DNA from: an uncultured Clostridia bacterium
Lineage (GTDB): Bacteria > Bacillota > Clostridia > Christensenellales > Borkfalkiaceae
Length of the DNA stretch: 61,507 nucleotides
Direction of reading: 5' to 3'
Assembly: GCA_947625605.1 (NCBI GenBank)
Contig: CANQOY010000007.1
Span: forward strand, 1 to 61,507
Shown: positions 1 to 61,507 of the stretch, in pieces
How positions within the stretch are numbered: the stretch's first letter is position 1
How the letters are laid out: every line of letters starts with the position of its first letter
Translations under genes and position numbers: made by a program
The notes under the pieces: model-generated
What the model was told of the DNA's origin: nothing
Database searches by the model: none
What the model saw: only the letters and a program-made list of their open reading frames with translations

Positions 1-17
1 TTTTAATAGAACGAACG

Positions 18-42
18 GCGCCCTTTCGGGGGCGCTGTTTTC
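18..42 (+). terminator. Intrinsic terminator (rightward)
   Basis: Stem GCGCCC / GGGCGC around a short TTTCG-containing loop, followed by a T-rich tail. It probably ends a plus-strand gene lying left of the window. Confidence 0.6.
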
Positions 43-124
43 TCAAATTGAGGGCAAAGAAATTCGCGAGGGGTTAAGTAAAACATCCCAAAGCATTGTC
101 GCCCGTGAACGGGTCTTTGTCCTT

Positions 125-172
125 GCCCACCCCCTCACCGCCTACGGCGGAGCTCCCCCTAAAAGGTGCGCC
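125..172. repeat. Candidate dispersed intergenic repeat
   Basis: The block contains CCGCC-TAC-GGCGG, followed by GAGCTCCCCC and TAAAAGG. This composition (a small palindrome joined to AGCTCCCCCTAAAAGG) resembles short intergenic repeats common in gut Clostridia. There is only one copy in this window, so the repeat status is inference. Confidence 0.3.
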
Positions 173-213
173 AAGAAGCGAAACCGCTCCTCACGTAAAC
201 AAGGGCAACCTAA

Positions 214-243
214 ACCACGCGACGACCGCGTGGTTTTCTTTTA
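214..243 (+). terminator. Hairpin with T-rich tail (rightward)
   Basis: Perfect 8-bp stem ACCACGCG / CGCGTGGT with a five-base loop, followed by TTTCTTTT. It has the form of an intrinsic terminator on the plus strand, although no plus-strand gene lies immediately upstream in the window. Confidence 0.55.
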
Positions 244-307
244 CAACAATCAAGCGGCGCCCAAAGGTGTCGCTTTCCGATCCTGTATGAAATCCGCGTG
301 AAGATCC

Positions 308-1318
308 CTATTTCTCGGACGCATCCTTTCGATACTTCAAATAGGTCTCGCGGAGGCCTTCGCTCACCGTGTAGAGCGGGCGGTATCCGAGCGATTTGAG
401 CTTTTCAAAATTCAAGACGGCATAGTCGGCCGTGGAGACGCCGCGGTTCTTTGCGGGATCGAGATCAATGACGACCTCCTTCCCCGCGAAAGACGCGATG
501 AGCCTTGCATAGTCTCCGAGCGTGAGCCCTTCGTCCTCTTCCGCGACGTTGTACGCCTCCCCACTCGCGCCTTTCAGGAGAACGGTGTAGAGCGCGGCGA
601 CCGCGTCGGCCACATAGCAATAGGAAAAGACCTGCTTTCCCTCGCTGCGGAGCACGATATCCTCCCCCGCGACCGCCTTGGCGAGAAACTGCGCGAGCGC
701 CTTGGTATCCGCCTTTTCGTCGTACCCGAAGCAGCGCGACAGCCGCGCGATGACGCAATCCACGCCATGCTGCATGCGGTAGGATTGGCAGAGGCTCTCC
801 GAGAGGCGCTTGGATTCGTTATACCCCGCGCGCGCGGTGTTGCAATCGAGCTTTCCGCAGAAGTCCTCCGCCATCGGCGTGCCGTCTCCCTGGCCGTAGA
901 TCTCCACGCTGGAAGCGAGCAAAAACCGCTCGCTATGGTACTTCCGCGCGACCTCCAAAAGGTGATAGCAGCCGAAAATGTTGGTCGCGATCGTCCCGAC
1001 GGGATCCTCGCTGTACTGTTTGGGATGGGTATTGGAGGCGAGGTGCACAACAAAGTCCGGGCGAACGTCGAGTTCGAGCGGACGGGTAATGTCGTGCGAG
1101 CGGTAGGTGATCCCCTCCTCGTTGGGCCTCGGACGGCGGGAAACGCTCACGATGCGGATGCCGTCCCCCATCTCATTGCGGCAGCGGGCAACGTCGATCA
1201 GGCATCTGCCGATCAGGCCCGTTCCGCCGCTGATGAGGATACATTTGCCCCGCAGCTTCTCCCACGGGAGATCGAGCGCGGCGATGCGCCGCGACTCCGT
1301 TCGGTAGGCGTCCTTCAT
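308..1318 (-). CDS. NAD-dependent epimerase/dehydratase (extended SDR)
   Basis: 336 residues. The N-terminal Rossmann motif GGTGLIG is at about residues 31-37. An active-site type YNESK (YxxxK) lies near residue 165, preceded by the SSVEIYG serine region, as in nucleotide-sugar epimerases and dehydratases of the extended SDR family. The protein is predicted cytoplasmic and NAD(P)-dependent. The start overlaps the stop of the upstream cytidylyltransferase gene by 4 bases, so the two are translationally coupled. With that gene and LicD it forms a surface-glycan trio, so it probably makes or modifies an activated sugar or polyol for the envelope. The exact substrate cannot be read from sequence. 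A ribulose-5-phosphate reductase role, by analogy with fused TarI-SDR proteins, is possible but less likely given the epimerase-like length. Confidence 0.85.
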   Translation of the reverse strand: MKDAYRTESRRIAALDLPWEKLRGKCILISGGTGLIGRCLIDVARCRNEMGDGIRIVSVSRRPRPNEEGITYRSHDITRPLELDVRPDFVVHLASNTHPKQYSEDPVGTIATNIFGCYHLLEVARKYHSERFLLASSVEIYGQGDGTPMAEDFCGKLDCNTARAGYNESKRLSESLCQSYRMQHGVDCVIARLSRCFGYDEKADTKALAQFLAKAVAGEDIVLRSEGKQVFSYCYVADAVAALYTVLLKGASGEAYNVAEEDEGLTLGDYARLIASFAGKEVVIDLDPAKNRGVSTADYAVLNFEKLKSLGYRPLYTVSEGLRETYLKYRKDASEK

Positions 1319-2034
1319 TTGAGCACCGTATCCTTTTTGGCGGTGACATACGCCTTGAAGATAAGAAAATCGTCCCTCGTCGTAAGTTTGATGTTCTTAT
1401 CCGACCCCTTTGCGAAGTAAAGCGTCTCGCCGAGATCGCACATCATGGTATTGACGTATGAGGAGCCCGAGATGCCGATCCCCTCCCGAAACGCCCGTTC
1501 GTACGCCCGACACAGCTTGCCGAGCGGATAGGCTTGCGGCGTGGAGACGCGGCGGATGGTATCCCGCGGGATATACCGCTCCGTGGTGCTCTCGTCTCTC
1601 TTTACGAAGATCTGCTCGTTGTAGGGCATGGAGGTGACCGCGTTGCCGAAGCGGCGGCATGTCTCTATGACGTCGTCGAGGACTTCCTCATCGACCAGCG
1701 GGCGGATCCCGTCGTGAATGACGACGGTCGTATCCTCGGGATAGGCTTCGCGGATCGCGGCGACGCCCTTGGAGATGGATTCCTGTGCCGTTGCGCCGCC
1801 GCTGACGACGCGTTCGAGCTTGGTGATCCCGAACTGCCGCGCAAAGGCCATCAAGACGTCGTGCCAACCATCGATACAGACGACGTAGATGCCGTCGATA
1901 TTCTCGTTCTTCTGGAAATTCTCCAACGTATAGATGATGACGGGCTTATCGAGAACAGTCAAAAACTGTTTGGGGATATCCTGCCCCATGCGATGGCCCG
2001 AACCACCCGCAAGAATGAGCGCTATATTCATCAT
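1315..2034 (-). CDS. IspD/TarI family cytidylyltransferase
   Basis: 239 residues. The nucleotide-binding signature LAGGSGHRMG is at residues 8-17, PKQF is at 21-24, and a VIHDGIRPLV segment corresponds to the IspD/TarI HDA(V)RP motif. The family transfers CMP from CTP to a polyol phosphate: MEP for IspD, ribitol-5-phosphate for TarI. The GW around residue 55 and the company of LicD and an SDR fit a TarI-like glycopolymer role better than isoprenoid synthesis, but sequence alone cannot settle it. GGGAGGAA precedes two adjacent ATGs (2034 and 2031); the second has the better spacing. It lies 10 bases after licD and overlaps the SDR by 4 bases. Confidence 0.82.
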   Translation of the reverse strand: MMNIALILAGGSGHRMGQDIPKQFLTVLDKPVIIYTLENFQKNENIDGIYVVCIDGWHDVLMAFARQFGITKLERVVSGGATAQESISKGVAAIREAYPEDTTVVIHDGIRPLVDEEVLDDVIETCRRFGNAVTSMPYNEQIFVKRDESTTERYIPRDTIRRVSTPQAYPLGKLCRAYERAFREGIGISGSSYVNTMMCDLGETLYFAKGSDKNIKLTTRDDFLIFKAYVTAKKDTVLK

Positions 2035-2044
2035 TTCCTCCCGA

Positions 2045-2878
2045 TCAGTCCGGCGTATCGTTCCTGTAAACTCTGTAACTATGCGGATTTTTCCGCTTGC
2101 TCTCGGGGGGCGGCGTCATGTAATCCCCGTATCGCGTGGTGAGCATGCTGTCCCATTCCGAGATCGCCATGAAGAGATGCCCGTCGATCTCCAACTCGCA
2201 GAAACTGTCGTAATACGACGTGGGAACGGCGTCGCGCGTCAGTCCCCAATTTCTGCAATCGCACATTTTGCTCTCCTCAAAGGGATATTTCATGCAAAAG
2301 GCGTTGAGTTTGCGGATGGCGCGGGCGTTGCCGTAGCAGATGAAGATGAGATAGAACCAGAACATGGGAACGCGCAGCAGGTAGCACCACCAGCTGTCGA
2401 TGACGTACCACTTGTTCATGTCGATGGTGAAATCCCAGAGGAGCACCTTCCTGTGCATGGCCTTCAACTTCTTCTCGGGGAGGTCGGGCACGCCGTCGAT
2501 GGGGAAAATGTCGATATAGAGGAACGGGACCTCGATATGCGAACGGCTCTTGATGGAAAAACGGTCGTCCATCAGCTTCATGAAGGGATAGAGCGCCTTC
2601 TTCCCCCTGTCCTCCGCGAGGACAAAGTGGTCGTGAAAAACGATCTCCCCGCTCTTTACGAGCGCGTAGAACTTCTCGTAATCGGGGCGGGGCATGGAGA
2701 CGTCCACATCGTCGTCCCACGGGATAAAACTCTTGTGCCGCGCGGCGCCGAGCAGCGTGCCGTAGGCAAGGGTATAGCGGAGACCGTGCGCACGGCATAC
2801 CCTGTCGAACTCGACGAGGATGCCGAGCAATGCCGCATGGATCTCCTCCATGTTCATGTATTCGGGTTTCTTTTTCAT
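2045..2878 (-). CDS. LicD family phosphotransferase
   Basis: 277 residues. The family hallmark is clear: GTLLGAARHK followed by FIPWDDDVDV at about residues 40-60, then an RPDYEKF segment. The DDDVD acidic cluster is the metal and catalytic region of the nucleotidyltransferase fold. LicD-type proteins transfer phosphocholine or other phospho-substituents onto teichoic acids or surface glycans. A hydrophobic stretch around residues 155-180 suggests membrane association. It follows ftsZ after 43 bases that contain a GC-rich hairpin (about 2889-2916), and no clear ribosome binding site is visible before the ATG. The neighbouring cytidylyltransferase and SDR probably supply its CDP-activated substrate. 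Confidence 0.87.
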   Translation of the reverse strand: MKKKPEYMNMEEIHAALLGILVEFDRVCRAHGLRYTLAYGTLLGAARHKSFIPWDDDVDVSMPRPDYEKFYALVKSGEIVFHDHFVLAEDRGKKALYPFMKLMDDRFSIKSRSHIEVPFLYIDIFPIDGVPDLPEKKLKAMHRKVLLWDFTIDMNKWYVIDSWWCYLLRVPMFWFYLIFICYGNARAIRKLNAFCMKYPFEESKMCDCRNWGLTRDAVPTSYYDSFCELEIDGHLFMAISEWDSMLTTRYGDYMTPPPESKRKNPHSYRVYRNDTPD

Positions 2879-2921
2879 AAGCTGTATGCGGGCCCTGCCG
2901 CATGTGCGGCGGGCCTATTTC

Positions 2922-4232
2922 TCACTTCCGCTTGCCGAGCATCCTCTTCACAAAGGGAGGAAGCCCCTTTCCGCCGGGCTCGTCGCTCCCGTCATGCGCG
3001 TCGGGTGCGGGCGCATCCTTTGCGATGTCGGGGTTCTCCTGCGGCGGGACATACGGATCGTTGAAGCGGGGACGGTAGGCCGCGTCCGGGCGGTCCTTTC
3101 CGTAGAGCAGGGCGGGCGCGTTCTTCTCGTTGGCGGGAAGATCGGGCCTCGCGGGCTGCGGCGGAGTCTGGGGCTGCGGACGGGAATACTGCATGAACTG
3201 CGCCTGCCGCGCGTTGAGCTCGGAGAGGACCTCCTCGGCGGAAGGGAATCCCGTTGCAATGACGGTGACCTCCACTTCGTCGCGGATGCCCGGGTCGATA
3301 CAGGCGCCCACGATGATCATGGCGTTGAAATCCACCACGCCGTGGACGAGGCTGGCAGCCGTTTTCACCTCGTCGAGCGTGAGGTCGGGCCCGCCGACAA
3401 CGTTGATGATGACGCCCATCGCGCCCTCGATCGTCGTTTCGAGCAGAGGGCTGTTGACGGCGAGGCGGACGGCTTCCACAATGCGGTTGTCCCCCTTTGC
3501 GACGCCGACGCCCATATGCGCGAGGCCCTTATCTTTGAGCACGGTCTTGACGTCCGCAAAGTCGAGATTGATGAGCGCGGGCGTGACGATGAGGTCCGCG
3601 ATCCCGCGGATCCCCTGTTTGAGGACGTCGTCCGCCACGGCAAAGGCCTCCGTGAGGGCGGTGTTCTTGTTGATGACGTCGTTGATGCGCTCGTTGGGGA
3701 TGATGACGAGGGTATCGACATACTTCCTCAGATTGTCGATCCCCTTCATGGCATTCTCCATCCTGCGCCTGCCCTCGAAATCGAACGGCTCGGTGACGAC
3801 GGCCACGGTGAGGATCTTGCGGTCCTTTGCGATCTTGGCGATGACGGGCGCGGCGCCCGTTCCCGTGCCGCCCCCCATCCCTGCGGTGATGAAGAGCAGA
3901 TCCGTCCCCTCGATGGCGCGCGTCAAAGCGTCCTTGCTCTCCTCCGCGGCCTCGCGGCCCACTTCGGGATCCGCGCCCGCGCCGAGCCCCTTCGTGCGCT
4001 GCACGCCGATCTGGATCTTCACGGGAGCTTTGTTGCAGAGCAGGATCTGCGCGTCCGTATTGACGGCAATGTATTCGGCGCTCGTGATGTTGGCGTCGAT
4101 CATGCGGTTGACGGCGTTGTTTCCCGCGCCTCCCACACCGATGACTCTGATCTTGGGGATGCCGCTGGATACGATCTCGCCGTTGTTCTCGGGCGCGTCG
4201 TCCGGCCCGTAGGGGGAATTCTCGTAAAACAT
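2922..4232 (-). CDS. ftsZ: Cell division protein FtsZ
   Basis: 436 residues. This is a tubulin-like GTPase that polymerises into the Z ring. A flexible N-tail leads to VGGAGNNAVNRM at about 33-44. The GTP-binding tubulin signature GMGGGTGTG is at 118-126, followed by the T7-type region. A long Pro/Gln-rich linker from about residue 320 ends in a basic tail (PPFVKRMLGKRK) that matches the conserved C-terminal peptide used to bind FtsA and other partners. It lies 3 bases after the ftsA-like gene and should share the promoter at 5429-5457. It is the last division gene before the glycan trio. Confidence 0.98.
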   Translation of the reverse strand: MFYENSPYGPDDAPENNGEIVSSGIPKIRVIGVGGAGNNAVNRMIDANITSAEYIAVNTDAQILLCNKAPVKIQIGVQRTKGLGAGADPEVGREAAEESKDALTRAIEGTDLLFITAGMGGGTGTGAAPVIAKIAKDRKILTVAVVTEPFDFEGRRRMENAMKGIDNLRKYVDTLVIIPNERINDVINKNTALTEAFAVADDVLKQGIRGIADLIVTPALINLDFADVKTVLKDKGLAHMGVGVAKGDNRIVEAVRLAVNSPLLETTIEGAMGVIINVVGGPDLTLDEVKTAASLVHGVVDFNAMIIVGACIDPGIRDEVEVTVIATGFPSAEEVLSELNARQAQFMQYSRPQPQTPPQPARPDLPANEKNAPALLYGKDRPDAAYRPRFNDPYVPPQENPDIAKDAPAPDAHDGSDEPGGKGLPPFVKRMLGKRK

Positions 4233-4235
4233 ATC

Positions 4236-5384
4236 TTAACCTCCGAATCCGTTAAAAATGCGATGAAGAAATCCGTTTGCGCGGTTTTCTTCGTATGCCA
4301 TGTCGATGAGCGCGATGCGCGAACTCATGGAAGGCTTGTTGTAGTAAGGAAGATCGGGCGAGAGCAGCTCGCAGATGCGGCTCACCCGCCTTGAAACGTG
4401 TTCGAGAGCCCCGCGGATCTCGGCGATGCCCTCCCCCGTGACATAGAGGGGCTTGTATTCGAGTTCTCTGCCCGTACACTCTTCGAGGAAGGCGCCCGCC
4501 TGTTCGCAGAGCACGTCCAGCCCCTGCTTGACGAGATCGGAGAGCTTGTCTGCGTCGATCTCGTACGTCTCATCCCGAAAGGAAAATTCCCGCTTTCCCC
4601 CGCCCCTCTGGTAGAGGTTGACGCGGTCGAGCAGCGCGCCCGCGGCGTCGAAGGGAAGGCCGAACTCCTCCATGATGAGCGCGGCGATCTGCCCGCGCCC
4701 CGCCCAGAAAGTGCGCTGGGAGAGGACGCCGTTCCCCAATATGACGCAGACCGTCGAGGAGAGGTAGCCCGCGTCGAGAAAGAGGCTGTACTCGTCGCGC
4801 GTCTCGCTCGGAATGAGGTACGCCGCCATGGCGAGATCGGTGGGAAGAAAGCGCAGTTCGATCTTCATGCCCTCGAAGATGCGCTCCACCGTCTCGGCAA
4901 AATAGTCGGTACAGTAGAAGTACGAGATCAGCGCGCTCAGAGAGGTGGATTTCAGGCCGATGGGATCGACGACCCTGCGGTTATCCGCCGTGACGTAGAT
5001 CATGCTCGTCGCATGGATGGCGCGCAGGCCCTCATGCTCTTCCCGTCCTCCCGCAAAGAGCGCGTCCACTTCCTTTCTCCCGATGCGGATCTTCTTCGGG
5101 AACCCCGCAAACTGTTCCTTGGGAAAGACGGCGCAAAATTCCCCCGGCACGCCGACGTAGATCTTTTTCAGGCGTTCGTTGCAAATTTTTTCGACGGCGG
5201 TCACTGCGGAAAAGATCGCCTCGCCCAGCTTGCCGACATCGTAAAAGGCGCCGTTCTCGTACCCGTCGTACGGGACCGTTTTGCTCGCTTTGAATACGAT
5301 GGTGTTGTTGACCCCCCGCTCTCCGACGACGACCGTGACCTCGAACGATCGGATATCCAGCACCGCTACGCTTTTGCTTCCCAT
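4236..5384 (-). CDS. ftsA: FtsA-like actin-fold division protein
   Basis: 382 residues. The protein starts with an actin-like phosphate-1 segment (SVAVLDIRSFEVTVVVG), has an inserted SHS2/1C-like region in the first third, and later carries LFLDAGYLSSTVCVILG, the phosphate-2 type motif. The C-terminus FLHRIFNGFGG is a short amphipathic helix of the kind FtsA uses to bind the membrane. The position immediately before ftsZ supports FtsA, the anchor that tethers FtsZ filaments. It is rather divergent and slightly shorter than typical FtsA. GAGGAG lies 5 bases before the ATG. Its own promoter lies just upstream, so ftsA-ftsZ can be expressed apart from the dcw genes. Confidence 0.85.
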   Translation of the reverse strand: MGSKSVAVLDIRSFEVTVVVGERGVNNTIVFKASKTVPYDGYENGAFYDVGKLGEAIFSAVTAVEKICNERLKKIYVGVPGEFCAVFPKEQFAGFPKKIRIGRKEVDALFAGGREEHEGLRAIHATSMIYVTADNRRVVDPIGLKSTSLSALISYFYCTDYFAETVERIFEGMKIELRFLPTDLAMAAYLIPSETRDEYSLFLDAGYLSSTVCVILGNGVLSQRTFWAGRGQIAALIMEEFGLPFDAAGALLDRVNLYQRGGGKREFSFRDETYEIDADKLSDLVKQGLDVLCEQAGAFLEECTGRELEYKPLYVTGEGIAEIRGALEHVSRRVSRICELLSPDLPYYNKPSMSSRIALIDMAYEENRANGFLHRIFNGFGG

Positions 5385-5428
5385 ATCACTCCTCTTGCGT
5401 GGCTCGCATGCGCGTGTATGTATATAAT

Positions 5429-5457
5429 ATTGTAACAGAATCGGGGCACCATGTCAA
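5429..5457 (-). promoter_or_regulatory. SigA-type promoter for ftsA-ftsZ
   Basis: On the minus strand, TTGACA (5452-5457), a 17-base spacer and TACAAT (5429-5434). It lies between the ftsQ terminator and the ftsA start, which gives the FtsA/FtsZ pair an independent transcript. Confidence 0.85.
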
Positions 5458-5544
5458 GGGGTTGGCCGAACATTTTGCAAGAATCGGGTGAAAAAACCGC
5501 CCATTTCTCCGCGCGCTTGAACGCGGACGGGCGGCAGGGTGTAC

Positions 5545-5570
5545 AAAAGGGAAGGGATCGCTCCCTTCCC
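5545..5570 (-). terminator. Intrinsic terminator after ftsQ
   Basis: Perfect 9-bp stem GGGAAGGGA / TCCCTTCCC with a 4-base loop, followed on the minus strand by TTTTG. It marks the end of the mraZ-ftsQ transcript. Confidence 0.8.
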
Positions 5571-5606
5571 CGTCCTATGCTTGGTGCGTTTTGCGCGATC
5601 GCCCGC

Positions 5607-6398
5607 TCAATCCAGTCTTGCGTCGCGGGAGTAGTCCGCCGAGACTTCCCCCTCCTCGCGGCCGTCCACCACGGTGATGAACCCAAAGACGCGCGCTTCG
5701 TCCCCGAGGGAGAGGTAGCGCACGATGGCGGCCTCCGCCTTCAACGCGGGGAGAAGGGCGGGATTGCCGAGGTCGATGACGACGCCCTCCCGCATGCGGA
5801 AGCGCAGGAAGTCGTTCCGCTCGTCCGACGTATTTCCGATGAGCGAGACGGAGACGACGTTCGCGCGGAATTCCCCGAGCGCGGAGGCAAACGCCCGCGC
5901 GATCTCCAAGAGCTCCGCGAAGTATTTCCCCTGCACCGTGCCGCCCTCCCGCGTGAGGGAGAGGCCTTCGAGCAGGATGTTTTCGCCCGCGAGACGGTTC
6001 CCGTTGTCCTCCCGCGCTTCGAGGAATTCCCCCTCCTCGTCGAGAACGGCGTACATGCCGTCCTCTTGCAGGTAGGAGAAGGTCTCCTTTCTCTCCGCGA
6101 CGGAGACGTAGACCGTGGAGGGATAGCGTTTTTCCGCCCGTTCGACGCGGAAATGCGGATACTTGGTCACTGCTTCGGCGACGTCATCCAAGTCGAGAAA
6201 GGTCGTGCTCTTCCCAACGAAGGCGTCCAGCTCCGTCCGAAGGCGGCGCGCGTCCTCGTCTCCCGCGGGGGAGCATGTGGAAAATTCGGCCTGCACATGC
6301 GTCACCGTAAAGACGGCGTTGAGGCCCGCGCCCACCGCCGCGGCGAGCAGCAGAAAGGCGACGGCCGTCGCAAGAATGGCTCTCGTTCGCGTTTTCAT
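5607..6398 (-). CDS. ftsQ: FtsQ/DivIB-type division protein (POTRA)
   Basis: 263 residues. A short basic cytoplasmic tail (MKTRTR) is followed by one membrane helix at about 8-30, then an extracytoplasmic POTRA-like region (KYPHFRVERAEKRYPSTVYVSVAERK, here quoted only by its ends: KYPHF at about 85 to VAERK at about 110) that is typical of FtsQ/DivIB. The protein links early and late divisome parts with FtsL. It starts 18 bases after murA, as expected in a dcw cluster, and is the last gene before the 5545-5570 terminator. The C-terminal domain diverges from well-studied DivIB, so the name rests on topology, POTRA features and position. Confidence 0.85.
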   Translation of the reverse strand: MKTRTRAILATAVAFLLLAAAVGAGLNAVFTVTHVQAEFSTCSPAGDEDARRLRTELDAFVGKSTTFLDLDDVAEAVTKYPHFRVERAEKRYPSTVYVSVAERKETFSYLQEDGMYAVLDEEGEFLEAREDNGNRLAGENILLEGLSLTREGGTVQGKYFAELLEIARAFASALGEFRANVVSVSLIGNTSDERNDFLRFRMREGVVIDLGNPALLPALKAEAAIVRYLSLGDEARVFGFITVVDGREEGEVSADYSRDARLD

Positions 6399-6416
6399 AG
6401 GTATCTCCCATGGGGG

Positions 6417-7673
6417 TCAGACGCGCACGCGCCTGATCTGCGCCCCCAAACTTTTGAGTTTTCCCTCCATATCCGCATAGCCGCGGTCGATATGCGCGAG
6501 GTCGAGCACTTCGCTCGTCCCCTCCGCGCCGAGCGCCGCCAGAACGAGCGCGGCTCCCCCTCTCAGATCTCCGCAGGAGACCGCCGCGCCGTGCAGCCTT
6601 CCCACGCCGCGCACGAAGGCGCTCCGCCCGTTGACCTCGATGTCCGCGCCCATCTTTTTGAGCTCGGGCACGTACTTGAAGCGCGTCTCGAAGAGGTTTT
6701 CCACAATGAGCGCGCACCCTTCGGCCATGCTGTTGAGCGCGGCCGTCTGCGCCTGCAAGTCCGTAGGAAAGCCCGGAAAGGGCCTCGTCTCGATCCTGCG
6801 GTTGCATTTCAGGCGGCGATCGCTTGCAATTCTTATTTTATCATTTTTCACATGGATTTTGCAACCGTTTTCGCGCAATTTATGTAAAAGTAATCCGAGG
6901 CTGTCTGCATTGACGCCCTCCACCTCCACCTCGCCGCCGCAGACGGCGCATCCGATGAGGTACGTCCCCGCCTCGATCCTGTCCTTGATGGGCAGATAGT
7001 CGCAGCCGTTGAGCTTTGTGACGCCCTCGATGACGACCGTGTCCGTGCCCGCGCCCGCGATCTTCGCCCCCATCGCGTTGAGGAAGTTTTGCAGATCCAC
7101 GATCTCCGGCTCCTTCGCCGCGCCTTCGAGCACCGTCCTGCCCTCCGCCATGACGGCGGCGAGCAGAATGTTCTCCGTCGCGCCGACGCTGGGGAAATCG
7201 AGCACGAGATCGGCCCCTTTGAGCCGCTTGCACGAGCAGAGGATGTAGCCCTCCCGCTCTTCGATCTCCACGCCGAGCCGTTTGAGCGCGTTGAGGTGGA
7301 GGTCGATGGGACGCAGCCCGATGTCGCAGCCGCCCGGGTACGCGCAGACCGCCCGTCCGAAGCGGGTGAGCAGGGAGCCGAGCATGAATACGGAAGAGCG
7401 CAGCTCCTTGGTGAGCGCGGAGGAGATCCTGTGATCGCAGGCATTGGCGCTGTCGATCGTCACGTCCCCTCCCTCGAACCGCACCTCCGCGCCGAGTTCC
7501 CGCAAGATCTGCGCCATGCAGGCAACGTCGGAGATCGGCGGCGTCTCGCGGATCGTCACCCGCTGTTCCGTCAAAATGGAAGCGGCGAGAAGCGGCAATA
7601 CGGAATTTTTCGCGGACTGCGCGCGAATGCTTCCGAAGAGCCGCCTCCCACCGTCTATTACAAATTTATCCAT
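6417..7673 (-). CDS. murA: UDP-N-acetylglucosamine 1-carboxyvinyltransferase MurA
   Basis: 418 residues from the chosen ATG at 7673, which has AGAGGAG upstream; a longer frame begins at 7703 but lacks family homology there. MurA adds enolpyruvate to UDP-GlcNAc, the first committed step of peptidoglycan synthesis in the cytoplasm. The SAKNS pair (K22, N23) is present, and the catalytic, fosfomycin-target cysteine is present as Cys116 in PGGCDIG. The gene lies between ftsW and ftsQ, where many clusters carry murG, murC or murB. A short AT-rich patch at about 6820-6890 is in frame and conserved in sense, so the gene is intact. Confidence 0.97.
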   Translation of the reverse strand: MDKFVIDGGRRLFGSIRAQSAKNSVLPLLAASILTEQRVTIRETPPISDVACMAQILRELGAEVRFEGGDVTIDSANACDHRISSALTKELRSSVFMLGSLLTRFGRAVCAYPGGCDIGLRPIDLHLNALKRLGVEIEEREGYILCSCKRLKGADLVLDFPSVGATENILLAAVMAEGRTVLEGAAKEPEIVDLQNFLNAMGAKIAGAGTDTVVIEGVTKLNGCDYLPIKDRIEAGTYLIGCAVCGGEVEVEGVNADSLGLLLHKLRENGCKIHVKNDKIRIASDRRLKCNRRIETRPFPGFPTDLQAQTAALNSMAEGCALIVENLFETRFKYVPELKKMGADIEVNGRSAFVRGVGRLHGAAVSCGDLRGGAALVLAALGAEGTSEVLDLAHIDRGYADMEGKLKSLGAQIRRVRV

Positions 7674-7736
7674 AGGTCTCTCCTCTTGTATATCGGAAAA
7701 CACGGAAAAACCCGAAACGTTCGGGTCCCGCGATTT

Positions 7737-8969
7737 CTACTTTGTAGTATATCCTATGAATTTTCTCCCCTCGTTGTGTCTCGAAACGGCGTACACGATC
7801 CCCATGCCCGCCATGGTCACCACGAGCGAGGTGTTGCCCGCGGAGATGAGCGGAAGCGGCAGGCCCGTCGGGGGGATACAGCCGCTCACGACGAGCGCGT
7901 TGAGGCAGGACTGCACCGCAAAGGCGAGCGTGATGCCCGAAACGAGCATGTAGCCGTAGAAGTCCTCGCAGGCGTTGGCGATGCGGAAACCGCGGTAGAT
8001 GACAAAGCCGATGACGAGGAACAGAAGCAGCACGCCGACGAATCCCGTCTCCTCCGCGATGACGGAGAGGATGAAGTCGCTCTCCGAGAACGGAAGAAAG
8101 CGGTATTTCTGCCTCGAATGAAAGAGCCCCACGCCGAAGAAATTTCCGTTGCCGAGGGCATAGAGGGATTGGATGAGCTGATAGCCCTCCTCTCTGGGAG
8201 AGGCCCACGGATCGACGAACGCGGAGAGCCTCTGCAAGCGGTACGGCTCGGCGAGGATGAGCACGGGCACCAAAACGAGGGCGGGGATGCAGATCCCCGC
8301 GAGCGCCTTCGGGGAGAGCCCGCCGAGAAAGATCATGCCGATCATGATAGCCCCCACGCACATGGTGACCGACATGTTGGGCTCCAACATGATGAGCACG
8401 CAGACGGCGAGTCCCGCGCCGAGCACGGGAAGCGCCCCTTTCAACGTGCGCATGCGGGCGGGATCCTTGGCAAAATAGCCCGCCGCAAACAGAATGAAGC
8501 CGTACTTTGCGATCTCGGAAGGCTGGATCGTGAACCCGCCGAACCCGATCCACCGCGTCGCGCCGTAGTTGCTCTTTCCGACCCCCGGCACAAAGACGAG
8601 CGCAAGCAGGACGAGGGAGAGGATGAGCGCGGGAAGGCCCATCTTTTTGAGTTTTCGGTAATCGAAGAAGGCGATCCCCACGATGGCGGCGAGGCCGATC
8701 GCAAAGCCGATGAGTTGCTTCTTGAAAAAGTACATGCCGTCGCCGTACTGCACCTCGGCGTTGTAGCAGCTCGCGGAGTACACGGAGAGCACGCCGTAGG
8801 CCGCCAGCAGAATGACGGCGGCAAGGAAGAGCAGATCGCCCTTGCCCGCCCTTTTCCCCGCCGAAAGCGCGGAAGCGAGCGGCCTTCCCCTCCCCTCCCG
8901 TCCGGGAGCGGGGAGGGGTGCGCGCGCGGCCCTATTCGATCGCAACGATCTCATGCGTCTCTTCTTCAT
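7737..8969 (-). CDS. ftsW: FtsW/RodA/SpoVE family glycan polymerase
   Basis: 410 residues. This SEDS-family integral membrane protein polymerises lipid II together with a class B PBP. After a basic tail of about 45 residues come about ten membrane helices. SEDS landmarks include the region with GATRWIGFGGFTIQPSE, NGNFFGVGLFHS and the C-terminal PTGLPLPLISAGNTS loop. The first ATG overlaps murD by 38 bases and sits almost directly on an AGAGGAGG. An ATG five codons later (8954) is an alternative start. The position between murD and murA supports FtsW; the SpoVE paralogue is hard to exclude. Confidence 0.93.
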   Translation of the reverse strand: MKKRRMRSLRSNRAARAPLPAPGREGRGRPLASALSAGKRAGKGDLLFLAAVILLAAYGVLSVYSASCYNAEVQYGDGMYFFKKQLIGFAIGLAAIVGIAFFDYRKLKKMGLPALILSLVLLALVFVPGVGKSNYGATRWIGFGGFTIQPSEIAKYGFILFAAGYFAKDPARMRTLKGALPVLGAGLAVCVLIMLEPNMSVTMCVGAIMIGMIFLGGLSPKALAGICIPALVLVPVLILAEPYRLQRLSAFVDPWASPREEGYQLIQSLYALGNGNFFGVGLFHSRQKYRFLPFSESDFILSVIAEETGFVGVLLLFLVIGFVIYRGFRIANACEDFYGYMLVSGITLAFAVQSCLNALVVSGCIPPTGLPLPLISAGNTSLVVTMAGMGIVYAVSRHNEGRKFIGYTTK

Positions 8970-10356
8970 CCTCCTCTGCGGGAACGGGTTCGCGGCGGCA
9001 GCGCTCGGATTCCTCCCTCAGGATCGAGAGCATCTCGACGAACCGATCCCCGCGCTCCTCGAAGCTCCTGAATGCGTCGAAACTTGCAGACGCGGGCGAA
9101 AGGAGTACGTTCTGCCCCCGCTTCGCCGTGAGATAGGCCACACGGACCGCAAGGTCAAAGGGGCGGCACAGCGTGACCGCGGTAAATCCCCGTTTCAGGG
9201 CGGCGTTGAGGATGCGGAAGGCGTTCTCCCCGTAGATGACCGCATGCACCACGCCGGAATTTTTTACGGCGTCGAAGAGCGGCTCATACGAATAGCCCTT
9301 ATCCTTGCCGCCGAGAAGGAGCACGCTCTCCCCTTTCACGCTGCCGATCGCCTGCACGGCGGAATCCACATTGGTCGCCTTGGAGTCGTCGAGAAAGGTG
9401 ACGCCGTTCAGGGTGCCGACGTTTTGGAGGCGGTGCTTGACGCCGCGGAAATTCCGCAAAGCGGAGGCGATCGCCTCGTCGGGGACCCCGAAGAGTTTGG
9501 CCGCGCAGAGTGCTGCGAGCGCATTCATGCGGTTGTGGTTCCCCTCCACGGCAAGTTCCTGTTCCGGGCAGACGCGCTCCCCCTGATAGCAGAAATATCC
9601 GTCCGAGAGGTATCCGCCCGCCACGCGCTCACGGAGGGAAAACCAGATCACCTTGGCGCGCGTCTTTTCCGCAAAGCCGCGGACGATGGGATCGTCGTAA
9701 TTGAGCACGGCGTATTCGCTCTCCGCGCTGTTTTTGAGAATGCGCGATTTGAGATAGATGTAGTTATCCAGCGTATAGTGGCGGTTGAGATGATCTTCCG
9801 TCACGTTGAGGACGACGGCGACGTGCGGCCGCAGGGAATAGAGCGTTTCGAGCTGAAAGGAGGAGATCTCGGCGACGGCGACGCCGTCCTCCCCGAGTTC
9901 CTCCAAACAGGACGTGAGCGGCCGCCCCACGTTGCCGCAGGCGATCGCCCGCTTGCCCGCAGCCTTGAACATGCCTTCGAGCATGCTCACCGTCGTCGTC
10001 TTTCCGTTTGTCCCCGTGACCGCCGCGACGGGACACCGCACGGCGAGCGCGCCCAGCTCGCATTCGCCGATGATGCGCTTTCCCGCCCGCTTGAAAGAGA
10101 TGGGAAGCGGATGATCGACGGGAATGCCCGGGCTCAATACGAGCACGTCGCACTTTTCCGTCTTTTCGTCGAGTTCGCTCTTCGGAACGCTCTTGCAGCC
10201 GATCGCCTCCAACCTGCTCTGCGCGGACCGCACGGCTTCGTCGTCAAGGTCGTCATAGAGATAGACTTGCGCTCCCTTGGAGATGAGATACTCCGCCGCC
10301 GAAATGCCCGAGCGGGAAAGCCCCGCCACAAGAAAGGTCTGCCGTTCAAATAACAT
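8932..10356 (-). CDS. murD: UDP-N-acetylmuramoylalanine-D-glutamate ligase MurD
   Basis: 474 residues from the ATG at 10356, chosen because AGGAGGAGGG lies just upstream; the frame is open 15 codons further but without homology. It adds D-Glu to UDP-MurNAc-L-Ala. The N-terminal Rossmann-like segment FLVAGLSRSGISAAEYL binds UDP. The Mur-ligase P-loop GTNGKTT is at 115-121. The central domain carries the NVTEDHLNRH metal and substrate motif. The C-terminal domain has DDSKATN. A charged C-terminal extension of about 25 residues (EEDEEETHE) goes beyond the usual end. D-Glu comes from MurI, encoded upstream of mraZ. Confidence 0.97.
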   Translation of the reverse strand: MLFERQTFLVAGLSRSGISAAEYLISKGAQVYLYDDLDDEAVRSAQSRLEAIGCKSVPKSELDEKTEKCDVLVLSPGIPVDHPLPISFKRAGKRIIGECELGALAVRCPVAAVTGTNGKTTTVSMLEGMFKAAGKRAIACGNVGRPLTSCLEELGEDGVAVAEISSFQLETLYSLRPHVAVVLNVTEDHLNRHYTLDNYIYLKSRILKNSAESEYAVLNYDDPIVRGFAEKTRAKVIWFSLRERVAGGYLSDGYFCYQGERVCPEQELAVEGNHNRMNALAALCAAKLFGVPDEAIASALRNFRGVKHRLQNVGTLNGVTFLDDSKATNVDSAVQAIGSVKGESVLLLGGKDKGYSYEPLFDAVKNSGVVHAVIYGENAFRILNAALKRGFTAVTLCRPFDLAVRVAYLTAKRGQNVLLSPASASFDAFRSFEERGDRFVEMLSILREESERCRREPVPAEEDEEETHEIVAIE

Positions 10357-10393
10357 ACTCCCTCCTCCTCCCGTCCCGATCGCGGGCGGGAGA

Positions 10394-11338
10394 TCAGACA
10401 AACGGAAGAAGCAGGGTCGCCCCGAGGACCGCCGTCAGGATGGCATAGGTGTAGGAGATCTTCGCTTCCGAATATCCCTTCTCCTGAAAGTGGTGATGGA
10501 CGGGCGCCATGAGAAAGATCCGTTTGCCCGTTTTTTTATAGTATATTACTTGAAGAATGACGGATATGCTTGAAAGTACAAATGCGGCGCCCGCGATCGG
10601 GATCACGAGGGCGTTCCCCGAAAAGAGCGCGATGCTCGCCGCAAACCCGCCGAGCGAGAGCGACCCCGTATCCCCCATAAACACGCTCGCGCGGTTGGTG
10701 TTGAACACGAGGTATGCGCCGAGCGCTCCCGTCAGGCAGAAGCAGAGCACGGAGGAGGCCCCTCCGTCCTGCAAGAACACGAGCGCGCCGAGCGCGAGAA
10801 AAAAGAAGGCCGAGACGGAGCCCGCGAGCCCGTCGAGCCCGTCCGTGAGATTGACGGAGTTGACCGTCGCCAAAAACACGAGCACGCCGAATGGAAGCAT
10901 CCACCATCCGATATCAAAGGAGAGGCGCGTATAGGGCACGGAGAGCACGGTGAGCCCTTCGAGACAGCAGTAGACGCTCGCAATCACGGCGACGGCGAGC
11001 TGAAAGACGATCTTTTGGTACGGCCGAAGCCCGAGGTTGCTCCCGCGCAGTTTTTTGAGCAGGTCGTCCAAAAAGCCCACGAGGAGATAGCCCACTCCCA
11101 CCGCGAGCGCGACATAGAAGGGCTTGTCCCCTCTGCAAAGCAGGAGCGCGGAGACGGAGGCGGCCAACACAAAGGCCAGGCCGCCCATCGTCGGCGTCCC
11201 GCCCTTATCCTTATGTTCCTTGACGTAGGAGAGGATATTCTGCCCCGCATGCAGCCGCCGAAGCAGCGGGATCGCCGCCGCGCACAGCGCGAGCGAGAGC
11301 GCAAAGGAGAGGAGCAGACAGATCAGAATTTCCCGCAT
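10394..11338 (-). CDS. mraY: Phospho-MurNAc-pentapeptide transferase MraY
   Basis: 314 residues from ATG 11338. It makes lipid I by moving phospho-MurNAc-pentapeptide onto undecaprenyl phosphate. About ten membrane helices are predicted. Catalytic landmarks are GFLDDLLKK (Asp pair), NSVNLTDGLDGLAG, and the C-terminal APVHHHFQEKG loop. The start overlaps the end of murE by 16 bases, so translation is coupled. In most clusters murF sits between murE and mraY; it is absent here. Confidence 0.97.
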   Translation of the reverse strand: MREILICLLLSFALSLALCAAAIPLLRRLHAGQNILSYVKEHKDKGGTPTMGGLAFVLAASVSALLLCRGDKPFYVALAVGVGYLLVGFLDDLLKKLRGSNLGLRPYQKIVFQLAVAVIASVYCCLEGLTVLSVPYTRLSFDIGWWMLPFGVLVFLATVNSVNLTDGLDGLAGSVSAFFFLALGALVFLQDGGASSVLCFCLTGALGAYLVFNTNRASVFMGDTGSLSLGGFAASIALFSGNALVIPIAGAAFVLSSISVILQVIYYKKTGKRIFLMAPVHHHFQEKGYSEAKISYTYAILTAVLGATLLLPFV

Positions 11339-12768
11339 GGCTTCTCCAAAATGCTTTCCACTACATCTTTGTCGTTGTAGGAATACTTTATTCCCATGAT
11401 CTCCTGCTCCCGCTCTCCCCCCTTGCCCGCGATCAGGAGCACGTCTCCCGCTTCGAGCATGGAGAGGGCGTACCGCGTGGCCTCTTCGCGGTCCTCGACG
11501 ACGACATAGCTGTGCGAGAGCGGACGCATGCCCGCCTCGATCTCGGAAATGATGGCCGCGGGGTCCTCGTAGCGCGGGTTGTCCGAAGTGAGCACGGCGA
11601 AGTCGGAAAAGCGGGCCGCGACTTCCCCCATGCGGGGGCGCTTGGTGCGGTCGCGGTTTCCGCCGCAGCCGAAGAGCACGATGAGCCTTCCGGCGCAGTG
11701 CGGCCTGAGCGCGGTGAGCGACTTCATGAGGCCGTCCGGCGTGTGCGCGAAGTCCACAAAGATCTCCGCCTTCTTGTGCGTCGCCACCCGTTCCAGCCTT
11801 CCCTCCACCCGCGTCCGCGCAAGCCCGCGCGCAATGTGCTCGTTGGATACGCCGAGTTTGCGGGCGGCCGTCGCCGCCGCGAGGGCGTTGTACACGTTGT
11901 GGCGGCCCGTCATGGGCAGATCGGCCTCGACGAGGTCGTCCTCCAAATTGAGCAGGAGGCGCATCCCTTTGAGGTTCTCGCTCTCGATGAGGGCGAAGCA
12001 ATCGGCGGGCGTTTCGAGGCCGTACGTCGTGTGCGGGCAGAGCGGAGCGAGTTCGCGCGTAAAGGGATCGTCGCTGTTGAGCACGGCTTCCCTGCTCTTT
12101 CCGCCGAGAAACAGCTTCTTTTTCGCGCCGCCGTACGCCTGCATGTCCCCGAAAAAGTCGAGATGGTCCTGCGTGAGGTTGGTGAACACGCCGAGCTCAA
12201 ACACGGCGGGTTCGGTCTTGCAGAGGGCAAGCGCGTGCGCCGAGACCTCCATTGCCACCGTTTCCACCCCCGCCGCGAGCATGTCCGCGAGCAGGGAATA
12301 GAGCGCGATGGGATCGGGCGTGGTGAGCGCGGGCGCTACGGAGGCGCCCGGGTACCGCGCGCCCAGCGTGCCGATCAGCCCCGCCTTCTTCCCTGCGGCC
12401 TCCAAGATCGAGTAGAGCATGTGGGTGACCGTCGTCTTGCCGTTGGTCCCGGTCACGCCTATGAGTTTGAGCTTCCGCTCGGGATGGCCGTAAAACGCTG
12501 CGGCAAGCCGGGCCATGGCAATGCGCGCGTCCGGGACGATGAGCTGCGGGACGGATACCTCCGCCTGCCGCTCGCACACGATCGCGGCCGCGCCCCTGCT
12601 CTCGGCGTCCTGTGCAAACGCATGCGAATCGCAGTGGGTGCCGCGAAAGCAGAAGAAGAGATCCCCCTCTCCCGCGACGCGGCTGTCCGTGCACAGCGAA
12701 CGCACGTCTGCGTCCTCTCCGAGAAGGCTTGCGCCCTCCGTTTCTTTGGCAAGCAGTGAAAGTTTCAT
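11323..12768 (-). CDS. murE: UDP-MurNAc-tripeptide synthetase MurE (DAP-adding)
   Basis: 481 residues. The P-loop GTNGKTT is at 107-113 and the C-terminal substrate motif DNPR is at 396-399. DNPR is the signature of enzymes that add meso-diaminopimelate rather than lysine, so the peptidoglycan is DAP-type. This agrees with dapL and dapF elsewhere in the window. The start codon overlaps the stop of the upstream PBP by 4 bases (ATGA), and the end overlaps mraY by 16 bases. It is intact and of normal length. Confidence 0.97.
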   Translation of the reverse strand: MKLSLLAKETEGASLLGEDADVRSLCTDSRVAGEGDLFFCFRGTHCDSHAFAQDAESRGAAAIVCERQAEVSVPQLIVPDARIAMARLAAAFYGHPERKLKLIGVTGTNGKTTVTHMLYSILEAAGKKAGLIGTLGARYPGASVAPALTTPDPIALYSLLADMLAAGVETVAMEVSAHALALCKTEPAVFELGVFTNLTQDHLDFFGDMQAYGGAKKKLFLGGKSREAVLNSDDPFTRELAPLCPHTTYGLETPADCFALIESENLKGMRLLLNLEDDLVEADLPMTGRHNVYNALAAATAARKLGVSNEHIARGLARTRVEGRLERVATHKKAEIFVDFAHTPDGLMKSLTALRPHCAGRLIVLFGCGGNRDRTKRPRMGEVAARFSDFAVLTSDNPRYEDPAAIISEIEAGMRPLSHSYVVVEDREEATRYALSMLEAGDVLLIAGKGGEREQEIMGIKYSYNDKDVVESILEKPCGKF

Positions 12769-14519
12769 AGTCCTTCCCCCTGTGGTGCAATGTTCATGAT
12801 GCGGATGATGCCCTCGAAGATCTCCCGCGCGCAGGGTGCGGCCACCGTGGAGCCGTAGTAGACCCCCTGCGGCTCGTCGATGATGACGAGGGCGAGATAG
12901 CGCGGGTTGTTCGCGGGGAAGTATCCGAGAAAGGAAGAGACGTACTTCCCCTGCGCGATGACGCCGTTTTCATACTTCTGCGCGGTGCCCGTCTTGCCCG
13001 CAACGCGGTATCCCTCGATGTAGGCGTGTTTGCCGCTCCCCTCGCGCACGACCCCTTCGAGCATGCCCGAGAGCATGGCGGAGGCCTCGGCGCTCACCGT
13101 TCTCGAAATGAGGGACGCGGGGATCTTCTCCCGCACGGACCCGTCGTCCGAAAAGATCTCGGAGACGAGCCGCGGCGCATAGTAGCGGCCGCCGTTGACG
13201 GCGGATGCGGCGGCGCAGGCAAGTTGGAGCGGCGTCACCGCAACAGACTGCCCGAACCCGATCCGCGCAAAGTCGGCGTCCCGCAGGGTGCTCTCGGGCA
13301 GGAGCATGCCGATCGCCTCGCCCGAAAAGTCCACTCCCGTGGCCCGCCCGAAGCGGAAGGCAGAGAGATAGTCGTAGAACGTCTCCTTTCCGAGGGCGAG
13401 CGCAAGGTCCACGAAGCAGGGATTGCAGCTGTTGTTCAGCGCTTCTGCGAGCGTCTGGTTGGCGTGCTTGCCGCTCTTGTGGTCGCTCCAACAGCGGATG
13501 GTCGTGCCGTCCACCGTACGGGTGCGCGAGCTCGGAAAGACGTGCGTGGGCGAGAGCGCGGCGGGGTTTCCCCTGAGATATTCCTCGATGTCCGCCGCGG
13601 CCGTGATGATCTTGAACGTGGAGCCCGGCTCATAGATGTCCGAAATGAGGCTGTTGCGAGAGAGTGCGTTCAGGGTTTCCATGTCCTCTCTCGGAACGTC
13701 GTTGAGATCGTAAGAGGGCAAATTGACCATGGAGAGGATGGAAAAATCGCTCGGATCGAGCACGATCGCCCGCGCGGCGACGGCGTTGTTCTCTTCCAGC
13801 GCCCGCCCCATGACATCCTCGGCGAGCGCCTGGATCCGATAGTCGAGGGTGAGGCGGACGTTGAGCCCGTCCCTCGCGGGGAGATAGGCGGCCGCCGCGC
13901 CCCCGATGTCCACGCCGACGAGATCGGTCTCGAAGAGGATCTCGCCGTTTTCCCCCGCAAGATAGGCATTGTAAAAGCTCTCCACGCCCGTCGTGCCCGT
14001 GCGGTCGTACGCCGTAAAGCCCAAGACCTGACTCGCGAGCGCACCGTAGGGATAGAAGCGGGCGTCGTTCCGGGCGTAGTAGACCCCTTTCATCTCGGTG
14101 CGGGCGATGCGTTCGACCGTGGCCTTGTCCGTTCTGCGCGAGATGACGATCTCCGACTTGGACTTATCCGAGAGCTTTTTGAGGATGCTCTCATAGGGAT
14201 CGCCGAGCACCTCCGAGAGGATAGCCGCACTGCCTTCCGCGTCCTCCACGGCATTGGCGCGGGCGTAGACGCTGTACTGCGCCACATTGCCTGCGAGAAG
14301 CTCCCCGTTGCGGTCGTAGATCTTGCCGCGGCCCGCATTGACGGGGATCTCGCGCGTCCACTGGTCGAGGGCAAGATAGTGGAGCTCGTCCTCCCAGATG
14401 ACCTGTATATAGAAGAATCTGGCAAGAAAAACGAAAAATAAAAAGGCTATCGCCAAAACGATGGCAAATAACCTCTTTTGTAAGACAGATAACGAAAGGT
14501 CCGTCTTTTTCTGTTTAAT
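12765..14519 (-). CDS. Class B penicillin-binding protein (SpoVD/FtsI)
   Basis: Division transpeptidase with one N-terminal membrane helix, a pedestal domain and a C-terminal transpeptidase domain. Motifs are SxxK in EPGSTFK (about residue 300 counted from 14519), SCN as SxN, and AGKTGTAQ as KTG. No PASTA domain follows. I propose an ATT start at 14517-14519, preceded by GGAGG at 8 bases. This gives the expected basic tail (IKQKKTDLSLSVLQKR) before the membrane helix. The only conventional alternative is TTG at 14456, which lacks a well-spaced ribosome site and begins inside the helix. It follows ftsL by 18 bases and overlaps murE by 4. FtsI and SpoVD cannot be separated by sequence here. Confidence 0.9.
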   Translation of the reverse strand: MKQKKTDLSLSVLQKRLFAIVLAIAFLFFVFLARFFYIQVIWEDELHYLALDQWTREIPVNAGRGKIYDRNGELLAGNVAQYSVYARANAVEDAEGSAAILSEVLGDPYESILKKLSDKSKSEIVISRRTDKATVERIARTEMKGVYYARNDARFYPYGALASQVLGFTAYDRTGTTGVESFYNAYLAGENGEILFETDLVGVDIGGAAAAYLPARDGLNVRLTLDYRIQALAEDVMGRALEENNAVAARAIVLDPSDFSILSMVNLPSYDLNDVPREDMETLNALSRNSLISDIYEPGSTFKIITAAADIEEYLRGNPAALSPTHVFPSSRTRTVDGTTIRCWSDHKSGKHANQTLAEALNNSCNPCFVDLALALGKETFYDYLSAFRFGRATGVDFSGEAIGMLLPESTLRDADFARIGFGQSVAVTPLQLACAAASAVNGGRYYAPRLVSEIFSDDGSVREKIPASLISRTVSAEASAMLSGMLEGVVREGSGKHAYIEGYRVAGKTGTAQKYENGVIAQGKYVSSFLGYFPANNPRYLALVIIDEPQGVYYGSTVAAPCAREIFEGIIRIMNIAPQGEGL

Positions 14520-14537
14520 TGGTCTGTCCTCCGGAAT

Positions 14538-15242
14538 TTAATCCTTGACCATGCCGTGCTCCATGGCCCACCTCGCGATCTCATCGGGGTCGTTGAGTTC
14601 CGCGATGCGCTCATCCAGAACCCTCTGCTGCTCCGCAAGGCCGTTGAGCTTGGTCTCGCGCGCGGCGATGGTCCCGTCGAGCGAATCAATGATGCTCGTG
14701 TTCACGCAGATGAGAATGAGCGCGGCGAAAATGACGACCGCAAACGTCACGAGGGCGACCTTCATGCGGGTGGAGAGGGATGCAAAGAACCCCACTCCCT
14801 CCTCTTCCGTCTCGGCTGCGCTCTGCTGCGCCGCCGCGGAACCGCCCAGCATCTGCATCGTGCGGCGGGTGGGCATGGCGTCCTCGCAGGCCTCGCGGTC
14901 CTGCACGGGCGCCGCGACAGGCGCGGCGACGGGCATGGTCATCACCACTTCCTGTCCGTTATAGGTCACGTCCTCGAAGAGCACGCGCTTGGTCTTGGGC
15001 GCGCGGTGCACGTTGTAGTCCGCAATGCGGGCGGCGCTGTTCGCGGAGAGCTGCCGCTCGGGCCTTGCGGGCGCCTCGGCGACCCGTTCGGCGGGGCGTT
15101 CCTCGTATCTTGTGGCCGCCCTCTCCTCCTCGCGCGTCCTTTCGGCGGCGGGAGAGGCGCTGTCGAGCAACTTTCTGTAATTGTCGGCTATCGAGCGGTT
15201 GTGTTCGAGTTCGGCTATATCTCTATCGATCAAACGATCCAT
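14538..15242 (-). CDS. ftsL: FtsL-like divisome protein with long cytoplasmic region
   Basis: 234 residues from the ATG at 15242, which has AAAAGGAG at good spacing; an in-frame ATG at 15284 has none. A charged, low-complexity N-terminal region of about 145 residues is rich in Arg, Glu, Ala and Pro. One membrane helix follows (VALVTFAVVIFAALILICVN), then a short coiled coil (ETKLNGLAEQQRVLDERIAEL) and an acidic-polar tail. Helix plus coiled coil, and the position between rsmH and the division PBP, fit FtsL/septum formation initiator. Typical FtsL is near 100-120 residues, so the cytoplasmic part is unusually long. Confidence 0.8.
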   Translation of the reverse strand: MDRLIDRDIAELEHNRSIADNYRKLLDSASPAAERTREEERAATRYEERPAERVAEAPARPERQLSANSAARIADYNVHRAPKTKRVLFEDVTYNGQEVVMTMPVAAPVAAPVQDREACEDAMPTRRTMQMLGGSAAAQQSAAETEEEGVGFFASLSTRMKVALVTFAVVIFAALILICVNTSIIDSLDGTIAARETKLNGLAEQQRVLDERIAELNDPDEIARWAMEHGMVKD

Positions 15243-15286
15243 GAAGCTGCTCCTTTTATCATATTCTGCCGGCCCCGCCGTCATGC

Positions 15287-16216
15287 TTACACTTTTCGGG
15301 CGATCCGCAGTTTTGCGCTCTTACTGCGCGTGTTGGTTGCGATTTCTTCCTCACTTGCCGTGATCGGCTTCCTCGTGAGGGGTTCGATCTCTCTCTTCTT
15401 CCCGCATACGCAGACGGGGAAGCTCTTGGGACAGGTGCAATCCGCCGAGAGATCGCGGAATACCTGTTTGACGATCCTGTCTTCCAGCGAGTGGAACGTG
15501 AGAATGCACGCCCGCCCGCCGCTTTTGAGTTTTCGGATGAGGCCCGTCACGCATTCGCTCAGGCCGTTCAGTTCCCCGTTCACCTCGATGCGCACGGCCT
15601 GAAACACCTTTCTGGCGCATGCCGCGGAGCGGAAACGGGGCGGGATCCCCTCTTCGACGAGTTCCCCGAGTCTCCCCGCCGTCGCAATGCGGCCTTCCCG
15701 CCGCGCCGCAACGATCTTTCTCGCAATGGGGGCGGCGAATTCCTCCTCGCCGTACTCCCGAAAGATGCGCCGCAAGCTCTCTTCGGAATACGTATTGACG
15801 ACTTCCTCCGCGGTGAGGGCGCTTCTTTGGTCCATCCGCATGTCGAGGGGCGCGTCTTTCAGACGGTAGGCGAACCCCCTCGCTTCGTCGTCGATCTGAT
15901 GCGAACTTATGCCGAGATCCAATAAAAATCCGTCCAGCGCGGGTGTATCCTCTTCCCGCAGTACCCGTTCGAAATCCTTGAAGTCCGTTCTGTGGAGAGA
16001 GACCCTTTCCCCGAAGGGAGCGAGCCGCCTTTCCGCCTCGGCGATGGCGTCTGCGTCCTTATCCGTCGCAATGACGCGGACGGAGGGATCGGCGCTCAGG
16101 ATCGCGAAGGAATGCCCCCCGCCCCCGACGGTGCCGTCGAAATAGACGCCGCACGGCTTGATCGCCAGACCGTCGATGACTTCGCGCACCATGATGGGCA
16201 GGTGATAGCGCTCCAT
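15287..16216 (-). CDS. rsmH: 16S rRNA (cytosine(1402)-N4)-methyltransferase RsmH
   Basis: 309 residues. RsmH N4-methylates C1402 of 16S rRNA using SAM. Family landmarks are the N-terminal H-LPIMVREV, DGTVGGGGHS (SAM site, about residues 28-37), ATDKDADAI, LDLGISSHQIDD and a C-terminal HSLEDRIVK. It begins 1 base after the mraZ stop, as in classical dcw operons. Intact, of normal length. Confidence 0.97.
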   Translation of the reverse strand: MERYHLPIMVREVIDGLAIKPCGVYFDGTVGGGGHSFAILSADPSVRVIATDKDADAIAEAERRLAPFGERVSLHRTDFKDFERVLREEDTPALDGFLLDLGISSHQIDDEARGFAYRLKDAPLDMRMDQRSALTAEEVVNTYSEESLRRIFREYGEEEFAAPIARKIVAARREGRIATAGRLGELVEEGIPPRFRSAACARKVFQAVRIEVNGELNGLSECVTGLIRKLKSGGRACILTFHSLEDRIVKQVFRDLSADCTCPKSFPVCVCGKKREIEPLTRKPITASEEEIATNTRSKSAKLRIARKV

Positions 16217-16217
16217 A

Positions 16218-16652
16218 TCAGAAGAAGCCGACCTGTGCGTACGCGGACTCGAAGCTCATCTCTTCGTTCATGCGGTCGTACACTTCCTTCGCCCAGATCT
16301 CGAAGTGGTCGAAAAGGCCGATGGTCACGATATCCCGGTCGATCTTTGCGTATTTGCGCAGTGCGGGCGGGATGACGACGCGGCTCTGACGATCCGTCTC
16401 CACCAGTTCGACGGAGCCGGAGATCTTTCTCTTGGCCATTACGATCGCGGCGCTGTTGTCCGGCGTCTCTTTGAGCCCCTGTAAGCGGGCACTCAGGGCC
16501 TGCTCCCGATAGACCGAGATGCACCCCTGCGAACCGGACATAAAACAATATTTGACGGGAACGTCCCGTTCTTCATCGGAGAGAAATTTGGAGGGAATGC
16601 GGACGCGGCCCTTGTTGTCGATCTGATGAAAAACTGTGCCGAGATACTCCAC
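16218..16652 (-). CDS. mraZ: Transcriptional regulator MraZ
   Basis: 144 residues with a GTG start (16650-16652) preceded by GGAGGGG. Two AbrB-like half domains are present: the first around DNKGRVRIPSKF (about 12-23), the second around DRQSRVVIPPALRKYA (about 86-101). MraZ is a DNA-binding repressor of its own dcw operon and normally sits first, as here. The promoter at 16681-16709 lies directly upstream. I did not find clear TGGG-type MraZ boxes in the short leader, so autoregulation is inferred from the family. Confidence 0.95.
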   Translation of the reverse strand: MEYLGTVFHQIDNKGRVRIPSKFLSDEERDVPVKYCFMSGSQGCISVYREQALSARLQGLKETPDNSAAIVMAKRKISGSVELVETDRQSRVVIPPALRKYAKIDRDIVTIGLFDHFEIWAKEVYDRMNEEMSFESAYAQVGFF

Positions 16653-16680
16653 AAGATCCCCTCCTTATCGTGATGAGTCC

Positions 16681-16709
16681 ATTCTATCACGCCTTTCCGG
16701 TTTTGTCAA
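16681..16709 (-). promoter_or_regulatory. SigA-type promoter of the dcw operon
   Basis: On the minus strand, TTGACA (16704-16709), a 17-base spacer and TAGAAT (16681-16686), about 29 bases before the mraZ GTG codon. It should drive mraZ through ftsQ. Confidence 0.88.
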
Positions 16710-16756
16710 CCACTTTTTTCCATTTTGTTCCACTTTCGGGGAATTTTTTTCCAAAC

Positions 16757-17581
16757 CTACCCTTCTTTGGGAGGAAATCGGAAGAAATCTGACAGGCTGA
16801 ACGTTTGTTCGAATATTTTTGCGTTGATCTGCGCCGATTTTCCGAGAAAAACCACGGATTTTCGGGACGCTTCGCTCCACTTGAATGGCAAACTTTTGTT
16901 TATTTTTGGGGACGCGCTCCACTCGGCCTCCCCGAGGCCCGCGTCCAAGACCCCGAGAAGGCGCCGCGCGACGCCTGCGTTCCCGTCGAATACGGGCGCG
17001 CCGTAGAAGGCGGCGATCGCCTCGCGGAGGAACACATAGTGCGTGCAGCCAAGCACGACGCCGTCGAACGTTCCCCGCGGCAGGTGGTCGGCGAGATCGA
17101 AGCGGATGCCCTGCGTGAGGAAGCGCTCCACGGCCCCCGCGAGATCCGGAAGTCCCGCAACGGTAAAGCGGCAGCGCGGAAAGCGCGCAAGGAGCGCGTT
17201 CAGACGGCCGCTCTCCGCAGTCCGCGGCGTGGCGAGGACGAGGACGTTGCCGCAGACCGCGGCCGCCGAACGGACGGCGGGTTCCGTGCCGACGATGGGA
17301 AAGGGAAATTCCTCCCGCATGCGCTCCGCACAGACGGCCGTCGCGGTATTGCACGCAAGCACTGCGGCGGAGACGCCGAGCGCCCGGAAGCGCTCCATGG
17401 CGGCGCGGACGAAGGAGACGATCTCCTCTTCGGGGCGGCTCCCGTAGGGCGCGTGCGCGTTGTCCCCTATATAAAAGTAACGGATATGCGGCGCGAGGCG
17501 CACGCATTCGGCCAGCACGGTGAGGCCGCCGACGCCGCTGTCAAACACCCCTACCCGCAAGTTTTTTTCGCTCTCTTCCAA
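16757..17581 (-). CDS. murI: Glutamate racemase MurI
   Basis: 274 residues. It makes D-glutamate for peptidoglycan, used by MurD. Asp in VFDSGVGGLTVL (about 12-23), the first catalytic Cys in LACNTATA (about residue 75) and the second in GCTHY (about residue 178) are all present. The family region ends near residue 225. The last 50 residues (from SASPKINKS to RFPPKEG), encoded by lower-GC DNA, look like an added tail. The gene lies just upstream of mraZ on the same strand and diverges from rpsT. Confidence 0.93.
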   Translation of the reverse strand: MEESEKNLRVGVFDSGVGGLTVLAECVRLAPHIRYFYIGDNAHAPYGSRPEEEIVSFVRAAMERFRALGVSAAVLACNTATAVCAERMREEFPFPIVGTEPAVRSAAAVCGNVLVLATPRTAESGRLNALLARFPRCRFTVAGLPDLAGAVERFLTQGIRFDLADHLPRGTFDGVVLGCTHYVFLREAIAAFYGAPVFDGNAGVARRLLGVLDAGLGEAEWSASPKINKSLPFKWSEASRKSVVFLGKSAQINAKIFEQTFSLSDFFRFPPKEG

Positions 17582-17643
17582 TCCCCTCTCCCCTTTTTCG
17601 GAAAAATTTATGAAATTTTTTGTCGCTCGGCCTTGAAAAACAG

Positions 17644-17672
17644 TTTACAAGGGGTTTATTTTATGCTAAAAT
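17644..17672 (+). promoter_or_regulatory. SigA-type promoter of rpsT
   Basis: TTTACA (17644-17649), a 17-base spacer and TAAAAT (17667-17672), 42 bases before the rpsT start codon. Confidence 0.75.
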
Positions 17673-17714
17673 GACTAAGGTTATTCGAGAAAGACATCAT
17701 AAGGAGTTATCACC

Positions 17715-17981
17715 GTGCCCAATATCAAATCCGCAAAAAAGCGCGTTCTTGTCACCGAGAAAAAGACCATGGAAAACAAGGCGATCAAATCCGCCCTCAA
17801 AACGAGCATCAAAAAGTTCCTTGCGGCCGTCCAGAGCGGCGACAAGGCGCTTGCCGATCGCCTCTATCCCGAAACGGTTTCGGCCATCGATGCCGCCGCC
17901 GGCAAGGGGATCATCCACAAGAACAACGCCGCGAACAAGAAGGCAAAGCTCGCGAAGAAGTACGCCTCTCTCGTCGCATAA
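17715..17981 (+). CDS. rpsT: 30S ribosomal protein S20
   Basis: 88 residues with a GTG start and AAGGAG 8 bases upstream. It is a highly basic helical protein ([12 protein letters not shown]-terminus, many Lys and Ala) that binds 16S rRNA in the small subunit. The [14 protein letters not shown]-terminal segment is typical of S20. It is monocistronic, with its own promoter and terminator. The full length matches the family. Confidence 0.97.
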
Positions 17982-17997
17982 AAAGCCGTATGCTTCG

Positions 17998-18021
17998 GCG
18001 CCCCTTTCGGGGCGCTTTTTT
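17998..18021 (+). terminator. Intrinsic terminator of rpsT
   Basis: Stem GCGCCCC / GGGGCGC with a TTTC loop and a six-T tail, 17 bases after the stop codon. Confidence 0.92.
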
Positions 18022-18114
18022 CGTTGCATTTTTCCGCTCCGCCGCGCCCCTCTCCCCTCTCTTTCCGGGCCGCGCGGATTTTTTTATATTTTTATGATTT
18101 CCCCTTGAAATCGT

Positions 18115-18143
18115 TTGACATCGTATATAAATTGTATTATACT
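18115..18143 (+). promoter_or_regulatory. SigA-type promoter of the xre-pot operon
   Basis: TTGACA (18115-18120), a 17-base spacer and TATACT (18138-18143). Expected transcription start is near 18150, directly before the first copy of the palindromic operator described next. Confidence 0.87.
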
Positions 18144-18156
18144 TTCCGCGTCGTCT

Positions 18157-18233
18157 GTTTATGATTATTAAACTTTTGGTTTAGTTTTACGAGAGTTTGA
18201 TAAAAAAAGGCGAAAAGTTTATAAATACTAAAC
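18157..18233 (+). promoter_or_regulatory. Duplicated GTTTA-N7-TAAAC operator candidate
   Basis: Two identical-form palindromes GTTTA-N7-TAAAC occur at 18157-18173 and 18217-18233, exactly 60 bases apart, between the predicted transcription start and the regulator's ATG. An extra GTTTA at 18179-18183 makes a TAAAC-N5-GTTTA overlap with the first copy. Location and symmetry suit binding by the dimeric XRE-cupin protein encoded just downstream. Binding is inference. Confidence 0.6.
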
Positions 18234-18250
18234 GGGATCGGGGGCGGAAG

Positions 18251-18784
18251 ATGGAACTCGGTGCAAAACTCAGGGATATGCGTCAGCGGAAAGATCTCAC
18301 GCAGGAAGAGCTTGCGGATCGCTGCGAGCTCACAAAGGGATACATTTCCCAGCTCGAAAACGACCTCACGAGCCCCTCTATCGCGACGCTGTGCGACCTG
18401 CTCAACGCGCTCGGCAGCAGCCTTTCCGACTTTTTCCGCGAGGAGACGGACGAGAAGATCGTCTTTTCGGAGGCGGAATACATCGAAAAACAGTCCGAGG
18501 GCATGATCTGGAATTGGGTCATCCCCAACGCGCAGAAAAACATGATGGAGCCCGTGCTCGTGGAGCTCGAAGCGGGCGCTTCGACGCAGGTGGACTTTCC
18601 GCACGAGGGCGAGGAATTCGGCTATGTCTTGCAGGGCAGGATCGGCATCATCTGCGCGGGAAAATGCTGGATCGCCAAAAAGGGCGAGAGTTTTTACTTT
18701 ACGTCCGACCGCGAACATTATATTGCCAACAAGGGCAAGGGCAAGGCGAGATTCCTCTGGATCTCCACGCCGCCCAATTTCTGA
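18251..18784 (+). CDS. XRE-family regulator with cupin domain
   Basis: 177 residues from the ATG at 18251; the frame is open to 18197, but the family homology begins here. The N-terminal helix-turn-helix spans about 5-62 (KLRDMRQRKDLTQEELAD, then KGYISQLEN). The C-terminal cupin is at about 105-175 (EEFGYVLQGRIGIICAG), usually a small-ligand sensor. HTH-cupin proteins of the PuuR type regulate polyamine genes. Here it heads a potABCD operon, so it probably senses polyamine and controls import. The palindromes in its leader suggest autoregulation. The next gene starts 70 bases downstream with no terminator between. Confidence 0.9.
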   Translation: MELGAKLRDMRQRKDLTQEELADRCELTKGYISQLENDLTSPSIATLCDLLNALGSSLSDFFREETDEKIVFSEAEYIEKQSEGMIWNWVIPNAQKNMMEPVLVELEAGASTQVDFPHEGEEFGYVLQGRIGIICAGKCWIAKKGESFYFTSDREHYIANKGKGKARFLWISTPPNF

Positions 18785-18853
18785 TACGCGCGAAAAACAT
18801 GCCGGCGGGACCGCCTGCCGGCGCGAAGATAAAACTTTCATACGGAGGACGCT

Positions 18854-20377
18854 ATGGCGGAACACATCATCGAACTGCAAAATGTCACCAAGTATTACGA
18901 CGACAATCTTGTCATCGACAATGTGAGTTTCTATGTAAACAAGGGAGAATTCATCACCTTCCTCGGCCCGTCGGGCTGCGGCAAGACGACGACCCTGCGC
19001 ATGATCGCGGGTTTCGACCTCCCCACGAGCGGAAAGATCCTCCTGCACGGAGAGGACATCTCCCGTCTTCCGCCCAACAAGCGCCCCGTCAACACGGTAT
19101 TCCAGCGCTACGCCCTCTTCCCCCACTTCAACGTGTTCGAGAACATCGCCTTCGGCCTCAAATGCAAACGCGTCCTCAACACCTACCGCAACGCGCAGGG
19201 CGAGGAGTACACCAAAAAGGAACGGCTCAGCAAGAAAGAGATCGCGGAGAAAGTGCGCAAGGCGCTCGAAGTCGTGGACCTCGAAGGCTTTGAGAAGCGC
19301 TCGATCTCCACGCTCTCGGGCGGGCAACAGCAGCGCGTCGCCATCGCGCGCGCCATCGTCAACGAGCCAGAGATCCTCCTGCTCGACGAGCCCCTCGGCG
19401 CCCTCGATCTCAAAATGAGGAAGGAGATGCAGATCGAGCTCAAAGAGATGCACCGCCGCCTCGGCATCACGTTCATCTATGTGACCCACGATCAGGAAGA
19501 GGCGCTCACCATGTCGGATACCATCGTGGTCATGTCGGACGGCGTCGTCCAGCAGATCGGCACCCCTACCAAGATCTACAACGAACCCGCAAACACCTTC
19601 GTCGCCGACTTCATCGGAGAGAGCAATATCATCAACGGGACGATGGTCTCGGAGAAGCTCGTGCGCTTTTGCGGCAAGAATTTCGTCTGCCTCGACGAGT
19701 TCGAAACGGGCGAGCAGGTGGACGTCGTCGTCCGCCCCGAAGATATCGCCATGTGCGCACCCGAGCAGGGCACGCTCGTGGGACGGGTCATCTCCGTCGT
19801 GTTCAAGGGCATCCACTACGAGATCACGGCGCAGCTCGGCAAATACGAGCTCGTCATCAACTCCACCGAGAGCCGCAAGGTCGGCGACATCATCGGCATG
19901 AAGATCGCGCCGGACGGCATCCACCTCATGAAGCCGAAGTACACGACCAACGTGTTCGACGGCGTCATCACCAAGCACAACACGGTGGAATTTGCGGACG
20001 GAGAGTTCGAGTGCGACGTCACCCAGCTCTATCCCGGCAGTCACATCGACGAGGAGGAGTACCTCATCACCGCTTCGGGCGAGAAGATCGACCTCACGGG
20101 CGTCGAAGTCAGGGTGGAAGTCGGCCTGTACGACATTACCATTTCGGACGACGCCGAGGCGGGCGGAACGACGGGCCACATCATCTCCATCATCTACAAG
20201 GGCGACCACTACCGCCTGATCGTGCGCACCGAGAAAGAAGAGGAGGACTTTGTCTTTGCGACGGACGACCTCTGGAACGAGAACGACCTCGTCTCCGTCA
20301 TCATCCCCAAGGATAAGATCAAGCTCTCGCTCAAACAAACGGAAGAGAAGAAGAGATTGGGAGGGAACGAGGCATGA
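18854..20377 (+). CDS. potA: Spermidine/putrescine ABC transporter ATPase PotA
   Basis: 507 residues, longer than the usual 350-380. It is the cytoplasmic ATPase of the polyamine importer. Walker A GPSGCGKTT is at 38-46, the ABC signature LSGGQQQR at 154-161 and Walker B ILLLDEP at 174-180, with the H-loop in VTHDQEE. About 20 residues are inserted between the Q-loop helices (around 107-126). The C-terminus carries two TOBE-like repeats: one with GRVISVVFKGIHYEI and one with GHIISIIYKGDHYRL. The second explains the extra length. CGGAGGACG precedes the ATG, and the stop overlaps potB by 4 bases. Confidence 0.95.
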   Translation: MAEHIIELQNVTKYYDDNLVIDNVSFYVNKGEFITFLGPSGCGKTTTLRMIAGFDLPTSGKILLHGEDISRLPPNKRPVNTVFQRYALFPHFNVFENIAFGLKCKRVLNTYRNAQGEEYTKKERLSKKEIAEKVRKALEVVDLEGFEKRSISTLSGGQQQRVAIARAIVNEPEILLLDEPLGALDLKMRKEMQIELKEMHRRLGITFIYVTHDQEEALTMSDTIVVMSDGVVQQIGTPTKIYNEPANTFVADFIGESNIINGTMVSEKLVRFCGKNFVCLDEFETGEQVDVVVRPEDIAMCAPEQGTLVGRVISVVFKGIHYEITAQLGKYELVINSTESRKVGDIIGMKIAPDGIHLMKPKYTTNVFDGVITKHNTVEFADGEFECDVTQLYPGSHIDEEEYLITASGEKIDLTGVEVRVEVGLYDITISDDAEAGGTTGHIISIIYKGDHYRLIVRTEKEEEDFVFATDDLWNENDLVSVIIPKDKIKLSLKQTEEKKRLGGNEA

Positions 20378-21252
20378 GCACGACCGTCCTGATCCTCATC
20401 ATCTTTGGCGCCGCCTTGCTCCTCGGCGCGGGCGCCCTGCTCGCATACAGGCTGGTGCGCGGGCACATGCCGCACTTCACGCGCAAGGCGCTCGGCATCC
20501 CCTATGCGGTATTCCTGATCTTCTTCGTGATCGCGCCCATGCTCGTCATCCTCGTCTATGCCTTCACGGACCGAAACATGCACTTCTCGTTCGCGAATTT
20601 CGTGAAGTTCTTTTCCGACCCGACAAAGCTCTCCACGATCGCGTACTCCATCGTCATCGCGCTCATCACGACGGCCGTGTGCCTCCTCATCGCATTCCCC
20701 GTCGCCTATATCCTCGCGCGCAGCAAGATGAAGAAGAAGTACGTCATCCTCATGCTCTTCGTGCTGCCGATGTGGATCAACTTCGTTCTCCGCATCAACG
20801 CCATCCGCGAGCTCTTCAACTGGATCGGGCTGTTGGGGGAAGCGAACTACTTCAACACCGTGTTCGGCATGGTGTACGACTTCCTCCCCTTCATGATCTT
20901 GCCCATCTACACGACGCTCATGAAGATCGAGGAGAGCCTGTATGAGGCGAGCGCGGATCTCGGGGCGGGCGCCTTTACGACGTTCTTCCGCGTCACCCTC
21001 CCCCTGTCCGTCCCCGGCGTGGTGAGCGGCGTGACGATGGTATTTCTCCCCTCGATGACCAACTATGTCGTCTCCGATATGCTCGGCAACTCCATGGTGA
21101 CGATCATCGGCAAATTCATCTCCGAATACTTTGCCAGCGATTGGCACATGGGGTCCATGGTCGCGCTCGTCCTGCTCATCGTCGTGTTTGTCTCGACGCT
21201 TTTGACGGGCGGATTCAAATCCGAAGAAAATGTGAGGGGGGCAAATCTATGA
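20374..21252 (+). CDS. potB: Spermidine/putrescine ABC permease PotB
   Basis: 292 residues with about seven hydrophobic segments. The first (VLILIIFGAALLLGAGALLAY) precedes the standard PotB start, so there is one extra N-terminal helix of about 30 residues. The permease EAA loop is visible as EASADLGAGAFTTFFRVTLP near residue 190, which docks on PotA. It forms the membrane channel with PotC. The start overlaps potA by 4 bases and the stop overlaps potC by 4 bases, so the subunits are translationally coupled. Confidence 0.94.
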   Translation: MSTTVLILIIFGAALLLGAGALLAYRLVRGHMPHFTRKALGIPYAVFLIFFVIAPMLVILVYAFTDRNMHFSFANFVKFFSDPTKLSTIAYSIVIALITTAVCLLIAFPVAYILARSKMKKKYVILMLFVLPMWINFVLRINAIRELFNWIGLLGEANYFNTVFGMVYDFLPFMILPIYTTLMKIEESLYEASADLGAGAFTTFFRVTLPLSVPGVVSGVTMVFLPSMTNYVVSDMLGNSMVTIIGKFISEYFASDWHMGSMVALVLLIVVFVSTLLTGGFKSEENVRGANL

Positions 21253-22061
21253 ACAAACAGCTTGCCGTCAAGTGCCTCAAAGCGGCGTTCATCGGGCTCG
21301 TTCTCCTGCTGCTCTACGCCCCCATCCTGCTCCTTGCGGTGTACTCCTTTATCGGGACGGACATCATCGGCACGGCGGGCGCGTTCTCCTGGGAACACTA
21401 CCGCAAACTCTTCGGCGATCCCGTCATCCTCGGGATGATCGGAAACACCCTCCTGCTCGCCTTCCTCGCGGCGCTTCTTTCCACCGTTTTGGGGACGCTC
21501 GGCGCGCTCGGCATGTTTTACAGCAAAAAGCGCGTGAAAACCGTGCTGCACGGCGTCTCGCAGATCCCCGTCATCAATGCGGAGATCGTCACCGCGCTCG
21601 CGCTCGCCATCACCTTTGTGGCCGTGGGGCTGGGCAAGTCCTACTTTACGCTTCTCATCGGACACATGGTCATATGCACCCCCTTTGTGGTGCTCTCCGT
21701 CATGCCGAAGCTCAAACAGATGGATAACTCCCTCTACGAAGCCGCGCTCGACCTCGGCGCAAGCCCCGCAAAGGCGCTCTTCCGCATCGTGCTTCCGCAG
21801 ATCCTCCCCGGCGTCATCTCGGGTTTCATGCTCGCCGTCACGCTCTCGCTCGACGACTACATTGTGACGATGTACACCCGCCCGAACGGATTCGAGACGA
21901 TCTCGACGTACGTCTATAACGCAACCATGCGCGGGAACGCCCACACGGCGGAGACGCTCTCCTCCTTCTGGGCGCTCACGACCGTCATTTTCCTGCTCAT
22001 CGTGATCTTTGTGGCCGTCGCCAATCTTTCCTCACTGCGCAAGAAGGAGGCCAAGAAATGA
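21249..22061 (+). CDS. potC: Spermidine/putrescine ABC permease PotC
   Basis: 270 residues from the ATG at 21249, which overlaps the potB stop (ATGA) and has GAGGGGG upstream. About six membrane helices are predicted. The EAA loop is EAALDLGASPAKALFRIVLP around residue 165. It is the second half of the polyamine translocation channel. The end overlaps potD by 4 bases. Confidence 0.95.
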   Translation: MNKQLAVKCLKAAFIGLVLLLLYAPILLLAVYSFIGTDIIGTAGAFSWEHYRKLFGDPVILGMIGNTLLLAFLAALLSTVLGTLGALGMFYSKKRVKTVLHGVSQIPVINAEIVTALALAITFVAVGLGKSYFTLLIGHMVICTPFVVLSVMPKLKQMDNSLYEAALDLGASPAKALFRIVLPQILPGVISGFMLAVTLSLDDYIVTMYTRPNGFETISTYVYNATMRGNAHTAETLSSFWALTTVIFLLIVIFVAVANLSSLRKKEAKK

Positions 22062-23596
22062 AGAAGAAACGCATTGCAAGCATTGCGGCAGCCGCCGTCC
22101 TCCTGCTCCCCTCCCTCACGGCGCTCGCGGCCTGCGGGAGCGAAAAGGCAGACGTCATCCTCAAAGTGTACAGCTGGGCGGAATACATCGACGAGGGCGA
22201 CGAGGGCTCCTATCTGTATGACATAGAGGGAGACGAAGAGGCTCCTCCCATCCTCGACGACTTTGAGGCGTGGTACGAGGAGACGTACGGCATCTCCGTC
22301 CGCGTGGACTACGCCACTTTCGGCACCAACGAGGACATGTACAACGAGATCGTGCTCGGCAACGAATACGACCTCCTCTGCCCCTCCGACTACATGATCA
22401 TGAAGCTCGCCGCGGAGGACCGCATCGTCCCCTACGACGAGAGCTTCTTCGACCCGTCTATCGAAGAAAATTACTACATCCGCAACGTCTCCCCCTATAT
22501 TGCCGACGTCTTTGAAAACGGCACCGTCACCGTCACGCGGGACGAGCAGGAAGAGACGCACACATGGAGCGAGTACGCCGCGGGCTACATGTGGGGCACG
22601 ACGGGCTTTGTGTACAATCCCGAACACGTGGACAGAGCCGATCTCGAAGATCTCGGCTGGAATGCGTTCACGAGCGAGAAGTACACCAACAAGATCACGG
22701 CAAAAGATAACGTGCGCGATACCTACTTTGCCGCGCTCGGGCTCACCTATCAGGACGAACTGCTCGCCCTCGACAGGACAAGCGGCGAATACAATCACAC
22801 GCTCACCGAGATCTTCAACCGCACCTCGGAGGAGTACACGGAGGACGTCGGAGACACCCTCCTCGCCATGAAGAAGAACATCTACGGCTTCGAAACGGAC
22901 ACGGGCAAGGCGGACATGGTGAGCGGAAAGATCTGGCTCAACTATGCGTGGAGCGGCGACGCCGTCTATGCCCTCAACGAAGCCGAGGAGGACGGACTCT
23001 CGCTCGAATACTTCGTCCCTGAGGCGGGCTCCAACCTGTGGTTCGACGGCTGGGTGCTCACAAAGGGCGTCGAGGAGCGCGGCACAAAGCACGCGGCGCA
23101 GGCGTTCGTCAACTATATGTCCATGCCCGAGAGCGCCAAACGGAACAGCTATTTCATCGGCTATACCTCCGTCATCGCGGGCGAAAACGCCGAAATGCTC
23201 GAATTTCTGCGCGACGACCTCGAATACGGTGAGGCAGAGGGCGACGACGAGGACTTCTACGACCTCTCGTGGTTCTTCGGGACGGATGCGCATCTCTATG
23301 CCGACGAGGAGCAGCGCACGAGCCGCCAGCTCTTCGCGCAGTTCCCTCCCGCCGACGTCATGGAGCGCTGCGCCGTCATGAACTACTTCGACGCCGACAC
23401 GAGCGAGCGCATCAACGAACTTTGGTCGCACGTCAAGGCGGAGACGCTCGACGCATGGGCGATCGCGGTACTCTGCATCGCCGTCGCGGCCGTCATCCTC
23501 TTCATCGTCTACGCGAAGTTCGGCGCAAAGATCGACCTCTTCCGCGCAAAGCCGAAGAAAGGCTATGAACTCGTCAAACAGGATCGGATGCAATAA
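22058..23596 (+). CDS. potD: Polyamine-binding lipoprotein PotD with C-terminal TM
   Basis: 512 residues, longer than usual PotD (about 350). A signal peptide ends in the lipobox LAAC, with Cys26 the likely lipidated residue. The binding-protein fold follows (KVYSWAEYID, GNEYDLLCPSDYM, WMWGTTGFVYNP-like region, and WLNYAWSGDAVYALNE). An acidic stretch of about 30 residues sits near 385-400. A second hydrophobic helix lies at about 467-486 (AIAVLCIAVAAVILFIVYA), followed by a 26-residue basic tail. This would anchor the receptor at both ends, which is unusual. It is the last gene of the operon, with a terminator 7 bases downstream. Confidence 0.93.
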   Translation: MKKKRIASIAAAAVLLLPSLTALAACGSEKADVILKVYSWAEYIDEGDEGSYLYDIEGDEEAPPILDDFEAWYEETYGISVRVDYATFGTNEDMYNEIVLGNEYDLLCPSDYMIMKLAAEDRIVPYDESFFDPSIEENYYIRNVSPYIADVFENGTVTVTRDEQEETHTWSEYAAGYMWGTTGFVYNPEHVDRADLEDLGWNAFTSEKYTNKITAKDNVRDTYFAALGLTYQDELLALDRTSGEYNHTLTEIFNRTSEEYTEDVGDTLLAMKKNIYGFETDTGKADMVSGKIWLNYAWSGDAVYALNEAEEDGLSLEYFVPEAGSNLWFDGWVLTKGVEERGTKHAAQAFVNYMSMPESAKRNSYFIGYTSVIAGENAEMLEFLRDDLEYGEAEGDDEDFYDLSWFFGTDAHLYADEEQRTSRQLFAQFPPADVMERCAVMNYFDADTSERINELWSHVKAETLDAWAIAVLCIAVAAVILFIVYAKFGAKIDLFRAKPKKGYELVKQDRMQ

Positions 23597-23602
23597 ACAT
23601 CG

Positions 23603-23632
23603 GGGCCTCGCCGTGCGGCGAGGCCCTCTTTT
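23603..23632 (+). terminator. Intrinsic terminator of the pot operon
   Basis: Perfect 10-bp stem GGGCCTCGCC / GGCGAGGCCC with a GTGC loop, followed by TCTTTTC. The convergent small-membrane-protein gene also ends here (23632). Confidence 0.9.
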
Positions 23633-23979
23633 CATTTTCCCATTCCCATGAGTTGGAGCGGCGTATTTCCCGCCGTCACTTCGAGCTGCACCCGCATGCT
23701 TTTTATCTGCATGCGGGCCTTGATCTCCTCCCCCTCTACAAAGGCGCGGAGGGTGCAGATGCGCATGTTCTGCGCGCCGAATTCGTCCTCGACGTTGCCG
23801 TCCACATAGAGCTTTACGCTCCGCGCGGCGATCTCAAAGACAATCTCGTGCGCCCGCCAACGGTAGATGTACTTCTTCTGCACCTTTTTGATCCACACGA
23901 TTTGAAAGATCAGGATCCCGCCGAACGCGGCAAGCGCAACCGCTCCCACGATGAGAGAAACGATCAGATCGTCAGGCAT
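23632..23979 (-). CDS. Small single-TM protein of unknown function
   Basis: 115 residues. One N-terminal membrane helix is at about 7-30 (IVSLIVGAVALAAFGGILIFQIVW), followed by a basic KKVQKK stop-transfer and a soluble domain of about 75 residues predicted to be mainly beta. There is no recognisable enzyme motif, and I do not recognise the family. Its start overlaps the ribbon-helix-helix gene by 8 bases, so the two are probably co-translated. By position it belongs to the SPFH/RHH membrane locus, of which it is the last gene. Whether the soluble part is inside or outside the cell is not clear; the positive-inside rule favours inside. Confidence 0.7.
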   Translation of the reverse strand: MPDDLIVSLIVGAVALAAFGGILIFQIVWIKKVQKKYIYRWRAHEIVFEIAARSVKLYVDGNVEDEFGAQNMRICTLRAFVEGEEIKARMQIKSMRVQLEVTAGNTPLQLMGMGK

Positions 23980-24142
23980 CTCCTTTCTCCCCCTTTCTCT
24001 TTTTCACGCATTCCGTCAACAAAAATTCGATCTGCCCGTTGAGCGAGCGGAAGTCCTCGTCTGCCCATCGCATGAGCTCCGCATAGAGCGAGGGAGAAAG
24101 CCGTAGCGGCACCTGTTTTTTTGTTTTTTCGGTATCTTTCAT
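23972..24142 (-). CDS. Arc-type ribbon-helix-helix protein
   Basis: 56 residues from the ATG at 24142, preceded by AAAAGGGAAT. The short beta strand KKQVPLRLSPSLY, followed by two helices (AELMRWADEDFRSLNGQIEFLLTECVKK, quoted by its ends: AELMRW to TECVKK), is the Arc/MetJ RHH fold. Such proteins dimerise and bind short palindromes. Small Arc-like proteins are often encoded next to SPFH (band 7) genes. Here the SPFH gene is 3.7 kb upstream on the same strand, with an ABC exporter and a repeat array between. A candidate binding site is the pair of TGATATCA palindromes at the SPFH promoter (inference). Confidence 0.8.
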   Translation of the reverse strand: MKDTEKTKKQVPLRLSPSLYAELMRWADEDFRSLNGQIEFLLTECVKKRKGEKGDA

Positions 24143-24143
24143 A

Positions 24144-24236
24144 TCATTCCCTTTTACGGTTCTTCCCGAACGGAATGCGCTCGCCCGAGAGAAGTTTCGC
24201 CGTGCAAGGCACGAGCAGCGCACTGTACAAGCTCAT
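24144..24236 (-). pseudogene. 3'-end remnant of an ABC-2 permease gene
   Basis: A 30-codon open frame beginning MSLYSALLVPC and reading on through KLLSGERIPFGK matches the C-terminus of the intact permease encoded at 25127-26236 (YSALLVLLMTKFLSSERVMFGK). The DNA is also clearly similar to 25133-25200. It sits between the stop of the two-TM gene (24238) and the RHH gene. It is best read as the tail of a lost or duplicated permease copy, not a functional gene, although it does begin with ATG. Confidence 0.7.
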
Positions 24237-24237
24237 C

Positions 24238-25116
24238 TCAATCCAATTTCTTCACATCGGCCGCAGAGAGCGCTTTGGCGCCCAAAATGGCCGCAAACGC
24301 CTCAAATTCATAGGCGGGAAAGAGAAACACGAGGGGCTCGTTCCCGCGGATGCGGACGGCATAATAGGGCTTGACGCCAAAGGTGCCGAGTTGCGCGTTG
24401 ATGCGTATTTTATACTGTTTATACGGTTCCCGGTTGGGAGGCAGTTGCTTATTCCATCCGCTGAACCACACCCATCTGCACACGCGGGAGACCCCCTCGA
24501 TGCGATCGTGCGGAATGCGGATCACGATCTCCGCGTCGGTGAGATAGAGCGCATCGCCGTCACGGTAGGCATAGGCGGGCACATTCGCATAGGGCGCGGG
24601 CCCTACGGAGGCCGGCTTCCCGAAACGCATCTTATAGGGGAAAGTCAGGATGTCCACGCGCACGGCCGTCTCGGGCACGTGAAGCGCGGAAAGCGAATCG
24701 CGCATGACGCGCTCCGTCTCCTCCGAAAGGGCGGAAAAGGCGGGAGCGGAGAGAACGTCCTTCTTCCTCTTGCGTTCGAGAAGAGCCATCGCCACGAAGA
24801 TGAGAATGCCGACGCCCCCTGCGCCGAGGATCCACCAAAGTCCGCGCCGCCCCATCTCTTCGAGGGAGGACTCGCCGTCCATAATCGCCCTGAGCCCGCC
24901 CATGAGAAGGGCTGCCGCCGCGATAAAGACGATCATCTTGATGAACGAAAACCAGATGGGAAAGGACGCGGCCTTCTGCATCTTCGCGGCGTCTTCCGAG
25001 AGACGGTTCCGCCGCGCGGCAAGTTCGCCGTCGATACGGCCTACCACAAATTCTTCGCTGTCGAGGCGGGCATTCCCGTCCGACGGTTTTACAGAATAGG
25101 AAAAGAGATTTTTCAT
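24238..25116 (-). CDS. Two-TM protein of unknown function
   Basis: 292 residues. After about 50 polar residues there are two membrane helices (about 54-75, FSFIKMIVFIAAAALLMGG, and about 92-112, LWWILGAGGVGILIFVAMAL), then a KRKKD basic stop and a cytoplasmic domain of about 170 residues rich in beta strands and aromatics. The domain's alternation and its YYAVRIRG...LVFLFPAYEFEAF end are loosely reminiscent of bacterial PH-like domains, but I do not claim that family. It is 10 bases after the ABC permease and probably in its operon. It is flanked on the far side by a permease tail remnant, so it seems to have been inserted between two permease copies. Confidence 0.65.
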   Translation of the reverse strand: MKNLFSYSVKPSDGNARLDSEEFVVGRIDGELAARRNRLSEDAAKMQKAASFPIWFSFIKMIVFIAAAALLMGGLRAIMDGESSLEEMGRRGLWWILGAGGVGILIFVAMALLERKRKKDVLSAPAFSALSEETERVMRDSLSALHVPETAVRVDILTFPYKMRFGKPASVGPAPYANVPAYAYRDGDALYLTDAEIVIRIPHDRIEGVSRVCRWVWFSGWNKQLPPNREPYKQYKIRINAQLGTFGVKPYYAVRIRGNEPLVFLFPAYEFEAFAAILGAKALSAADVKKLD

Positions 25117-25126
25117 AGTCTATGGA

Positions 25127-26236
25127 TCATTTCCCGAACATGACGCGCTCGCTCGAAAGAAATTTCGTCATGAGGAGCACGAGAAGCGCGCTGTATACGA
25201 AATTGAGCCCCACGCTCACAAGCGACTGCCACACGGGGATCTGCCCCGCAAAGAGCGAACCCATCGCGCCCACGGCGTTCAGAATGGGAATGCACACGAC
25301 CCAATCCCCCATCGTCGGCACAAAGGCGGAGACGATGGACAGGAGCATAAAGAGGATCATGATGACGCTCGTGTACGCCGAAGCCTCCTTCACCGAACGC
25401 GAGAGCGTGGAGACCGTCGTGATTGAGGCGACGATGAGCGGAACGAGGCTGAGGATGAGCAGGAAAATGAGCAGATAGCTCCATACGGGATACCCGCCGA
25501 ACGCTCCGAGGGAGACTCCCATGAGTTTCGGCATGGAGAGTGCGACGCCGAGAAAGCTCGATGCCGCGCCGATGGACGCGATGCAGGAGAGCGGAATGAC
25601 CTTTCCGAGGGCGATCTGGAAGCGGGGCGCGGACGTTGCGAGGATGGTGGAGAGCGTGCCGCGCTCCTTCTCCCCCGCCACCGATTCAATGGTAACTCCC
25701 ATGCATGTCGAGAAGATCAGGGTGACGATGAGGAAGGGAAGGAAGCCCGCAAAGAGCGTCCTGCCGATCTCCTCATCGCTCTTCACGCTCTCGGGGATCA
25801 CGGAAAACCGCATGCCGTAGCTTTCGAGCGCCGCACCCGCGATGGCGTAGAAGTTGCTGCTTTTTTCCTCTGCGCCGTTATAGACGATACGCACGCTGCT
25901 GTCCTGCGGAAATTCATCGAAGTTCTCCGAAAAGAGGAGTACGGCGGCCGCCTCACCGCGCTCGACTTCCGCCCGCGCGGCCTCCTCGTCTTCGAGGGGA
26001 AGCCATTCCACCGTGTCCCCCGTCGCGGCGATCGCCGTCTCGATGACGGAGACCGCGGCAGAGCTCCCTCCCACATATACTTTGTAGGCCTGCGGCTCTT
26101 TCTCTGCGTACATCGCCGTGCCCATGATGGAGTAGATGACATAGAGCAGAATGCCGGGGAGAAGCATGGTGACGATCAGCCGAGGATCGTGGAAGAAACG
26201 GTGAAATTCTTTCTTCATGAGGGCAATCAGTTTCAT
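25127..26236 (-). CDS. ABC-2 type transporter permease (NatB-like)
   Basis: 369 residues. An N-terminal membrane helix (about 17-37) is followed by an extracytoplasmic domain of about 130 residues. Then come about five membrane helices from about residue 170, including FLPFLIVTLIFSTCMGVTIESVAGEKERGT, here quoted for its ESVAGEKERGT loop, which is diagnostic of the NatB/ABC-2 family. Such permeases work with a NatA-like ATPase to export ions, lipids or small peptides. The start overlaps the ATPase stop by 4 bases. The C-terminal 25 residues have a paralogous remnant at 24144-24236. Confidence 0.88.
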   Translation of the reverse strand: MKLIALMKKEFHRFFHDPRLIVTMLLPGILLYVIYSIMGTAMYAEKEPQAYKVYVGGSSAAVSVIETAIAATGDTVEWLPLEDEEAARAEVERGEAAAVLLFSENFDEFPQDSSVRIVYNGAEEKSSNFYAIAGAALESYGMRFSVIPESVKSDEEIGRTLFAGFLPFLIVTLIFSTCMGVTIESVAGEKERGTLSTILATSAPRFQIALGKVIPLSCIASIGAASSFLGVALSMPKLMGVSLGAFGGYPVWSYLLIFLLILSLVPLIVASITTVSTLSRSVKEASAYTSVIMILFMLLSIVSAFVPTMGDWVVCIPILNAVGAMGSLFAGQIPVWQSLVSVGLNFVYSALLVLLMTKFLSSERVMFGK

Positions 26237-27009
26237 ACGATCTCCCCCTTCACCGCGCGGTAGATCTCAAAAAATTTATCTTCGAGCTGCATTTCGCCGC
26301 AGAGCTCTTGGAGCGTTCCCTCGGCGATGAGCCTGCCGTCGATGATGACGCCGACGCGGTCGCACAGCTTTTCGACGAGGGAAAAGATATGCGTGGAGAG
26401 GAGAATGCTCTTGCCCATCGCTTTGAGTTCGAGAAGAAAGTCGGTGACGACTTTGGCCGTGAGCACGTCGAGCCCGTTCGTGGGCTCGTCGAAGATGACG
26501 ACTGCGGGGTCGTGCACGATGGCGACGACGAGCGAGACCTTTTGGAGCATGCCCGTCGAGAGGTCCCCCACCCGCACGCCCCGAAAGCGGTCGATGCCGA
26601 AGCGCGAGAAGAGTTCCCGCTTGCGCGCGGCGAGCTTTTCTTTGGGAACGCCGTGCATTGCCCCGAAGAAGTCGAAGAGATAATCGGGCGTGAAGAACTT
26701 TTCGAGTTTGAGTTCGCTCGTCATGAAGCCGATCTTATCCCGCACCTTGTCGGGCTCTTTGACGACGGAATGCCCCGCGATGACGGCGTCGCCCGCGTCG
26801 GGTCTTATCAGCGTGGAGAGCATGCGGAGCGTCGTCGTCTTGCCCGCGCCGTTGGGCCCGAGAAGGCCGTAGATCTCCCCGCGGTACGCCGAAAACGAGA
26901 GCCCGTCCACCGCAATTTTGCGCGTCTCCCCCGTCTTTTCGATGCGCTGTTGTTTTTTGGAGAGCGTGAAGGTCTTTCTCAGCCCCTCCGCCCTTACGAT
27001 CTCTTGCAT
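26233..27009 (-). CDS. ABC transporter ATPase (NatA-like)
   Basis: 258 residues. Walker A GPNGAGKTTT is near residue 54, Q-loop region GFMTSE near 95, signature LSTGMLQK (a variant of LSGG usual in NatA/CcmA exporters) near 151, Walker B VVIFDEPTNGLD near 175, and H-loop STHIF. The DEPTNGLD and STGM form places it with exporters of the ABC-2 class, paired with the overlapping permease downstream. It is the first gene after the repeat array. No promoter of its own is obvious, so it may be transcribed through the array from the SPFH promoter. Confidence 0.93.
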   Translation of the reverse strand: MQEIVRAEGLRKTFTLSKKQQRIEKTGETRKIAVDGLSFSAYRGEIYGLLGPNGAGKTTTLRMLSTLIRPDAGDAVIAGHSVVKEPDKVRDKIGFMTSELKLEKFFTPDYLFDFFGAMHGVPKEKLAARKRELFSRFGIDRFRGVRVGDLSTGMLQKVSLVVAIVHDPAVVIFDEPTNGLDVLTAKVVTDFLLELKAMGKSILLSTHIFSLVEKLCDRVGVIIDGRLIAEGTLQELCGEMQLEDKFFEIYRAVKGEIV

Positions 27010-27049
27010 AAAACTCCTTTACTCCCCAATCTTCTCGTAGACAATAACT

Positions 27050-27812
27050 GCCCGATGAAACGACTGACCGCGATCTGCCTATGAAAGAGTAACAGCCTAT
27101 TCGTCTCACGGAATTTTCTTTTCCATTTTGAAAAGAAAATTCGTAAACTCGCTTGCGTCAGGCGGAATTCACTTCCGCCGTGCGCGACTCAATTTGCCGA
27201 ACCCTTTCGGCTCGTTGCCCGATGAAACGGCCGACCGCGAACTGCTTATGAAAGAGCAACGGCCCATTCGCCTCACGGAATTTTCTTTTCCATTTTGAAA
27301 AGAAATTCATAAACTCGCTTGCGTCAGGCGGAATTCACTTCCGCCGTGCGCGCCTCAATTTGCCGAACTCTTTCGGCTTGCTGCTTGATGAAACGACTGA
27401 CCGCGATCTGCCTATGAAAGAGCAACCGCCTATTCGCCTCATGGAATTTTCTTTTCCATGCAGAGAAGATTCGTGAACTCGCTTGCGTCAGGCGGAATTC
27501 ATTTCCGCCGTGCGCGACTCAATTTGCCGAACCCTTTCGGCTCATTGCCCGATGAAACGACTGACCGCAATCACCATATGAAAGAGCAACAGCCCATTCG
27601 CCTCACGGAATTTTCTTTTCCTCTTTGAAAAGAAAATTCGTGAACTCGCTTGCGTCAGGCGGAATTCACTTCCGCCGTGCGCGACTCAATTTGCCGAACC
27701 CTTTCGGCTCGTTGCCCGATGAAACGGCCGACCGCGAACTGCTTATGAAAGAGCAACGGCCCATTCGTCTCACGGAATTTTCTTTTCTATTTTGAAAAGA
27801 AAATTCGTGAAC
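27050..27812. repeat. Tandem array of ~165 bp hairpin-rich repeats (4.6 copies)
   Basis: Unit starts (at the GATGAAAC word) are at 27054, 27221, 27387, 27551 and 27718, giving periods of 167, 166, 164 and 167. The last copy stops at 27812, directly against the SPFH stop codon. Each unit holds three hairpins: GAATTTTCTTTTC / GAAAAGAAAATTC, GGCGGAA / TTCCGCC and CCGAA / TTCGG. Many copy-to-copy changes fall in loops. Period lengths that are not multiples of three and stops in all frames argue against coding. Copies 2 and 5 are nearly identical, which suggests recent duplication or conversion. Confidence 0.9.
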
Positions 27813-28754
27813 TTAGTATATGCTTCCCGTGCCGACGACGGGCTGGGCGTCGCGGTTGCCGCAGAGCACGACGAGAAGATTGGAGACCATTTGTGCCTTG
27901 CGCTCGTCGTCGAGTTCCACGATCTCCTCCTCGGAGAGCTTGTTGAGCGCCATCTGCACCATGGAGACGGCGCCTTCCACGATCTTCTGCCTTGCTGCGA
28001 TGATGGCGGAAGCCTGTTGCCGTTGGAGCATGGCCGCCGCGATCTCGGGCGCATACGCAAGGTGGGAAATGCGCGCTTCCAAAATTTCAATGCCCGCCAT
28101 GTCCGTGCGTTGTTGCAGTTCCCCGCGAAGTACCTCCGCGATCTCCTGCGCACTGCCGCGGAGCGAGGTCTCGTCGCCGTTCGTGGAGACGTCGTACGGG
28201 TACTGCCGCGCAACTTGGCGGATGGCGGCGTCGCACTGCGTGGAGAGGTACGCCATGTAATTTTCCACGTTAAAGACCGCCTTCGCCGTATTCGTGATGC
28301 GCCAGATGACGACGACGGAGATCTCGATCGGGTTCCCCTCTTCGTCGTTGACTTTCTGCTTGTCGTTGTTGAGCGTCATCGCCTTTAAGGAGAGCTTCCG
28401 CGCAAACCCCGCCGTCATGCCCCTTGCGGGATTGACCGCCGTGCAGAACGGGTTCACCCAGAAGAAACCGTCCCGCTTTATCGTACCGTGATATTTGCCG
28501 AAGAGCGTGAGCACGAATGCTTCGTTGGGCTGCAAGAGCTTGAAGCCGCCGCAAAGAAAGAGACCCGCGACGGTCACAAACACGCCGAGCACCATGAGCG
28601 CCGCAAACGCCGCGTTCTCGTCGAGAAGCACTGCGCCCACCGCAAACAGCGCGATCCCGCCCAAAATGACCGCGAGCACGACCGCAAGCATCATCCAGCC
28701 GCTTTTCTCGTGCGCGGGCCTCTCCGTGATCTTGTCGAAATCCTTAACTTCCAT
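27813..28754 (-). CDS. SPFH/band 7 domain membrane protein
   Basis: 313 residues. Two closely spaced membrane helices lie at about 19-44 and 50-73, followed by an SPFH domain ([20 protein letters not shown] around 75-95, then DGFFWVNPF, and [19 protein letters not shown] around 160) and a C-terminal helical coiled-coil segment with [24 protein letters not shown] (quoted only by its ends: AAAMLQ to IVEGA). SPFH proteins form membrane-bound oligomeric scaffolds. GGAGGAATATC precedes the ATG. The gene has its own promoter with overlapping TGATATCA palindromes. The repeat array begins at its stop codon. Confidence 0.93.
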
Positions 28755-28771
28755 GATATTCCTCCGATTTC

Positions 28772-28790
28772 TGATATCATTTTGATATCA
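28772..28790 (-). promoter_or_regulatory. Tandem TGATATCA operator candidate
   Basis: Two perfect 8-bp palindromes TGATATCA (28772-28779 and 28783-28790) start 11 bases apart, one helical turn, and overlap the expected transcription start of the SPFH gene. Tandem short palindromes are the classic target of MetJ/Arc-type RHH repressors, and an RHH gene lies in the same locus. Confidence 0.5.
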
Positions 28791-28792
28791 TA

Positions 28793-28821
28793 ATGCTATC
28801 ACAAAACCACCGCGCTGTCAA
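28793..28821 (-). promoter_or_regulatory. SigA-type promoter of the SPFH gene
   Basis: On the minus strand, TTGACA (28816-28821), a 17-base spacer and TAGCAT (28793-28798), 39 bases before the ATG at 28754. Confidence 0.78.
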
Positions 28822-28844
28822 GGAGTTTTCCAAAAATTTCCATG

Positions 28845-28871
28845 AAAAAAAGCGGCACATCCGCCGCTTTT
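28845..28871 (-). terminator. Intrinsic terminator of the mutS-mutL-miaA-ynbB operon
   Basis: On the minus strand, stem AAGCGGC / GCCGCTT with a 6-base loop followed by seven T. It lies 16-42 bases after the stop of the PLP-enzyme gene. Confidence 0.88.
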
Positions 28872-28886
28872 CCGTTTGGTATCCCT

Positions 28887-30107
28887 TTATAGCAGTTTTC
28901 GGAGAATGGCCTTGCAGGCGAGCTTGCAGTGCTCATAGGTGAGCCCGCCCTGAAAATAGGCCGTATAGGGCTCCCGGATGGGCGCGTCTGCGGAGAGCTC
29001 GATGCTCGCGCCCTCGACGAAGGCCCCGGCCGCCATGATGACTTTATCGTCATAGCCCGGCATATCCCATGCTTCGAGCCGCACGAAGCTATCGACGGGA
29101 GAGACGTCCTGCACGGACTGAATGAAGTCCGTGAGCTCCCTCTCGGTGTTGAAGCGGATGGCGCGCGTGATGTCCGCGAGCGGCCGATTGGTTGCGGGAA
29201 AGTTTTCAAAGCCCAGATCCTCCATGCACTTCCCGATGAGAAGCCCTCCTTTCAAGGCCTGCGCGACGACGTGCGGCGCGAGAAAAAAGCCCTCGAAGAG
29301 GAGGCGGTAACCGGAAGCATACGAGCCGATCTCCGCGCCGACCGAGGGCGCGGTGAGGCGGTTTTCGCACATGCGGATATATTGCTCTTTGCCTGCGATA
29401 TAGCCGCCCGTGGGGGCGATCCCGCCCCCGGGATTCTTGATGAGGCTGCCCGCGATGAGGTCCGCACCCGCCTCGGCGGGCTCTTTCGTCTCCACAAATT
29501 CCCCGTAGCAGTTATCCACGAAGATGCAGCCCGAAAAGCCTTCTTTCCGCACGAACGCGCACATTTCCCCGATCTCGGAGACGGTGAACGCGTCGCGGAG
29601 ATCGTAGCCGCGGGAGCGCTGAATGTAGACCATGCGGTATTCTGTCTGACATAGTACTCTCTTTGCTGCCTCAAAGTCCACCTTTCCCGCGGCAGTGAGG
29701 GGCAAAATATCATAGGTCACGCCGAAGTCGGCGAGCGATCCATTGCCCTTTCCCCAGATGACGCCGCGGATGGTATCATACGGCATTCCCGTGAGGAACA
29801 AGATCCTGTCTCCCGGGCGCAACACGCCGAAGAGCGCGACGGTAAGCGTGTGCGTCCCCGAGAGCAGCGCGGGCGATACGATGGCCCGCTCGGCCCCGAA
29901 GGCGTCCGCATAGACCCGCCCGAGCACTTCCCGCCCCTCGTCCCCGTAGCCGTAGCCCGTGGAGGGATTGAAATGCCGGAGCGCGATCTGTTCCTTTCGG
30001 AAGGCGGCGAGCACCTTTTCCTGATTGTAGAGCGCAACTTCATCGACCGCCCGAAACTGCGCTTCGAGCGCCTTTTCCGCCCGCGCGATCCTATCTTCCG
30101 CGTTCAT
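28887..30107 (-). CDS. Methionine gamma-lyase family protein (YnbB-like)
   Basis: 406 residues from the ATG at 30107; the frame is open to 30206, but the extra region overlaps miaA and lacks homology. It is a PLP-dependent Cys/Met metabolism fold enzyme of the YnbB, also called aluminium resistance, family. STGYGYGDEGRE near residue 45, the PLP-Asp region GCIFVDNCYGEF near 200, and the PLP-Lys in GSLIKNPGGG near 232 are visible. The substrate is unknown. In Bacillus ynbB also lies downstream of mutSL-miaA-hfq; here hfq is missing and the start overlaps miaA by 17 bases. One 23-bp palindromic element (29636-29658) lies inside the frame. Confidence 0.9.
   Translation of the reverse strand: MNAEDRIARAEKALEAQFRAVDEVALYNQEKVLAAFRKEQIALRHFNPSTGYGYGDEGREVLGRVYADAFGAERAIVSPALLSGTHTLTVALFGVLRPGDRILFLTGMPYDTIRGVIWGKGNGSLADFGVTYDILPLTAAGKVDFEAAKRVLCQTEYRMVYIQRSRGYDLRDAFTVSEIGEMCAFVRKEGFSGCIFVDNCYGEFVETKEPAEAGADLIAGSLIKNPGGGIAPTGGYIAGKEQYIRMCENRLTAPSVGAEIGSYASGYRLLFEGFFLAPHVVAQALKGGLLIGKCMEDLGFENFPATNRPLADITRAIRFNTERELTDFIQSVQDVSPVDSFVRLEAWDMPGYDDKVIMAAGAFVEGASIELSADAPIREPYTAYFQGGLTYEHCKLACKAILRKLL
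29636..29658 (-). repeat. Intragenic palindromic element, copy 1
   Basis: Inside the YnbB-like gene. Minus strand begins AGTACTATGTCAGACA and continues GAATACC. The left arm AGTACTATGTC is partly complementary to the right arm. In frame it encodes VLCQTEY. Confidence 0.6.
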
Positions 30108-31005
30108 AGATCCCGATAACCTCCTCCGCACTCTCTCCCGTCTCCTTGGGGGCGATCCAATGCAGATTGGGCACCCTCTTGAAAAAAGTGATCTGCCGTT
30201 TGGCATAATTGCGGGTATTTTTCTCTATTATGTCTGACATAGTACTTAAATTATCGCCGTTTTTCAGGCATTCGGCCACCTCTTTGTAGCCGATCCCCTG
30301 CATGCTCCGCGCCGTCTCGGGGACGCCGGCCGCCAGCAGCGAACGCACCTCCTCCACGAGCCCTGCCTCCATCATCGCCTTTGTGCGCGCCGCGATCCGT
30401 GCGTATAGCTCGCCGCGGGGGTAATCGTAGGCAAACGCCTCATAGGCATAGCGCGGCGTGTCCCCGTCTGCCTGTTCGGACTTCTTCCTCCCCGTGAGTT
30501 CGAGGATTTCAAGGGCGCGGATGACGCGCTTCACGTCGTTCGGATGGAGCTTCGCCGCACTCTCGGGATCCGCCTCGGCGAGGCGGGCGTGAAGCGCCTC
30601 TCTCCCCTCAGCCGCCGCGAGTTTCTCGTATTTTTCGCGGATCTGCCTGTCCGCAGGCGCCGCGCCGAACGTGTGCGGATAGAGGATGGCGTTCAGGTAA
30701 AATCCCGTGCCTCCGCACAGGACGGGGACCTTTCCCCGTGCGAGAAGGCCGTCTACCACGGGAAGGGCGAGGCGTTCGAAGTCGCTCACGGAAAAGTCCT
30801 CCGCGGGGTCCGCCACGTCGATGAGATGGTGCGGGATCCCGCCCCGCTCTTCCTCGGTCGGCTTCGCCGTGCCGATATCGAGGCCGCGATAGATCAGGAA
30901 AGCGTCGCAGGAGACGATCTCGCCCCCCAACCTCTTCGCGCATTCCACGGCGAGCGCCGTCTTTCCCGAGGCCGTCGGCCCGCAGATGACAAGCAATTTT
31001 TTCAT
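30091..31005 (-). CDS. miaA: tRNA dimethylallyltransferase MiaA
   Basis: 304 residues from ATG 31005, which overlaps the mutL stop by 4 bases. It adds dimethylallyl to A37 of tRNAs reading U-start codons, the substrate for MiaB. The P-loop GPTASGKT is at 9-16. DSRQ-like segment is SCDAFLIYRGLDIGTAK (about 35-51). GGTGFYLNAIL is near 98, and the C-terminal YAKRQITFFKR is typical. Note that the usual DS(R/M)Q(V/L)Y reads DAFLIY, a divergence in the second motif. The second copy of the palindromic element (30224-30246) lies in the C-terminal part. Confidence 0.95.
   Translation of the reverse strand: MKKLLVICGPTASGKTALAVECAKRLGGEIVSCDAFLIYRGLDIGTAKPTEEERGGIPHHLIDVADPAEDFSVSDFERLALPVVDGLLARGKVPVLCGGTGFYLNAILYPHTFGAAPADRQIREKYEKLAAAEGREALHARLAEADPESAAKLHPNDVKRVIRALEILELTGRKKSEQADGDTPRYAYEAFAYDYPRGELYARIAARTKAMMEAGLVEEVRSLLAAGVPETARSMQGIGYKEVAECLKNGDNLSTMSDIIEKNTRNYAKRQITFFKRVPNLHWIAPKETGESAEEVIGIYERGR
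30224..30246 (-). repeat. Intragenic palindromic element, copy 2
   Basis: Inside miaA. Minus strand begins AGTACTATGTCAGACA and continues TAATAGA. It contains the perfect core TATGTC-A-GACATA. It is read in a different frame from copies 1 and 3 (STMSDII). Confidence 0.6.
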
Positions 31006-32867
31006 ACGATGCGTTTGAAGAGCTTTTCCATCTCGCTCTTTCCCACGTGGACCGCGACGGGACGGCCGTGCGGGCATTTGAGCCCCATGTTCCCGTCCAT
31101 CCTCTCGATGAGCGAGCGGGCCTCCTCGTCGGTGAGGGGTTCCCCTCCCTTGACAGCCGCCTTGCACGCCGCCGAGGCAAGTTTATCTTTGAGGATCTCG
31201 GAGAGTTTGATGGCGCGCAGGGATTCCATGGAGCGCAGAACGTCGCCGAAGAAAGCTTCGAGGTCGATCTCCGTCAGATCGCCCGGAACAGCGGAAACTT
31301 TCACGGAGCCCGCGCCGAAGGGCTCGATCTCGAACCCGATCTCGCGGAGCAGCGGGAAATTCTTTTCCAGAAAAGCATACTCCTGCGCATTCAGGGAGAG
31401 CGTATAGGGCATGAGCATGGGCTGGGACACGATGCTGCGGGCCTCCATTTTGGCGCGGAGCCGATCGTAGTTGAGCCGTTCGTGCGCGGCATGCTGGTCG
31501 ATGATATAGGCGTCGTCTCCGCATTCATAGAAGAGATAGGTGCGGAAGAGCTCGCCCTTGTAGACGAGCGCCCCCACTTCCACGCGCTGCTGCCCCTTTT
31601 TCTCCTCCCGAAGCAGGAGGCGCTTGTTCTCCTCGAAGTAGTCCTCCCGACGCTCTTCGGCAACGGGCGAATGCACTTCGAGCGCGCCGCCGCCCGCGCC
31701 GAAGTCGCGCCGCGGAACGCTCCCCTTGCCCGCCGTGAGCGGGATCTCGAACTGCAATTCCTTCTTCGCCTGCGCATACGTCATCGCGGGAGCGGCCTCC
31801 GCAGGCTTTCCCGCGGGGGGATCCGCACTTCTTCTTCGCGCCGTTTCCCCGTCCGAAAAAGTCCCCGTGAGGTATTCGAGCGCGCGGGAGTTTCCGTCCA
31901 AAACAGCGGAGACCACGGAGTACACGGTGCCGTAGATGATCTGGTTGTCCGCAAAACGCACATCCGCCTTGTTCGGGTGCACGTTGACGTCTACGATCTC
32001 GGGAGGGACGTCCAAAAAGAGCACATAGAAGGGATACTGCCGCTTCATGAGGTAGCTCGCATAGGCGTTCGTCAGCGCGGCCGAGACCGTCTGGTTGACG
32101 ACGTATCTCCCGTTGACGAAGAGGCTCTGATACGTCCTGTTCGGCTTGGAAAAGTTCTGGTCGCCGATATAGCCGCGGAGCTTGATCCCGTGTTTCTCCG
32201 CGTCGATCTCATAGAGATTATCCAAAATTCCCGCGCCGTAGACGGCGGCCAACGCGGAGGCAAGCCCGTCGCCGTAGGAGCGGTATTTGACCTTTCCGTT
32301 TGCGGAATAGGTAAAGGCGATATCGGGGCGGGAAAGGATAAAGCGCCCCACCGTGCCCGTGATGTCCCCCTCTTCCTGTGCGTCCGACTTCAAAAATTTC
32401 AGGCGGGCGGGAATGTTGCGGAAGAGTTCCTCCACCGTGACCTCCGTGCCCACCGCGCCTGCCGCGGGAAGGATGTTGCCGAGCCGTCCTCCCTCCGAAG
32501 CGAGCGAATAGGCCTCCGCTCCCTCCGTGCGGGAGACGATCTTCATCTTGGAGACAGCCGCGATGGAGGCAAGCGCCTCGCCGCGGAAGCCGAGCGTCGT
32601 CACGCCGAAGAGATCGTCCGCCGTCCTGAGTTTGCTCGTCGCATGCGGCTTGTAGGCGGCAACGAGGTCGTCCTTTGCGATCCCGCCGCCGTTATCCGTG
32701 ACGCGGATGAGCGTCTTCCCGCCGTCTGCGATCTCCACGGAAATCTCCGTCGCGCCCGCGTCCACCGCGTTCTCGACGAGTTCCTTTACGACGGAATAGG
32801 GGCGGTCCACGACCTCCCCCGCCGCGATCTTGTTATAGACGTCGGGTTCCAAAATATTGATCTTCAT
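31002..32867 (-). CDS. mutL: DNA mismatch repair protein MutL
   Basis: 621 residues from ATG 32867, which overlaps the mutS stop by 4 bases. The N-terminal GHKL ATPase has KIAAGEVVDRP (about 13-23), ELVENAVDAGAT, DNGGGI and TLGFRGEAL. After a variable linker, the C-terminal endonuclease domain has DQHAAHERLNYD, the DQHA(X)2E(X)4E motif with Asp in the last position. A nicking MutL is expected in bacteria lacking MutH. Intact, unlike its partner mutS just upstream. Confidence 0.96.
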   Translation of the reverse strand: MKINILEPDVYNKIAAGEVVDRPYSVVKELVENAVDAGATEISVEIADGGKTLIRVTDNGGGIAKDDLVAAYKPHATSKLRTADDLFGVTTLGFRGEALASIAAVSKMKIVSRTEGAEAYSLASEGGRLGNILPAAGAVGTEVTVEELFRNIPARLKFLKSDAQEEGDITGTVGRFILSRPDIAFTYSANGKVKYRSYGDGLASALAAVYGAGILDNLYEIDAEKHGIKLRGYIGDQNFSKPNRTYQSLFVNGRYVVNQTVSAALTNAYASYLMKRQYPFYVLFLDVPPEIVDVNVHPNKADVRFADNQIIYGTVYSVVSAVLDGNSRALEYLTGTFSDGETARRRSADPPAGKPAEAAPAMTYAQAKKELQFEIPLTAGKGSVPRRDFGAGGGALEVHSPVAEERREDYFEENKRLLLREEKKGQQRVEVGALVYKGELFRTYLFYECGDDAYIIDQHAAHERLNYDRLRAKMEARSIVSQPMLMPYTLSLNAQEYAFLEKNFPLLREIGFEIEPFGAGSVKVSAVPGDLTEIDLEAFFGDVLRSMESLRAIKLSEILKDKLASAACKAAVKGGEPLTDEEARSLIERMDGNMGLKCPHGRPVAVHVGKSEMEKLFKRIV

Positions 32868-35411
32868 TTCCACTTCTCCTTCCACTCCGAGAGGATGGCG
32901 AGCGCCTGCAAGGGCGTGAGCGCGTTGACGTCCAGCTCCGCAAGCTCGGCCTGAACGTCTGGCCTTTCCTCTTCGGGCTCCTGCTCCACGATGGCCGTGC
33001 GGCGGCCCTGCGTCTTTTCCAGCGTTCTCAAAATCTGCTTCGCGCGGTCCGTGACCTCTGCGGGAACGCCCGCGAGGGAGGCGACCTCCACGCCGAAAGA
33101 GCGGGAAGCGCCGCCGCGCACGATCTTGCGGAGGAACACGATGGTCCCGCCGATCTCGCGCACGCCGATCTTGTAGTTCTTCACGCCGTCGAGTTTCCCT
33201 TCGAGTTCGGTGAGCTCGTGGTAATGCGTGGCGAACAGCGTCTTTGCGCGCACCTTTTCCGTGAGGTGCTCGATGACCGACCATGCGATGGAGAGGCCGT
33301 CATAGGTGCTCGTTCCCCGCCCCACTTCGTCGAGGATGAGCAGGCTGTTTTTCGTCGCATTCCTGAGAATGTTGGCGACCTCCGTCATCTCCACCATGAA
33401 AGTGGAGCGGTCGAGGATCAGGTTGTCGCTCGCGCCGATGCGGGTGAAGATCCTGTCGCAGATGGGGATCTCGGCCTGCTTCGCCGGCACAAAGGAGCCG
33501 ATCTGCGCCATGAGGACGATGAGCGCGACCTGACGGAGATAGGTGGATTTGCCCGCCATGTTCGGCCCCGTAATGATCATGGTGCGGTTTTCGCCGCCGT
33601 CCAACAGGCAGTCGTTGGGCACGAAGCGCTCCTTGGAGATCGCTTCGACGACGGGATGCCGCCCCTCCGTGATTTTGAGTTCTCCCTCCTCTTTGAGGAC
33701 GGGACGGCAGTACTTTCTCTCCTTTGCGACCGTGGCGAGAGAGACGAGGCAATCCAGCCATGCGACCGCCGCCGCGACTCTCTGGAATACGGGAATATTC
33801 TTGCAGAGGATCTCCATGAGCTCGGCATAGAGATGCTCTTGCAGCCGCGCGGCCTCGTCGTCGCTGCCGAGGATCTTGTTTTCGAGCGCTTTGAGCTCCT
33901 CGCTCGTATAGCGCTCGCCGTTCGCCAGCGTCTGCTTGCGCGTGTAGGTGTACGGAACGCGGTCCTTGAAGGAGTTGCTGACTTCGATATAGTAGCCGAA
34001 CACACGGTTGTAGCCGATCTTCAAGGTGCGGATCCCCGTGCGCTCGCGCTCTCTCGCTTCGAGCTGCGCGAGGAGCGTGGTCCCGCGCTCCTTCACGCTG
34101 CGAAGCTCGTCCATCCGCTCGTTGTATCCCGCCTTGATGTAGTTCCCCTCTTTGAGGGTGGTCGCACGGGGGTCGATCGCTCTGTCGAGCAGGTCGCAGA
34201 TCTCCTTGGTATCGACGAGATCTTCCGCGATCCCGCAGGATGGCGGAAGAAAAGCCCGTGAGGCGGAATTTGAGATTGGGCAGCGCCGCAAGCGACGCGG
34301 AGAGCGCAAGGCAGTCCCCCGGCTGCAAATTGCCGTTCGAGATCCTGCCCGTGAGGCGCTCGATATCCCTGACGCCCCCGAGGGTCTCTTCCAATCCCAT
34401 GCGGATCACGGTCGCGCGGAAGAGCTCGTCCACGCCGTCGAGCCTCTTTTCGATCTCCTCCCGCTCGGCAAGCGGGCTCGTGAGGAGGGAGGCGAGCTTG
34501 CGTGCCCCCATGTTCGTCTTTGTGCGGTCGAGGAGCCACAGCAGGGAGCCGTACTTCTTCCCCTCCGCATTGTTTTTGAGGATTTCGAGGTTGCGGAGCG
34601 CGGAGGCGTCCAGCGTCATGTATTTCTCTTCCTCCACGAAGCGGAGCGCGTTGATGTTTTTGAGCGCGCGCTTCTGCGTTTCGCGGAGGTATTCGATGAG
34701 GGCGCCTGCGGTGAGCGCCGCTTCCTCGCGGCCGCCCAGCCCCAGAACTTCCACGGAGGAAACGGAGAATTGCTCCCTGAGGTTTTTCTCCGCCTGCGGG
34801 GCCTTGAACGCCCACGGCAGATAGCAGGATAGGTGCGGGAGGGACCGCTCCGCCTCGGGATAGCGCTTTGCGGCCAGGAGAAATTCGTCGTTGCAGATGA
34901 TCTCCGCCACGGAGAGGTTGATGAGGTCGGAGAGCGTTTTCTCGCAGCTCTCCTCCCCGCAGACCGCAAATTCCCCCGTCGTGATATCCGCCCATGCGAG
35001 GGCGAACGCGTCCCCGAATTTGGCGGCGCATGCAACGTAATTGCTCTTCTTCTCGTCGAGAAGGTCGTCCTCGATGACGGTGCCCGCCGTCACCACGCGG
35101 ATGACGTCCCGATCCACCATTCCCTTTCCCGCCTTGGGATCGGAGAGCTGTTCACAGATCGCCACGCGCTCCCCCGCGTCCACAAGTTTTTGAATGTATG
35201 CGTTGGCCGCATGGAAGGGCACGCCGCACATCGGCGCGCGTTCGCCGAGGCCGCAATCTCTGCCCGTGAGCGTGAGATCGAGGATGGAACTCCCCTTTAC
35301 GGCGTCGTCGAAAAACATCTCATAGAAGTCTCCGAGACGGTAAAAGACGATACAGTCCGGATATTTGTCCTTGACCTCCTGCCAATGGACCATCATCGGT
35401 GAAAGTGCCAT
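32864..35411 (-). pseudogene. mutS: DNA mismatch repair protein MutS, frameshifted
   Basis: The N-terminal part starts at ATG 35411 (MALSPMMVHWQEVKDKYPD) and reads well through the connector and lever domains to FSSAILRD. At about 34230-34240 the frame changes: the homology continues as AEDLVDTKEICDLLDRAI in the next frame to the stop at 32864. The C-terminal part is complete, with Walker A TGPNMAGKST, Walker B LLILDEVGRGTS and a C-terminal tail. Total length is 2548 bases, one more than a multiple of three, so a single base insertion, perhaps in the GGG at 34232-34234, or a 2-base deletion would explain it. Corrected length is about 848 residues, normal for MutS. Confidence 0.9.
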
Positions 35412-35527
35412 AATTTTTCCTCTTGCGTTTTCCTTTCCGTCCGCCGCCCGCGGATCGGAATCTCTCTGCTGCGCGCCGCGAGGGCGCGGGACGGGGCGCG
35501 TTTGTTCCTCGTTTCCCCTCTGCGGGA

Positions 35528-36844
35528 TCATGCGGGTCCGTCTGCCTCTTCCCCGTAGAGCGAAATGCCGTTGGCGTCCGTGATCTTCAAGGTGACGAAC
35601 TCGCCGATGGGGTTGCGCTCGCACCTGAAATATCCCATACGGCCGTACTGATCGCGCCCCAGATACATGCCTTTCTTTTCGTCGTAGTCCTCGCAGAGGA
35701 TCTCCGTCCGCTTGCCTAAATATCTCGCGCTCTTCTCGCGCGTCTTGGAATTGACGAGGGCGACGAGGCGGGTGATGCGGTCTTTGGCGACGTCCTCCGA
35801 GATCCTCCCTTCCATCTGTGCGGCCTTTGTGCCCGTTCGCGGTGAAAAGATAAAGGTGAAGGCCGAGGCGAAATCTGCCTCCTCCACAAGGGAGAGCGTC
35901 TCTTGAAATTCCTCCTCCGTCTCGGTGGGAAAGGCCACGATGAGATCCGTCGTCACCTCGCAATCGGGGATCTCCCGCCTCAGAATCGCCAGATCTTCGA
36001 GGTATTTTTCCCGCGTGTAGCGGCGGTTCATCAGGCGGAGAATGCGGTTGTTGCCCGCCTGCACGGGGAGATGGAGATGCCTGCAAATCTTGGCGTGCCT
36101 CTTCATGACGGCAACCAGCTCCTCGGAGAAGTCCTTGGGGTGCGACGTCATGAACCGGACGCGGAAATTCCCCTCGATGGAGGCGACTGCGTCGAGAAGC
36201 TGCGGAAACGTCGTCCCGTCTCCGCCGCGGTAGGAATCCACATTCTGCCCGAGGAGGGTGATCTCCCTGTACCCGTCGCGCACGAGGGAACGGACCTCGG
36301 CGAGGATCTCCTCGCGGTCTCTCGACCGTTCCCGCCCCCTCACATAGGGCACGATGCAGTACGAGCAGAAGTTGTTGCAGCCGTACATGATATTCACCCA
36401 TGCGTTGGGGTAGCTCGTGCGGACGGGAAAGATGCCGTCCTCCGTCTCTCCCCGCTCCTCGGAAAGGGCGACGACGGCCTTCTTCTGCGTCCGCTTTTTC
36501 TCGATGAGCGCGCCGAGCTCGGGCAAGTTGTGGGTGCCGAAGAGGATGTCGATAAAGGGAAATTTCGCTTTGAGCAGTTTCGCCTTCCCCTCCTCCTGCA
36601 CCATACATCCGCCCACGGCGATGAGCAGGCCCTTCTTCTCGCGTTTAAGCTTTTTGAGCGCGCCGATGTTGCCGAAGGCGTGATTTTCCGCATTCTCGCG
36701 GATACAGCAGGTATTGAATACGATGATATCCGCCTCTTCGAGAGACGAGGGTGCGTCGTATCCCTTTTCTTTGAGGATCCCCGCGATCTTCTCCGATTCG
36801 TGGAGATTCATTTGACATCCGTATGTGACGATATGATATTTCAT
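35528..36844 (-). CDS. miaB: tRNA-i6A37 methylthiotransferase MiaB
   Basis: 438 residues from ATG 36844, overlapping the sirtuin stop by 4 bases. It is a radical-SAM enzyme that methylthiolates i6A37 made by MiaA. The N-terminal UPF0004 domain has three cluster cysteines (TYGCQMN, FNTCCIREN and VGGCMVQ). The radical-SAM CxxxCxxC is in YGCNNFCSYCIVPYVRG, and a C-terminal TRAM region runs up to SLYGEE. miaB and miaA in the same operon as mutS/mutL is the Bacillus-like order. There is a 116-base gap before mutS with GC-rich sequence but no clear terminator. Confidence 0.96.
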   Translation of the reverse strand: MKYHIVTYGCQMNLHESEKIAGILKEKGYDAPSSLEEADIIVFNTCCIRENAENHAFGNIGALKKLKREKKGLLIAVGGCMVQEEGKAKLLKAKFPFIDILFGTHNLPELGALIEKKRTQKKAVVALSEERGETEDGIFPVRTSYPNAWVNIMYGCNNFCSYCIVPYVRGRERSRDREEILAEVRSLVRDGYREITLLGQNVDSYRGGDGTTFPQLLDAVASIEGNFRVRFMTSHPKDFSEELVAVMKRHAKICRHLHLPVQAGNNRILRLMNRRYTREKYLEDLAILRREIPDCEVTTDLIVAFPTETEEEFQETLSLVEEADFASAFTFIFSPRTGTKAAQMEGRISEDVAKDRITRLVALVNSKTREKSARYLGKRTEILCEDYDEKKGMYLGRDQYGRMGYFRCERNPIGEFVTLKITDANGISLYGEEADGPA

Positions 36845-37548
36845 AACACGATCTCCGAAAAGACCTCCCCGACGTTCCTGCGGAGGACGAGCTCGCAGCG
36901 GCCGTCGAGCGGCGTTGCGTCCCGATTGATGAGGACGAGATGATCTCCCTCGAAATAGTCGAGAAAGCCCGCGGCGGGCCAGACGGTGAGAGACGTCCCC
37001 GCCACGATGAGCAGATCGGCCTCGGAGATCGCCTTCACGGCGCCCCGCACCGTCCTCTCGTCGAGCGGTTCGCCGTAGAGCACGACGTCCGGCTTGACGG
37101 TCCCCCCGCACGCGCACCGCGGCACGCCCTCGGAGGCCGCGATGTCCGCCGCAGAATATCCCCTGCCGCACTTCATGCAGTGATTTCTGTGAATGCTGCC
37201 GTGGAGTTCATAGACGTTTTTGCTTCCCGCCGCCTGATGGAGACCGTCGATATTCTGCGTGACGACGGCGAGGAGCTTTCCGCGGGCCTCCATTTCGGCG
37301 AGTTTGATGTGCGCCGCATTGGGTTTGGCCCAAAGCGGAAGCATTTTTTCGCGGTAGAATTTGTAAAATTCGGCCGTGTGCAGGCGGAAAAAGTCCGCGC
37401 TGAGTATGGTCTCGGGCGGATAGGCGTATTTCGTGCGGTACAGCCCGTCCTCGGAGCGGAAGTCCGGGATCCCGCTCTCCGTGGAGACCCCCGCTCCCCC
37501 GAAGAACACGATGCGGCGGCTCGCGTCCACCAATTCCTGCAATTGCAT
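36841..37548 (-). CDS. SIR2 family NAD-dependent deacylase
   Basis: 235 residues from the ATG at 37548, chosen for GGAGGAG directly upstream; the frame is open to 37593. It removes acyl groups from lysines with NAD. GAGVSTESGIPDFRS (about 19-33), the TQNIDGLHQAAG motif (about 100-111) with catalytic His in YELHGS, and four zinc cysteines (CMKC and CAC-type pair) are visible. It is a bacterial cobB-type sirtuin. It is first in the operon with miaB, mutS, mutL, miaA and the YnbB-like gene, behind the promoter at 37602-37630. Confidence 0.94.
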   Translation of the reverse strand: MQLQELVDASRRIVFFGGAGVSTESGIPDFRSEDGLYRTKYAYPPETILSADFFRLHTAEFYKFYREKMLPLWAKPNAAHIKLAEMEARGKLLAVVTQNIDGLHQAAGSKNVYELHGSIHRNHCMKCGRGYSAADIAASEGVPRCACGGTVKPDVVLYGEPLDERTVRGAVKAISEADLLIVAGTSLTVWPAAGFLDYFEGDHLVLINRDATPLDGRCELVLRRNVGEVFSEIVL

Positions 37549-37601
37549 AAACTCCTCCGTTGGCCGAAGCGCATCCCGCGGATCGGCCCCCAATCTTCTC
37601 C

Positions 37602-37630
37602 ATTATATCATAATTTTTATGTGATTTCAA
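37602..37630 (-). promoter_or_regulatory. SigA-type promoter of the sir2-miaB-mutSL operon
   Basis: On the minus strand, TTGAAA (37625-37630), a 17-base spacer and TATAAT (37602-37607), 54 bases before the sirtuin ATG. Confidence 0.83.
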
Positions 37631-37685
37631 CAAAACGCGCGCGGCGGCGTGAAATTTTTTCGGAAAGCGACGAATACTATAACCG

Positions 37686-39866
37686 ATGAAGCGAGCGCTC
37701 AAAGTTTTTGGGATCCTCTTCGGGATCGCGGCCGTCCTCTTCGCGGCGTCGGTCTTTTACTACCTCGGCGTCACGGCGGGCGTCTCCCTCGACCCCGAAA
37801 AACTTGTCCTCGAAACGAATTACCTGCACATCTACGATAAGGACGGGCATGAGATCGAGACGGCGGCAGCCCGTGCGGACGTGCCGTTCGGCGACTTTCC
37901 CGACTACCTGCCGAATGCCTTCGTCGCCGTGGAGGACAAGCGGTTTTATTCGCACGGCGGATTCGACGTCCGCCGCATCCTGAAAGCGGCAGCCAAAAAT
38001 CTCGCCTCCTTTTCCTTTCGCGAGGGCGCTTCCACCATCTCCCAACAGCTCATCAAAAATACGCATTTAACGAGCGAAAAGACGCTCAGCAGAAAGCTCA
38101 AAGAGCTGAAACTCACCCGCATCCTCGAAAAAAATTACACGAAAGAGGAGATCTTGGAGCTCTATCTGAATTCCATTTACTTCGGGCACAGCGCGTTCGG
38201 GATCGGAAGCGCGAGCGCCTTCTACTTCGGCAAGGCGCCCGAATCGCTCACCCCCGCCGAGAGCGCGCTTCTTGCGGCGCTCGTGCGCTCTCCCAACCGC
38301 TATTCTCCCTTCCGAGACCCGCAAAAGTGCCTTCAAAGGCGCAATTTCGTGCTCACTCTCATGAAAGATCAGGGCTATCTGAGCGATGCGCAGTACGCCG
38401 AGGCGCTCGAAGAGCCCCTCCCCGTCTCCCCCGCGGCAGACCGAAGCGGAAACGCCTTTTTGTCCCTCGTCTGCGAGGAGGTCTCCGCGCTCTTCCCGAA
38501 TGCGCGCTCGGGCGAGTTGGGCGCGCTCCGCGTCTACACCGCCTACGACCCCGCCCTTCAAGAAGTGCTCGAAAGTTTCGAGGCGGACTCCGACCTCGCC
38601 CTGCTCGTGCGCGACAACCAAAGGGACGTCTTGAAGGCATACCGCGCCACTGCGGGGAATTTGAAGCGCCTTCCCGCCTCCACCGTAAAGCCGCTCCTCG
38701 TGTACGCCCCCGCCATCGAGGAAAACCTCATCGCGCCCGCAACGCCCGTCCTCGACCAAAGGACGGACTTCGGCGGCTACTGCCCGAACGACGCGGGCGG
38801 CGCCTCGGGAATGTACATGAGCGTGCGGTACGCCCTCTCGCACAGCGTCAACATCCCCGCCGTGCGCATCCTCCACTCTCTCGGCGTGGAAAAGGGCGTC
38901 TCCTATCTGGAAAAAATGGGGCTCGGCGTGGAGCGGGAGGACTATTCTCTCGCCCTCGCCCTCGGCGGCATGAAGGAGGGTTTTTCCCTCCCCGCCCTCT
39001 CCGACGGCTATGCCACCCTCGCGAACGGGGGGACATACGCCCCCTGCGGCGCCGTCCTCAGAGTGGAAAACGGCAACGGACGGACGGTCTACGAGCGGAA
39101 AACGGCGAAAAAACGGGTCTTTTCCGAGGAAACGAGCTTCCTCGTCAACGACATGCTCGCGACCGCCGCAAGGGAGGGCACGGCGAAAAAGCTGCATTCC
39201 CTGCCCTTTTCCGTCTCCGCAAAGACGGGGACGGCGGAGGGAAAAACGGGCAATCTCGACGCATACACCGTCGCCTATACCTCCGAGGACGTGGTGGCCG
39301 TGTGGCTGGGCAACCGCGACAACTCGCCCGTCGCGGCGACGGGAGGCGGCCTCCCCGCAAACTTCGCAAAGCGCGTGCTCGAAGCGCTCTATGAAAAGTC
39401 CGCCCCCGCCCCCTTCGCGCCTCCCGCAGGGGTGACGCGGGCGCGGTATGACGGCGAGGAGTACGAAAAAAATCACAAGCTCATACTCGCCGATCCGCTC
39501 TCCCCCGTGGGGAACATTCGGGAAGAGTACTTCAAGCGCGACGCGCTTCCGAAAGAAACGTGTACGAAATTTTCTCGTCCGACCATCCAATGTCCCTCCG
39601 TTTACCTCAAAAATGGGACGGTTTGTATAGTACTATGTCAGGCAGAGTACTATGATTACGTCGTAAAAAGAGAAAATCGCGGCAATACGACAACGATTTA
39701 CAGCGGGAAATATTCGGAAACGATCTGCGACAGTTCGGTAAAAAACGGCGAGAGTTACCTCTACACCGTGATCCCGTATTATAAAGGAAACGAGGGCGCG
39801 CCTGTCACGCTCCCCCGCGTCCGCCTCGAAGCGGCCTCCCCTCCCGATGATTGGTGGGAGGATTAA
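37686..39866 (+). CDS. Class A penicillin-binding protein
   Basis: 726 residues. A short basic tail and one membrane helix (about 8-28) lead to the GT51 glycosyltransferase with AVEDKRFYSHGGFD and STISQQLIKN. It also has the motifs RKLKELKLTRILEKNYTK (motif III region) and YLNSIYFG. The transpeptidase has SxxK as STVK (ASTVKPLL), SxN as SVN (SHSVN) and KTG (SAKTGTAE). The C-terminal 120 residues form a beta-rich, fibronectin-like extension. It polymerises and cross-links glycan outside the membrane. It is monocistronic, facing the minus-strand genes; its stop overlaps thiI's end by 4 bases (convergent). The third palindromic element lies in the extension. Confidence 0.95.
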   Translation: MKRALKVFGILFGIAAVLFAASVFYYLGVTAGVSLDPEKLVLETNYLHIYDKDGHEIETAAARADVPFGDFPDYLPNAFVAVEDKRFYSHGGFDVRRILKAAAKNLASFSFREGASTISQQLIKNTHLTSEKTLSRKLKELKLTRILEKNYTKEEILELYLNSIYFGHSAFGIGSASAFYFGKAPESLTPAESALLAALVRSPNRYSPFRDPQKCLQRRNFVLTLMKDQGYLSDAQYAEALEEPLPVSPAADRSGNAFLSLVCEEVSALFPNARSGELGALRVYTAYDPALQEVLESFEADSDLALLVRDNQRDVLKAYRATAGNLKRLPASTVKPLLVYAPAIEENLIAPATPVLDQRTDFGGYCPNDAGGASGMYMSVRYALSHSVNIPAVRILHSLGVEKGVSYLEKMGLGVEREDYSLALALGGMKEGFSLPALSDGYATLANGGTYAPCGAVLRVENGNGRTVYERKTAKKRVFSEETSFLVNDMLATAAREGTAKKLHSLPFSVSAKTGTAEGKTGNLDAYTVAYTSEDVVAVWLGNRDNSPVAATGGGLPANFAKRVLEALYEKSAPAPFAPPAGVTRARYDGEEYEKNHKLILADPLSPVGNIREEYFKRDALPKETCTKFSRPTIQCPSVYLKNGTVCIVLCQAEYYDYVVKRENRGNTTTIYSGKYSETICDSSVKNGESYLYTVIPYYKGNEGAPVTLPRVRLEAASPPDDWWED
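39629..39651 (+). repeat. Intragenic palindromic element, copy 3
   Basis: Inside the class A PBP gene. Plus strand begins AGTACTATGTCAGGCA and continues GAGTACT. The right arm is again close to the complement of AGTACTATGTC. It encodes VLCQAEY in the same frame as copy 1. Confidence 0.6.
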
Positions 39867-41014
39867 AATTCGATCGTCTCCGCAGTCCCCATCGCCTCTT
39901 CGACGAGCGCCTCCACATCGAGCTTGCGCTCCTCCTCCTCGATAAAGGCGAGCTTGGGGCGCGTTGCGGGAAACTCGGGAAGGAACACCGTACAGCAATC
40001 TTCAAAGGGTAGCACCGACGTCTCGTAGGTGCCGATCTTTTTTGCGCGCTCAATGATCTCGTCCTTATCAAATCCGATGAGCGGCCGAAGAACGGGGAGT
40101 GTGACGACGGCGTTGGAGGAGGTCAGCCCTTCGATCGTCTGGCTGGCAACCTGCCCGAGGCTCTCCCCCGTGACGAGGCACTTCATCTCGTTTTGCCGCG
40201 CAAAGCGTTCGGCGATGCGGAACATGAATCTCCTGAGCAGCGTGACGTTGAGTTCGGCCGCGCATTTTGCGTGGATCTCCTCCTGAATGTGCGTGACGGA
40301 GACCGTCGTCAGCCGCGTCACGAGGGTATACCGCGAGAGCTGCTCCGCGAGCGCGATCACTTTCTGCTTCGCGCCCTCGTTCGTGTAGGGATAGCTGTGG
40401 AAATGGAGCAGTTCCACCTGCATCCCCCGCTTTGCCATCATGTATCCCGCCACGGGGGAATCGATCCCGCCCGAGATCATGAGCAGCCCCTTTCCGGACG
40501 TCCCGACGGGCATGCCGCCGACGCCCGCTTCGAAGCTCCCGAATACGAGCGCTCTGCCGTTTTCGCGAATGTCGATGTACACGGTGCTCTGCGGCTCGTG
40601 CACATCCACTTGCAGCGCGGGCCGTTCGGAGAGCAGCCGTCCGCCGATCTGCGCGCTCACTTCCATCGAAGTGAGCGGATAATTTTTATAGGCGCGGTGC
40701 GTCTCCACCTTGAAGGTGCCCGCACTCGGAGCGACGCGGCGAACGCCCTCGAAGATGTCATCCATGCCGCTCCCCACGAGCAGGCCCACGGAATACGAAT
40801 GCACGCCGAACACGCGGGAGATCCTCTCCGCGATCTCCTCCTCCATCCCCGCCTCGAATTTCTCGACGAGCCACCTGCCGCTCAGGCGGTGCAACTCGTG
40901 CCGAAGCCCTTTCAGGCTCTTTTCGAGATTGACATGGAACACGCGCTCGAAGTAGCCGCGGTTTTTGCCTTTCAGATGAATTTCCGAATATCGGATGATG
41001 ATGACCTTTTCCAT
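39863..41014 (-). CDS. thiI: tRNA uridine 4-sulfurtransferase ThiI
   Basis: 383 residues from ATG 41014. It makes 4-thiouridine at tRNA position 8 and can donate sulfur for thiamine thiazole. The N-terminal ferredoxin-like and THUMP region includes IRYSEIHLKGKNRG. The PP-loop SGGIDSPVAGYMMAKRG and the catalytic-region cysteine (EDCCTVFLP) follow. No rhodanese domain is present, as usual in Gram-positives, where the sulfur comes directly from a dedicated cysteine desulfurase. That partner is the gene immediately upstream (12 bases). Confidence 0.95.
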   Translation of the reverse strand: MEKVIIIRYSEIHLKGKNRGYFERVFHVNLEKSLKGLRHELHRLSGRWLVEKFEAGMEEEIAERISRVFGVHSYSVGLLVGSGMDDIFEGVRRVAPSAGTFKVETHRAYKNYPLTSMEVSAQIGGRLLSERPALQVDVHEPQSTVYIDIRENGRALVFGSFEAGVGGMPVGTSGKGLLMISGGIDSPVAGYMMAKRGMQVELLHFHSYPYTNEGAKQKVIALAEQLSRYTLVTRLTTVSVTHIQEEIHAKCAAELNVTLLRRFMFRIAERFARQNEMKCLVTGESLGQVASQTIEGLTSSNAVVTLPVLRPLIGFDKDEIIERAKKIGTYETSVLPFEDCCTVFLPEFPATRPKLAFIEEEERKLDVEALVEEAMGTAETIEF

Positions 41015-41025
41015 ACGATCCCACT

Positions 41026-42147
41026 CTACACTTTTTGTTGAAATTCCCGCACGGCCTCGTTTGCAAGGCGCGCGGCCTCGACGATCTCTTCCTCTGTATT
41101 TTTGGCGGAAAAGCTGAACCGAAGCACGCCGCCGAGCAGTTCTTTTCCGTAACCGCACGCTTCAAGGACGCGGCTGTACGGCTTCTTCGAAGAGCATGCG
41201 CTCCCCGTGCCGACGGCGACGCCCATTTCCCAGAGCATGCGCTGGATCACCTCACCGCGCGTTCCCGCCGCAGCGACGGTGAGAATGTACGGCGAACCGT
41301 TTTCGGGAGAGATGCGGGTAAAGAGATTTGCGTCAAGCTCTCCCCAAAGCCTCGCTTGGAGCGCGCGCACGCGTTCGAAGCGGGAAGAGAGCGAAGCGAA
41401 CACGCCTTCCGCGGCGTATGCGAAGTCGAGGGCGCCGAGCAGGTTTTCCGTGCCGCTGCGCAGCGTTCCCTCCTGCCCTCCGCCGCAGAGAAGGGGCGAA
41501 AGCGCGAGCGTCCTGCGCTTTACGAGCGCGCCGACGCCCTTGATCCCGCCGATCTTGTGCGCGCTGAGGGAGTAGAGGTCGATCTCGTTCGTCATGCGGA
41601 ACGGGAGCTTCCCGAACGCCTGCACGCCGTCGCTGTGCACGACGCAGCGGGGATTTTTCGCTTTGACCGCCCGCGCGATCGCAGAGATATCGTTGACCGC
41701 GCCCGTCTCGTTGTTGACGTGCATGACGGAGACGAGCGCCGTCTTTTCGTCCACCAAAGAGAGGAGCGCCGCCGCGTCTGCGCTGCCGTCGCGGTTCACG
41801 GGAGCGATCCTCACTTCGACCCCGCGGTTTTTGAGTTCGGAAAAGGGACGCTCCACGGCCGCATGCTCGCCCGCCGTCGTCACGGCGTTCCCCCGTCTCG
41901 CCGCGGAAAAAATCGCGAAGTTGTCGCTCTCCGTCCCGCCCGACGTAAAGACGAGCTCGTATTTCGCCGCGTCCGCAATGCGGGAGAGCAGGCTCCCGCG
42001 CGCCTCGTTCAGGGCGGCCGCCGCGGAAAATCCCCCGCCGTAGCGCGCAGAGGGATTGTAAAAACACTCGTTGGCAAACGAAGCCGCCCGCGCAAACGCA
42101 GAGCCGTCGGGGCGCGTCGTCGCCGCATTGTCCAAGTAGATCATCAT
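41026..42147 (-). CDS. Cysteine desulfurase (NifS/IscS family)
   Basis: 373 residues from ATG 42147 (a second ATG follows at once; TAGGAG upstream). It is a PLP enzyme that converts cysteine to alanine and a persulfide. YLDNAATT starts the protein. The PLP-Lys is in SAHKIGG and the catalytic Cys in GSACSSKK. The short loop, lack of a C-terminal IscU tail and direct link to thiI fit the NifZ/IscS partner of ThiI rather than general Fe-S assembly. It follows the thioesterase gene by 31 bases in the same operon. Confidence 0.94.
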   Translation of the reverse strand: MMIYLDNAATTRPDGSAFARAASFANECFYNPSARYGGGFSAAAALNEARGSLLSRIADAAKYELVFTSGGTESDNFAIFSAARRGNAVTTAGEHAAVERPFSELKNRGVEVRIAPVNRDGSADAAALLSLVDEKTALVSVMHVNNETGAVNDISAIARAVKAKNPRCVVHSDGVQAFGKLPFRMTNEIDLYSLSAHKIGGIKGVGALVKRRTLALSPLLCGGGQEGTLRSGTENLLGALDFAYAAEGVFASLSSRFERVRALQARLWGELDANLFTRISPENGSPYILTVAAAGTRGEVIQRMLWEMGVAVGTGSACSSKKPYSRVLEACGYGKELLGGVLRFSFSAKNTEEEIVEAARLANEAVREFQQKV

Positions 42148-42178
42148 GTCGCTCCTACCCCATCTTCGCACACCTGAT

Positions 42179-42922
42179 TCATGTTCGCGCGCCGAAAAAG
42201 AGCCTGAACTGCGTGGCGGTCTCCCCGCCCGAACGCGCTTCGAGGATCGCGCCGTCCTCGCGGTCCTCGCGGAAGAAGGCAACCTCCGCGCCCTCCTTGA
42301 TCTGCCTCCCGTAGCCGATCTGAAAGGCCTTTACGGGACGGGCCGCAAGCTCTTCCATGGTAAAACAGTTGAGGAAGAAGTCCGCGTACTGCGCGTTGTT
42401 GGCATGGAGATAATGGTCGCAGTGGCTGTTCGCAACGCGCATCCTGCCGGCCTCGCGGCCGTTTTCGCACTTGGGGATCTTCCAAAGAGGGACCTCGACC
42501 GCCTTTTCCGCCCGATAGGGACACTTCGCATGGGCCTCTCCCAGCTTGTCCGGTGTGAGCATGGTGAAGTTTTTGAGATCGACCAGACACCAGCGGGAAG
42601 AAAGGGCCGCCACGACTTCCCCGTCTCTGTCCGTGACGCGGTAATCGCGCTCGAAGATGACATGGCGAGGCGGAAGCGGCCACGTCTCCACCGTGACGCT
42701 CTCCCCCAGCCGCACGGGACGGAAGAGCTCTCCGTATGTGTGCACAACAAGAAAGCCGAGGTCTCTCGGCTTCAAATCGGAATAGCCAAAGCCCAACTCG
42801 TCTGCGCTCGCCCCTGCGGACTCCTGCGTCAGCGCTAAAAGCGAGGAGAGTTTCAGCTCGTCTTTGAAATCAAAATCGGAATAGCGAAGTTCGTAACTTC
42901 TGATGTTGGCATACCCGCTCAT
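42179..42922 (-). CDS. Acyl-ACP thioesterase
   Basis: 247 residues from ATG 42922. A double hot-dog fold is expected. The N-terminal segment YELRYSDFDFKDELKLSSLL and the C-terminal NSHCDHYLHANNAQYADFFLN (ends: NSHCDH to ADFFLN) match the FatA-like bacterial acyl-ACP thioesterase family, with Asn and His of the second hot-dog domain as likely catalytic residues. It releases fatty acids from ACP. It is first in an operon with iscS and thiI, behind a consensus promoter whose start point lies only about 3 bases before the ATG, so the mRNA appears leaderless and no Shine-Dalgarno sequence exists. Confidence 0.88.
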   Translation of the reverse strand: MSGYANIRSYELRYSDFDFKDELKLSSLLALTQESAGASADELGFGYSDLKPRDLGFLVVHTYGELFRPVRLGESVTVETWPLPPRHVIFERDYRVTDRDGEVVAALSSRWCLVDLKNFTMLTPDKLGEAHAKCPYRAEKAVEVPLWKIPKCENGREAGRMRVANSHCDHYLHANNAQYADFFLNCFTMEELAARPVKAFQIGYGRQIKEGAEVAFFREDREDGAILEARSGGETATQFRLFFGART

Positions 42923-42931
42923 ATCCGACCG

Positions 42932-42960
42932 ATTATACCACATTGCAGAGATATTGTCAA
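42932..42960 (-). promoter_or_regulatory. Perfect consensus SigA promoter (leaderless gene)
   Basis: On the minus strand, TTGACA (42955-42960), a 17-base spacer and TATAAT (42932-42937), both hexamers perfect. The ATG lies 9 bases after TATAAT, so the 5' leader should be only about 3 bases. Confidence 0.88.
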
Positions 42961-42964
42961 CGAT

Positions 42965-43672
42965 TCAGACCAAATTTGCACCCGTGGACAGGAAGGCGAT
43001 CACCCCCTCCGCAATGGCGCGCGCGATCTTCTCCTGATAGCTCTTGGTGACGAGAAGCGCTTCATCCTCGGGGTTGGAGAGAAATCCGCACTCCACGATG
43101 ACGGAGGGGACCTCCGAACAGTTGAGGACGAAGTAGTCGCCTGCGAGCGCGGAAGATCTCCTCACGCATTCGGGCATCGCGTTGAGGGCAAGCTGGACGG
43201 AGGCCGCGAGCGTTTGGGAGGACTTCAAGCTCTCGCGGAAGAACACCTGCGCGCCCCGCCGCGACGTCTGCGAAAAGAAGTTCTGGTGCACGGAAATGAC
43301 TGCCGCGGGCGCCGTCTTGCGGATGATCTCCGCGCGCTTCTCCATGTCCCTGCGCTTGTAGCCCGCCGTCGCGATCCCGTAAAGACCCGCCTCGGTCGGG
43401 CGCGTCTGGACCACGAGAAATCCCGCCTCCTCGAACCTCTGCTGCAAGAGGCGGGAGACGGAGAGATTGATGTCGCTCTCCTTGGTATTCGTCGTTCTGC
43501 CGACGACGCCCGCGTCCACACCGCCGTGCCCCGCGTCGATGACAACGGTGAGGCGAAGGGACTCCGCCGTCGTGCGGGAGAGCGCAAAAAAACAAAATCC
43601 GAATGTAATAAATACCGCGAGCGTCAGGCAGAGAAGCCCTACCGTCACACGGTGCTTATAAAAAAAATTCAT
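42965..43672 (-). CDS. N-acetylmuramoyl-L-alanine amidase (CwlD-like)
   Basis: 235 residues. A membrane-anchor helix (about 11-32) is followed by an Amidase_3 domain: VVIDAGHGGVDAGVVG (zinc His and nearby acid, about 43-58), SDINLSVSRLL (zinc Glu region), SVHQNFF (zinc His) and VIVECGFLSNPED (catalytic Glu). It cuts the bond between MurNAc and the stem peptide outside the membrane. The length and single anchor match CwlD, a cortex-modification enzyme of sporulation, but cell-separation roles are possible. The ATG lies in a CATAC-N6-GTATG inverted repeat, and a TATAAT lies just upstream with no good -35. Confidence 0.9.
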   Translation of the reverse strand: MNFFYKHRVTVGLLCLTLAVFITFGFCFFALSRTTAESLRLTVVIDAGHGGVDAGVVGRTTNTKESDINLSVSRLLQQRFEEAGFLVVQTRPTEAGLYGIATAGYKRRDMEKRAEIIRKTAPAAVISVHQNFFSQTSRRGAQVFFRESLKSSQTLAASVQLALNAMPECVRRSSALAGDYFVLNCSEVPSVIVECGFLSNPEDEALLVTKSYQEKIARAIAEGVIAFLSTGANLV

Positions 43673-43738
43673 ACATTATCGTATGAATTATAGGGGATAA
43701 ATAGAAGAAAAAGCGTTATTTCGATGAAAATCAAAATA

Positions 43739-45142
43739 TCAATTCCGGGACGGTTTTTCTTTCAGATATGCGTCGATCGACCGCGCTGCCGTCTTGCCCG
43801 CGCCCATGGCGAGAATGACGGTTGCAGCTCCCGTGACGGCGTCGCCGCCCGCAAACACGCCGGGAAGAGAAGTCCTGCCTTCGGCGTCCGTCAAGATCTC
43901 CCCTCGCGGGCCCGTCGCAAGGCCGACGGAAGTTCTCGCGATCAGGGGATTGGGAGACGTGCCGAGCGCCATGATGACGCACGCGGCGGGAATGACGCGC
44001 TCGCTCCCCTCCAACGCGATCGGGCGGCGCCGTCCGCTCTCATCCGCCTCGCCGAGCGTCATGCCCACGCACCGCACCCCGACGACGTTGTCCTCGCCGT
44101 CACACACGATCTCCACGGGATTGGTGAGGAACGCAAACCCGATTCCCTCCTCCTTGGCGTGCAGCACTTCCTCGCGCCTTGCTGGAAGCTCCGCCTCCGA
44201 GCGGCGGTAGACGACGGTGACTTCGGAGCCCAGCCGCCTCGCGCAGCGCGCCGCATCCATGGCGACGTTTCCGCCCCCGACGACCACGGTTCTCGCCGCG
44301 CGGAAAACGGGCGTCTCCGCGTCGGGCTCATACGCCTTCATCAGGTTGATGCGGGTCAAAAATTCATTCGCGGAAAACACGCCCTTTGCGTTCTCGCCGG
44401 GGATGTTCATGAAGCGCGGAAGGCCCGCGCCCGTACCGAGAAAGACGGCCTCGAATCCCTCCTCCTCGAAGAGCTCTTCGAGGAGGAACGCCTGACCGAT
44501 GACCGCGTTCGTGACGAACTTCACGCCGAGCGCCTCCAACCCCGCGATCTCGCGGCGCACGATCTCCTTGGGCAGACGGAACTCCGGAATGCCGTACATG
44601 AGGACGCCGCCCGCAAGGTGCAGCGCCTCAAAGACGGTGACGTCGTACCCCAGTTTTGCAAGATCGCCCGCACAGGCAAGCCCCGCAGGGCCCGACCCCA
44701 CGACGGCGACCTTGCGTCCCCCGACCGCGGGCGCCGCGGCGGAAGCGGACGCGTTCTGCATGTGCCGATCCGCCACAAACCGTTCGAGCCTGCCGATGGC
44801 GACGGGCTCTCCCTTGATGCCGCGCGTGCACTTGCCCTCGCACTGCGTCTCCTGCGCGCACACCCTGCCGCACACGGCGGGCAGCGAGGACGCGGCGCGG
44901 ATGACCTCGTACGCCTCCTCGAATTTTCCCTCGGCGACCAGCCCGACAAACGCGGGAATGTCTATGCCGACGGGGCAGCCAGTAACGCACGGGCGCGTCT
45001 TGCAGCGGACGCACCGCCGCGCCTCCTCCACGGCCGTATTTTCATCGTATCCCAAGGCGACCTCGCGGAAGTTTTTCGCTCTTTCCGAGGGGCTCTGCGC
45101 GGGCATGGTATGCTTGTTTAACGTCATATTGAAATTCGGCAT
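43739..45142 (-). CDS. nfnB: NfnB / GltD-like FAD oxidoreductase, large subunit
   Basis: 467 residues. The N-terminal domain holds Cys clusters for [4Fe-4S]: CVRCKTRPCVTGCPVG (about 43-58), and CGRVCAQETQCEGKC further on. Then come FAD and NADPH Rossmann motifs: VAVVGSGPAGLACAGDLA near 147 and VVVGGGNVAMDAARCA near 285. Alone this resembles the glutamate synthase small subunit (GltD), but no glutamate synthase large subunit is present. The partner just upstream is an NfnA-type subunit, so the pair is best read as NfnAB, the flavin-bifurcating NADH-dependent ferredoxin:NADP+ oxidoreductase. The start is 1 base after the nfnA stop. Confidence 0.9.
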   Translation of the reverse strand: MPNFNMTLNKHTMPAQSPSERAKNFREVALGYDENTAVEEARRCVRCKTRPCVTGCPVGIDIPAFVGLVAEGKFEEAYEVIRAASSLPAVCGRVCAQETQCEGKCTRGIKGEPVAIGRLERFVADRHMQNASASAAAPAVGGRKVAVVGSGPAGLACAGDLAKLGYDVTVFEALHLAGGVLMYGIPEFRLPKEIVRREIAGLEALGVKFVTNAVIGQAFLLEELFEEEGFEAVFLGTGAGLPRFMNIPGENAKGVFSANEFLTRINLMKAYEPDAETPVFRAARTVVVGGGNVAMDAARCARRLGSEVTVVYRRSEAELPARREEVLHAKEEGIGFAFLTNPVEIVCDGEDNVVGVRCVGMTLGEADESGRRRPIALEGSERVIPAACVIMALGTSPNPLIARTSVGLATGPRGEILTDAEGRTSLPGVFAGGDAVTGAATVILAMGAGKTAARSIDAYLKEKPSRN

Positions 45143-45143
45143 C

Positions 45144-45986
45144 TCATTTTACCTCCCGCTTATAAAGGTTGCAGTGCCGCTCTCTGGCGGCCGCTTCAAA
45201 GGCGGAATAGGTGCGACTGCGGCGGATCGCTTCGTCGAAATCGACAAGGTGCGCGTCAAAGTCGGGGCCGTCCACGCAGGCAAATTTCATCTCGCCGCCC
45301 ACGCTGACGCGGCAACAGCCGCACATCCCCGTGCCGTCGATCATGATGGGATTCATGCTTGCGACCGTCTTGACCTTGTACGGCCGCGTCTCGGCCGCGA
45401 CAAATTTCATCATGACGAGCGGCCCGATCGCGAGCACGGCGTCATAGCGCTCCACCGCGGCGAGCAGACGGCGCAGCGGCACGCAGACGTTGCCCCTTTC
45501 CCCGCAGCTGCCGTCGTCCGTCATCAGGATCAGGCGGGTTGACGCGGCGCGGAATTCCTCTTCGAGGATGACCTGATCGCGGCTGCGGAAGCCGATGATC
45601 GCGGTGACGTCCGCCCCCTGCGCGCGCAGCTTCTTCGCAACGGGCAGCGCGATGGCGCAGCCCACGCCGCCGCCGATGACGACCGCCTTCTGCATGCCAT
45701 CGAGATCGGTGGGTCTGCCGAGCGGACCGACGAGATCGGCGAGGCGATCCCCCTCCCGCTTTGCGTCGAGCGACATCGTCGCCCCGCCGACGACCTGAAA
45801 GATGAGCGTGACCGTTCCCCGCGCCCGATCGTGGTCTGCGATCGTGAGCGGAATGCGTTCTCCGCGTTCATCCGCGCGCAGAATGACGAACTGCCCCGCT
45901 TCCGCCCTGCGGGCAACGAGTGGCGCCTCCACCGTGATGCGCGTGACAGAGGCATTCAAACTCTCTCTTTGTACGATCCGATACAT
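45144..45986 (-). CDS. nfnA: NfnA-type FAD/[2Fe-2S] subunit
   Basis: 280 residues. It is a ferredoxin-reductase-like fold: the FAD region is AGQFVILRADERGERIPLTIAD (ends: AGQFVI to LTIAD, about 32-53), the NAD region is VVIGGGVGCAIALPVAK near 108. The C-terminal [2Fe-2S] cysteines are MCGCCRVSV plus ACVDGPDFDAHLVDF. The sequence is typical of the small subunit of Nfn (and of sulfide dehydrogenase-like PyrK relatives). With NfnB it would balance NADH, NADPH and ferredoxin, common in anaerobic Clostridia. It is first in the operon, behind the promoter at 46016-46045. Confidence 0.91.
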   Translation of the reverse strand: MYRIVQRESLNASVTRITVEAPLVARRAEAGQFVILRADERGERIPLTIADHDRARGTVTLIFQVVGGATMSLDAKREGDRLADLVGPLGRPTDLDGMQKAVVIGGGVGCAIALPVAKKLRAQGADVTAIIGFRSRDQVILEEEFRAASTRLILMTDDGSCGERGNVCVPLRRLLAAVERYDAVLAIGPLVMMKFVAAETRPYKVKTVASMNPIMIDGTGMCGCCRVSVGGEMKFACVDGPDFDAHLVDFDEAIRRSRTYSAFEAAARERHCNLYKREVK

Positions 45987-46015
45987 CTTTTCCGCTCCCG
46001 TACGATTTGTCTTGT

Positions 46016-46045
46016 ATTATACAACAGATGGAAGAAATTTGTCAA
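46016..46045 (-). promoter_or_regulatory. SigA-type promoter of nfnAB
   Basis: On the minus strand, TTGACA (46040-46045), an 18-base spacer and TATAAT (46016-46021). The -10 lies in the palindrome TTGTATAATACAA, which might be an operator. Confidence 0.83.
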
Positions 46046-46085
46046 TACGGGTCCGAACATTTTGCCGATTTTTCGTTGATTTTCC

Positions 46086-46114
46086 TTGACATGACCCCCA
46101 TCTTTGCGTATAAT
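46086..46114 (+). promoter_or_regulatory. Consensus SigA promoter of degV
   Basis: TTGACA (46086-46091), a 17-base spacer and TATAAT (46109-46114). It is divergent from the nfnA promoter, with 40 bases between the two -35 hexamers. Confidence 0.88.
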
Positions 46115-46149
46115 CTAATTGTTGATTTTATGAATTTTCGGAGAAGAAT

Positions 46150-47019
46150 ATGGTAAAAATCGTAACCGATTCGAATAGCGGCATTACGCAAGCCGAAGCG
46201 AAGGAGCTCGGGATCTCGGTCATTCCGATGCCCTTCCTCATCGACGGAGAAGAGTACTTTGAAGATCTCTCGCTCACGCAGGAGGCTTTCTACAAACATC
46301 TCGAAGCAAACGCCTCCGTCTCCACCTCGCAGCCCGCGGTCGGCAGCGTGGCCGATCTGTGGGACAGCCTGCTCGACGGCGACAGTGAGATCGTACATAT
46401 CCCCATGTCCAGCGGGCTCTCGGAATCCTGCCACACCGCGCAAAGGCTTGCGCAGGACCCTCCCTATGCGGGAAAAGTGTTCGTCGTGGATAACCAGCGC
46501 ATCTCCGTCACGCAGAAGCAGAGCGTATTCGACGCCATCAAACTCGCCGAGCGCGAATCGTCTGCCGCCGAGATCAAGGAGTATCTGGAAAGAACCAAGC
46601 TGGACAGCAGCATCTACATCACGCTCGGCACGCTCAAATACCTCAAAAAAGGCGGGAGGCTCACCCCCGCCGCCGCGCTGATCGGCACGATACTCAAAAT
46701 CAAACCCGTCTTACAGATCCAAGGAGAGAAGCTGGACGCCTTCAAAAAAGTGCAGACGCTCCGCCAGGCCAAAAACGTCATGCTCGAAGCCATCCGCCGC
46801 GATTTCACCACCCGTTTCAAGCCTTTCGTCGATGCGGGCGAGATGAATCTCCAAATCGCGCATACCGAGAACGCCGCCGAGGCGGCCCAGCTGAAAGAGG
46901 AACTGGCGGTATGGTTCCCGAACGTTCCCGTCACCTTCGTGGATCCCCTCTCCCTCTCCGTCTCCTGCCATATCGGCCCCGGCGCCCTCGCCATCGCCTG
47001 CGAACGCATCGTAAACTAA
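46150..47019 (+). CDS. DegV family fatty-acid-binding protein
   Basis: 289 residues. KIVTDSNSGIT at the N-terminus, SQPAVGSV (about 60-67), MSSGLSESCHTAQ near 89 and YITLGTLKYLKKGGRL near 157 are DegV hallmarks. The fold binds a fatty acid, in FakB-like proteins presented to the kinase FakA for phosphorylation. No FakA or DAK-type kinase gene is in this window, so the partner is elsewhere. GGAGAAG precedes the ATG, and it is monocistronic with its own promoter and a strong terminator. Confidence 0.95.
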   Translation: MVKIVTDSNSGITQAEAKELGISVIPMPFLIDGEEYFEDLSLTQEAFYKHLEANASVSTSQPAVGSVADLWDSLLDGDSEIVHIPMSSGLSESCHTAQRLAQDPPYAGKVFVVDNQRISVTQKQSVFDAIKLAERESSAAEIKEYLERTKLDSSIYITLGTLKYLKKGGRLTPAAALIGTILKIKPVLQIQGEKLDAFKKVQTLRQAKNVMLEAIRRDFTTRFKPFVDAGEMNLQIAHTENAAEAAQLKEELAVWFPNVPVTFVDPLSLSVSCHIGPGALAIACERIVN

Positions 47020-47039
47020 CGAACTCTTTCAAAAACGGC

Positions 47040-47071
47040 GGAAGCTTCCCTGCGGGGAAGCTTCCTTTTTT
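47040..47071 (+). terminator. Intrinsic terminator of degV
   Basis: Stem GGAAGCTTCCC / GGGGAAGCTTCC with a short loop and a run of six or seven T, 20 bases after the stop. Confidence 0.93.
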
Positions 47072-47118
47072 TATGTGCGAAACCGTTCTCTGCGCCCTCT
47101 TCGAGGGAGCGCAAAAGC

Positions 47119-47793
47119 TCAAAATCCGCTCTTTTTCCGTCGATAGAGGCCGCGCTGACGGGTCTCAATGAGATGATATTCCTGTTCGCGCTCGAAATCG
47201 TAGACGCAGGGGCTCATCGGAGAGGCAAAGCGCAGTTTTCCGCCGATGTCCGCGGCCTGCGCAAAGCCGTACGCGCAGACGCACACGGGCACGCCGTACA
47301 AAAACGCGTACGAGCGCATGAGGATCTGTTCGAGACTGCCCTCCTGCTGTTCGAAGATGCAGAGCGCGAGCTCGGCTCCGCAGACGGAAAGCGTCTCGGC
47401 GACGCGGGGAAAATACAGATCTTCCGCAACGATGATCCCCACCTTCCCCACGCCCGTATCGAAGATCTTGACCCCCGCGCCGCAGCGGTACTCGGCCTGA
47501 TCGATGCGGTTTACCATGTCGGAAACGCCGAGGATCCGCCCCTTTTCCGCAACGACGACGGACTTGCGTTTGATGCCGCGGGCGTCCGTAAAGCACCCCG
47601 CGACAATGAGATTCTGCCCCTCTTTGGAGAGGAGCGCAACGTCCTCGAAGAGGCTCGTCTCCCCTTTGAGCTCCCGCTCGTAACTGACTTCGCCGAGGGC
47701 CTGAAAGGAAAGGCAGACGATATCGGCGCGGCTCCCCGCATATTTTTTGGCGTAGTCGTCGAGGCTCCCGTTCGTCACAAAACAGATGTGCAT
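47119..47793 (-). CDS. Nitrilase-fold protein lacking the catalytic triad
   Basis: 224 residues from ATG 47793. The overall order of strands resembles carbon-nitrogen hydrolases: an early IVCLSFQALGE strand, SVVVAEKGRILG, and GKVGIIVAEDLYFPRVAETL. However, the catalytic Glu (FPE) reads SFQ, the Lys motif (YRKxHL) reads SDMVNRI, and the Cys position (GxxxCxDxxFPE) reads Ala in VAEDLYFP. All three residues of the Glu-Lys-Cys triad therefore appear lost, which suggests a binding or structural role. No Shine-Dalgarno precedes the ATG. TACAAT lies 7 bases upstream, so this may be another leaderless transcript. Confidence 0.7.
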   Translation of the reverse strand: MHICFVTNGSLDDYAKKYAGSRADIVCLSFQALGEVSYERELKGETSLFEDVALLSKEGQNLIVAGCFTDARGIKRKSVVVAEKGRILGVSDMVNRIDQAEYRCGAGVKIFDTGVGKVGIIVAEDLYFPRVAETLSVCGAELALCIFEQQEGSLEQILMRSYAFLYGVPVCVCAYGFAQAADIGGKLRFASPMSPCVYDFEREQEYHLIETRQRGLYRRKKSGF

Positions 47794-47836
47794 ATATTTT
47801 ATTGTATCGCGCGCGGGGAAATTTTGTGACAGCTCC

Positions 47837-48832
47837 TTACGCCTTTGCGAACGCGCGGCGGAAAAATGCGCAGATGCGGTCGAACGGAATGACATCGAGC
47901 CGGTCGTACAGGTCGGTATGCACGGCGCCCGGAATAATCAAAAGCTCCTTGTTGTCGCTGTATTTGCTCCCCTCTGTCATCGCGGCAAAGGCGTCGCGGC
48001 TGAAATAGCAGGAGTGCGCCTTCTCCCCATGCACGAGGAGGACCGCGCTGCGGATCTCCTTGCTGTACGAGAGGATGGGCATGTTGATGAACGACAGCGC
48101 GGAAGTCTTATTCCAGCCGCCATTGGAGTTCAGACTGCGGACATGGTACCCCCGTTTTGTCTTGTAGTAGTCGTAATAGTCCTTGACGAAGAAGGGCGCA
48201 TCGTCGGGGAGCGGATCGACGACCCCACCGCCGAGTTCGTACCTGCCCTCTCTGTAATCGGCCGTGCGCTGCGCATTGAGCGCCTTCTTGATTTCATAGC
48301 GCGCCTCCTCGCTGTCCTGCGCGTCGAAATAGCCCTTGGCGTTCACCCGCGTCATGTCGTACATGGTGGAAGCGACGGTCGCCCGAATGCGCGTGTCCAT
48401 CGCCGCGGCGTTGAGCGCCATCCCGCCCCAACCGCAGATGCCGATGATCGCGATCCTCTCGGGATCGACGTCCTCGCGGCAGGAGAGATAGTCCACCGCC
48501 GCCGAGAAGTCCTCGGTGTTGATGTCGGGAGAGGCGACGTAGCGCGGAAGCCCGCCGCTCTCGCCCGTAAACGAGGGGTCGAAGGCGATCGCGAGAAATC
48601 CCCGCGCTGCCATCTCCTGCGCATAGAGGCCGGACGACTGTTCCTTGACCGCGCCGAACGGGCCGCACACCGCGATCGCGGGGAGGCTGCCTTCCGCATG
48701 TTTCGGGCGGTACACATCGCAGGCGAGCGCGATCCCGTAGCGGTTGTGGAACGTCGCCTTTTCGTGATCCACCCTCTCGTCTTTCGGGAAAACTTTGTCC
48801 CACTCCTGCGTCAACTTCAATTCTTGTACCAT
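47837..48832 (-). CDS. Alpha/beta hydrolase (dienelactone hydrolase-like)
   Basis: 331 residues. The nucleophile elbow reads GICGWGG near residue 144, a cysteine rather than serine, as in dienelactone-hydrolase-type proteins. The oxyanion region CGPFGAVKEQSSG near 60 and the late HGEKAHS (acid region) and PGAVHTDLYD (His) complete the fold. No signal peptide is present, so it is probably cytoplasmic. The substrate is unknown. AAGGGGTG lies upstream of the ATG. It is transcribed alone or with the nitrilase-like gene downstream (43 bases). Confidence 0.85.
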   Translation of the reverse strand: MVQELKLTQEWDKVFPKDERVDHEKATFHNRYGIALACDVYRPKHAEGSLPAIAVCGPFGAVKEQSSGLYAQEMAARGFLAIAFDPSFTGESGGLPRYVASPDINTEDFSAAVDYLSCREDVDPERIAIIGICGWGGMALNAAAMDTRIRATVASTMYDMTRVNAKGYFDAQDSEEARYEIKKALNAQRTADYREGRYELGGGVVDPLPDDAPFFVKDYYDYYKTKRGYHVRSLNSNGGWNKTSALSFINMPILSYSKEIRSAVLLVHGEKAHSCYFSRDAFAAMTEGSKYSDNKELLIIPGAVHTDLYDRLDVIPFDRICAFFRRAFAKA

Positions 48833-48910
48833 AAACGATCACCCCTTCTCTGTTTTTTTTGCGCGGTTTCGCACATCGAAGCGCAAAACGGCGCGCATCC
48901 TGTCCATTTG

Positions 48911-48936
48911 AAAACAATGACCGCCGAAGCGGTCAT
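48911..48936 (-). terminator. Terminator of the purA-mscL operon
   Basis: Perfect stem ATGACCGC / GCGGTCAT with a 4-base loop. On the minus strand it is followed by TGTTTTC, a modest T tract. It lies 11 bases after the mscL stop. Confidence 0.7.
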
Positions 48937-48946
48937 CGTCTTGCGC

Positions 48947-49453
48947 TTATTCTTTTCCCGCTTTGAGCAAGTCGCGGATCTCGGTGAGCAGTTCTTCCGT
49001 TGTGGGTGCGGGGGGAACGGGCTCGGGTTCGGGCTGGGGCTCTGCGGGCGCTTCCTCGGCCTCTTGCGCGGCTCTCTTCGCCTTGATCTTCTCGGCGCGC
49101 GCATGGATGTGGTTGACCGTGTACACGATCGTGAACAGCATGAGCGCGGTGAGGAGGAAGGTGACGATGGACGAGATCACGATGCCGAAGTCGAGAACGA
49201 TGGGCGTGACCGTCTCGGGATTCGCGTTATAGGCCGCCTGATTGAGCACGACTTGCAGCGCGCCGAAGCCGTCGGAACCGACCCCGATCATTTGCAGCAG
49301 GGGCGTCAGAATGCCGTTTACGAGCGCGGTGATGATCGCCGTAAACGCACCGCCGACGATGATGCCGACCGCCATGTCGAGCACGTTGCCGCGGGCGATG
49401 AATTCCTTGAATTCCTTGAAGAAGCCCTTCTTCTCTGTTTTGTCTTTTGCCAT
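48947..49453 (-). CDS. mscL: Large-conductance mechanosensitive channel MscL
   Basis: 168 residues. KEFKEFIARGNVLDMAVGIIVGGAFTAII (ends: KEFKEF to FTAII) is the cytoplasmic N-helix and TM1 pore helix. TM2 is around 90-112 (IVISSIVTFLLTALMLFTIVY). A charged, Pro/Glu-rich tail ends in LLTEIRDLLK, the C-terminal bundle. It opens on membrane tension to release solutes. The tail of about 25 extra residues (EEAPAEPQPEPEPVPPAP) is longer than in short homologues. GGAGG precedes the ATG, 4 bases after malQ. Confidence 0.96.
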   Translation of the reverse strand: MAKDKTEKKGFFKEFKEFIARGNVLDMAVGIIVGGAFTAIITALVNGILTPLLQMIGVGSDGFGALQVVLNQAAYNANPETVTPIVLDFGIVISSIVTFLLTALMLFTIVYTVNHIHARAEKIKAKRAAQEAEEAPAEPQPEPEPVPPAPTTEELLTEIRDLLKAGKE

Positions 49454-49457
49454 AATG

Positions 49458-50954
49458 TTACCTCCGATAAAATTTTATCCATTTTTTCAACCTGCCCATC
49501 TCGCGGGCGGAAGGCTGACGAAGTAAGCGGAACTGCCAATTCCCCGCCGTCGTACCCGGGCAGTTCATGCGGGACGCGCTCGGAAGGCGCAGGATATCCT
49601 GAATGGGGAAGATCGCGAGTTCGGCTTCCGAAGCGAGCGCGAGGCGGATCATGGCCATGGGGAGCCCCTCCCCTTTCGCGCCGAGTTTGACGCGGACGTC
49701 CATTTTTTCAAGTTCGGCCGCCACGCGGGAGCGGAAGAGATAAAATTCTTCCGCCGAGAGCGTTTCGAGATACCCCGTGACCGTGTCGTTATCGTGCGTG
49801 CCCGTATAGACGACGCAGCGATCCGCAAAGTTGTGGGGAAGATTGGCGTTGTCCTCCGCGCCGTCGAAGGCGAAGAGCAGCACCTTCATGCCGGGGAAGC
49901 CCGTCTTTTCGAGCAGGTCGCGCACCCCATCGTCCGAACCGCCGAGGTCCTCGGCGATGATGCGGTCCCGCCCGCTCAGCCCCTTGAAGAGCACTTTGCC
50001 GGGGCCCTCCTTCCATTCGCCGCCCTCCGTGGTCGTGGAGTCTGCGGGAAGCTCGTAGTAATGATCGAGTCCGCGGAAGTGGCCGATCCGAACGAGGTCG
50101 TAGACGGAGAGCGCCTCCCCGAGCCGCGCGTGCCACCATGCAAAGTTCTCCTTTTCGTGCGCCGGCCAACGATACGTCGGGGTGCCCCAAAGCTGGCCCG
50201 CCTGCGAATATTCGTCGGGCGGAGCGGCGGAGATCCCCGTGGGGCGGAGTTCTTCGTCGAGGTTGAAGAGTTCGGGATGCGCCCATACGTCCGCGCTGTC
50301 GTACGCGCAATAGAGCGGCACATCGCCGACGATCTTCAAGCCGTGCGAGCGGCAGACCTCCCGAAATTCCTCCCACTGTCCCCAGAAGAGATATTGCAAA
50401 AACTGCCAGAAGAGATACTCCTCATGGTGTTCGGTGCGGAGCGCTTCGAGCGCCGCGGCATCGTGCGTTCTGAGCCCCTCTTCCCAATCGCGGAAGCAGC
50501 CGCCGTACACCGTCTTTGCCGTCATGAAGAGCGCGTAGTCCTCGAATCTGCCCGCATTCACGAAGGCGCGGAAATCCCCGTCGTCGAAGGCGAAACGGGA
50601 AAACGCCAGCCGAAGCGTGGCATAGCGCTCCTCATAGAGCGCGGCGTAGTCCACCTTTTGCGCCCCGCGGTAGCGCTTGCGGAGCTCCTTGATCTCCTTC
50701 CGTGCGAGAAGCCCCCTCTTCCCCAGCGCATCGAGATCGATGAAATAGGGATTGCCGGAATGGGAGGAAACCGACAAATAGGGAGAATCGCCGTATCCCG
50801 TCTGCGCGAGAGGCAGGATCTGCCACACCTTTACGCCGTTCTTTGCGAGGAGGACCGCAAAGCGGCGCGCCTCTTTGAGCGAGCCGATCCCGTACTTGCC
50901 CGGCAGGGCGGAAATGTGGCACAGGATGCCCGCGCTTCGTTCAGCTCTTCGCAT
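49458..50954 (-). CDS. malQ: 4-alpha-glucanotransferase MalQ, nucleophile Asp changed to Gly
   Basis: 498 residues from ATG 50954, overlapping dapL by 14 bases. GH77 amylomaltase remodels maltodextrins. AGILCHISALPGKYGIGSL, the FLQYLFWGQW helix, the acid/base Glu in IIAEDLGG, and THDNDT (transition-state Asp) are all present. In the nucleophile motif, normally RIDHFRG, the sequence reads RIGHFRG: codon GGC replaces an expected GAC, one base change near 50083. This would remove the catalytic nucleophile. The rest is well conserved, so either the enzyme has recently lost activity or the base is an error. It sits in a biosynthetic operon without other glycogen genes. Confidence 0.93.
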   Translation of the reverse strand: MRRAERSAGILCHISALPGKYGIGSLKEARRFAVLLAKNGVKVWQILPLAQTGYGDSPYLSVSSHSGNPYFIDLDALGKRGLLARKEIKELRKRYRGAQKVDYAALYEERYATLRLAFSRFAFDDGDFRAFVNAGRFEDYALFMTAKTVYGGCFRDWEEGLRTHDAAALEALRTEHHEEYLFWQFLQYLFWGQWEEFREVCRSHGLKIVGDVPLYCAYDSADVWAHPELFNLDEELRPTGISAAPPDEYSQAGQLWGTPTYRWPAHEKENFAWWHARLGEALSVYDLVRIGHFRGLDHYYELPADSTTTEGGEWKEGPGKVLFKGLSGRDRIIAEDLGGSDDGVRDLLEKTGFPGMKVLLFAFDGAEDNANLPHNFADRCVVYTGTHDNDTVTGYLETLSAEEFYLFRSRVAAELEKMDVRVKLGAKGEGLPMAMIRLALASEAELAIFPIQDILRLPSASRMNCPGTTAGNWQFRLLRQPSAREMGRLKKWIKFYRR

Positions 50955-52143
50955 TGCCCAAGAGCTCCGTGATCCTGCGGCAGGCTTCGGCCGTGTTTTC
51001 ATGCGTCCCGAAGGCGGTGAGGCGGAAGAAGCCCTCGCCGCTCCTTCCGAATCCGCTCCCCGGAGTACCGACCACCTTTGCGTTTTCGAGAAGATAATCG
51101 AAGAATTGCCAGCTCGTCATGCCCTCGGGGCACTTCATCCAGAGATAGGGCGAATTTTTCCCGCCCGTGTACCATATGCCGAGCGCGTCGAGGCAGCCCG
51201 CGATCATTTTTGCGTTCTCGCGGTAATAGGCGATGTTTGCGGCGATCTGCCGTTCCCCCTCCTCGGTAAACACGGCCGCGGCGCCCATCTGCGTGATATA
51301 GGAGACGCCGTTGAATTTCGTCGTCTGCCTGCGCGCCCAAAGGCGGTTGAGGGAAACGCCGCCGCGTTCGAGCTCCTTGGGTACGACGGTGTAACCGCAG
51401 CGCACGCCCGTGAAGCCCGCCGTCTTGGAATAGGAAGAGATCTCGATCGCGCACTCCTTTGCGCCCTCCACCTCGAAGATGCTGCGGGGCAGAGCGGGAT
51501 CGGAGACGAAGTGTTCGTACGCCGCGTCGAAGAGGATCACGGCGTCGTTAGACCTCGCATAGGCCACCCATGCCCGAAGTTGCTCCTTCGTATACACTGC
51601 GCCCGTGGGGTTGTTGGGAGAACAGATATAGATGATATCCGCCTTGATCTCATCATTCGGCATGGGCAGAAACCCGTTCTCCTCCGTCGCGCAGGAGAAG
51701 AGGATCTTCCGCCCCGCCATGATGTTTGCGTCCACATAGGCGGGATAGACAGGGTCGGGAATGAGGACGACGTTGTCCTCCGAGAAGATATCGAGAATGT
51801 TCCCGAGGTCGCATTTCGCGCCGTCCGAAATGAAGATCTCCTCCCGCCCGAGCGATACGCCCTTGCGGGCATACGCGGCCGCGACGGAGTCGATCAGGTT
51901 GGGGTATCCGTAGCGCGTTGCGTCGGGGCCGTATCCCTTAAAGGAGGCCCCTTTCGACATATCGTCCACGGCGCGGTGCATCGCTTCGATGATGACGGGC
52001 GCCAGGGGAAGCGTGACGTCCCCGATGGAGAGTTTGATGATCTTCTCCCCGGGATGCCTTTCCTGATAGGCGGCCACCTTGGAGGCGACGAGCGGGAAGA
52101 GATAGCTCTCTTTGAGGTTGAGATGATTTTCGTTGATCTTCAT
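50941..52143 (-). CDS. dapL: LL-diaminopimelate aminotransferase DapL
   Basis: 400 residues from ATG 52143. It converts tetrahydrodipicolinate directly to LL-DAP, the short DAP route. KINENHLNLKESYLFP at the N-terminus, SIGDVTLPL, the PLP-stacking and Asn region SPNNPTGAVY near 178, and the PLP-Lys in SYSKTAGFTG near 240 are visible. DapF, encoded two genes upstream, gives meso-DAP for MurE. The gene follows pyrG by 67 bases in the purA operon. Confidence 0.95.
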   Translation of the reverse strand: MKINENHLNLKESYLFPLVASKVAAYQERHPGEKIIKLSIGDVTLPLAPVIIEAMHRAVDDMSKGASFKGYGPDATRYGYPNLIDSVAAAYARKGVSLGREEIFISDGAKCDLGNILDIFSEDNVVLIPDPVYPAYVDANIMAGRKILFSCATEENGFLPMPNDEIKADIIYICSPNNPTGAVYTKEQLRAWVAYARSNDAVILFDAAYEHFVSDPALPRSIFEVEGAKECAIEISSYSKTAGFTGVRCGYTVVPKELERGGVSLNRLWARRQTTKFNGVSYITQMGAAAVFTEEGERQIAANIAYYRENAKMIAGCLDALGIWYTGGKNSPYLWMKCPEGMTSWQFFDYLLENAKVVGTPGSGFGRSGEGFFRLTAFGTHENTAEACRRITELLGNAKS

Positions 52144-52210
52144 GAGTCTGATACTCCTTTCCTCTTTTTCGGCCCTTGCGGAGCCGTTGTTCAAGCCGAT
52201 GAAAGACGGA

Positions 52211-53812
52211 TCAGTCCTTCCCGGCGTAGTGCAGCGATGCGCGGATAAACTCGCGGAAGAGCGGGTGCGCGCTGTTGGGGCGCGATTTGAACTCGGGGTG
52301 GAACTGCACGGCGACGAAAAAGTCGTTGGAGTCGATCTCCACGGCCTCCACCAGAGCTCCGTCCGGAGAAGTTCCCGCGATGGTCATGCCGTGCTTTTCA
52401 ATGGCCTCGCGGTATTCGTTGTTGAATTCGAAGCGGTGGCGGTGACGCTCGCGGATGAGATCGCAGCCGTACGCCGCCTTCATCCGCTCTCCGATCACGG
52501 CGCAGGGATACGCCCCGAGCCGCATCGTGCCGCCCATCTTGACGCCGTACTGATCGGGCATGAGATCGATGACGGAGTGCTTCCCCTCCGGGCAGAACTC
52601 GGAAGAGTTCGCGTCCGCAATGCCGAGCACGTTGCGCGCAAATTCGATGACCGCAACGTGCATGCCGAGGCAGAGCCCGAGGTAGGGAATGTTGCGCTCG
52701 CGCGCGTATCTGCACGCCGCGATCTTGCCCTCGACGCCGCGCGACCCGAATCCTCCCGGAACGAGGATCCCGTCCGCACCGCCGAGCAGCTGCTCCGCGT
52801 TGTGCTCGGTGAGTTTCTCCGTATCCACCCACTCGATCTCCACCTTGGTATCCGTCTCATAGCCTGCGTGCGCAAGCGCTTCGGCGACGGAGAGATAGGC
52901 GTCGTGAAGCTGCACGTATTTCCCGCAAAGTGCGATTTTGACCGTCTTACTGCGGGCATGGATACGGGCAAGCATCTCTTCCCACTCCGCCGTGTCGATC
53001 TGCCTCGGGTCGAGCCGCAGGATATTGCACACCGTGGAAGAGAGGCCGCTCCGTTCGAGCATCATGGGCGCCTCGTACAGCACGGGCACCGTGAGATTCT
53101 CGATGCAGCACTCGGGTTTGACGTTGCAGAACATGGCGATCTTCTCGCGGATGGACTCGGGCATGGGTTCGTCCACGCGGGCCACGATGATATCCGGGGA
53201 GATGCCCATCCCCTGCAATTCCTTCACGGAGTGCTGGGTCGGCTTGCTCTTGAATTCGCACGAGCCCGAAATGTAGGGCACCAGCGTGACGTGGATGAAA
53301 CAGCAGTTTTCCCGCCCCACCTCGCGTGCGACCTGACGGATCGCCTCCAAAAAGGGTTGGCTCTCGATGTCGCCCGTCGTGCCGCCGATCTCCGTGATGA
53401 CGATCTCGGCGCCCGCGCTGCGGCCGACCTGATAGATGAAGGACTTGATCTCGTTCGTGATATGCGGGATGACCTGCACCGTTTGGCCGAGATATTCCCC
53501 CGCGCGCTCCTTGGTGAGCACGTTCCAATAGACTTTGCCCGTCGTGAGGTTGGAAAATTGATTGAGGTTTTCGTCGATGAAGCGCTCGTAGTGGCCGAGA
53601 TCGAGATCGGTCTCCGCGCCGTCCTCCGTGACGAACACTTCCCCGTGCTGGTACGGGCTCATCGTGCCGGGGTCGATATTGATATAGGGATCGAGCTTCT
53701 GCGAGGCGACCTTGTAGCCGCGCATTTTGAGAAGCCTGCCGAGGGAGGCCGCCGTGATCCCCTTTCCGAGGCCCGAGACGACGCCGCCCGTCACAAAAAT
53801 ATACTTCGTCAT
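52211..53812 (-). CDS. pyrG: CTP synthase PyrG
   Basis: 533 residues. The N-terminal synthetase domain has [23 protein letters not shown] (ends: KYIFVTGG to TAASLG) with the P-loop, and [21 protein letters not shown] region. The C-terminal class I glutamine amidotransferase has [11 protein letters not shown] (oxyanion), the nucleophile Cys in GLCLGMH near 380, and the His-Glu pair in [10 protein letters not shown] near 513. It makes CTP from UTP and glutamine, and CTP also feeds the IspD/TarI-type enzymes. Intact. It follows dapF by 21 bases. Confidence 0.98.
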
Positions 53813-53833
53813 AACTCCTTACCCATGCCCTTT

Positions 53834-54691
53834 TCAGAACTTCACAAAGCCCGCAAAGGCGATTTCGGCGGGACCCGTCATGAGCACGGTCTTTCCCGTG
53901 TAGACGATCCCGAGCTCTCCGCCGCGAAGGCGGACGGTGATCTCTGCGTCCCGATCGCAGTCGCCGTTGAGAACGGCCGCGACCGCCGCGGCGCACGCAC
54001 CCGTTCCGCATGCCCACGTCTCCCCGCTGCCGCGCTCCCATACGCGCATTTTGAGAACGTTGCGGCAAAGCGCCTGCACGAACTCCGTGTTGACGCGGTC
54101 GGGAAAGGCGGGATGCGACTCGAACTGCGGCCCGAGCGTCCCGAGATCGAGCGCGTCGGGATCGCCGCCGAGGACGACGCAGTGCGGGTTGCCCATGGAG
54201 AGGCAGGTCACGCGGTATTCGGCGCCTCCCACGGTGAGCGGACGGGAGACGACGCGCCTTCCGTCAAAGAGGGCGGGGATCCGCGCGGGCGCAAAGACGG
54301 GCCTGCCCATGTCTACGCGAAGGGCGAGGGCCTCCGTTCTGCGCCGATTCGTCTTTACGACCTCGACTGCCTTGATCCCCGCTTTGGTCTCGATGGTCAA
54401 ATTCTTTTTGCGGAGCCCGCGCACGTCATAGAGATATTTCCCCACGCAGCGGATGGCGTTCCCGCACATCTTCCCCTCGCTGCCGTCCGCGTTGAACATC
54501 CGCATTCGCGCATCTGCCTTCCCGCTCCGCAGGATGAGCACGATCCCATCCCCGCCGACGGAAAAACGGCGTTCGGAAAGTTTCCGCGCCGCGGCGGACG
54601 GATTGGGCAGAGTGGTATCGAAACAGTCAAAATACAGATAATCGTTGCCGATGCCGTGCATTTTGACGAAAGAGCGGATGGTGCGTTCCAT
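53834..54691 (-). CDS. dapF: Diaminopimelate epimerase DapF
   Basis: 285 residues from ATG 54691, 1 base after the purA stop (TAATATG). It interconverts LL- and meso-DAP. The first catalytic Cys is in GKMCGNAIRC near residue 73, and the second is in WACGTGACAAAVAA near 223. FVKMHGIGNDYLYFD at the N-terminus and the MGNPHCVV motif near 160 are standard. No Shine-Dalgarno is clear, so translation is probably coupled to purA. Confidence 0.96.
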   Translation of the reverse strand: MERTIRSFVKMHGIGNDYLYFDCFDTTLPNPSAAARKLSERRFSVGGDGIVLILRSGKADARMRMFNADGSEGKMCGNAIRCVGKYLYDVRGLRKKNLTIETKAGIKAVEVVKTNRRRTEALALRVDMGRPVFAPARIPALFDGRRVVSRPLTVGGAEYRVTCLSMGNPHCVVLGGDPDALDLGTLGPQFESHPAFPDRVNTEFVQALCRNVLKMRVWERGSGETWACGTGACAAAVAAVLNGDCDRDAEITVRLRGGELGIVYTGKTVLMTGPAEIAFAGFVKF

Positions 54692-54692
54692 A

Positions 54693-55967
54693 TTATTTGA
54701 GTTTGATGACGGCGTCCCGTTCCGCGCCGACGGCGACATAGGTGATATTGCATCCGCACGCCTCTTCGATGAAGGCGATGTAATCGAGCGCCTCGCGGGG
54801 CAGATCCTCCCGCCTGCGGCACTTGGAGATATCGCAGCCCCAGCCTTTCAGGGTGCGGAGCACGGGCTTGCACTTTTCCAGCAGGTCCGGATAGGGAAAT
54901 TCGCGGAGGATCTCGCCCTCGCATTCATACGCGACGCAGACCTCGATCTCGTCGTAGATGGAGAGAATGTCGAGCTTGGTCAGGACGACTTCGTCCGCGC
55001 CCTGACAGCGGATGCCGTAGGAGGAGGCGACCGCGTCGAATGGCCCGACCCTGCGCGGTCTGCCCGTCGCCGCGCCGTATTCGCCGCCCGCGGCGCGCAA
55101 TTTTTCCGCCTTTTCGCCAAAATATTCCGCCGTGAACGGGCCTTCCCCCACGCAGGTGGAGTACGCCTTCATGACGCCGATGGAGCGATCGAGCTTCAAG
55201 TCGGGAACGCCCGCGCCGATGGGTGCATAGGCCGCGATCGTCGAGGAGCTCGAAGTGTAGGGATAGATGCCGTAATCGATGTCGCGGAGTGCGCCGAGCT
55301 GCGCCTCGAACATGATCTTCTTGCCCGCGGCCGCCGCCTCGTGCAGGTAGCGCCCGACATCGCAAATATATTCGCGGAGCGGATCGCCGTATTCTTTGAG
55401 ATAGGCAAACGTCTCCTCCGCCGTGATCGGCGCGCCGCCGTACCCGCCGCAAACGGTGAGGTTCTTCCATTCGACGATCTCCTCCACCCGTTCACGGAGG
55501 CGCGCGCAGTGGAGCAGATCCCCCATGCGGAACGCCTTCTTCATGTATTTATCGGCATACACGGGAGCGATGCCCCTGCGCGTGGAGCCGAACTTTTTCT
55601 CGGCAAGGCGCTCTTCTTCGAGACAGTCGAGAAGGACATGGTACGGCATCGTGATGACGGCTCTGTCGCTGATTTTGAGATTTTCGGGCGTGATCTTCAC
55701 CCCCGCCGCGCGCAGGCGCGCCATCTCTCCGCTGAGGTGCCTGATGTCAACGACCATTCCCGCGCCGAGCACATTGACGACGTTTTCCCGCAGGATCCCC
55801 GAGGGAAGCAAATTGAGAATGAACTTCCCCCGCTCGTTGATGACGGTGTGGCCCGCATTGTTGCCGCCCTGATAGCGGCAGACGACGTCGTACTCCTCGG
55901 AGAGAAGATCCACCATCTTGCCCTTTCCTTCATCTCCCCAATTGATCCCGCAAACCGATGTCAGCAT
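54693..55967 (-). CDS. purA: Adenylosuccinate synthetase PurA
   Basis: 424 residues. It joins IMP and aspartate using GTP, the first step to AMP. GINWGDEGKGKMVDLLS (P-loop-like) is at 7-23, the catalytic His in NAGHTV near 40, QLGALRDIDYGIYPYTSSS near 222 (quoted by function: the IMP loop), and TGRPRRVGPFD near 300. Length and motifs are normal. It is first in the purA-dapF-pyrG-dapL-malQ-mscL operon, behind a strong promoter and an approximately 55-base leader with a TTTTTC / GAAAAA hairpin. Confidence 0.97.
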   Translation of the reverse strand: MLTSVCGINWGDEGKGKMVDLLSEEYDVVCRYQGGNNAGHTVINERGKFILNLLPSGILRENVVNVLGAGMVVDIRHLSGEMARLRAAGVKITPENLKISDRAVITMPYHVLLDCLEEERLAEKKFGSTRRGIAPVYADKYMKKAFRMGDLLHCARLRERVEEIVEWKNLTVCGGYGGAPITAEETFAYLKEYGDPLREYICDVGRYLHEAAAAGKKIMFEAQLGALRDIDYGIYPYTSSSSTIAAYAPIGAGVPDLKLDRSIGVMKAYSTCVGEGPFTAEYFGEKAEKLRAAGGEYGAATGRPRRVGPFDAVASSYGIRCQGADEVVLTKLDILSIYDEIEVCVAYECEGEILREFPYPDLLEKCKPVLRTLKGWGCDISKCRRREDLPREALDYIAFIEEACGCNITYVAVGAERDAVIKLK

Positions 55968-56029
55968 TCCGTTCTCCTACCCGAGCGTCTCCGGTTTTTC
56001 CCGAAAAACGCCCAAGATAATTACGTTCT

Positions 56030-56059
56030 ATTATACTATGATACGGGCGGGCTTGTCAA
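56030..56059 (-). promoter_or_regulatory. SigA-type promoter of the purA operon
   Basis: On the minus strand, TTGACA (56054-56059), an 18-base spacer and TATAAT (56030-56035), both hexamers perfect. Confidence 0.85.
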
Positions 56060-56183
56060 GCCTTGTAAGCGTGAAAAAAAGATTTTCCTCCCCCGCGGGG
56101 AGAGAGGACCGCCGCCCGCGCCGAAAAAAAGGGAAGAACGTGCATTTTTTGCGCCGCATTTCCATAAAATCTTTCGGTTGGGG

Positions 56184-56212
56184 TTGACAAACGGGAATTT
56201 AAGGTATACAAT
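56184..56212 (+). promoter_or_regulatory. SigA-type promoter of the NUDIX gene
   Basis: TTGACA (56184-56189), a 17-base spacer and TACAAT (56207-56212), 31 bases before the ATG. Confidence 0.82.
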
Positions 56213-56243
56213 AATATGAAAACCGATAAGGGAGGAGAACAGG

Positions 56244-56735
56244 ATGTATTGCAGAGATTGCGGCAAGAAACTTGGGCTCCGGTTTCTTGCAAATGAGGGG
56301 CTGGTCCCCTACTGCGACGGATGCGGCAAATTCAAGTTCCCCTTCTTCCCTGTGGCCGTTTCGATGGTCGTCGTGAACCGAGAAGAAAACCGCATTCTTC
56401 TCGCCAAACATGTGGGCGACGAGGACTTCAAGCTGTTTGCGGGCTACATCAAGAAGGGCGAAAGCGCGGAGAAGGCGATCCCCCGCGAATTGAAAGAGGA
56501 GACGAGCCTCGCCGCCGTCAAGTGGAAATACCTCGGCTCGCGCTATCACGAGGCGAAGGATATTCTCATGCTCGGATTTTTGGTCGTTGCCGAGGACGGG
56601 CAGATCACCCTCAACGAAGAGGTCGAGGAGGCCCGTTGGTGCAACGCCGAAGAGGCGAAGGAGATCATCCGGAAGCATTCGGTCGCAGAACTTTTCCTGA
56701 ATTCCGCGATCGCGGAACTCGGAAGAAAGAGGTAA
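56244..56735 (+). CDS. NUDIX hydrolase with zinc ribbon
   Basis: 163 residues. An N-terminal zinc ribbon (CRDC at 3-6 and CDGC at 24-27) is followed by a NUDIX domain with the box GYIKKGESAEKAIPRELKEET (GX5EX7REUXEE) at about 73-93. The arrangement resembles the NudC/NADH pyrophosphatase group, but the SQPWPFPxS specificity motif is not obvious (KFPFFPVAVSM occurs instead). It may hydrolyse NAD(H), capped RNA or another nucleoside diphosphate. GGGAGGAG precedes the ATG. Monocistronic. Confidence 0.9.
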   Translation: MYCRDCGKKLGLRFLANEGLVPYCDGCGKFKFPFFPVAVSMVVVNREENRILLAKHVGDEDFKLFAGYIKKGESAEKAIPRELKEETSLAAVKWKYLGSRYHEAKDILMLGFLVVAEDGQITLNEEVEEARWCNAEEAKEIIRKHSVAELFLNSAIAELGRKR

Positions 56736-56739
56736 TTTG

Positions 56740-56774
56740 AAAGGGCTCTCCGCTTGGATGCGGGGAGCCCTTTT
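56740..56774. terminator. Bidirectional terminator between NUDIX and yebC
   Basis: Stem AAAGGGCTCTCCGC / GCGGGGAGCCCTTTT with a 6-base loop. T tracts are on both strands, so it can end both the plus-strand NUDIX gene and the minus-strand yebC transcript. Confidence 0.9.
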
Positions 56775-56788
56775 GGGATGGATCGCTT

Positions 56789-57529
56789 TTAATCTTCTTC
56801 GTCCTCTTCGGGAAGATCGACGTTGTGGTAGACGTCCTGTACGTCGTCGTTCTCTTCGAGCTTTTCGAGCATCTTGCGGAAGAGTTCGAGCTTTTCACCT
56901 TCGAGGGTGATCTTGTTCTGCGGGATCATGGAGATCTCGGCTTGCAGGAAGGTGAGCCCTTTCGCTTCAAGATACCCTCTCACCGCAGAAAACGCGGCGG
57001 GAGCGGTATAGATCTCGAAGGCGTCCTCGGCGGCCACGACGTCGTCCGCACCCGCCTCGATGGCATACTCGGTGACGGTGTCCTCATCGAGCCCGGGCGT
57101 GCGTTCCACGACGATGTAGCCCTTCGTATCGAACATGTACGAGACGCTGCCCGTCATGCCCAGCGAGCCGCCGCACTTCGACATGATCGCGCGCACATCG
57201 CCCGCGGTGCGGTTGTTGTTATCCGTGAGCGTCGTGACGATGACCGCCGCGCCGCCCGCGCCATACCCCTCGTAGGTGAGCTCCTTGAAGTCTCTGTCGC
57301 CGAGTTCGCCCGCGGCCTTCTTGATGGAGCGCTCGATATTGTCGTTGGGCATGTTCGCCGCCTTGGCCTTGGCGATGACGTCGGCGAGCTTGGAATTGGT
57401 GGAGGGATTGGGGTTGCCCTTTGCCGCGACGGCGATCTCCCTGCCGATCTTGGTGAAGAGACGTCCGCGCGCGGCGTCCGCCTTGCCCTTCTTTGCCTGT
57501 ATGTTATGCCATTTGCTGTGACCTGACAT
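56789..57529 (-). CDS. yebC: YebC/PmpR family protein
   Basis: 246 residues. SGHSKWHNIQAKKGKADAARG (ends: SGHSKW to ADAARG) and KLADVIAKAKAANMPNDNIERSI (ends: KLADVI to NIERSI) are family signatures, as is YEGYGAGGAAVIV. YebC proteins bind DNA or ribosomes; recent work links members to relief of ribosome stalling at proline runs. An acidic C-terminus (LPEEDEED) is typical. It lies 69 bases after trmH on the same strand and is the last gene of the infC-rplT-trmH-yebC run. Confidence 0.95.
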   Translation of the reverse strand: MSGHSKWHNIQAKKGKADAARGRLFTKIGREIAVAAKGNPNPSTNSKLADVIAKAKAANMPNDNIERSIKKAAGELGDRDFKELTYEGYGAGGAAVIVTTLTDNNNRTAGDVRAIMSKCGGSLGMTGSVSYMFDTKGYIVVERTPGLDEDTVTEYAIEAGADDVVAAEDAFEIYTAPAAFSAVRGYLEAKGLTFLQAEISMIPQNKITLEGEKLELFRKMLEKLEENDDVQDVYHNVDLPEEDEED

Positions 57530-57598
57530 ATGATTACCTCCGTTTGAATTGGTTTTGAGGTCCGCACGCCATGACGGCGTCCGGCCCGATCGACATGG

Positions 57599-58354
57599 TC
57601 ATTTTTTCAACAAATACATCAGAATTCCCGCCGAGACCGCGGCGTTGAGGCTCTCCATCCGCTCCATCGGGATCCCGACGGTCAGATCCGCCCTGCCGCG
57701 CACGATTTCCGAGAGGCCGTTCCCCTCGTTGCCGATCGCGATGCAGAATTTTTCGGGCGGGACGACGGAAAAGACGTTCTCCCCGCCCATATCCGCCGCG
57801 ATCAGGGGCACGCCCCCGAGCGCGCGCAGGATCTCCTCTTCGCTCCCGAACATGAGCTTGGTATAAAACACGCCGCTCATGCTGGCCCGCACGCTCTTGG
57901 GAGAGTACGGATCCGCGCAACCTGCGAGATAGATCTCCTTATAGCCCGCCGCAGCGGCCGTCCGTATGACGGCGCCCACGTTGGCGGGATCGGCGAGCCC
58001 GTCGAGGAGCAGACAGCTCCCTTGCGGGGGTTCGAGCGCGGGCTGCGGGATCTTCACTTCGGCGACGACGCCCTGCGGCGTCTTTTCGTCGGAGACCGAA
58101 CGGAACGCGTCCTCGCCGAGCAATAAGACGGCGGAGCCGAGCCTGTCCTCAAAAAGGGAGGCTTCGGTAGGCGCAGGGCGTTCATTGCCTGCGAGCAGGG
58201 CGATCCGCACGATCTCCATGCCGCTGTCCATGCACTCGCGGAGCATCTTGCCGCCTTCGACGAGAAAGGTCCCCCGCTCCCGCCGCCCTTTCTTTTCTTT
58301 GAGGGAGGCGAGCTCTTTGACTGCGGGATTGTGTTTGGAAGTGATGACCGTCAT
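57599..58354 (-). CDS. TrmH/SpoU family RNA methyltransferase
   Basis: 251 residues from ATG 58354. The N-terminal substrate-binding domain (TSKHNPAVKELASLKEKKGR, then FLVEGGKMLRE) precedes the SPOUT knot. SPOUT motifs are LDGLADPANVGAVIRTAAA (motif 1, near 117), AIGNEGNGLS (motif 2, near 205) and IPMERMESLNAAVSAGIL (motif 3, near 226; each quoted up to its core). It 2'-O-methylates rRNA or tRNA; the target is not clear. Its ATG lies 3 bases after the T tract of the rplT terminator, and no independent ribosome site is visible. Confidence 0.92.
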   Translation of the reverse strand: MTVITSKHNPAVKELASLKEKKGRRERGTFLVEGGKMLRECMDSGMEIVRIALLAGNERPAPTEASLFEDRLGSAVLLLGEDAFRSVSDEKTPQGVVAEVKIPQPALEPPQGSCLLLDGLADPANVGAVIRTAAAAGYKEIYLAGCADPYSPKSVRASMSGVFYTKLMFGSEEEILRALGGVPLIAADMGGENVFSVVPPEKFCIAIGNEGNGLSEIVRGRADLTVGIPMERMESLNAAVSAGILMYLLKK

Positions 58355-58357
58355 GAC

Positions 58358-58385
58358 AAAAAAGCCTTTCTCGGAAAGGCTTTTT
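58358..58385 (-). terminator. Terminator after rplT
   Basis: On the minus strand, stem AAAAAGCCTTTC / GAAAGGCTTTTT with a short loop and T tract. It separates rplT from trmH, with trmH's start codon directly after it. The stem contains an AAAGG that could be trmH's only ribosome-binding sequence. Confidence 0.85.
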
Positions 58386-58391
58386 ATCCCG

Positions 58392-58742
58392 TTAAAGCGC
58401 GGCTTTCGCCTTCTCGCAGACCGCGGCAAAGGCGGCTGCGTCGGAGACGGCGAGATCGGCGAGCACCTTGCGGTTGAGCTCTACGCCGGCCACTTTGAGC
58501 CCGTGCATGAGCTTGGAATAGGAAAGCCCGTTCTCGCGGGCGCCCGCGTTGATCCTCGCGATCCACAAACTGCGCATATCGCGCTTGCGGCGCTTTCTGC
58601 CGACATAGGCGTATTGCAGCGACTTCATCACCGCCTGACGGGCGATGCGGTAGTTCTTGCTCTTGCAACCGAAGTAACCCTTCGCGAGCCTGAAAATTTT
58701 TCTGCGCTTCTTGACTGCGTTGACTGCTCTCTTGACTCTCAT
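58392..58742 (-). CDS. rplT: 50S ribosomal protein L20
   Basis: 116 residues, basic and helical. The N-terminus [25 protein letters not shown] (ends: MRVKRA to KGYFG), then [23 protein letters not shown] (ends: RDMRSL to GLSYS), is typical. It binds 23S rRNA early in 50S assembly and in Bacillota represses its own operon by binding the infC leader. It follows rpmI by 15 bases. Confidence 0.98.
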
Positions 58743-58757
58743 TGCCTGTCCCTCCCG

Positions 58758-58958
58758 TTAATCCTTGTAAGGAATCATCTTCTTGACGGTGTTCTCCTGC
58801 GTCACGGAGACGAGGGTGACCTTGCGAAGATTTCTCTTTCTCTTTCTGTTCTTGGTTTCCGCCTTGTGATTCTTACCGCCGTGGGCCCTGTTTACTTTCC
58901 CGGAGCCCGTGAGCCAGAAACGCTTCTTGGAACTGCTGTGCGATTTTTGTTTCGGCAT
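58758..58958 (-). CDS. rpmI: 50S ribosomal protein L35
   Basis: 66 residues. MPKQKSHSSSKKRFWLTGSGKV (ends: MPKQKS to GSGKV) followed by basic NHKAETKNRKRKRNLRK-type sequence matches L35. It lies between infC and rplT, the usual order. It is somewhat unlike the consensus MPKMKTH start but full length. Confidence 0.97.
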   Translation of the reverse strand: MPKQKSHSSSKKRFWLTGSGKVNRAHGGKNHKAETKNRKRKRNLRKVTLVSVTQENTVKKMIPYKD

Positions 58959-59051
58959 ACTGTTTATCCTCCATTTATATGTTTGCTGTTTGATCCCCCG
59001 TGGGGGTGAACGCGGAGCGCGCCCTTGCGGCCGCCGCCCGCGGTGAGAACC

Positions 59052-59573
59052 TCACGCCTTTTTGACGGGGCCGAGGATGAGAATGAGGTTGCGGCCCTCC
59101 ATGTTGAGAGGTTTCTCGATGACGGAGATCTCTTTGAGGGATTCGGCAAAGTTCATGATGACGTCCTTTCCGAGGTTCGCATGCGCCATCTGGCGCCCGC
59201 GGAGACGGATGGTGACTTTCACCTTATTGCCCTGTTCGAGGAACTTCGTCGCCTGCTTGGCCTTGACGTTGAGATCGCCTACGTCGATGGTCATGGAGAG
59301 CTGGACCTCTTTGAGCTCGACGATCTTCTGGTTGCGGCGGTTCTCCTTCTCTTTCTTGGCCTGTTCGAACTTGAATTTGCCGTAGTCCATGATCTTGCAC
59401 ACGGGCGGCACGGCATTCGGAGAGATCTTGACGAGATCGAGTTCCGCCTCCTCGGCGAGGCGCAGAGCCTCGCGCGACGGCATGATGCCGAGCATTTCCC
59501 CCGTGGCGGAGATGACGCGGACCTCGCGGTCCCGGATATCGCCGTTCAACTGCGTTTGATTTTTAACTGCCAT
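59052..59573 (-). CDS. infC: Translation initiation factor IF-3
   Basis: 173 residues from ATG 59573 with GAGAGGAAT upstream (an ordinary ATG, unlike the ATT start of some infC genes). The N-domain has LNGDIRDREVRVISATGEMLGIM (ends: LNGDIR to GEMLGIM), the linker contains KFKFEQAKKEKENRRNQK, and the C-domain has LRGRQMAHANLG. It checks initiator tRNA and the start codon on the 30S subunit. It is preceded by an L20-type attenuator leader. Confidence 0.97.
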   Translation of the reverse strand: MAVKNQTQLNGDIRDREVRVISATGEMLGIMPSREALRLAEEAELDLVKISPNAVPPVCKIMDYGKFKFEQAKKEKENRRNQKIVELKEVQLSMTIDVGDLNVKAKQATKFLEQGNKVKVTIRLRGRQMAHANLGKDVIMNFAESLKEISVIEKPLNMEGRNLILILGPVKKA

Positions 59574-59582
59574 ATTCCTCTC

Positions 59583-59717
59583 AAAAAAATAAACGGGTTT
59601 GCATAGACAAACCCGTTGAATTTTGTTGCGCACGGAGATCCCGTGACATTCGCGGAAAATTCATTGACCCGCACCGCCCTTGCGATCGCGGAGAGAAGGG
59701 TTTACCTCTGCTTGACG
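59583..59717 (-). promoter_or_regulatory. L20-type attenuator leader of infC-rpmI-rplT
   Basis: The leader runs from about 59717 to the infC ATG. Near its end a strong hairpin, AACGGGTTTG / CAAACCCGTT (59592-59617), is followed on the minus strand by TTATTTTTTT, an intrinsic terminator located before the gene. An upstream GTAAACCC (59698-59705) is complementary to the GGGTTTG arm (GGGTTTGT over the first bases), which allows an antiterminator. L20 binding that favours the terminator is the known control of this operon in Bacillus; its operation here is inference. Confidence 0.8.
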
Positions 59718-59723
59718 ATGATA

Positions 59724-59752
59724 ACTATATCACACCGTAACAAACTTGTCAA
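59724..59752 (-). promoter_or_regulatory. SigA-type promoter of infC-rpmI-rplT
   Basis: On the minus strand, TTGACA (59747-59752), a 17-base spacer and TATAGT (59724-59729). Confidence 0.87.
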
Positions 59753-59778
59753 CCTGTTTTGAGGTAGTTTTTCAAAAA

Positions 59779-60207
59779 TTACGGGGTGATTTTTTTGTCG
59801 AGACAGTGCACGACCAACCCGTGCGTCGCAAGACACCACCCGCAACCCTTATCGACGGTATTCCAATCGGAAGAAGTTCCCGCATAGACAATATCGTGCA
59901 AATCGCCGCAACCATAAAACGCATATTCCCCGATCCGACTCAAAGAGGTGGGCATGATCTGACCAAGCAGCAAGAGCACCGCCGCGACGGTGTTATAGTT
60001 TTCCGACTCGCTGTTCTTACTGAAATGGGCGACGACGTACCCGACCGCGGCCAAAAAGCCCGCCGTCATTAGCGCCGCGATCGCGATAAAGTAATTGCGC
60101 AAATAGGAATCGGTATTGATGATCAGATAGCCGTCGCGGATTCCGTCATAAATGCCGCCGAACAAAGAGGCGCCCATAAACCCGAACATCATCAGAGAAT
60201 ACAACAA
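59779..60207 (-). pseudogene. Truncated membrane protein with BspA-type LRR tail
   Basis: The frame gives about 142 residues if a TTG near 60207 is used. It is open further upstream (KTGAIYKCLTHIPPL) without a clear start codon. It has two or three hydrophobic helices (one around MLYSLMMFGFMGASLFG, others near residues 38-60 and 72-88), then one BspA-type leucine-rich unit: PTSLSRIGEYAFYGCGDLHDIVYAGT. The end, SSDWNTVDKGCGWCLATHGLVVHC, is typical of the C-terminus of BspA-repeat surface proteins. Only one repeat remains, so this looks like a deletion remnant. Base composition is lower in GC than the neighbours. It lies between infC and thrS. Confidence 0.55.
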
Positions 60208-60238
60208 AAAGATGAGCGGCGGGATATGGGTGAGGCAT

Positions 60239-60343
60239 TTATAAATAGCCCCCGTTTTTGTCTTTGAAGGCGCACTCGAAGCCTCTTTGGGCGGATTCCC
60301 CCGAATACCGCCGGACGAGCGACGGGCTGTCAGAGCTCTGCAT
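60239..60343 (-). other. 34-codon ORF with internal hairpin, repeat-like
   Basis: An ATG at 60343 opens a 34-codon frame beginning MQSSDSPSLVRRYSGES and ending KDKNGGYL. The DNA contains a hairpin with GGCGG and CCGCC arms around GTATTC / GAAT. It overlaps the end of the hypothetical gene at 60330. It may be a short mobile or repetitive element rather than a gene. I see no second copy in the window. Confidence 0.3.
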
Positions 60344-60809
60344 TCCGCGCTTCAAGATCCTCGGAGAGCGGGAAGGACTCTCTGAACCGTTGAACGATCT
60401 CTTTCCTGCGGCTCAAAAGATAGACGGCAGAGCTATCGTAGGCAAAGATCTCGATCTCGGACAGTGGATGCTGCATGGAAATCGGATTGTGAAAATACAT
60501 CTCCGCGTCCCCCTCATTGGAACATCTCGGCAAAGGGGAACGCAACACTTCATCAAGCGAAACACCCGAAGGGAATCCGCAAATCATGCCCCAGATCCAC
60601 TGCGGCCCGTACTTTTTCTGAAACTCTGATAATTCCTCGCTGTCCCACCAAAGATAATCACGGTCAAGGCTCGGAATGTCTATATTCCATTCAAAATCCG
60701 TGATCAGCCAATGGTAGCCCGCGGGAAAGCCGCCGATCCCGCGAAAGACATGGGACAGATCCGTGTAGAATCTTTCTCCCCTTTCGAGGAACGCACCGAA
60801 CGTACGCAT
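60330..60809 (-). CDS. Orphan aromatic-rich protein of unknown function
   Basis: 159 residues, soluble, rich in Trp, Tyr and Phe (HWLITDFEWNI, YLWWDSEEL, YGPQWIWGMICGF). No signal peptide, membrane helix or recognisable motif. The ATG overlaps the thrS stop (TGATG), so it would be translated by coupling. Aromatic-rich small proteins of this kind are common among immunity or contact-dependent systems, but no toxin gene lies beside it and I do not assign one. With the LRR remnant it separates thrS from infC, which are usually adjacent, and its base composition is lower in GC. Probably acquired. Confidence 0.6.
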   Translation of the reverse strand: MRTFGAFLERGERFYTDLSHVFRGIGGFPAGYHWLITDFEWNIDIPSLDRDYLWWDSEELSEFQKKYGPQWIWGMICGFPSGVSLDEVLRSPLPRCSNEGDAEMYFHNPISMQHPLSEIEIFAYDSSAVYLLSRRKEIVQRFRESFPLSEDLEARNAEL

Positions 60810-61507
60810 CAGAAGATGACCTTTTCGTCGTTCTCCTTTTTCACGAGGGCGAAGAAGTCCTCTTTCGCCATTGCGCCGATATCGCCCGCACTGCGCTTCC
60901 TGACGGAGACTGTGCCCTCCTCCACTTCCTTGTCTCCCACGACAAGTTTGTAGGGAACTTTCTCGTTCTCTGCGTCGAGGATCTTGCGGCCGATCTTCTC
61001 GTTGCGGAAGTCCGCCTCTGCGCGGATGCCGAGCATGGCGAGCCCCTCCACGAGGGAGTTGGCGTAGTCGGCGGCCCTGTCCGTAATGGGCAGAACTTTC
61101 ACCTGCGTGGGCGCGAACCAGAGCGGGAACGCCCCCGCATACTTCTCGATGAGGAAGGCGAGCGTGCGCTCATAGCACCCGATGGAGCTCCTGTGGATGA
61201 CGTAAGGCGTCTTTTTGACGCCGTCTGCGTCAACATATTCCATGTTGAAGGAGTGCCCCGCCGCAAAGTCGATCTGAATGGTGATGAGGGTATCTTCTTT
61301 CCCGAAAACGTTCTTGATCTGCACGTCGAGCTTGGGTCCGTAGAAGGCGGCTTCGTCCTCGGCCTCCGTATAGTCGAGCCCGAGGTCGTCCAAAATGAAT
61401 TTCATCATGGCCTCGGTGTTGTCCCACGCCTCGTCGTCGTCGATATACTTATCCGACCCCTTTCTGCGCTTGGAGAAGCGGAAAGTGACGTCGTCGCGCA
61501 TGCCGAG
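60809..61507 (-). CDS. thrS: Threonyl-tRNA synthetase, C-terminal part (cut by window)
   Basis: At least 232 residues; the 5' part lies beyond the right edge. It charges tRNA-Thr. The visible part covers the end of the class II catalytic core (AAFYGPKLDVQI, FAAGHSFNMEYVD, VIHRSSIGCYERTLAFLIEKYAG with class II motif 3, quoted by its ends: VIHRSS to EKYAG), and the anticodon-binding domain from PLWFAPTQVKVLPI to the end. The C-terminus is complete. It is normally followed by infC, but here two orphan frames intervene. Confidence 0.97.
   Translation of the reverse strand, partial: LGMRDDVTFRFSKRRKGSDKYIDDDEAWDNTEAMMKFILDDLGLDYTEAEDEAAFYGPKLDVQIKNVFGKEDTLITIQIDFAAGHSFNMEYVDADGVKKTPYVIHRSSIGCYERTLAFLIEKYAGAFPLWFAPTQVKVLPITDRAADYANSLVEGLAMLGIRAEADFRNEKIGRKILDAENEKVPYKLVVGDKEVEEGTVSVRKRSAGDIGAMAKEDFFALVKKENDEKVIF

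Follow-up and report, generated by a model that had tools for sequence, protein, structure and literature searches.

Introduction

MITEs are short, non-coding and dispersed elements. REPs, according to extracts of two papers (PMC3733652, PMC12306157), are palindromic and extragenic, occur in many clustered copies, and in some cases lie within 15 nt of a stop codon; the second extract also cites a report that E. coli REPs in this position down-regulate translation. BIMEs are described in an extract of PMC2817692 as regularly spaced palindromes with alternating orientation. REPINs with RAYT, in the extracts of PMC3116915 and PMC2817692, form genome-wide populations and are probably non-autonomous, and the pneumococcal BOX and RUP are, in an extract of PMC3049150, small interspersed repeats of a Gram-positive bacterium.

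The window analysed here is a stretch of 61,507 nucleotides from an uncultured Clostridia bacterium of the family Borkfalkiaceae (contig CANQOY010000007.1, assembly GCA_947625605.1). It contains an array of hairpin-forming direct repeats between an SPFH gene and the genes of an ABC exporter. This array is one expanded member of a genus-specific interspersed family and not a mere local duplication. It is likely to be a locally expanded insertion of a hairpin-rich, REP/BIME- or MITE-like mobile repeat that is specific to the genus and probably non-autonomous.

Comparison with described repeats

Like the REPs of the GTAG and CGTC super-families, in so far as the extracts describe them, the family of the array is palindromic, extragenic, multi-copy, clustered and found near stop codons. 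In contrast to REPs and BIMEs, neither its core nor its linker has a constant GTAG or CGTC tag, its unit of ~165 nt has three hairpins and is repeated head to tail in direct arrays in the sense of the gene, its stems differ widely between copies and species, and its own genome has no Y1 transposase. The tag counts in 120 cores are 2 for GTAG, 0 for CGTC, 1 for CTAC and 15 for GACG; the 62 nt before the core, again in 120 units, give CGTC 27, GACG 11, GTAG 3 and CTAC 2. Membership in the GTAG or CGTC super-family was rejected because a constant tag is missing from these segments, which stop short of the left foot of the terminal hairpin (H1). The alternating orientation of BIMEs, as the extract gives it, is likewise not seen, and within each group in the source genome all cores have one orientation.

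The family shares with REPINs, as the extracts present them, genome-wide populations and a probably non-autonomous character, but it is not an inverted REP pair. Membership among the REPIN/RAYT elements was rejected as far as it was tested, because the Y1 transposase PF01797 has no match in the source genome (97% complete), is found in 15/61 genomes of the genus, and does not follow the element; several element-rich genomes lack it (e.g. G005, G006, G024, G031). The family resembles BOX and RUP, within what the extract covers, as small interspersed repeats in Gram-positive bacteria. It is short, non-coding and dispersed like the MITEs, whereas terminal inverted repeats joining its ends, a target duplication or a parent transposon were not seen.

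The array between the SPFH and ABC exporter genes

The upstream gene (minus strand, 27813–28754) is an open reading frame for an SPFH/Band 7 protein of 313 aa (PF01145, E 2.4e-27), and its stop codon abuts the array. The downstream gene (minus strand, 26233–27009) encodes an ABC transporter ATPase (PF00005, E 3.7e-26) with a start codon 39 bases past the array, and an ABC-2 permease gene (minus strand, 25127–26236) comes next. The whole array (27049–27813) reads on the minus strand, as its flanking genes do, and consists of five modules of hairpin and linker that are separated by four cores, the order of modules being taken from comparison with relatives. TRF on the window gives a period of 167, 4.6 direct copies, and 88% matches. 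The cores start at 27154, 27320, 27484, and 27651, in steps of 166, 164, and 167 bases, so that the unit length is no multiple of three. The stop codon TAA of the SPFH gene (27813–27815) is followed by a single G and then by the first H1. The first-pass annotation, made from the letters of this stretch, had described a non-coding tandem array between same-strand genes that ends at the SPFH stop codon. The copy number, the spacing of 164–167 bases and the start of H1 one base past the TAA confirm this description.

Rather than as a unit of three hairpins, as first annotated, each unit is better read, in the sense of the genes, as H1, a linker of ~60 nt, and a core of 64 nt; the element begins with a hairpin and ends in linker. 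The core contains two hairpins, namely helix 2 and helix 3/4, the latter formed on the palindrome GGCGGAA/TTCCGCC. The H1 at the SPFH stop (27769–27812), found by inverted-repeat search and in the sequence, has perfect inner arms of 13 bp (27775–27787 and 27794–27806). Inverted-repeat search also finds the second H1 from SPFH (27602–27645) and the fifth (27105–27148). The third (27438–27478), with arms in part decayed, and the fourth (27272–27314), with a small deletion in one arm, are recognised from the sequence and by comparison of copies. The four cores, all on the minus strand like the hairpins, match the covariance model R1, which was built from 94 distinct cores: copy 1 at 27651–27714 (84 bits), copy 2 at 27484–27547 (82.7 bits), copy 3 at 27320–27383 (83.1 bits), and copy 4 at 27154–27217 (84 bits).

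Two further features of the window lie outside the array. Upstream of SPFH (28753–28821), a promoter-like site TTGACA-17-TAGCAT stands beside repeated TGATATCA half-sites that resemble an operator. An AT-rich imperfect inverted repeat (18157–18233, with 33-nt arms that are 73% complementary) is present at the 3' end of the open reading frame 18137–20338.

Folding of the unit

A single unit folds better than its dinucleotide shuffles on both strands, with z of −3.1 on the plus strand and −3.9 on the minus strand, and z is −3.8 with DNA parameters. The three hairpins per unit proposed earlier fold as described. The accompanying claim that loops vary while arms are kept holds less well, since hairpins 2 and 3 are nearly invariant and some positions of hairpin 1 do not pair in copies 2 and 3. 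Compensatory changes between the four full copies of the window are found at 0/52 predicted pairs, and some H1 pairs are broken, so that selection on structure is not proven by the window alone. Covariation is absent among these copies and present in the stems of different genomes.

Over 110 of 120 units, the mean z of linker plus core is −2.57 on the sense and −3.00 on the antisense strand, and after shuffle correction 79/110 show no advantage of the sense over the antisense strand. By itself, the linker has no structure (mean z −0.36 and −0.34). The folding has no sense-strand bias, and RNA and DNA hairpins are therefore indistinguishable by it, also as regards the set of structured RNAs among the roles listed at first.

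A genus-specific repeat family

The core is matched 18 times in the source genome (1.43 Mb, 37 contigs), on C2, C3, C5, C7, C8, C11, and C13, and 16/18 matches stand in groups of 2 to 4. Three other groups have TRF periods of about 211, 163, and 199 nt, and their H1 and linker sequences differ. A 65-nt query matches 19/61 genomes, all 19 within the 37 genomes of the same genus, and has no match in 24 genomes from other families of the order. R1 matches 69/101 genomes of the genus, with 1 to at least 52 matches each, and the other 32/101 are without a core match. Of 248 genomes sampled across the order, R1 matches 8, which are 7 of the 9 listed from the genus itself and one weak case elsewhere; it matches none of the 9 listed genomes from sister genera of the family. 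The weak match (genome G253, E 6.5e-5) has other palindromes around it on its short locus and was rejected as apparently unrelated. That locus (L202, positions 1–480, from another family) is dense in differing short palindromes with GCAATT/AATTAAC-like spacers, perhaps another repeat family.

The pattern scan of genomes gave at least 118 matches. The relatives among the 80 of 118 matches listed are all uncultured Clostridia MAGs with isolate names starting with Lapin, from which a rabbit gut origin is inferred for them. The exact core pattern has 0 matches in the viral contigs searched. Rfam gives 0 matches at gathering score in the window, and its best match at the array has E 0.58 and reaches 19.4 bits, where the cut-off is 63. 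No paper matched a text search with two palindromes and the helix-2 hairpin, and nothing recognisably equivalent appears in the extracts of the literature on Clostridia repeats. The array counts below refer to arrays made distinct by identical sequence context; the genome sets overlap and a few duplicates may remain among them.

Stems change while pairing is kept

In the alignment of 94 cores, helix 2 is paired in 95.7% and has both-side changes at 5/6 pairs, with variants such as GCCGAA/TTCGGC, GGCAAA/TTTGCC, GTCGAA/TTCGAC, and GTTGCA/TGCAAC. Over the whole core structure, 111 cells are changed on both sides compared to 30.5 in shuffles, and 0/500 shuffles reach 111; these figures are not probabilities, since related copies are counted as separate cells. 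Controls with slid partners in the core alignment give far lower values of both-side change. The search pattern fixes helices 3 and 4, and independent covariation therefore comes from helix 2 and the terminal hairpin only.

For H1, the foot that follows the stop codon served to place the left arm, and the GAG foot preceding the core to place the right arm, which took in 72 of 109 arrays and left 37 outside. At least 10 of 11 positions are paired in 52/72 of these arrays, with 23 different left arms. When partners were dealt anew in 500 trials, the number of such arrays averaged 6.1 and never exceeded 13; here too, related copies are counted separately and the figures are not probabilities. Mispairs in the terminal hairpin are G-T in 112 and A-C in 42 cases, and in the core 8 and 4; this excess of G-T was set aside, since the counts come from related copies in a crude alignment. 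The structural constraint on the stems is clear. Arm-to-arm copying of DNA could be an alternative keeper of intact palindromes.

The hairpins show further regularities. In the 3' arm, four pairs from the foot, H1 of the TCAC type mostly has one bulged base (9/10 distinct stems listed), and H1 with a TCG foot is mostly without it. The loops of H1 (e.g. L014, L016, L019, L045, L143) often hold other repeat families of the CCCACCCCTTGAGGGGTGGG type, the CTCAGTC..GACAGCTCCCC type, and the GTCATTTCGA..GAGAAATCTC type, as if they were insertion targets.

Copies in relatives and covariation, whose absence the first-pass annotation had named as counting against its reading, were both looked for and are both present. 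A simple recent tandem duplication without wider relatives would explain why the copies are 88% alike and show no compensatory change among themselves, but it is refuted by the dispersed copies in the source genome and the genus and by stems that covary between genomes, which leave it scarcely any probability. A DNA-level protein-binding array, BIME-like and serving chromosome organisation through a nucleoid protein, gyrase, or a hairpin-binding factor, would fit palindromes that fold on both strands and the regular spacing of arrays. However, a sequence-specific binder could hardly tolerate the wide variation of the terminal stem, many members of the genus have no matches, and the arrays depend clearly on the sense of the gene, so that a role of this kind is quite improbable.

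Placement behind stop codons

Genes around the arrays were called by a codon-usage script, in loci that were selected for holding cores except for the SPFH and secY sets. All 153 arrays in the fetched loci are outside called genes. Of those in co-directional gaps, 63 have the sense of the genes and 14 are reversed; convergent gaps account for 22 and divergent gaps for 4, a further 32 have no downstream gene in the locus, and 18 no upstream gene. Among 109 distinct genes that are followed by an array in gene sense, the foot motif of H1 lies 0–4 nt past the stop in 65, against 22/510 control genes, and 5–9 nt past it in 12, against 13/510. The foot is farther away in 27 and missing in 5. The family is thus extragenic and downstream of coding sequence as REPs are, with 0/153 arrays in genes and the foot at 0–9 nt in 77/109.

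A scan based on pairing finds a hairpin within 12 nt at 54/578 gene ends, array-adjacent ones included, compared to 7/504 gene starts and 6/578 random points. In the 22 convergent gaps, the co-oriented gene has the motif at its stop in 13 cases and the opposite gene in 2. Genes with their own terminator can have the hairpin behind the T run instead (e.g. L073, L087, L122). Read by eye, the left foot of H1 is mostly GTTTCG or GTTCAC, and several stops have apparent older remnants of left arms before the new left arm, which suggests repeated events at one place.

A repeat targeted to the ends of transcription or translation could account for this placement. Its machinery would read the 3' end of a gene with polarity, set H1 facing the stop, and accept nearly any stem. 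No such targeting rule is known to us for REP-, MITE- or IS200-type elements, nor is stop-codon anchoring known as a defining feature of BOX and RUP. Targeting of this kind is unlikely.

Orthologous junctions, filled and empty

The SPFH set is the best 30 of 42 matching genomes, and the secY set the best 30 of 51. A fully paired hairpin stands at the SPFH stop in 2 of the best 30, namely the source genome and G012. Cores are found at the SPFH junction in the source genome only (four); the copy in G012 differs and its core is unrecognised by the profile, and G034 offers a matching empty site for it. The presence of the array between SPFH and the ABC gene is therefore lineage-specific. In the same set, L169 has the foot motif with 7 of 11 paired and is perhaps a decayed remnant, and L160 has it with 8 of 11 paired within an A/T run, where no element is seen. 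SPFH is directly followed by the ABC gene in 6/30, with a gap of −1 to about 75 bp versus 803 in the window. Over the whole set (L155–L184), the ABC ATPase comes after 655–1271 bp in 16/30, apparently with a further gene between, is adjacent in 6/30, and is not found in the locus in 7/30; in L155, the source genome, the array fills the gap.

At the secY-adk junction (SecY identified by PF00344, adk by its motif), 13 of the best 30 have a hairpin foot 0–11 nt past the stop with 10 or 11 of 11 paired, 9/30 are compact with 11–64 nt to the ATG of adk, and 8/30 are longer without such a foot; a gene-sense core is present in 8/30. The pta-ackA junction (PF01515, PF00871) is filled in the source genome and in G007. 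Where orthologous stops are filled in several species, their H1 stems differ.

A device that uncouples the exporter from SPFH expression, be it the attenuator that the first-pass annotation had offered among its options or a terminator, would suit strong hairpins between two co-directional genes. Nevertheless, the terminator-like site called in the array is on the plus strand only (27479–27495), no T run follows the hairpins on the minus strand, 28/30 orthologous SPFH junctions have no paired hairpin at the stop, and the family also follows further genes, among them secY and pta. This role must be regarded as very improbable.

A cis-acting RNA element at the 3' end is another explanation, in which the hairpins stall terminating ribosomes or protect or target the 3' end of the mRNA, selection holds the copies, and dispersal is secondary. 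The anchoring in gene sense 0–4 nt past stops, the covariation of stems, and the secY 3' ends filled in 13/30 with differing stems argue for it, and so does the parallel with the stop-near E. coli REPs whose down-regulation of translation is cited in the extract of PMC12306157. By this analogy, the H1 of the window, 1 nt from the SPFH stop, would suit a REP-like effect on translation. On the other hand, the occurrence is patchy (SPFH 2/30, secY 13/30, 32/101 genomes of the genus without a core), 79/110 units fold no better on the sense strand, and the linker is unstructured. Such a cis function is rather unlikely as the primary explanation.

A probable mobile repeat and the search for a mobiliser

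The family is short, non-coding, palindromic, dispersed, extragenic, clustered, and patchy across species, features that together characterise REP- or MITE-like elements mobilised in trans. A mobile, probably non-autonomous repeat thus remains the likely reading of the array, and among the roles listed at first the non-autonomous element fits best. In this mechanism, a short non-coding unit of terminal hairpin, linker, and two-hairpin core would spread within genomes and settle directly behind a stop codon, or sometimes a terminator, mostly in the sense of the gene. We infer that it spreads by transposition, probably in trans through a candidate enzyme that recognises hairpins, and head-to-tail arrays may arise by repeated insertion at resident units or by their duplication. 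The array of the window may slow the termination of translation or alter the decay of the SPFH-ABC mRNA, on the analogy of stop-near REPs, or it may be neutral.

The likeness of stems within genomes would be expected from spread or homogenisation inside genomes. The helix-2 hairpin is identical in 41/116 within-genome pairs versus 168/2141 between genomes, and an H1 arm in 21/164 versus 41/2895, in a comparison of the source loci and 80 named loci where some helix-2 strings of the source genome are shortened by the pattern.

No candidate mobiliser was found in a search that covered Y1_Tnp, RVT_1, and IS110. Besides the Y1 transposase, the reverse transcriptase PF00078 is present in 10/61 genomes of the genus, and IS110 (PF01548) in 11/61 at E <= 0.001 with 3 over the cut-off; neither is found in the source genome or follows the element. 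An autonomous parent was also sought by eye in six of seven loci with more than 600 nt from stop to core (L052 left out) and rejected, as no transposase was seen. In these six, the extra length is made up of other repeats, an XRE-like regulator among further small or misread frames, host genes that had been missed, and a stretch resembling a structured RNA. From the species-level empty sites, no duplication of a target site could be established. The negative searches of three families and the 14 reverse-oriented arrays count against the mobile reading. Gene conversion could also yield the likeness within genomes, and the hairpins at secY in many species could go back to one old insertion kept by selection instead of repeated insertion.

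Implications for the genus

The genomes are small, 1.43 Mb for the source genome, yet members of the genus hold up to tens of these structured repeats. As stems switch while the feet are conserved, R1 is a ready covariance model for annotation. The precise and oriented placement behind stop codons by a genus-specific family is a larger finding than the array alone, and its polarity is the distinctive feature. If the family is functional, it would be a widespread layer of 3'-end control at places such as secY-adk and pta-ackA. If it is mobile, the question becomes how the element finds the ends of genes with the right polarity.
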